From positions 1-25,727 of the IMG/VR virus record IMGVR_UViG_3300043466_001282: a stretch of 25,727 bases of DNA. The stretch is one strand, 5' to 3'. The position numbers and the translations under genes were made by a program. Below the pieces are notes generated by a model. It was not told where the DNA came from, ran no database searches, and saw only the letters and a list, made by a program, of their open reading frames with translations. The first letter of the stretch is position 1. Every line of letters starts with the position of its first letter. Below are positions 1 through 25,727 of this stretch, piece after piece. Origin of the DNA: a virus.

Positions 1-1
1 T

Positions 2-1915
2 TTTATTAGTAACGATTATATGCCTGTTGATTTTTTGGATACATTCATTTATAGCGAAACTGACTTAAGAAATGAACAATTGGCTGTAGAATTAGATACA
101 AGATTGAATCATGGTGGAGAAATTTCTAATATAACAATAACTCAAGTTGGTGCGCCATATCTTGCATCAATAAATTATAATACATACACACCAGAAGATG
201 GAACTGTAGAAACACTTCATTATGTTCAATCTTACTCTGAAGCCACAAGTTCTGAATATCCAAATGGATTTTCAAAAATTGGTTTAAATAAAAGATTACA
301 AGAAATTAGTTCAGTCGATGATTTTTATAATGATAATTATGTGATTTATATATCTGCTGGTTCTGGTGCAGGTGAAATGAGAGAAATAACACATTATGAC
401 GCAACCACTGGTATTCTACACACTAATAAAAAGTTTAGCACACAATTAAACACAAGTTCATCATATAAAATTTTACCAAAAGTAGTAATTACTGGTGATG
501 GAAATGGCGCGTCGTTTATAGCACTTACAGATGTATTGACAAAGAAAATAAATGAAATAGTTTGCTTAAATCCTGGCAAAAACTATAAAAGTGTTGATGT
601 AGAAATAAAAACATCCAGAACACAATTAAAAGATCTAACAATAGTTAGAGCAATTAAAACACCATTAATAGGTCATGGTGGTCAAGCAGCATTAGAACTT
701 GGTTGTAAGTCTGTGATGATTAGAACAACTTTCGATTCAAGAGAAACCGACAAATTAAACTTTTTCAATGATTATAGACAGGTTGGTTTGATTCAGAATC
801 CAACAATAACTAACGGATTAGGAGAAATTGAAAGAGTTGTTCTGGATATAGAAGCATTTTCAGCAACACAAGATTTAAATCTACTATTCAATTCACCAAG
901 TGGTCTTTTACCAGTTCCATTTAGAACTGAAAATCTTGCATCTTTGCCCGGTAAATATCTCTTACAAGGACCATTCGGTGATAATCCTCTAACAGAACAA
1001 ATAGAAGATCAAGTGGTTGGAATTATACAATCCTATGATCCAAAAACTAGAATATTAAAAGTTGCTTCAATTAAGAATAAATTTAGAATAAACACACTTA
1101 GTAATTCAGAATGGGATAGATTGTCTTTGAGAAATGAAGGTGAGGTAATTCCTTTTGAATTGCCTTATGTAAAAATTACTAAAGTAGTGGCAAAAAATAA
1201 TTATAATAATAATACTTTTACAAATGGAATGAGAATAATTTCAGATACTTCTTATACTACAGCAATTGTAGATTCTTGGTTACCAAATACTGATGGTATA
1301 TCTGGTAAATTAGTAGTAAAGAATATAAATGGTAAATTTTTATCATCATATTATAAAACAGACGGAACATTACAAAAAGGTGAAAAATTAATAAGTTTGG
1401 GAATAAATTTGTCTGATCCTAGATTTATTGTTAATGGTGGTTTACCAAAAACAGGTATAATAGTAAATACATTAGATACTTTCTCTGGTGTAACTGAAGA
1501 AATTTACAGAACAACCACAGTATTAGAGGTTTCGAGATCTTTTGGTGTTCTAACGCCATTTACAGATGCTACATTTACCAGAGATTCATATCTAAAGCAA
1601 ATAGATTTAACAACCGGCGAAACCATAGCTATAGGAACCATTGTAGATTGGAATATAAATATTACTGATCCAACACAAACAAAGGGCACTCTTATATTAA
1701 ATATGATAGAAGGTGAATTTATAGCAAGCACTCAGAAAAATTTATACGAACTGATTTCATCGGATTATAGTAATGTACAGGATACTATTGTATGCACAGT
1801 AACACCATCAGAAGTTGAAAAATATACTGGAAACATGCTATATATAGATAACCATTCACCAATACAGCACTCCAAAGATACTCTAGAAGAAATAAAACTA
1901 GTAATAGGATTTTGA
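2..1915 (+). CDS. Baseplate/tail structural protein, 5'-truncated by window edge
   Basis: The frame is open from base 2 with no stop. The first ATG (base 20) has no Shine-Dalgarno sequence in the bases before it, so the true start is probably upstream; at least 637 residues are visible. The sequence has beta-rich, Gly/Asn/Thr-rich structural-protein character and no catalytic motif. Two segments look like recurrent modules of phage baseplate and fibre proteins. One, around residues 113-145 from the ATG, reads like a 'gsGaGemReIthYd..tg.l' unit. The other, around residues 153-197, ends in an 'NPGKNYKSVDVEI' strand typical of the Gly-rich beta repeats in cyanophage structural proteins. Two later segments (about 415-450 and 540-575) share a 'V.dW....G.L.v....G.F' pattern with the next gene. 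The stop overlaps the ribosome binding site of the DUF4815-type gene, so the two are probably co-translated. Position beside that gene suggests a baseplate wedge component (inference). I cannot assign a T4 gene number. Confidence 0.6.
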   Translation, partial: FISNDYMPVDFLDTFIYSETDLRNEQLAVELDTRLNHGGEISNITITQVGAPYLASINYNTYTPEDGTVETLHYVQSYSEATSSEYPNGFSKIGLNKRLQEISSVDDFYNDNYVIYISAGSGAGEMREITHYDATTGILHTNKKFSTQLNTSSSYKILPKVVITGDGNGASFIALTDVLTKKINEIVCLNPGKNYKSVDVEIKTSRTQLKDLTIVRAIKTPLIGHGGQAALELGCKSVMIRTTFDSRETDKLNFFNDYRQVGLIQNPTITNGLGEIERVVLDIEAFSATQDLNLLFNSPSGLLPVPFRTENLASLPGKYLLQGPFGDNPLTEQIEDQVVGIIQSYDPKTRILKVASIKNKFRINTLSNSEWDRLSLRNEGEVIPFELPYVKITKVVAKNNYNNNTFTNGMRIISDTSYTTAIVDSWLPNTDGISGKLVVKNINGKFLSSYYKTDGTLQKGEKLISLGINLSDPRFIVNGGLPKTGIIVNTLDTFSGVTEEIYRTTTVLEVSRSFGVLTPFTDATFTRDSYLKQIDLTTGETIAIGTIVDWNINITDPTQTKGTLILNMIEGEFIASTQKNLYELISSDYSNVQDTIVCTVTPSEVEKYTGNMLYIDNHSPIQHSKDTLEEIKLVIGF

Positions 1916-1920
1916 GGAAA
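1914..1920 (+). promoter_or_regulatory. Ribosome binding site overlapping upstream stop
   Basis: GAGGAAA begins inside the TGA stop of the upstream gene and lies 4 bases before the ATG at 1925. It supports this start for the giant DUF4815-type protein and suggests translational coupling between the two genes. Confidence 0.6.
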
Positions 1921-1924
1921 ATAG

Positions 1925-4900
1925 ATGACATACAGCCACCCAGATATTCTTAAAAATACGCCTTATTTTGATGATTTTGATGATACCAAAAGGTTTTTAA
2001 GAATATTATTTAAACCAGGATATTCTGTTCAAGCAAGAGAATTAACACAACTACAAACTCTTCTCCAGAACCAAATTTCAAAATTTGGAGATCATATATT
2101 TAGAGATGGTAGTTTGGTATTTGGTGGATTAACATCCCTTAATAAAGTTAAATATATTAGAGTAAATCCAAATTATATAATAAATAATTTTAAGAGTATA
2201 GAAAATCAAATAATAGTAAATTTGGATAATAACGGAATTAGTGTTAGAGCAAAAGTATTATTTGCATTACCATCTGATAGAAATGATAATTCTGCTATAT
2301 TATTTTTACAGTATTTAACTGGAAAAGAATTTTCTCAAGGTGAAAAAATATATGTTGGTGATGTTGCAACATCTCTAACATCATTCTGGGGTGGAAATCA
2401 ATCAGAAGATGTAGTTGTATCTACAACCACTGGAAATTCTTTATACACAGGTGATGCAATTTTAGCATCTGTAGATGAAGGTATTTTTTATATAGATGGA
2501 TTTTTCGTAAGAAATGAAAAACAATCTGTTGCTCTTTATAAATTTGATGATTTTGGTATTAGATCATTTATATCACCATCAAATAAAATAGGATTTAATA
2601 TACAAAGAAATGTAATATCTTCAAACTCTGATATTACACTAAAAGATCCTGCAAATGGCTCATATAATTTCAATGCTCCTGGTGCAGATCGCTATAGAAT
2701 AGATTTAACCCTCAATTCACAAACATTCGTTGGTAATGATGCAGCATTTAGCCCAGTCGATCTATCTACCAAAGACTTTATAGAATTGGCTAGAGTTGTT
2801 AATGGTAAATTAACTTTCGTAAAGAAAATACCAACTTATTCAGATATTCTTGAAATATTTGCAAGAAGAACTTATGATGAATCTGGTAATTATACAGTTA
2901 GACCGTTTACAATAAATATAAAAGAAAATTTAAGAAAAGATAAAATAAGATTTACTGCTCAATTAACATCAGGATCGGTTTCTAATAGATCAACAACAAA
3001 TTTATCATTTTCATTACCATCAATTCCACAGACTGGAATTACATATGAAATAGGTGATTCAGAAAGTGACAGATTGCCAATAAACATTGGTGACATATTG
3101 ATATCGGAAACAGGTGTACAATATAATATTACAAATATAAGAAGTATAAATTTATCAAATGGATCTACAGATATTGAAGTAGTTCCATTTGATGCAGATG
3201 TAATATCAACATCAAATCCTTATAAAGCAGGTAGTAAATTAATACAATTGGATGAAAGATTTACGATAAAAAGATTAGGCAGTAATAATAGTGTTGATAA
3301 TAATCATTATAGAAATACAAGTAATACCCCTTCAATTATAACAGATATAACAGGGTATTCTTCATTAATAGAAAATGGTTCATCTGATAAATTCTCAATA
3401 GAAATTTCAGATGGTAAGGCTTATATTTTTGGTTATGAATATGAAACAACAAATCCACTATTTGTTACTGGTGATAAACCAAGACAATTTAATACTATTT
3501 TAAATGAAATAGTCGATACTTCTTTAGGTAATTATCTTAAAGTATATACGAACTCTAACTATTTTAATTCAGTCGATAAACAATATGATTCTACCTTCGA
3601 TATGAATAATTTCCCAGATGTTTTCTTGACTAAACAATTCGTTACAATATTGTTACCAAATAGTTCTCAAACTTATTCAAAATTTAAAGTTAAATATTTC
3701 AACAAAAGTCAAAGAAATAGTATAAATGAATATCAAACAGGAAATCAAACCTATACATGGTATAATTGGGAACAAGCAGGTAATGAAGAAAATTCAGATT
3801 CAATATATCCAGATGTTGTCTTTATACAATCATTAGTAGAAAATGGTAATGTTCTTAGAGAAGAAATAGGAGCAGATAGTTCCGAAACAGATGTTGATGA
3901 CAATGGTTTTATATTAAGAAGAGTCATTGGTAATAGTGATACTGTTAAAGATTATAATGTTCTTTTGGGTGTAGAGAGGGATGTAGATGGTAGTTATAAA
4001 CCAGATGAATATGGTTCAGATTCTACTCCAGAAATATTAGACAGTTCATATGAAACAGAAACAAATATATCAAGATTTGTCTTCACTGAATTGTGGCACG
4101 GAGATTTCAAAACTGCATATGATAGTTCATTATCTTCTGAAAATTATAATCCAACCACTCAAAAATTAACAAGAACTTATGTTGATGACTCTAGCAACTA
4201 TGTTTATCAATTAGATTATATAAATCTTGGTAATGTTTCTGTGGATGCGGAAGGAAATGTTAATTTAACAGATTTATCACAGAACATTAGAGTTAAAAGA
4301 GCATTTACAAGAGCATGGGTTCCTGGCTCAACTAGAGAAACTGGAAATATAAGTTCAAGTGCTCTTTATGTAAAAATTCCATCATCTAATGTTGTGTTTG
4401 GACCAGATGTGGGTGTTACAAGAGGATTTTGTTTACCAAGTTCTAATGCAGATATTCAAGAATCTGGAGTTGTATTTAATCCAACTGATGGTGACGAATT
4501 AAGTTATGGTAGTAGTATAGTTGCATCATCTCAAGAATACAATGTGGTAGAAATAACATTATTGACTCCACCTGGAAGTGTTAATTGTGCTCAAACTCTG
4601 GGCAGCATAACAACCAGAGGATTTGGTTCTTATACAGAAGGCAGCACTGTAACACAGACATATGTAAAATATATCGGTACAAGTGAAACAGATAAAATTG
4701 GAACAACAGTTACTGTTCAAGGAACTGTAATAAAAGTAATACCCACAACAGGTGCACATAAAGTGTTTGTAAAATTGTCTGGAAATACTGGTGATTTTAT
4801 ACCTCAAGATTATGAATCTATTAAATTACCAGGAACGCAAATAAATCAATATGAAGGTGTTAGTGCACTTTTGATGTCTGACAATATATTTACTTCACCA

Positions 4901-7900
4901 ATTTGTGCTTGTCACACAATAGATAATGTAGATCTATTAGATGATCAATCGGGTGTTTGTGGTATTTTTACAACTATAATATTCTCTGAAGGTTCCGGTT
5001 ATGGTGATTATATAGTTGGGGAAAAGGTTTACCAATATGATATCGATTATATTCCACTTAATAATTCCGCTTCACCAGTAAATTTTGATGGAACCAAAGT
5101 TTTAGCGCAAGGTACTGTAGTTGATTGGGACGGAACCAAATTAACAATAATTGCTACTAAAAATGAATTTAAAGCAAAATCTGGTTGGGTATTCGGTAAA
5201 ACTAGTAAAGTTAGATATGGTGGCAGAGGGTGGTCTACAAACTATCACAAAACAATCAATGTATCTTATACTGGATTTAATTCAGTAAACGAAATAGAAA
5301 AAGTTAAAGGTGTAATAGTCTATATAAGACCAAACACTGTTGCATTTTATAATGATGAATTTAATACCTCAGATCCAAATGTTCCAAATTGGGCATATCA
5401 AGTAAAATCATTCTCAAGAGAGAATAGTTTAAATCCAAATCCAAATCCATCAAGTACTGATACACCTTGGTGGACTCCAGAAAGAATAGCATTAGAAACA
5501 CCAAGTGTTCAACAAGAGTATGTTGAAAATGGAGTCACAGTAACTGCTAAAGGCAAAATGATATACTTTAAGGAAGGTGGTCCTATTACAGGACCAACTA
5601 TATTTACTATAGAATCTGATATAATAAGGGCGACCAAAGAAGATTTTAAATTTAAATTAAGAACAACAAGTCCTCTTAAATTGATTGGAAGCGTCCAAAC
5701 ACACAACTTAGCATTTAATTTATTAAATGCACAAAAAATAAAACCACAAATTTCGATTTATTCTGATCGTGAAACAGAATTAATAATACCCGGAGAAATA
5801 GTAACTTCTACAACAGTTGCAAAAGCAAAAGCAAAGCAACTAAAATATGTTCCAAAGGCATCAGATTCAACAAAAGATCAGTATTATTTGTATTTAACGG
5901 ATATAATTCCTTATTCTGTAGAAGGAACATTATTTAAAGTTGATAACATTTATCAAATAAAAACAGAAACTGGTGGAAACGATATAACTTTATTTACTGT
6001 TGGTGATAGTTTAAGTTCGATAGAAGAAGAAAGTCAATATAATATTCAAGAACCAAAAAATAATTCATTGTTATATAATTATCCAGTAGGTGATAGAATT
6101 AAAGAAGTAACCGATTTGACATATGAATTACAAGTTGATTTATCAACTACATTCAATACTGTTGATAACAGTTTATCTTTCACAACAGATGTTTTGGGAA
6201 CAACTGAATTCAAAGGTTCTTATACTTTAAATTCTGTGACAAGAATAGATAAGAGTATTTTAAACGAATATATTTTAATTGATTCAACATCAAAAGTTTA
6301 TGATTTATCAAATCCTGAAATAGTTGATTCAATTGAAGTGGATGAAGGAACAAATAAGACCATAACAATTACATTTAATTCTAGTAATTCCGATATAAGT
6401 GAGGGTGTATATAGATTAATTTGTCCAGTGATCATAAAGGGTTCTCTAACATCCAATATAAGAAAGAAGACAAAGAGAAGAAATATAGAAATTAATAGAT
6501 TTGATCCAGTTACAGGAACAATGACACTTAAAAAGTCTGATGTAATTTCTATTGATTCTTGTGTAAATTTGGCAACATTGTCAGAATTACCAAGACAAGC
6601 TATTAAACTAAATAATAATCAAACATTAAACCTATACAAGTTATCGACAATAACTGGAAATGAAAAGTGGAGAGATTTACAAATAAGAAATTCTTCACAA
6701 CAAGTGACATCACAACCTAATGGTATCTGGTGCATGGTTTCTTATACTTACTATGATCACGGTACAGAATATGGACCAATTATTCCAGCGTCTTATGAAG
6801 ATGGTTACGATACAATACCAACATTTATAGATCCAGTAACTAACAGAAAAATTAATTTAGATTCTGTAATAGATTTTAGACCTTTTGAAAGAATAAATTC
6901 CTTTGGTCAAGTTATAACATCCGGTATATATGGCGTACCAATTAGTGGTAGCAGAATGAATGTTTCATATTCATATTATTTACCACAAAATTATAAATTA
7001 GTTTTAAGTAGAGATAAAAACTTCTACTTATTGAGTGGCGAGGCAACAACAGAACCAAATTATCCAAATGATGTGCCAAACGCAATGTCTTTGTTTAAGA
7101 TACAATTACCTCCATACTTGACAAATTCTAACGAATCTAAAGTAGTATCATTGAATCATCAAAGATATACTATGGATGATATAAGAAATTTAGAGGAAAG
7201 AATTGATAACATTGAATATGTAACAAGACTTTCTTATCTAGAACAGAATGCTAAAAATACAAAAATAACAAATTCAGATTCCACAGAAAGACCAAAAACA
7301 TCAATATTAGTTGATTCTTTCATAAATCATGAAATTGGTGATACAATTAATCCAGACTACAATATCTGTGTAGATCCAACAAAAAATGTAATAAGACCAA
7401 CATTTAAATTAAATCAATTGGAATTACAATTTAATGAAAGTGAATCTAGTGGTGATTATTTCTTCACTAAGAGTTCACAACCATTAATAAATGTAGGTCA
7501 AACATTACCACCAAATATATTAACTTTGAGTCATACTAGTAGTCCAATTGTTAAGCAATTGCTTGCTACAGGATTTACAGAAATAAATCCATTTTCGAAT
7601 ACAGTTTGGATTGGAACTATAACTGCATCGGTTTATACCGATTCAACATTTGATACTTCAAACAAACCTTATATTTTAAGTAACTATAACGGAGAGAATG
7701 ATTCATTTGAAAATATGACATATTCTCCAAATAATGATAATATTGGAGCGTTTGGAACTAAGTGGAACTTTTGGCAAACAAATTGGCAAGGATACATCGA
7801 TTCTGATAAACCAATAAAGACATCATTGGGCAGAGTGGAAGATCAGATAAATGCACTGACACCAAAAACACCAAAAAGAAAAGTAAATAAAAAATCCATA

Positions 7901-9553
7901 AATGCCGATGTCGTTCCTTTCATGCCTTCTAGATCAATTTCAATATATGTAAGAGGAATGAAACCATCAACAATTGTATATCCATATTTTGGTGGAGTAA
8001 GAGTTGATTCTTACATTGTAAAATCTGGAAGTGATATTAAAACTGATGGTTTGGGTAACTTGAATATAACATTCAACATTCCGAGCGGAGTGTTCCAAAG
8101 TGGCGAAAAGAATTTTGTTTTGATGGATAATGAAAATAATGATGCATCCCTATGCACAACATACGCTGAATTTAGATATTCAAATAGTGCATCAAGAGAA
8201 TTAAATAATTATTTAAATACATTTGGCGCAAATACTGTAAATTCTCAAACAAATGATTTTAATGATTATCAAACAGTTTTAGCACAAACATTCTTTGTGG
8301 ACCCAGTACAATATCCAAGAGGAATATATGCAAAGAATATTGATATTTATTTTAGAAGTATTGATCCATCTTTACCAATTACTCTTGAATTAAGATCGGT
8401 ATCCAATGGTGTTCCTAATATGGGACCAGGAACAAGTGCATATCCAAATTCTACAGTAACATTAAGACCAAATTCCTTATCAGTAATAACAAATGGTGCA
8501 ATAACTTCTCAGAATGGTTCGTCATTCCAGTTCAATGCTCCAGTTCATTTATTGCCAGGAGAGCATTCAATAATATTAAAAACAAATAGCAATAATTATA
8601 TTGTTTATACATCAGAAGTTGGTGAACTTGTTCTCAACACTCAAAATAGAGCATCTGTTCAACCATTTGTTGGAAAAATGATGAAAAGCAATAATAGTCA
8701 AAGTTGGACTATATTTGAAAATACAGATATAACATTTACAGTTCATCGCTGTGTTTTCAAAAATCAAGGAACTGTAGTATTCACTGATCCAGTTCAGCCA
8801 CTACCAGAAATTAAATATTCACTGATGAATTTGAATTTGTCTTATTCAGACTTAAATACAAATTCACTTTCATTGGATGTTAAAACTCTGAATAGATCTT
8901 CCGTTAGTGATAGTGTGTTTAATTCTGTTGAGATGCCAATAACACCAAATACAAATATTGAATTTGATAGTTTAAAGTATTACAAATACAATGGTCAATC
9001 ATTTAGTGTGACGATGAATATGACTAGTGATGGTGTAATAGCACCTATGTTGGATATTGATACATTAAGATTGAATACAATTACAAATATAATCAGAACA
9101 ATGAACAATTCACGATTTGATAAAGGCAATACAACACTAACCAAAGAAGAAAATGAAACATATCCATTCTCTACAGTTCATGAAGATTTTATAAATGCAA
9201 GATACATAACAAAAGTTGTAACCTTGGATCCAGATATGCAGACAAAAGATTGTTATGTATATTTTAGATTAAATAAACCTAAAGGAACAGATATCAAGGT
9301 TTATATAAAGAGACAATTTGCAAATAATGATGTGGGTATGGATGAGAGTGAATACGAAGAATTAGTTTTAAAGACAAATATTACATACTCTGTAGATCCT
9401 AATAAATATACAGAAGTAATGTATAAGATTCCAGACGATAGAGCACTAAATGAATTTGTTAGATATTCAATAAAAATAGTATTGTTCTCTGATACTAATG
9501 ATGGTCCGATTGTTCCAAAATTGAAAGATTTAAGAATTATAACAGTGGCATAA
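1925..9553 (+). CDS. Giant DUF4815-type virion structural protein
   Basis: This 2542-residue protein begins with a segment (residues about 5-67: 'DILKNTPYFDDFDDTKRFLR', then 'FKPGYSVQARELTQLQTLLQ') that I recognise as the hallmark N-terminus of DUF4815-type structural proteins of T4-like marine phages, thought to be baseplate or tail components. A short charged, coiled-coil-like stretch lies near residues 1750-1785 ('MDDIRNLEERIDNIEYVTRL'). After residue about 1995 comes a second family-typical part ('MPSRSISIYVRGMKPSTIVY', then a 'PYFGGVRVDSY' strand). Residues about 2120-2230 are a beta-sandwich-like segment with 'TFFVDPVQYPRGIYAKNIDI' and 'LLPGEHSIILKT'. The C-terminal part (from about 2420) resembles a further beta-sandwich domain. 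No signal peptide, membrane segment or enzyme motif is visible. Most of the middle (residues about 300-1700) has no recognised domain. It starts 9 bases after the upstream stop with a good ribosome binding site. A structural role is well supported by family; the exact place in the baseplate is not. Confidence 0.85.
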   Translation: MTYSHPDILKNTPYFDDFDDTKRFLRILFKPGYSVQARELTQLQTLLQNQISKFGDHIFRDGSLVFGGLTSLNKVKYIRVNPNYIINNFKSIENQIIVNLDNNGISVRAKVLFALPSDRNDNSAILFLQYLTGKEFSQGEKIYVGDVATSLTSFWGGNQSEDVVVSTTTGNSLYTGDAILASVDEGIFYIDGFFVRNEKQSVALYKFDDFGIRSFISPSNKIGFNIQRNVISSNSDITLKDPANGSYNFNAPGADRYRIDLTLNSQTFVGNDAAFSPVDLSTKDFIELARVVNGKLTFVKKIPTYSDILEIFARRTYDESGNYTVRPFTINIKENLRKDKIRFTAQLTSGSVSNRSTTNLSFSLPSIPQTGITYEIGDSESDRLPINIGDILISETGVQYNITNIRSINLSNGSTDIEVVPFDADVISTSNPYKAGSKLIQLDERFTIKRLGSNNSVDNNHYRNTSNTPSIITDITGYSSLIENGSSDKFSIEISDGKAYIFGYEYETTNPLFVTGDKPRQFNTILNEIVDTSLGNYLKVYTNSNYFNSVDKQYDSTFDMNNFPDVFLTKQFVTILLPNSSQTYSKFKVKYFNKSQRNSINEYQTGNQTYTWYNWEQAGNEENSDSIYPDVVFIQSLVENGNVLREEIGADSSETDVDDNGFILRRVIGNSDTVKDYNVLLGVERDVDGSYKPDEYGSDSTPEILDSSYETETNISRFVFTELWHGDFKTAYDSSLSSENYNPTTQKLTRTYVDDSSNYVYQLDYINLGNVSVDAEGNVNLTDLSQNIRVKRAFTRAWVPGSTRETGNISSSALYVKIPSSNVVFGPDVGVTRGFCLPSSNADIQESGVVFNPTDGDELSYGSSIVASSQEYNVVEITLLTPPGSVNCAQTLGSITTRGFGSYTEGSTVTQTYVKYIGTSETDKIGTTVTVQGTVIKVIPTTGAHKVFVKLSGNTGDFIPQDYESIKLPGTQINQYEGVSALLMSDNIFTSPICACHTIDNVDLLDDQSGVCGIFTTIIFSEGSGYGDYIVGEKVYQYDIDYIPLNNSASPVNFDGTKVLAQGTVVDWDGTKLTIIATKNEFKAKSGWVFGKTSKVRYGGRGWSTNYHKTINVSYTGFNSVNEIEKVKGVIVYIRPNTVAFYNDEFNTSDPNVPNWAYQVKSFSRENSLNPNPNPSSTDTPWWTPERIALETPSVQQEYVENGVTVTAKGKMIYFKEGGPITGPTIFTIESDIIRATKEDFKFKLRTTSPLKLIGSVQTHNLAFNLLNAQKIKPQISIYSDRETELIIPGEIVTSTTVAKAKAKQLKYVPKASDSTKDQYYLYLTDIIPYSVEGTLFKVDNIYQIKTETGGNDITLFTVGDSLSSIEEESQYNIQEPKNNSLLYNYPVGDRIKEVTDLTYELQVDLSTTFNTVDNSLSFTTDVLGTTEFKGSYTLNSVTRIDKSILNEYILIDSTSKVYDLSNPEIVDSIEVDEGTNKTITITFNSSNSDISEGVYRLICPVIIKGSLTSNIRKKTKRRNIEINRFDPVTGTMTLKKSDVISIDSCVNLATLSELPRQAIKLNNNQTLNLYKLSTITGNEKWRDLQIRNSSQQVTSQPNGIWCMVSYTYYDHGTEYGPIIPASYEDGYDTIPTFIDPVTNRKINLDSVIDFRPFERINSFGQVITSGIYGVPISGSRMNVSYSYYLPQNYKLVLSRDKNFYLLSGEATTEPNYPNDVPNAMSLFKIQLPPYLTNSNESKVVSLNHQRYTMDDIRNLEERIDNIEYVTRLSYLEQNAKNTKITNSDSTERPKTSILVDSFINHEIGDTINPDYNICVDPTKNVIRPTFKLNQLELQFNESESSGDYFFTKSSQPLINVGQTLPPNILTLSHTSSPIVKQLLATGFTEINPFSNTVWIGTITASVYTDSTFDTSNKPYILSNYNGENDSFENMTYSPNNDNIGAFGTKWNFWQTNWQGYIDSDKPIKTSLGRVEDQINALTPKTPKRKVNKKSINADVVPFMPSRSISIYVRGMKPSTIVYPYFGGVRVDSYIVKSGSDIKTDGLGNLNITFNIPSGVFQSGEKNFVLMDNENNDASLCTTYAEFRYSNSASRELNNYLNTFGANTVNSQTNDFNDYQTVLAQTFFVDPVQYPRGIYAKNIDIYFRSIDPSLPITLELRSVSNGVPNMGPGTSAYPNSTVTLRPNSLSVITNGAITSQNGSSFQFNAPVHLLPGEHSIILKTNSNNYIVYTSEVGELVLNTQNRASVQPFVGKMMKSNNSQSWTIFENTDITFTVHRCVFKNQGTVVFTDPVQPLPEIKYSLMNLNLSYSDLNTNSLSLDVKTLNRSSVSDSVFNSVEMPITPNTNIEFDSLKYYKYNGQSFSVTMNMTSDGVIAPMLDIDTLRLNTITNIIRTMNNSRFDKGNTTLTKEENETYPFSTVHEDFINARYITKVVTLDPDMQTKDCYVYFRLNKPKGTDIKVYIKRQFANNDVGMDESEYEELVLKTNITYSVDPNKYTEVMYKIPDDRALNEFVRYSIKIVLFSDTNDGPIVPKLKDLRIITVA

Positions 9554-9557
9554 TCTT

Positions 9558-9752
9558 ATGAAGGAAAATAAAATATTTTTAGTAAGAGATAAATACTCAA
9601 AAGCGATATTAAATACTAATGCTGATGAAGTAAAAGAGTACAACAACAAAAAACAAAAAGATAATAAAATAATAAAATTAGAATGTGAAATAAACAGCAT
9701 TAAAAAGCAACTAGAAGAAATTAAAAACTTATTAATTGAGAAAAATAAATGA
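9558..9752 (+). CDS. Small coiled-coil protein
   Basis: This is a 64-residue, highly charged (Lys/Glu/Asn) protein. The first 25 residues ('FLVRDKYSKAILNTNADEVK') resemble short phage proteins that start with an 'RD..skAilNtd..e...y' pattern. From residue 30 to the end a heptad-like spacing of Ile/Leu (IIKLECEINSIKKQLEEIKN) predicts a coiled coil. It has no membrane segment. The start lies 4 bases after the DUF4815-type stop and has no evident ribosome binding site, so it may rely on translational coupling. Its TGA stop overlaps the next ATG as ATGA. Small proteins of this kind sit among structural genes in many T4-like phages. A scaffold, chaperone or minor virion role is possible, but the function is unknown. 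Confidence 0.65.
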   Translation: MKENKIFLVRDKYSKAILNTNADEVKEYNNKKQKDNKIIKLECEINSIKKQLEEIKNLLIEKNK

Positions 9753-12700
9753 GTACAAACGACGATCTAACACCAGATATTGCAAAATTGGAATTGGGTG
9801 ATACCTTTTATACTTGGTTCAATACTACCAATAAACTAATCGATTATGTAAATCCTATTCAAATTTATGATGTTTCTCTTGGCTATGGTTTAACAGAAAC
9901 TCGTTTAGCCGGAAATGTAACTATTGATTTGAATGTTGGAAAGGGTATTAGATTATTTCAAACAACCAATAATGGTGAGATAACAGTTGATATAGAAGGA
10001 GTGTATTCATCAGTTGCTGCTGTTCAAGATAATGATTATGTAATGTTCCAAAGACCAAATACAGACAATGAAAATTATTTATTTTCTGTTGTTGCATCTG
10101 ATATTTTACCACCAACAATAAACGATAATCATGAATTTTTGGGTGAAATAACGGTATACGCTTTTAATTGTAGAACACCTTACATTTATGCTGGTTACAA
10201 TGATTCTGGAACTACAGAATCTGGTTTTGTTCTATTCCCAACAGAAACATATGAACAAAGTTTATTATTTAATACAAATTATGATTCATGGATTCTTAGT
10301 TCAAATTTATTATTAAAATCCAACAAATCATTCTTATCAAACAGTACCAGTAAAGATTCTATTTTTAGATTTTCTACAAATGGTTCACAATATGATGTTG
10401 TTTTAGAATTTGCTATGGGAATGGACTCCACAACTTCAGATGATCATTCTTGGAAAATTGAGGCAAGGCATTATTTTAATACATTAGAATTTAATTATGT
10501 AGATACTGCAACAACAGAAGTCGATCATGTTATTTTTTCTGCAAGAGTAGATGATGTAACTACAGACAGTAGCACATTTATAATAGCAGATAAGATTGAA
10601 ATTGGAAATGTTGGTGATTCTACAACTAATTTTAAACAAATAACAGATTATACCGAAAACATAATACCTATAAGCAATTCTTATGGTGTATTGGATAATA
10701 AATGGACAAACAGATATGTCACGGAAGATTATGTCGGTATTTCTGTTGGTAATTTAGTAAAAATATATGATGACACAAATAATACAACTACAATAACTCG
10801 ATGTGATTTGTCCTCTTCATCTTCAAATGAATCTGATACATTCACTTTTGGTATAGTTGAAAGAATTTCTGGTGGAAAAGCATATATTGTAATGCTTGGT
10901 GAGTTTAATTTAGAAACAACTCCAAGTCCTGTTTTTGTGCCTGGAACTGTTTATTATCTAACTACAGGATCCACAAACTATACAGAAACAAAACCAGCAA
11001 CAGGTTTAATAAAACCAGTATTTATAGCAACTGGTGAGTCTAGTGGTGTAATATTCCCCATGGCATCAAATGCATTATCTTTTGGTAATGTATCTGTAAG
11101 TGCAGTTGGTGGAGCAGAAACTGGTTACATAGTTGGAGCAGGATCAACTGTTTATTCAAGTGCATCAAATGGTAATGTTGAACTTGTTGCTGGCAACGGC
11201 ATTTCTTTAGAAACAAACAACACAACAAAGAAAGTTACTATTAGAGCGGTAACACAAGGAAATGAACCTGCATGGAGTCAAATTTATGCAGACTCTGGTA
11301 ATCCATATGTACAAGCTTTAACTCCATATGATACATTAATACTTACTGGTGGTGGAGGTGGTATAGAAGTTATTGCAGATGATAATACTGATAGTGATAT
11401 CTTGACCTTCCAAGGAAGTTATTTTAGAAGTATAACAATACAAGGTGATGAAACCGATGCAATAGATGCTACCATCACTGCAGGAGTTGATGCAGAATTA
11501 ACATTATACGGAGGTGTTGGTATTCGTTTAACTAACCCTGTTGCAAATATGATTCGTATAGAAGCAACTGGTGATCTTGCAGCAACTATTGAAAATTATA
11601 GTTTAACATTAACACAAATACAAAAACAACCAAAAAATTCTGTTCTTTATACACTTGGTGCAACTGGTGCTTTATCAGATGTATCAACTCTACAGGCAAC
11701 ACAAAGGTCGTTGTTACTATACACAGGAAGCAGTATGACTTGGGCAACTCCAATCTCATTCTTCTCCACAAGTGTAACAGAAAACACTTCTGGTACAATA
11801 GTACCAAGTGCTACAAGATTTTTAGGAATTTCAGCGCATGTTGCTGGTAGTACATCACCTATAGGTGGCACTAATGGCACTGCATCATTTATGTTTGATA
11901 GTAGCGTTAAACCAAATAGTATAGACAATGTTAGAATGGCATTAATACAAGGTTCTGGAATAACATTAGAAGTTGTAAATAGCACTGCAAGCGGTGATTG
12001 GGTAGGAGTTCCTGGTATTAAAATAAGTAATAGTGATTCGACTACAAAATTTAGAAAGGTTTATGTTTCAAATACAGGTGAAACAATTGAAGCGAATGCA
12101 TCTGGTATATTAACATTTACATCACCAGTGGGTTCACCAATAGCACTTGATAGTGATACAAATTCAGATGTAGTATATTTTAACATATATGCAAACTCAA
12201 TAAGAAATGAACATTTAGATGAAATGCCAGATAATACAGTTAAGGTTGGTATAGGAGACACCGATAATACACCGTCTGATTTGTTCATAGCTCAAAATAG
12301 TATACTTGGTCGTTTGAGTGGTGATTTACAATCACTTGATGGTGATGATATTAGAAGCATTTTAAGTCTTTCTGGTTCTTATTATTATAACGAAGTAGGT
12401 ACAGATAGTGGTTCCGTTCAAGCATCTTCTGGAAATGAAACTTTAACAATAGTCGGCGGAGCTGGCATATCAGTTCAAGTAAATACCAATCAAGAAATTG
12501 AAATTATTAATACATTACCAGATGGTGCTGGAGAAGATTTGGGTATCAGTGTTCTTGGTACTAGATCCTTACCAACAACTGGTGGTGCATTTACGAATAA
12601 CGATGTTGCTGCTGGCATAAACAAAATGTATTTTGCAGTTGGTGATTTGGGATATACCGTAGAAAAATTGTCTACTCTAACTGCATCAGTAAAACCATTC

Positions 12701-13906
12701 ATCTCTTGGACAACAATTGGCAAATCTGATAGTTCTATTACAAATGATTCAACACAAGGTTCTGGTTTATTATATGGTAAGTCATCCGGCAGTGAATTTT
12801 CTTCACAATTTTCACAAATAGGAAATGGCGTAAGTGGATGGAGAATACCATATATAGATCCTTCAGATTCAACACTTAGGTATTTTGCTAAAACTAGTGG
12901 GAATATTACATTAAATGTCGCAAATAATGGTCAATTCTTGGTATTTGCAGATGATGGTTCATTAACTGTTAGCAATTCTTATGTTAAAGAAATATCAGAA
13001 ACCATATCTGGTATTAAAATAACAACATTATCTACTACTCTTAGACGCATTGATGAAGATACAACAAGTCCATTAACATTTAATCAGTACAAATCGACTT
13101 TGGGAACATACTGGTTTGACAATAAAACTGCAATAGATTTAGATGGTGAGAATACATTTGTTTTTGCAACTGCAAATAATGTAACAAATTTTGCAAATAC
13201 GGTAGTACTAAAATTTGGAAATTCATTATCAATAACGGCAGCAACTCCACCATTGTCACAATATACAACTATATCCAACACAGATATAATAGTTAAACAA
13301 TTTTCAAGTTCTTGGTATAATTTGTCTAATCAAAAAATGTGTCTACCAACAGATATTTTTATTGGTGTTGGACCAACCACAGCAGATAATGCAGGATCTA
13401 CGGGTTATATAATTAAAAATGATAGTTCCACTGGTTCATTAGTTTTAACAAATTATAATTTGAATGTATATGGTTCCAGAGAAACACAAAAAGACAGAAG
13501 TTCAAAATTAAGTTTAGAGGTATTGAATGTTGACCCGGGTTCATCTTCAACTGCATATTCTGCAGCAAAAACAGTTGGTTCAATAATACACTGCTATCCC
13601 GATCCAACAACACTGAGTTCATCAGGAACACTAGATACATTTAGTGTTAGTGGTAGAAAATCTGTCAAATATTTAATTCAGGCTGTCAATAGCAGTGACA
13701 AAGCATTTACAACTGAATTTATAGTACAGAGTAATTCAACGGCAAATACATGTAATTATATCCAATATGCTTCGGTTGTTGAAACTGGAGGATTTACTCT
13801 AGATGTTAGTGCTACAATAAATACTGGTACAGTTACTGTAAGTTGTAATTCCGTCACTCAAGGAATAACCTTGTCATCTGTAAGGATAATGAAAATAGAG
13901 ATTTAA
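9749..13906 (+). CDS. Tail-fibre-like structural protein
   Basis: This 1385-residue protein is rich in Ser, Thr, Gly and Asn, with the beta-repeat character of marine myovirus tail fibres. The N-terminus (residues about 5-40: 'ELGDTFYTWFNTTNKLIDYV') resembles the conserved fibre head motif 'l...dTf..W...tN.iid.vN', probably the virion attachment end. A recurring unit of the form 'tdSG...a....dtLtivGGgGI.v......i.I' appears near residues 505-550 and 880-920. Shorter '(G)nGI' strands occur near 65, 480, 588 and 715. Around residues 825-875 the pattern 'LFIAQNSILGRLSGDLQSLD' is also fibre-like. The last 85 residues ('KYLIQAVNSSDKAFTTEFIV' onward) form a separate beta-rich end domain that may carry the tip or trimerisation function. 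It overlaps the preceding gene by ATGA and is followed one base later by the cysteine-rich protein gene. The fibre assignment rests on composition and repeats, not on a recognised T4 gene. Confidence 0.65.
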   Translation: MSTNDDLTPDIAKLELGDTFYTWFNTTNKLIDYVNPIQIYDVSLGYGLTETRLAGNVTIDLNVGKGIRLFQTTNNGEITVDIEGVYSSVAAVQDNDYVMFQRPNTDNENYLFSVVASDILPPTINDNHEFLGEITVYAFNCRTPYIYAGYNDSGTTESGFVLFPTETYEQSLLFNTNYDSWILSSNLLLKSNKSFLSNSTSKDSIFRFSTNGSQYDVVLEFAMGMDSTTSDDHSWKIEARHYFNTLEFNYVDTATTEVDHVIFSARVDDVTTDSSTFIIADKIEIGNVGDSTTNFKQITDYTENIIPISNSYGVLDNKWTNRYVTEDYVGISVGNLVKIYDDTNNTTTITRCDLSSSSSNESDTFTFGIVERISGGKAYIVMLGEFNLETTPSPVFVPGTVYYLTTGSTNYTETKPATGLIKPVFIATGESSGVIFPMASNALSFGNVSVSAVGGAETGYIVGAGSTVYSSASNGNVELVAGNGISLETNNTTKKVTIRAVTQGNEPAWSQIYADSGNPYVQALTPYDTLILTGGGGGIEVIADDNTDSDILTFQGSYFRSITIQGDETDAIDATITAGVDAELTLYGGVGIRLTNPVANMIRIEATGDLAATIENYSLTLTQIQKQPKNSVLYTLGATGALSDVSTLQATQRSLLLYTGSSMTWATPISFFSTSVTENTSGTIVPSATRFLGISAHVAGSTSPIGGTNGTASFMFDSSVKPNSIDNVRMALIQGSGITLEVVNSTASGDWVGVPGIKISNSDSTTKFRKVYVSNTGETIEANASGILTFTSPVGSPIALDSDTNSDVVYFNIYANSIRNEHLDEMPDNTVKVGIGDTDNTPSDLFIAQNSILGRLSGDLQSLDGDDIRSILSLSGSYYYNEVGTDSGSVQASSGNETLTIVGGAGISVQVNTNQEIEIINTLPDGAGEDLGISVLGTRSLPTTGGAFTNNDVAAGINKMYFAVGDLGYTVEKLSTLTASVKPFISWTTIGKSDSSITNDSTQGSGLLYGKSSGSEFSSQFSQIGNGVSGWRIPYIDPSDSTLRYFAKTSGNITLNVANNGQFLVFADDGSLTVSNSYVKEISETISGIKITTLSTTLRRIDEDTTSPLTFNQYKSTLGTYWFDNKTAIDLDGENTFVFATANNVTNFANTVVLKFGNSLSITAATPPLSQYTTISNTDIIVKQFSSSWYNLSNQKMCLPTDIFIGVGPTTADNAGSTGYIIKNDSSTGSLVLTNYNLNVYGSRETQKDRSSKLSLEVLNVDPGSSSTAYSAAKTVGSIIHCYPDPTTLSSSGTLDTFSVSGRKSVKYLIQAVNSSDKAFTTEFIVQSNSTANTCNYIQYASVVETGGFTLDVSATINTGTVTVSCNSVTQGITLSSVRIMKIEI

Positions 13907-13907
13907 T

Positions 13908-16694
13908 ATGGCAGATCCATTCAATAAGTTTAATTCGAAATCTGGTTTTGAATTAAACATTGACAACATTGTATCTAAAATAAGATTGGATTTTGACACA
14001 AATGTTTCAAATCCAGATAATTATATTTTAGGTGTAAATGCTGAACAGAATGAATTTGTTTTAATAGATCCATCAATAGTTAATAATACAAATCAAGTAG
14101 AAAATACATTTGATTTAGCAATATTAGGCAATAATATGTTAGGTCAAGTAAATCATTATGTTTTTGAAAAATTAGTAGATCCTTCTGTTGTTGGTTGTTC
14201 AAATTGTGATGCAACTACAGATATAAAACAATTAATAAGTTCTGGTTCATTGCCAATAGTCAATAAAGAAGTAATAGCAGAATTTGAAGTAAATCCTAAC
14301 GCAGTTCATGCGTTAGAGATTGAATTAGTTGGTCATAGAAAAATATGTGATGAAAATGGTAATTGTTTTGATGGGTGGTCTGATCAACAAAATTTGGTGA
14401 AAAAGACTTTAGTAACAAACACAAATGCATTATCTGATATGTTATCCACAAACAGAAATGCTCAATTTTCTTTTATAGATTATTCATGTTGTAAATGCTG
14501 TGATGCATATACATTATATCAAAATGGTGAAATAACTGAAAATCAAGCAAAAACAATTTGCACCAATACCAATGAGTTTATTAAAATAGATGGTTTTGTT
14601 GTTCCTGATTTTTATAGTTATTGTACAACACAAAATCAACCATATTTTGACGAATTCAGTACTACATTAGAAACAATTTCTATGTGTCGTTTGATAGAAA
14701 AAACTTCAGAAAATTATGGTGCTGGTATTAATAGTGATTTAAATTCATGTATTGATAGTTCATCTAAAATAGCCTTGAAATTTCCTAGTATACCAGTAGT
14801 AAAACTCACAGGTGGGGGATGTGGATGCGGCACTGGAAGTGATGGTAATTGTGCTTGCTGTGAAGGTGACAGAGGTTCTTCAAACTCACTTTGTTGTTGT
14901 TTGGAAAGAACAGGTGGAGATATTGATGCGTGTTGCAAAATACAAGGAAGTCTATGTCCTGTATGTAAATTCTCCATACCTGATTGTTCTGGTTGTGAAG
15001 GTGGTAGGTGTTGTACTGTAGATGGTGAACCAACACCAGCACCAACAACGGCTGAGCCAACAACTCCAGCGCCACCACCAGCAACTACCACCACTACAAC
15101 TACATTACCACCATCAGCAACTACCACCACTACAACTACATTACCACCATCAGCAACTACATCACCACCAACAACACTACCACCAACACCAGGTTGGACA
15201 TGTTTAGGTCCTGATGATTGTGTGCAAGATGATACTTCAACTTGTTTTAATCAAACTGAATGCTGTTCTGAATGTGATACTAAGTGGGTATGTGATCCAA
15301 TGTTCCTTCCAATACCCCCCGCTACTCATGGATGTATGCAAAGACCTTCTAGTGATACATGTGATAGACCTGAATACGACACATTGCAAGATTGTTTAGA
15401 CGATTCTAATGCGTGTGGAAATTCTTGGAGATGTTCTATTAATGGTGTTTGTGAAGAAGTAGATGGGTGTGTTGGTAATTTTAGAACAAGAGAAGAATGT
15501 CAGGCATCCGGAACATGTGGTAGATATATTTGTAGAAGTTCTCAAAGAACTTGTGAACAATGTGAGTTTGTTCCTGATACTTCAGTTGGTTATGCCACAC
15601 TAGAATTATGCAATTCTCAAAGTCAGTGCAATAAACAGTCTTATAGTTGTAATAACAGTATAGTTTGTCCTGATGGTAGAGAAATAGAAGGTATTTGTGA
15701 ACAAGTTTGCACTGGTGGTGAATTTACATCTCTAACAGAATGTGTAAATTCTGGTTGTGAAACAACTGATTTTGGACCAAGATGGAGATGTAACAATAAG
15801 TTTTGTGAGTTCGTTTCTCCTTGTGATGATACAAGTCCTCAACAGTTCTGGACTAGAGCAGAATGCCAAGAATCTTGTGGTGATTTTAATTGCAGAACTA
15901 ATGTCTGCACTAGGGAAGAAGGCTCTGGTCAATATCCATCTCTTGAAAATTGTGTAAATGATTGTGAATGTGTTGTATATTTAAATTTGCAAAGTTCAAC
16001 AACTGGTTGTTCAGAATGTCAAATAAGATGTGGTACAACAAAGAAAATAGAAAATGGCGGATCATGTATTGGTTGTGATTCTTTGGGTAGAAATTGTCTC
16101 AGATGCACAAATATATTCAATAACATGTTAGATTGTGAAATTTTTAGACAAAACAATAATTTAATACCACATACTTGTTCCGGTTCTCGTTGCGTACCAA
16201 CATCAAACTCAGAACCACAATTTGAAAATTGCGGTAATTATTGTTCAAAAACACAATGTGAAGAAATTTGTTCAGTACCAAGTGGTTATAATTGTGTAAA
16301 CAACAAGTGTCAACCTGATTATTGCGGAAGAGGACAATATAGAACCTATGATGAGTGTAAAGAATCATGTTCCGTTCCACTATCATGTGGTTATAACTGT
16401 GTTCCAAATATATTAAATCCGAGAATAAACGAATGCAAACCTGCATGTGGAGCTCAAACAGATGAAGGTAATGTATCTGGTGGTTCTAGTGTTCCTGGTG
16501 AATTCCAATCATTATCAATGTGTAAACAATTATGTTTATCAGATTTGGGTTGGACATGCAAAGGAAACAATTGTGTAAGAGCAACTATCGAAGATGGACC
16601 GGGACAATATGAAACATACAAAGAGTGTGTTGAGAGATGTATTATACCTAATCAAGCCCCATGTGGTGTTGCACCAAGAATATTGAGGACTTAA
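13908..16694 (+). CDS. Cysteine-rich repeat surface protein with Pro/Thr linker
   Basis: This 928-residue protein has about 95 cysteines by hand count. The order is as follows. Residues 1-60 form an N-terminal module ('FNKFNSKSGFELN') shared with the proteins at 18878 and 19606. A beta-rich region to about 300 includes a CCKCC cluster near residue 194. A very Cys/Gly-rich segment spans about 303-371. A Pro/Thr/Ala linker spans about 375-429. An array of about ten degenerate units then runs to the C-terminus, with pattern [WY]xCxxxxC...G.[YF].[ST]..[EN]C...C, each about 30-65 residues. There is no signal peptide or membrane segment. The units look like small disulfide- or metal-stabilised knots; I cannot match them to a named family. 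The shared N-terminus and location between fibre-like genes suggest a virion-borne adhesin or decoration protein (inference). The start one base after the upstream stop has only a weak GAGA ribosome binding site. Confidence 0.6.
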   Translation: MADPFNKFNSKSGFELNIDNIVSKIRLDFDTNVSNPDNYILGVNAEQNEFVLIDPSIVNNTNQVENTFDLAILGNNMLGQVNHYVFEKLVDPSVVGCSNCDATTDIKQLISSGSLPIVNKEVIAEFEVNPNAVHALEIELVGHRKICDENGNCFDGWSDQQNLVKKTLVTNTNALSDMLSTNRNAQFSFIDYSCCKCCDAYTLYQNGEITENQAKTICTNTNEFIKIDGFVVPDFYSYCTTQNQPYFDEFSTTLETISMCRLIEKTSENYGAGINSDLNSCIDSSSKIALKFPSIPVVKLTGGGCGCGTGSDGNCACCEGDRGSSNSLCCCLERTGGDIDACCKIQGSLCPVCKFSIPDCSGCEGGRCCTVDGEPTPAPTTAEPTTPAPPPATTTTTTTLPPSATTTTTTTLPPSATTSPPTTLPPTPGWTCLGPDDCVQDDTSTCFNQTECCSECDTKWVCDPMFLPIPPATHGCMQRPSSDTCDRPEYDTLQDCLDDSNACGNSWRCSINGVCEEVDGCVGNFRTREECQASGTCGRYICRSSQRTCEQCEFVPDTSVGYATLELCNSQSQCNKQSYSCNNSIVCPDGREIEGICEQVCTGGEFTSLTECVNSGCETTDFGPRWRCNNKFCEFVSPCDDTSPQQFWTRAECQESCGDFNCRTNVCTREEGSGQYPSLENCVNDCECVVYLNLQSSTTGCSECQIRCGTTKKIENGGSCIGCDSLGRNCLRCTNIFNNMLDCEIFRQNNNLIPHTCSGSRCVPTSNSEPQFENCGNYCSKTQCEEICSVPSGYNCVNNKCQPDYCGRGQYRTYDECKESCSVPLSCGYNCVPNILNPRINECKPACGAQTDEGNVSGGSSVPGEFQSLSMCKQLCLSDLGWTCKGNNCVRATIEDGPGQYETYKECVERCIIPNQAPCGVAPRILRT
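15081..15188 (+). repeat. 36-bp tandem repeat, three copies (third degenerate)
   Basis: Bases 15081-15116 and 15117-15152 are identical 36-mers encoding a 12-residue unit, ATTTTTTTLPPS. Bases 15153-15188 are a diverged third copy (ATTSPPTTLPPT). They make up most of the Pro/Thr linker of the cysteine-rich protein. Because the unit is a multiple of three, gain or loss of a copy keeps the frame and only changes linker length. Confidence 0.9.
16685..16689 (+). promoter_or_regulatory. Ribosome binding site
   Basis: GAGGA lies 6 bases before the ATG at 16696, inside the last codons of the cysteine-rich protein gene. It supports the start of the 726-residue protein. Confidence 0.55.
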
Positions 16695-16695
16695 A

Positions 16696-18876
16696 ATGTC
16701 AGAAAAATATACAATATTAAGTGAGCAAGCAATAGAAATACAAGAACTTTCTGTAACACAGTCTTCAGAAAATATTTTACACAAAAATGGATTACAAAAT
16801 AATTCATATACACCTGGTAGTTGTGCAAATGATGGTAATAATATAACCAGTGATTATATGAAATATTCTTCATCTGGAAATTGTAGTGATTATGAATCTA
16901 AAACATTAAACAGTCACGATTCTACTTGTTCTGATTATTGGCTAAAAGAAATACAAACAAATGATGAAACAGCAAACAATAGACAATTACATTGGTTAAA
17001 TGGTGGTTATTTTTATGGTATGTCAGAATATAGAAAATATATTGAAGATGAATTAGGAACAATTCATTTTAGTAATACTATAAAATATGATAATGTTTAT
17101 AGAGATGTAAATAATAATATTGAAATTGAAACATCGAATATTCCTCAATTTTATTTAAATACAAAAAGAGAATTTAAGATTCTTTCGGATGAAACATATC
17201 TTGGTTCAATTCCATATATGTTTAATATTAAACAATCATTTCTTTCAATTAATAATTGGTATGATTTACCTCAAAAAAATATAAACTCTTTAGTACCATC
17301 TTCATTATATAATGAAGCAACTAATAAATTTCAATCAATATTTAAAGAAACTCCAGAGGCTATCAATAATTGTGGTTATACTATATGTCCAGTTGTTGCA
17401 AAACCAAGCAATATAATTGAAATGGATGATGTTTTTGTCATGTTAAGTAATGGCAACATAACTTATTTTCCATTGACAAATGAAAATATATTCAGAACAT
17501 TTTATCATAGAATAGATTTTACTTTATCTACATTGGTTCAAACACCGGGTTCAACTTATAATATTGATATTATAACGCCATCATTTTCTGTGTATGACAT
17601 CTTAAATAATTATATTGGTTCAGTACAAAATACAAGTTTTAACTCTTATTTTGTAAGCAATGCACCCAAAACTTTATATGGTTTAACTACAACAAATGTA
17701 AGTTTAGCAAAGTCATCAACAGAATTTTATAATAATCATAAATTTATAGTATATTTAACCAAAGATCCAGATGATTCAACTAAAACTATTTTGTGGGTTG
17801 ATAGGTCTTTACCAACTGTGGTAAATGAATTTAATGAAATAGAAGATAGTATAAATGGAAAATTACTGTTAAAAGATATTGTCAGTTATATGAAAACTCA
17901 ATATAGTAATATTCCACTCACAGTTACTTTATATAAATTTACTACTACTGATATATCTACTATAAATTTAAATAAAATAGACAATTTACTTGGTTCTGGT
18001 GCATTTTTACAATCTGCTGAAAATCCAACTGGTCAATTCGACTCTGATCCAAACTTAGTAATAAAATTAAATGATGAAAAAAATGATATTTTGGATAATT
18101 TATATTCTGAATATGGCGATTTTGCTGAATTTGTTATAATGATTAAAGCAACAACATATTTAACTGGATTCACAAACAACACAAAAAATTTAACACAATC
18201 ATTATCCGTTGATCTGGTAAATAATAAACAACTTTTTGGTGTTTTAGAATCAGCAGATATTCAATTAAATCATTCTTTATTCGATGAGTATTCGTCAAAA
18301 TTTTCAACACCAGATTATTCTGCAATTAAGAAATACGATGGTAATAGTGGCAAAAAAAATTCAATTCCTTTAAGAGGATCTGAATATGTTGAATCTGAAA
18401 ATTCAAATTATCCATCAATACGATACATCAGAAAACCAGATGGTAAATTTTATATACAAGTTTTAGCAGGTGCATTTCCATATTATCATTCCGTTGTTCA
18501 TTATCCAACCACTCGTTTATTAACACCAAGTGGTGTAGAAAATCCAGTAGAAAAAAGTTTGAAACAAGTGTGTTCAAAATCAAACGATTGGTACAATCAT
18601 GTTGCTACTACAAAATGGACATGTGTTATAAAACACACACAATTTGGTTCAGATTCTAGTGAATATATTAATACAGAAGCAGATAAGAGTAAAACAATTG
18701 CACCACAAAGCAGTATTGTTGGTTCTAACCCTCCAGGTAAAAAACCCTCAGTATACAATCCAGGTTCTATATATGAGGGTGGAGGTATTTCTGGTGGCTC
18801 TGGTGGAGGAATTAATAGACCCGGAGATGGAATATCAATAGAAGTAGAAACAGAAAATAATATAGGAATAGAATAA
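16696..18876 (+). CDS. Unrecognised 726-residue protein in adhesin block
   Basis: I do not recognise this protein. It is rich in Asn, Ser, Tyr and Thr and is predicted mostly beta and soluble, with no signal peptide or membrane segment. Residues about 38-82 hold three closely spaced cysteine motifs of the form [GS]-x-C followed by Asp/Tyr (SCANDG, NCSDY, TCSDYW). Another pair, CGYTIC, lies near residue 227. Near the C-terminus residues about 570-660 contain 'RYIRKPDGKFYIQVLAGAFP' and two tryptophan-cysteine stretches (KQVCSKSNDWYN, TKWTC). The last 60 residues are a Gly/Ser/Pro-rich tail (GGGISGGSGGG) ending in an acidic stretch, which could be a flexible or binding tail. It lacks the N-terminal module shared by its neighbours. 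It begins one base after the upstream stop and ends one base before the next ATG. Context suggests a virion surface or assembly protein (inference). Confidence 0.5.
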   Translation: MSEKYTILSEQAIEIQELSVTQSSENILHKNGLQNNSYTPGSCANDGNNITSDYMKYSSSGNCSDYESKTLNSHDSTCSDYWLKEIQTNDETANNRQLHWLNGGYFYGMSEYRKYIEDELGTIHFSNTIKYDNVYRDVNNNIEIETSNIPQFYLNTKREFKILSDETYLGSIPYMFNIKQSFLSINNWYDLPQKNINSLVPSSLYNEATNKFQSIFKETPEAINNCGYTICPVVAKPSNIIEMDDVFVMLSNGNITYFPLTNENIFRTFYHRIDFTLSTLVQTPGSTYNIDIITPSFSVYDILNNYIGSVQNTSFNSYFVSNAPKTLYGLTTTNVSLAKSSTEFYNNHKFIVYLTKDPDDSTKTILWVDRSLPTVVNEFNEIEDSINGKLLLKDIVSYMKTQYSNIPLTVTLYKFTTTDISTINLNKIDNLLGSGAFLQSAENPTGQFDSDPNLVIKLNDEKNDILDNLYSEYGDFAEFVIMIKATTYLTGFTNNTKNLTQSLSVDLVNNKQLFGVLESADIQLNHSLFDEYSSKFSTPDYSAIKKYDGNSGKKNSIPLRGSEYVESENSNYPSIRYIRKPDGKFYIQVLAGAFPYYHSVVHYPTTRLLTPSGVENPVEKSLKQVCSKSNDWYNHVATTKWTCVIKHTQFGSDSSEYINTEADKSKTIAPQSSIVGSNPPGKKPSVYNPGSIYEGGGISGGSGGGINRPGDGISIEVETENNIGIE

Positions 18877-18877
18877 A

Positions 18878-19609
18878 ATGCCAGATAATGTGAATAAATT
18901 TAATTCTAAATATGGATTTGATTTAAATCAAGTTCAAAGTATATCTATTTCTGGTAGTAGAACTCTTATAGATAAAGTTTTAATTGTAAGACAAGATCCA
19001 ATAACTCTAAAATACTATTTAGAACCACAAGATATTGGAATACAACATGGAATAAACGATACAACATTGACATTAAAAGATGATACTTATCATTATGTAA
19101 AATCATTTGTATTTTTAAATAATTCACAATTACAAAATAAATTATTATTTTCTATAGATGTAGATTTTGACAATAAAACCCAGGGAATACTTTCTATTCA
19201 AGGTAAACTTATGGCAAAAGAAACATTAGTCGATAATACTTTCCATAATTATATTTTTGAAATAGGCAATCAATTACCATATGATCATGTAACTGGTATA
19301 AGTTATATAAGACCAATGCAGAATAAATCATTATTTTTATATAATAATGGTGAAATAAAACAAATAGATGATGAATTATATACAGAATACAAGTTAACAA
19401 ATAATGTAACAAAAAAACATATTAATCCAATTTTTTCTACAATAGCAATAGATGGTTTTGATTTTGATTTATCAAAATCACCGTATATTGAAATACAAGA
19501 AAATACAGATAATCTTTACGAGATAAATATATTCTGTAATCCTTTTAGTGTTAATACACAAAAAATAGAATGGTTTGGAAATATTGAAATAACGGTAGCA
19601 GCAACATGA
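18878..19609 (+). CDS. Small structural protein, paralogous scaffold of the next gene
   Basis: This 243-residue protein has no cysteine-rich module and no linker. Residues 5-50 ('VNKFNSKYGFDLN', then 'TLIDKVLIVR' and 'YYLEPQDI') match the N-terminal module of the proteins at 13908 and especially 19606. Its last 35 residues ('QKIEWFGNIEITVAAT') match the end of the 1054-residue protein ('ETINWFGKADLFVSIT'). The middle also lines up loosely: 'VKSFVF' with 'IKSFIVPF', and 'SIDVDFDNKTQGILSIQGKL' with a 'VDMNVDL...IRTIEIKHKL' stretch. It therefore looks like the bare beta-sandwich scaffold of its larger neighbour, from a tandem duplication. The gene has an AGGA ribosome binding site at 18864-18867, and its stop overlaps the next ATG as ATGA. 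A role as virion decoration or adhesin base is inferred. Confidence 0.6.
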   Translation: MPDNVNKFNSKYGFDLNQVQSISISGSRTLIDKVLIVRQDPITLKYYLEPQDIGIQHGINDTTLTLKDDTYHYVKSFVFLNNSQLQNKLLFSIDVDFDNKTQGILSIQGKLMAKETLVDNTFHNYIFEIGNQLPYDHVTGISYIRPMQNKSLFLYNNGEIKQIDDELYTEYKLTNNVTKKHINPIFSTIAIDGFDFDLSKSPYIEIQENTDNLYEINIFCNPFSVNTQKIEWFGNIEITVAAT

Positions 19610-22600
19610 CTTCAAAAAGTTTTAATTCAACATCTAATTTTAATTTAGGTAATCTACCATCAGTTTCTATAGTTGGACCAACATCTGATATAGACAAAGT
19701 ATTAGTTTTAAAATACGACGAAACTGGTAAATATAGATTAGAAACGCAACAAGTTCCAACCATAACATCTCCAATTCAACGAGATTTAGTCATAGGTTCT
19801 GGTAAAACATTTTTTCATAGATCTATTTTTTCTGGATCAACATCAACAGATACATTTGAAGAAATTAAAAGTTTTATAGTACCATTTAGTGGTAATAACT
19901 CTACAGATCAAGATTTTGATGGATTTAAGAAGATGTATGTGGACATGAATGTTGATTTGTATGGTCATTCAAATGTAGTAGATGAGTCAACAGATAAAAC
20001 AGAAAATATAAGAACTATAGAAATAAAACATAAACTAACTAAAACTAATAATACAACTTGGAATTCTTTATTTCCTGAACTTAGCACTCTATTTGATAAT
20101 AATAGTTTATCGCTTATTTCTTATTTTAAAATAGATACAGACTCTAATTTTTCAGCCAATACTGGCAGAAACGGTGTTGGGTTTACCGATGGTCAATCAG
20201 TAGTTAAAAGTGGTAGAGTATTAATTGTAAATTCTGTAACTGGTTTTGTTTATAAAGAATTTTTATTGAGACAAGCCAATAATAGTGTTTCACTTGGAAA
20301 CTCTTTCAGTGATGGATTTCGAGAGAGAGCTCTTGTTTTTCAATTAAGTAATATAGAAGAGAGTTCTTGGTTTGGTATTTCTACTGGTCCAAGATTACAA
20401 CAAATACAATTTAGATGGGTGGCAAAATTAACTGCCGGAGTATATAACAGCTTTTACGAAGCGTTGACTGCTGATTATAACAATAGTTCTCCAACAAATA
20501 ATTCAGGAGTTGAAATAATTTTTAATTCCACATCTCCACCAGAGCCATTTACTTTCGTTCAAAAAGGAACTACTTCAAAAAGGGAATTTAAAACTTTTGA
20601 TTTTCCATCAACTCAAAACTATTATAACTTTACCACTGGTTACAATTTAGTTAGTAGAAAAGATAATAACAAGAGTTTAGAAAAAATATTATTTGGTCCG
20701 GGGCAACAAACAACTCTTGAGACATGTGGACCAGGTGACAGTCCTTGGACTGTAGATCCAAATACTGGAGTTTGGACTAGAAATTGTTGTGCTCCATTAG
20801 TTGGTTCATATAGTAGTTTAGACGCTTCTGTTGGTACTGATTGGTATTGCGGAGGAGATACAGTTACTCCAGACGGACGAACATTTTTTGATAATTGTCA
20901 GTGTAAAGATTGTAGCGGACCATGTAGTGGTGCATCTACAACAACCGCTGCTCCAACCACAACTACTTCTACAACAACCACAACTACCTCTACAACAACT
21001 ACAACAACTGCTCCTCCATTCCCATGTCCATCTAATCTTCAGGCAACAGATAGTACTTCAACTAGTGGTATAACAATAACATGGACAAGAATACCAAGTT
21101 GGCAAGTGCCTTCTGGTTATACATGGGATCATGATAAACTTTTTAAAAATGGTGTTCAATTTGGAGCTAATATAAAAGGAAATCCAAATATTGTAGATAA
21201 TACTGTACCTCCATGTACAGAAGTTAGCTATGTTGCAAAAAGTTATTATGTAAAAACTGGAACTACAAATTTAATAGAATGTTCTCCTTGTGTATCATGT
21301 ACTGATAATGGCTCTAAAAGATTAGTAACACCAAATGCTCCATCAGTAACTGTAATTGGTTCTAATTTAGATGTTAATTGGAATGATATTAGTTCTGCAA
21401 CTGGTTATGAATTAATTAGAGCAGAAGATTCTGGATTCACAGTCAATTCTATAACTGTAACAGGATTAACAGTATCATTTTATTCAGACACATCTGTAGT
21501 TGCTGGTAAACAATATTTTTATAAAGTTAGAGCAGTTTGTGGGTTAGGAGTTTCTGCAAGTTTATTTTCTAATACTTCATCCAACACAGTACCAACAACC
21601 ACCACTACAACAACCGCTGCTCCAACCACAACTACCACTACAACAACTACAACTACAACTACAACAACTACTAGTACTACAACCACTACCACTACCACCC
21701 CACCACCAGCGCCAAGCGCACCAACAGGTGTTAATGCTTCTGATAATCAATTTACGACTGGAATTCAAATAACATGGAATTCTGTTGCGCTGGCAACTGA
21801 ATATAGAATCTATAGAAATTCTACACAAATAGCAACTGTAGTTGGTACAACTAATACTACTTATCTTGATACCGATTCTTCTTTGAATACATGCACCGAA
21901 TATTCTTATACAGTAAGATCTTATTATTCTGCTGGTGGTGAAAGTACAGATTCAGTTGCAGATCTTGGTTCAAAGAAAATGAGAAAACCAATTAATGTCA
22001 CCACTGTATATAATTCAGTTGATAATAACATTGAAGTTTCTTGGGACATTGTTGATTTAAATGCAACAAGATATTACATCTATAGATCTGAAAACGGTGG
22101 TGCTTATACACAAATAGATGATACAGAAGATGCATTTTATGTAGATACAAATACTGATTTGACTTATGGGACAAATTATCAATATTTTATTAGACCATTT
22201 TGTTCTGCGGTAGGTTTTGGTGAAGCATCTGATACTTCTTCTCCAGTGTTATATCCAACAACCACAACCACAACCACTACTACTACCACAACTACAACTA
22301 CTACCACGACACCAGCACCAAAATTTTCAAATGAAATAGGTGATGATGGTGCGAATCCACCTTGGGCAAATCCTTGGAACATAGATTCTGGTAATTATTC
22401 TTACAATTATACACATATACCTGGTTCTTTTTCACTAATTTATACAAATAATAGTGGTAAACCAACTTTAGCACTATTTGGTTCTGAAAATAAAAATGAA
22501 TATAAAGACGATATAATTTCTTATAAAGAATTAAGGGTTGAAAAAAATAATGAGTATGCAAATAATGTAATTGTATTACAACCTAATTTTTCTACTAGTA

Positions 22601-22770
22601 AAAACCCATTAAATGATAATTTTAAAAATACAAAGAATTATCCTCTAATAGTTGCCTCTATAAATACAAATGGAGATTTGATCTTGACATTGATGGCAAG
22701 ATCTGTAAAATCTCAAAACGAAACAATTAATTGGTTCGGTAAAGCTGATTTGTTTGTATCCATAACATAA
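19606..22770 (+). CDS. Modular adhesin-like protein with fibronectin-III-like domains and Thr-rich linkers
   Basis: This 1054-residue protein has clear modules. Residues 1-55 are the N-terminal module shared with two upstream proteins. Residues 55-365 are beta-rich. Residues about 370-440 are a cysteine module with about ten Cys (ETCGPG, RNCCAP, WYCGGD, NCQCKDCSGPC). Thr linkers lie at about 442-472, 663-705 and 884-905. Four fibronectin-III-like domains lie at about 475-575, 576-660, 706-793 and 794-885; the third shows the pattern best ('PTGVNASDNQFTTGIQITW', 'ATEYRIYRN', 'CTEYSYTVRSYY'). Domains 1-2 and 3-4 form two similar pairs. Residues 906-1054 end in the 'WFGKADLFVSIT' motif shared with the 243-residue protein. 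Fibronectin-III domains in phage virion proteins are often thought to bind surface glycans, and the Thr linkers act as spacers. A virion-displayed binding protein is the best inference. It overlaps the upstream gene by ATGA. Confidence 0.65.
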   Translation: MTSKSFNSTSNFNLGNLPSVSIVGPTSDIDKVLVLKYDETGKYRLETQQVPTITSPIQRDLVIGSGKTFFHRSIFSGSTSTDTFEEIKSFIVPFSGNNSTDQDFDGFKKMYVDMNVDLYGHSNVVDESTDKTENIRTIEIKHKLTKTNNTTWNSLFPELSTLFDNNSLSLISYFKIDTDSNFSANTGRNGVGFTDGQSVVKSGRVLIVNSVTGFVYKEFLLRQANNSVSLGNSFSDGFRERALVFQLSNIEESSWFGISTGPRLQQIQFRWVAKLTAGVYNSFYEALTADYNNSSPTNNSGVEIIFNSTSPPEPFTFVQKGTTSKREFKTFDFPSTQNYYNFTTGYNLVSRKDNNKSLEKILFGPGQQTTLETCGPGDSPWTVDPNTGVWTRNCCAPLVGSYSSLDASVGTDWYCGGDTVTPDGRTFFDNCQCKDCSGPCSGASTTTAAPTTTTSTTTTTTSTTTTTTAPPFPCPSNLQATDSTSTSGITITWTRIPSWQVPSGYTWDHDKLFKNGVQFGANIKGNPNIVDNTVPPCTEVSYVAKSYYVKTGTTNLIECSPCVSCTDNGSKRLVTPNAPSVTVIGSNLDVNWNDISSATGYELIRAEDSGFTVNSITVTGLTVSFYSDTSVVAGKQYFYKVRAVCGLGVSASLFSNTSSNTVPTTTTTTTAAPTTTTTTTTTTTTTTTTSTTTTTTTTPPPAPSAPTGVNASDNQFTTGIQITWNSVALATEYRIYRNSTQIATVVGTTNTTYLDTDSSLNTCTEYSYTVRSYYSAGGESTDSVADLGSKKMRKPINVTTVYNSVDNNIEVSWDIVDLNATRYYIYRSENGGAYTQIDDTEDAFYVDTNTDLTYGTNYQYFIRPFCSAVGFGEASDTSSPVLYPTTTTTTTTTTTTTTTTTTPAPKFSNEIGDDGANPPWANPWNIDSGNYSYNYTHIPGSFSLIYTNNSGKPTLALFGSENKNEYKDDIISYKELRVEKNNEYANNVIVLQPNFSTSKNPLNDNFKNTKNYPLIVASINTNGDLILTLMARSVKSQNETINWFGKADLFVSIT
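20932..21020 (+). repeat. ACN-rich simple repeat, Thr linker 1
   Basis: A run of imperfect ACN triplets encodes a linker of Thr with a few Ser, Ala and Pro, between the cysteine module and the first fibronectin-III-like domain of the 1054-residue protein. Bases 20936-20966 are repeated exactly in linker 2. Confidence 0.85.
21591..21720 (+). repeat. ACN-rich simple repeat, Thr linker 2
   Basis: This is the longest of the three Thr-coding triplet runs (about 43 codons). It separates the two fibronectin-III-like pairs and ends in a Pro/Ala stretch. Bases 21605-21635 repeat 20936-20966 exactly (31 nt). Confidence 0.85.
22255..22320 (+). repeat. ACN-rich simple repeat, Thr linker 3
   Basis: This run codes for an almost pure Thr tract of about 18 residues followed by Pro-Ala-Pro. 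It joins the fourth fibronectin-III-like domain to the C-terminal domain. Confidence 0.85.
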
Positions 22771-22775
22771 GGAGA
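22769..22775 (+). promoter_or_regulatory. Strong ribosome binding site for a GTG start
   Basis: AAGGAGA, starting within the TAA stop of the upstream gene and 7 bases before GTG at 22783, is among the best Shine-Dalgarno matches in the window. It decides the GTG start of the 118-residue gene. Confidence 0.7.
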
Positions 22776-22782
22776 TTAAAAA

Positions 22783-23139
22783 GTGAAAGTTAAATTGGTA
22801 GACATTTATAATTCAGTTCCTGTAATGAATAAGATCTTAGAAACCCCACTTCCTGCTTCTATTTCTTTTCAATTGAGTAAGTTGCTAAAGTCTCTAAATG
22901 AGGAGATGAAGTCAATAGAAGAACAGAGAATTAAGTTGGTGGAAAAGTATGGTACTAAGGGAGAAAATCAGGAAGTAATAGTTTCTGATGAACAAAAGCA
23001 AAAGTTTATGCAAGAATTCAGTGATTTATTGAATACTGAAGTAGAGGTCACTTGGCAACCACTTTCTGCATCAAAATTTGATGCTTTACAGCTAAGTGTC
23101 AATGAAATGTCACGAGTTCAGTTCTTATTCTCTGAATAA
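22783..23139 (+). CDS. Small helical phage protein, possibly DUF1617-like
   Basis: This 118-residue protein starts with GTG, chosen because of the strong ribosome binding site just before it. It is mostly alpha-helical and charged: residues about 23-60 form a long helix ('SFQLSKLLKSLNEEMKSIEE', then QRIKLVEKYG), and residues about 68-90 another. The layout is a beta start 'VKLVDIYN', a helix with 'EEQRIKLVEKYG', and an acidic end ('EMSRVQFLFSE'). It recalls small DUF1617-like proteins that lie near structural genes of many tailed phages; this is recollection of pattern, not a search. Its composition differs from the Asn/Thr-rich adhesins before it, so it is more likely a cytoplasmic assembly factor or regulator. 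It is the last gene before the hairpin terminator. Function unknown. Confidence 0.65.
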   Translation: MKVKLVDIYNSVPVMNKILETPLPASISFQLSKLLKSLNEEMKSIEEQRIKLVEKYGTKGENQEVIVSDEQKQKFMQEFSDLLNTEVEVTWQPLSASKFDALQLSVNEMSRVQFLFSE

Positions 23140-23175
23140 GTTCAAAAAATAACAAAAAACAAGAAATCTCCCCCT

Positions 23176-23183
23176 TATAAATA
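23176..23183 (+). promoter_or_regulatory. Candidate T4-type late promoter (TATAAATA)
   Basis: An exact match to the T4 late-promoter -10 motif TATAAATA lies in the largest intergenic gap of the window, before the gp13 gene. By T4 spacing (motif at -13 to -6), transcription would begin near 23189, giving an 18-nt leader with the ribosome binding site. AT-rich DNA yields such 8-mers by chance (my rough estimate is about six per strand over the window). The support comes from its place in the only sizeable non-coding gap and at the head of the neck-gene operon. Confidence 0.55.
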
Positions 23184-23192
23184 ACAAATAAA

Positions 23193-23198
23193 GGGGAG
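23193..23198 (+). promoter_or_regulatory. Ribosome binding site of gp13, inside the hairpin
   Basis: GGGGAG lies 8 bases before ATG 23207 and forms the 3' arm of the hairpin at 23164-23202. On a long upstream transcript it would be base-paired; on one starting near 23189 it would be free. Confidence 0.6.
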
Positions 23199-23206
23199 AT
23201 TTTTTT

Positions 23207-24031
23207 ATGGCAAAACCAGCCAGTAGAGAAGCGTTAAAAGATTACTGTTTAAGGAAATTGGGATATCCAGTAATTCAAATAAATGTAGACGATGCTCAAA
23301 TTGAGGATCGTCTAGACGATGCTTTGCAGTTTTTTGCTGAATATCATTTTGACGGTGTTGAGAAAGTCTATATGCGTAAGCAAATAACTCAAACCGATAT
23401 GGATAGAGGTTATATCGATTTAACAGAACCAACCATAGCAAACGATTCGACCAACCCCCCTACTTTAGCAGCTCCCGCACTTGATCCAGATGGACAAAGT
23501 GTAATTTCTGTTGTTAAAGTTTTTCAATTATATGATACTTTGGGTGGAACTGGTATGTTTGACGCAAGATATCAAATTGCTTTAAACGATTTGTATGGTT
23601 TGAGAACAAACACATACAGTCAATCAATGATTACATATTCTATAACAAGAAGCCATATGCAGATGTTACAAGATCTTCTTACTCCTGAGAAAACATTAGA
23701 ATACAGCAGAGTCACAAATAGAATATATGTTAATATGGATTGGACACAACAAGCATATCTTGGTCAATATATTATGTTTGAAGCATATAAGATTTTAAAC
23801 CCAGAAGTATATACAGACATTTATAATGATAGAGTATTGAAAAAATATTGCACTGCTCTAATAAAACAACAATGGGGTAGTAATATGATGAAATTTGGAG
23901 GAGTGGAACTTCCCGGTGGTATAACACTAAATGGTCAAGAAATTTTTAATGAAGCAACATCAGAAGTTGAAAAGATAGAAAACGATATTCAAAGCAAATA
24001 CGAACTACCTCCACAATTTTTTGTAGGATAA
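23207..24031 (+). CDS. 13: Neck protein, T4 gp13-like
   Basis: This 274-residue protein opens with 'REALKDYCLRKLGYPVIQIN' and then 'DAQIEDRLDDALQFFAEYHF' (residues 7-49). I recognise this as the N-terminus of gp13 of marine T4-like phages. In T4, gp13 and gp14 form the neck that closes the DNA-filled head and lets the tail join. Later helical segments include 'RSHMQMLQDLLTPEKTLEYS' and 'QAYLGQYIMFEAYKILNPEV' (about 147-205). There is no signal peptide or membrane segment. The start is set by GGGGAG 8 bases upstream. It is followed after one base by the gp14-like gene, then gp15, the T4 order. It is probably expressed late from the promoter motif at 23176. Confidence 0.8.
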   Translation: MAKPASREALKDYCLRKLGYPVIQINVDDAQIEDRLDDALQFFAEYHFDGVEKVYMRKQITQTDMDRGYIDLTEPTIANDSTNPPTLAAPALDPDGQSVISVVKVFQLYDTLGGTGMFDARYQIALNDLYGLRTNTYSQSMITYSITRSHMQMLQDLLTPEKTLEYSRVTNRIYVNMDWTQQAYLGQYIMFEAYKILNPEVYTDIYNDRVLKKYCTALIKQQWGSNMMKFGGVELPGGITLNGQEIFNEATSEVEKIENDIQSKYELPPQFFVG

Positions 24032-24032
24032 A

Positions 24033-24734
24033 ATGGCAACAAATCCATATTTTAAAAATCAAGGTTATAAACCAACACAAAATCTCTTTGAAGATTTATC
24101 CGAAGAGTCCATTAAAATAAATGGAATAGATGTTGTTTACATAGTAAAAACAACAGATAAGGTAGATCAATTGTTTGGTGACAATCAACATGGAAAATTA
24201 AAAAATTCATTCTCAATAGAAATGTATTTAAAAAATGCTAGAGCATTTGAGGGTGAAAGAGATATAGTAAATAAATTTGGTATGGAAATTAAAGATAATG
24301 TTTCTTTAGTTGTGTCAAAGAAAAGATTTCGTGAGGAATCTTTTAAATTGCCAGAAATAGGTGGAAGAATATATCCTATGAATAGACCAATTGAAGGAGA
24401 TTTAATATATCTTCCATTATCACCAACCTCTGATAATTTATATGAAATCAAGTTCGTTGAAAATGAAGATGAAATGTATCGTCAAGGTGATTACTATACT
24501 TTTAGAATAGATTGTGAACTGTACAAATATTCTATGGAAGATATTACTACAGGATTTAGTAAGATTGATGATATCAAGTCAGAACTAGTACAAGAAGTAG
24601 ATGAAGACGGAGATGGTATAACTGATTACATAGTCGATAAAAAGAAAATCAATGATAATACCCAAATACAAACAGAAGGCGACGATATCATTGACTTTAC
24701 AGAGAAAGATCCATTCTCAGAAGGTAATTATTAA
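24033..24734 (+). CDS. 14: Neck protein, T4 gp14-like
   Basis: This 233-residue protein begins 'NPYFKNQGYKPTQNLFEDLS' and continues with 'EESIKINGIDVVYIVK'. This is the usual opening of gp14 in marine T4-like phages ('NpFf...QnL..dL..E.ikiyG.dv.Yi.r'). The middle has 'FGMEIKDNVSLVVSKKRF' (about 86-104), 'GDLIYLPLS' and 'LYEIKFVENEDEMYRQGDYY' (about 136-155), also typical. The last 45 residues are acidic and contain a calcium-loop-like DEDGDGITD at 190-198. In T4, gp14 joins gp13 at the portal vertex after packaging. The gene follows gp13 by one base (AGGA ribosome binding site in the gp13 end), and its TAA shares one base with the gp15 ATG. Confidence 0.8.
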   Translation: MATNPYFKNQGYKPTQNLFEDLSEESIKINGIDVVYIVKTTDKVDQLFGDNQHGKLKNSFSIEMYLKNARAFEGERDIVNKFGMEIKDNVSLVVSKKRFREESFKLPEIGGRIYPMNRPIEGDLIYLPLSPTSDNLYEIKFVENEDEMYRQGDYYTFRIDCELYKYSMEDITTGFSKIDDIKSELVQEVDEDGDGITDYIVDKKKINDNTQIQTEGDDIIDFTEKDPFSEGNY

Positions 24735-25399
24735 TGTTTACTCATTTTTATCATAGTTCAGTAAGAAAATTAGTAACTGCATTTGGTACATTATTTAATA
24801 ACATATATGTAACAAGAACAGATAATGGTGTGACTAAAAAAATAAAAGTACCTTTGATATATTCACCAAAAGAAAAGTTTGTGCATCGTCTTAATTTAGA
24901 TGTCGATAAAACTATGGTGCAGACAATTTTACCAAGAATGGGATTTAGTATCACAAGCATGTCTTATGACTCTGAAAGAAAGAAAAACTCTATAAACAAG
25001 AGATGGAAACAAGAAATAGAAACAAATGACAATGTTATTTTTCAATACCGGTATGAGGATGTGCCATATAATATAGATTTTGAATTATACATTTATACTA
25101 GAAATATGGATGACGGTTTACAAATAATAGAACAAATATTACCATTTTTCACTCCAGAGTTTACTATGACAATTAAACCGAAAATATTAAATACTGATAA
25201 TGAAAAAGTAGATATTCCTATTATTTTAAATCAAGTAACACCAAATGAGATTTATGATAATAAGTTTTCAGAAGATACAAGAGTATTGACTTGGGATTTG
25301 CAATTTACTGCAAAAACATTTTTGTATGGACCTGTCAAGGGTAATTCATCTATCATTAAAGATGTTAACATAAATATCTTTGATATAAATGAAATTTAA
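24734..25399 (+). CDS. 15: Tail sheath stabiliser/completion protein, T4 gp15-like
   Basis: This 221-residue protein has the same pattern as T4 gp15 as I remember it. It opens with 'FYHSSVRKLVTAFGTLFNNI' where T4 has 'FYNSSFRR...MGDLFSNI'. Then 'VPLIYSPKEKFVHRLNLD', 'TILPRMGFSITSMSYDS', 'IDFELYIYTRNMDDGLQIIE' and 'QILPFFTPEFTMTI' follow in the same order. Near the end 'DTRVLTWDLQFTAKTFLYGP' matches the T4 'RRIEWSLTFEVNGWMYPPV' region. Its length is close to that of T4 gp15 (about 270 residues), a little shorter. gp15 forms a hexameric ring on the tail tube end that holds the sheath and contacts the neck. The AGAAGG near 24719 is a suitable ribosome binding site, and the ATG overlaps the gp14 stop by one base. 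Confidence 0.85.
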   Translation: MFTHFYHSSVRKLVTAFGTLFNNIYVTRTDNGVTKKIKVPLIYSPKEKFVHRLNLDVDKTMVQTILPRMGFSITSMSYDSERKKNSINKRWKQEIETNDNVIFQYRYEDVPYNIDFELYIYTRNMDDGLQIIEQILPFFTPEFTMTIKPKILNTDNEKVDIPIILNQVTPNEIYDNKFSEDTRVLTWDLQFTAKTFLYGPVKGNSSIIKDVNINIFDINEI

Positions 25400-25416
25400 A
25401 AACTTTGATATATAAT
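25384..25416 (+). promoter_or_regulatory. Possible promoter before the last gene
   Basis: TATAAATG (25384-25391), inside the end of the gp15 gene, matches seven of eight bases of the T4 late motif. TATAAT (25411-25416) in the 46-bp gap resembles a sigma70 -10 box, without a clear -35. In AT-rich DNA either could be chance. The gap is the second largest in the window, so a separate promoter is plausible. Confidence 0.25.
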
Positions 25417-25431
25417 TTTAACTGTAAATTT

Positions 25432-25436
25432 GGAGA
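25432..25436 (+). promoter_or_regulatory. Ribosome binding site
   Basis: GGAGA lies 9 bases before ATG 25446 and supports that start for the last, truncated gene. Confidence 0.5.
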
Positions 25437-25445
25437 TAATAATAA

Positions 25446-25727
25446 ATGGCAAAAAATCCTGAATATAATAAGAGAAGCCCTGATGTTTCGAGTGGTATTT
25501 ACAATTCAGGAGAAAATTCACAAAATAATATAGTTTTTACTTCAGCAAAACCAGAAGCACCTTCTCAATTCTCAGCAACTAACGGAGAATTTACAGATAA
25601 AATTATTTTAAAATGGATTCCTCAAGAAAAAGCAATATTATATATTCTTTATAGAAATTTTGAAAATATTGCAAGTGTAAAACCAGAAAATTTACAAGTA
25701 GATAGTGATGGTTTATTTGTTTATGAA
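25446..25727 (+). CDS. Fibronectin-III-like domain protein, 3'-truncated by window edge
   Basis: An ATG with a GGAGA ribosome binding site opens a frame that stays open for 94 codons to the last base. Residues 1-35 are polar (MAKNPEYNKRSPDVSSG) and possibly a short attachment or disordered end. From residue 37 the sequence 'PEAPSQFSATNGEFTDKIIL' then 'KWIPQEKAILYILYRN' has the spacing of the first strands of bacterial and phage fibronectin-III domains ('P..vsAs.G.ytdkI.ltW......Y.iYR'). It resembles the third fibronectin-III-like domain of the protein at 19606. T4 has the small terminase gene 16 after gene 15; this gene is not that. It is probably another virion surface protein, but its full length and domain number are not visible. 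Confidence 0.6.
   Translation, partial: MAKNPEYNKRSPDVSSGIYNSGENSQNNIVFTSAKPEAPSQFSATNGEFTDKIILKWIPQEKAILYILYRNFENIASVKPENLQVDSDGLFVYE

Follow-up and report, generated by a model that had tools for sequence, protein, structure and literature searches.

We find that a 928-residue protein encoded in a fragment of viral DNA carries a long array of small cysteine-rich domains, and that these belong to a family that is unnamed and whose identity is well supported. With modest confidence we read the array as a series of two-disulfide mini-domains within a modular tail-region protein of a T4-like myovirus from a water environment, where it would act in adhesion or as a stiff spacer. The DNA analysed, here called the window, comprises 25,727 nucleotides (25.7 kb, GC 31%) of virus record IMGVR_UViG_3300043466_001282, and its features are collected in Table 1.

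A preliminary description, made from the sequence, had reported about 67 cysteines in 500 residues, beginning at position 15193. The count is exact for residues 429-928. The start, on the other hand, lies one base off frame, in a frame that contains stops; the correct frame runs from 15192 within the open reading frame 13908-16694. Overlooked at the time were the cysteine-containing N-terminal domain of 371 residues, the Pro/Thr linker ahead of the array, and the correspondence of the next gene, 16696-18876, to the C-terminal half of what is one protein in related phages. The N-terminal domain opens with the motif FNSxxGFxL and holds 12 cysteines that are invariant across six relatives, CxxC and CCxCC among them; this set might form a separate metal or disulfide site. 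The AlphaFold2 model of the domain (pLDDT 39) is too low for use. Tandem repeats at the DNA level are confined to the Pro/Thr linker, and the array is therefore an old, diverged repeat.

Table 1. Features of the window, with positions, strand and basis or remarks.
Feature	Position	Strand	Basis or remarks
DUF4815 / VrlC-like tail or baseplate protein, 2542 aa	1925..9553	+	family match
Probable tail fibre, 1385 aa, directly 5' of Cys protein	9749..13906	+	no family match; named from gene position and sequence character
Cys protein ORF, 928 aa, 95 Cys: N-domain, Pro/Thr linker, cysteine-unit array	13908..16694	+	
N-terminal domain, residues 1-371	13908..15020	+	common to L005, L008, L010, L081, L084
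Pro/Thr-rich linker, residues 372-428	15021..15191	+	36-bp tandem repeat, 3.2 copies
Cysteine-rich array, residues 429-928, 67 Cys	15192..16691	+	
Unit 1, residues 430-458	15195..15281	+	degenerate, 6 Cys
Unit 2, residues 459-504	15282..15419	+	5 Cys
Unit 3, residues 505-537	15420..15518	+	5 Cys
Unit 4, residues 538-576	15519..15635	+	5 Cys
Unit 5, residues 577-618	15636..15761	+	6 Cys
Unit 6, residues 619-657	15762..15878	+	5 Cys; hairpin plus helix in model
Unit 7, residues 658-687	15879..15968	+	canonical 4 Cys; hairpin plus helix in model
Non-conforming Cys-rich insert, residues 688-752	15969..16163	+	9 Cys; kept in L081
Unit 9, residues 753-790	16164..16277	+	6 Cys
Unit 10, residues 791-822	16278..16373	+	5 Cys
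Unit 11, residues 823-878	16374..16541	+	6 Cys, long loops
Unit 12, residues 879-912	16542..16643	+	canonical 4 Cys; top match to outside profile (33.5 bits)
ORF, 726 aa, C-terminal half	16696..18876	+	fused counterparts in relatives
ORF, 243 aa, resembles part of ORF 19606	18878..19609	+	sequence similarity
ORF, 1054 aa, poly-Thr linkers and apparently repeated modules	19606..22770	+	N-terminus related to ORF 18878
Adaptor Ad2, head closure Hc2, gp15-like tail sheath stabilizer (three neck/tail genes)	23207..25399	+	family matches

The surrounding genes define the setting. Genes resembling gp13 to gp15 and a baseplate or VrlC-like gene are present in order, and a gp8-like fragment is also found; the neck, sheath-stabilizer and VrlC-like genes thus place the window in the tail and neck part of a T4-like myovirus genome. 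Among annotated gp15 proteins the closest is that of Pelagibacter phage Mosig (44.6%). The order of fibre gene followed by Cys protein recurs in three related contigs (L005, L008 and L081), and gene position suggests that the 928-residue protein is carried on the virion. Three more ORFs of structural appearance lie between it and the neck genes. Of these, ORFs 18878-19609 and 19606-22770 are related to one another (29% over 188 aa), the first 17 residues of the former resemble the N-terminus of the 928-residue protein, and both share with that protein the FNSxxGFxL start, which might serve all three as an attachment end. The idea of a Bacteroidota host found no support: of 12 starts, 7 are preceded by Shine-Dalgarno-like motifs, where about 5% would be expected.

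A first scan for relatives with the whole 928-residue protein gave none, and full-protein tblastn against 50,697 phage records likewise produced no match; the relatives were located through the neighbour gene at 23207 and by alignment. Given that the Cys protein is split from its C-terminal half here, unlike in L005, L008, L010 and L014, one could suspect an annotation artefact, either a chance open frame or a gene split by a misassembled frameshift. This suspicion, hardly credible also because a ribosome-binding-like GAGGA precedes the ATG at 16696, is refuted by an ortholog on an independent contig (L081:8001-10904; 968 aa, 89 Cys, 53% identity) that has the matching N-terminal domain, Thr/Pro linker and array, the same cysteine pattern and the identical split followed by the same gene. 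Between the two arrays all 66 aligned cysteines are identical, including those of the insert and the fifth and sixth cysteines of irregular units, whereas non-cysteine positions are identical at 43.7%; the 67th cysteine is lost to a one-column gap artefact. The array dN/dS is about 0.36, a rough value because synonymous sites are near saturation. Conservation in L081 therefore indicates that the 928-residue protein is translated and that its cysteines are under strong constraint.

The repeat itself stands well above chance. In 5000 composition-preserving shuffles the core motif of the helix side, [YFW]x[STN]xxxCx(2-5)C, found 9 times in the array, was expected 0.48 times and never reached 9, and the full unit pattern, found 7 times, was expected 0.02 times. 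The preliminary description had counted about ten degenerate units; the degeneracy and the repetition hold, and carving by hand yields twelve segments, of which eleven are unit-like (residues 430-687 and 753-912) and one is a non-conforming insert.

Neither the unit nor the array has a significant match in Pfam, NCBIfam, PHROGs or PDB sequences, which agrees with the initial failure to place it in a named family, and a literature search found no description of such a repeat; one lead, PMC12750041, proved irrelevant. The domain is new in the sense of being unnamed. It is at the same time widespread, with copies in several phage proteins that are unrelated and in proteins exported by Flavobacteriales MAGs. 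When viral and bacterial contigs were scanned with a degenerate DNA version of the unit, coding copies turned up both in phage proteins of unrelated kinds and in a small number of Flavobacteriales MAGs; most of the remaining bacterial matches were discarded as out-of-frame or antisense-looking chance matches. From the unrelated phage and bacterial units, leaving aside all sequences of the window, L081 and L014, a profile was built, and it retrieves the window array with a score of 42.2 bits (E 3.4e-10, Z=100000); in 1000 shuffles that left every cysteine in position the score was 4.2 bits at best. The shared core, C-x(4-n)-C...Gx[YF]x[ST]xx[E]C-x3-C, spans about 30 residues, its four cysteines are nearly invariant and its [ST] is present in 54 of 54 units.

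Phage proteins that bear the unit and are otherwise unrelated to the window protein are found on L093, L094, L096-L099, L103, L106 and L107. The L094 protein combines five tandem units with a FISUMP domain, and its five-unit array has no match among phages. FISUMP (Fib_succ_major) and the unit also occur together in a bacterial lipoprotein-like protein (L149:1333-2514, beside L094:3342-7340 in the phage), a combination that is a possible sign of module exchange. The largest case is a phage protein of 1790 aa and 158 Cys (L152:8190-13559), in which about nine copies of the unit alternate with a second cysteine module, GACCxDGVCTxNQTExxC...C..C, and whose upstream neighbour matches tail-spike and virion-structural PHROGs.

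In bacteria, four Flavobacteriales MAG proteins (L131, L143, L145 and L147) join Kelch repeats, units and a Por_Secre_tail, and two others (L144 and L146) carry units and a Por_Secre_tail; in all six this domain scores above its cut-off. By sequence, L126/L142 and L149 have lipoprotein-like starts. In bacteria the unit thus belongs to proteins that are exported. Within the order to which the L126 genome (titled Flavobacteriales) belongs, the unit is present at E <= 1e-5 in 44 of 196 genomes, and almost all of these measure 1-2 Mb; a Bacteroidota sample taken across the whole phylum gave 1 of 247, so that the distribution is patchy. None of 200 genomes of Pseudomonadota, the phylum of a Methylovirgula MAG, has it, and the matches in 4 of 146 genomes of the cyanobacterial phylum lie in short frames and are probably spurious.

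What fold does the unit adopt? AlphaFold2 prediction for the adjacent units 6 and 7, from a 19-row alignment, gave a mean pLDDT of 80 and a pTM of 0.53, with strand, strand and helix in each (E4-8, E11-15, H29-36; E38-42, E45-49, H58-65), so that the predicted fold is consistent between the two units. In the model C1 and C2 lie on the hairpin, and C3 and C4 are one helical turn apart on the helix. The term cysteine-knot-like, applied earlier, does not fit, because a cystine knot needs at least six cysteines and the invariant core has two too few. Foldseek against the PDB and a BFVD fold search returned nothing at E <= 0.001. A second look with VIA listed 13 entries with Z >= 2, all of them Kunitz domains at low Z (2.0-3.3), and weak sequence matches lean the same way. 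This recurrent resemblance in sequence and structure could mean that degenerate Kunitz-type protease inhibitors are strung together in the array and shield the particle from host or environmental proteases. We hold this to be very improbable. The VIA alignments mostly cover 35-39 residues, about Kunitz positions 17-57; starting at residue 17 or so, they leave out the reactive-site loop, which is missing before the hairpin and for which there is no space between units. It is only the core that aligns, and the first two Kunitz cysteines and the reactive-site residue are absent. Each unit has four conserved cysteines, not the six cysteines and three disulfides of a Kunitz domain, and PF00014 has no match at E <= 10 to the array or to 38 single units. 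The data suggest instead a stripped-down Kunitz-like core, and it is possible that the likeness of the capped CxxxC helix is convergent.

A second question concerns the chemistry of the cysteines. They probably form disulfides rather than bind metal: the bacterial relatives are exported, no cysteine-to-histidine exchange occurs in 54 distinct full-length units (a biased count, since the profile selects for cysteine), and the unit resembles a disulfide fold. The opposing reading, in which the units are zinc-binding mini-domains with four cysteine ligands that fold in the cytoplasm as a hairpin plus helix, draws on the predicted order of these elements and the C-x4-C...C-x3-C spacing, both reminiscent of classical zinc fingers, on the reducing cytoplasm in which phage proteins assemble, and on the CxxC and CCxCC of the N-terminal domain. 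We judge it unlikely, as relatives reside in T9SS-secreted and lipoprotein-like proteins, the extra cysteines do not come in sets of four, and the fold matches, which do not exclude a zinc finger by omitting it, comprise 13 VIA rows of disulfide-rich Kunitz domains. As the total of 95 is odd and several units hold five cysteines, some cysteines must pair between units or chains or stay free.

The related loci point to a modular protein. Phage adhesin loci typically have conserved ends and an exchanged middle. In L005, L008 and L010 a single protein joins the N-terminal domain (38-41% identity to the window), a short and different cysteine-rich middle, and a C-terminal part related to ORF 16696-18876; in L014 Thr linkers and two units precede the C-terminal part, to which they are fused, while in the window and L081 that half is a separate gene. 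Across these loci, then, the N- and C-terminal parts are constant and the cysteine-rich middle is exchanged. The C-terminal half includes an RCC1-like beta-propeller sequence in L005:3710-8779, L008:3676-8781 and L014:3-4469 (the Pfam match was run on L005), which is absent from the window and L010. At the syntenic place of the window protein, flanked by a fibre-like gene and the genes on the gp13 side, two other contigs encode an unrelated unnamed family of 420-446 aa with 47-49 Cys (L022:6840-8099 and L049:8246-9583); L048:1-1077 is a partial copy, and cysteine makes up 11-12% of this family.

The variation in array length, from some 500 aa in both the window and L081 to two units in L014 and a short cysteine-rich stretch in L005, L008 and L010, together with the conserved C-domain core around GAFPYYH, would also fit an array that works chiefly as a mechanical or protective spacer, the details of its surface being unimportant, with receptor binding left to the product of 16696-18876. 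This is less probable, though less remote than zinc binding, given that every array cysteine and even the odd insert are kept between the window and L081 at the dN/dS stated above, saturation permitting, and that the C-terminal half is a separate gene in the window.

Our preferred reading, an array of two-disulfide mini-domains in a modular tail-region protein, may be outlined as follows. The 928-residue protein would be a modular structural protein that probably belongs to a tail-associated adhesin or fibre; the position of its gene and the exchange of modules point to such an adhesin or spacer role on the virion. Its N-terminal domain would attach it to the particle, and the Pro/Thr linker would join this domain to some eleven tandem mini-domains, each predicted to start with a beta-hairpin ([YW]xC-x4-C) and to continue into a helix that opens on a capping box ([ST]xxE) and contains CxxxC. 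Two disulfides per unit would link hairpin to helix, likely C1-C4 and C2-C3 by analogy with the Kunitz core, and may form once the phage is released into oxidising water, or else within an oxidising compartment. The result would be a stiff string that resists proteases and presents small surfaces with variable loops; it could bind the host or a particle surface or serve as a spacer, and the locus would swap such modules between related phages. Three points weigh against this reading: two disulfides per unit leave some cysteines of the five-cysteine units and of the odd total unaccounted for, T4-like virions assemble in a reducing cytoplasm, and the structural model comes from the 19-row alignment, with a pTM of 0.53 and weak Kunitz matches.

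Are such arrays of wider significance? In tailed-phage proteins, made as they are in a reducing cytoplasm, one would not expect large disulfide-rich arrays. Should such arrays sit on the particle, then either the phage proteins undergo chemical maturation following lysis or their fold withstands reduction. The unit may further mark an exchange of surface modules between phages and bacteria. It is conceivable, though doubtful, that the unit represents a disulfide mini-domain family, unnamed and probably amounting to a stripped-down Kunitz-like core, which has passed between surface proteins exported by aquatic Flavobacteriales and proteins of the tail region in several phage lineages. In these phages it would have expanded into arrays, with up to 158 Cys in one protein, that become mature only once they are released into oxidising water and act as exchangeable adhesive modules. 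As the unit recurs in Flavobacteriales and phages and yet has no Pfam, NCBIfam or PHROGs entry, naming it would annotate many hypothetical proteins.

Compared with known systems, the window resembles the T4-like, Kyanoviridae-related phage Mosig in its gp15-like sheath stabilizer, neck genes, VrlC-like protein and fibre genes, whereas other genes flank the neck genes of Mosig. With Kunitz/BPTI domains (PF00014) the unit may share the predicted hairpin and C-terminal helix; it has in common with them the [YF]x[ST]xx[ED]CxxxC signature and gives low-Z fold matches to them, and it differs in the loop, cysteine number and profile match discussed above. The classical zinc finger has the hairpin-helix order predicted for the unit and a similar ligand spacing, yet the unit is all-cysteine without histidine, has exported relatives and lists no such fold match. 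The unit proteins of other phages (L094, L152, L093, L096-L099 and L103) have the unit in common, often in tandem, and nothing else. By profile the Flavobacteriales unit WNC...C...GxYxT..EC...C is the same, with four cysteines, aromatic residue, glycine and [ST] cap, and is often tandem; there one to a few regular four-cysteine units stand beside a T9SS tail or lipobox, whereas the window array is longer and more degenerate, has extra cysteines and lies in a phage tail-gene region. Finally, the locus is akin to modular phage adhesins, those with Ig-like domains or exchanged tail-fibre modules, in having constant ends and a swapped middle of small repeat domains, but here the swapped modules are cysteine mini-domains.
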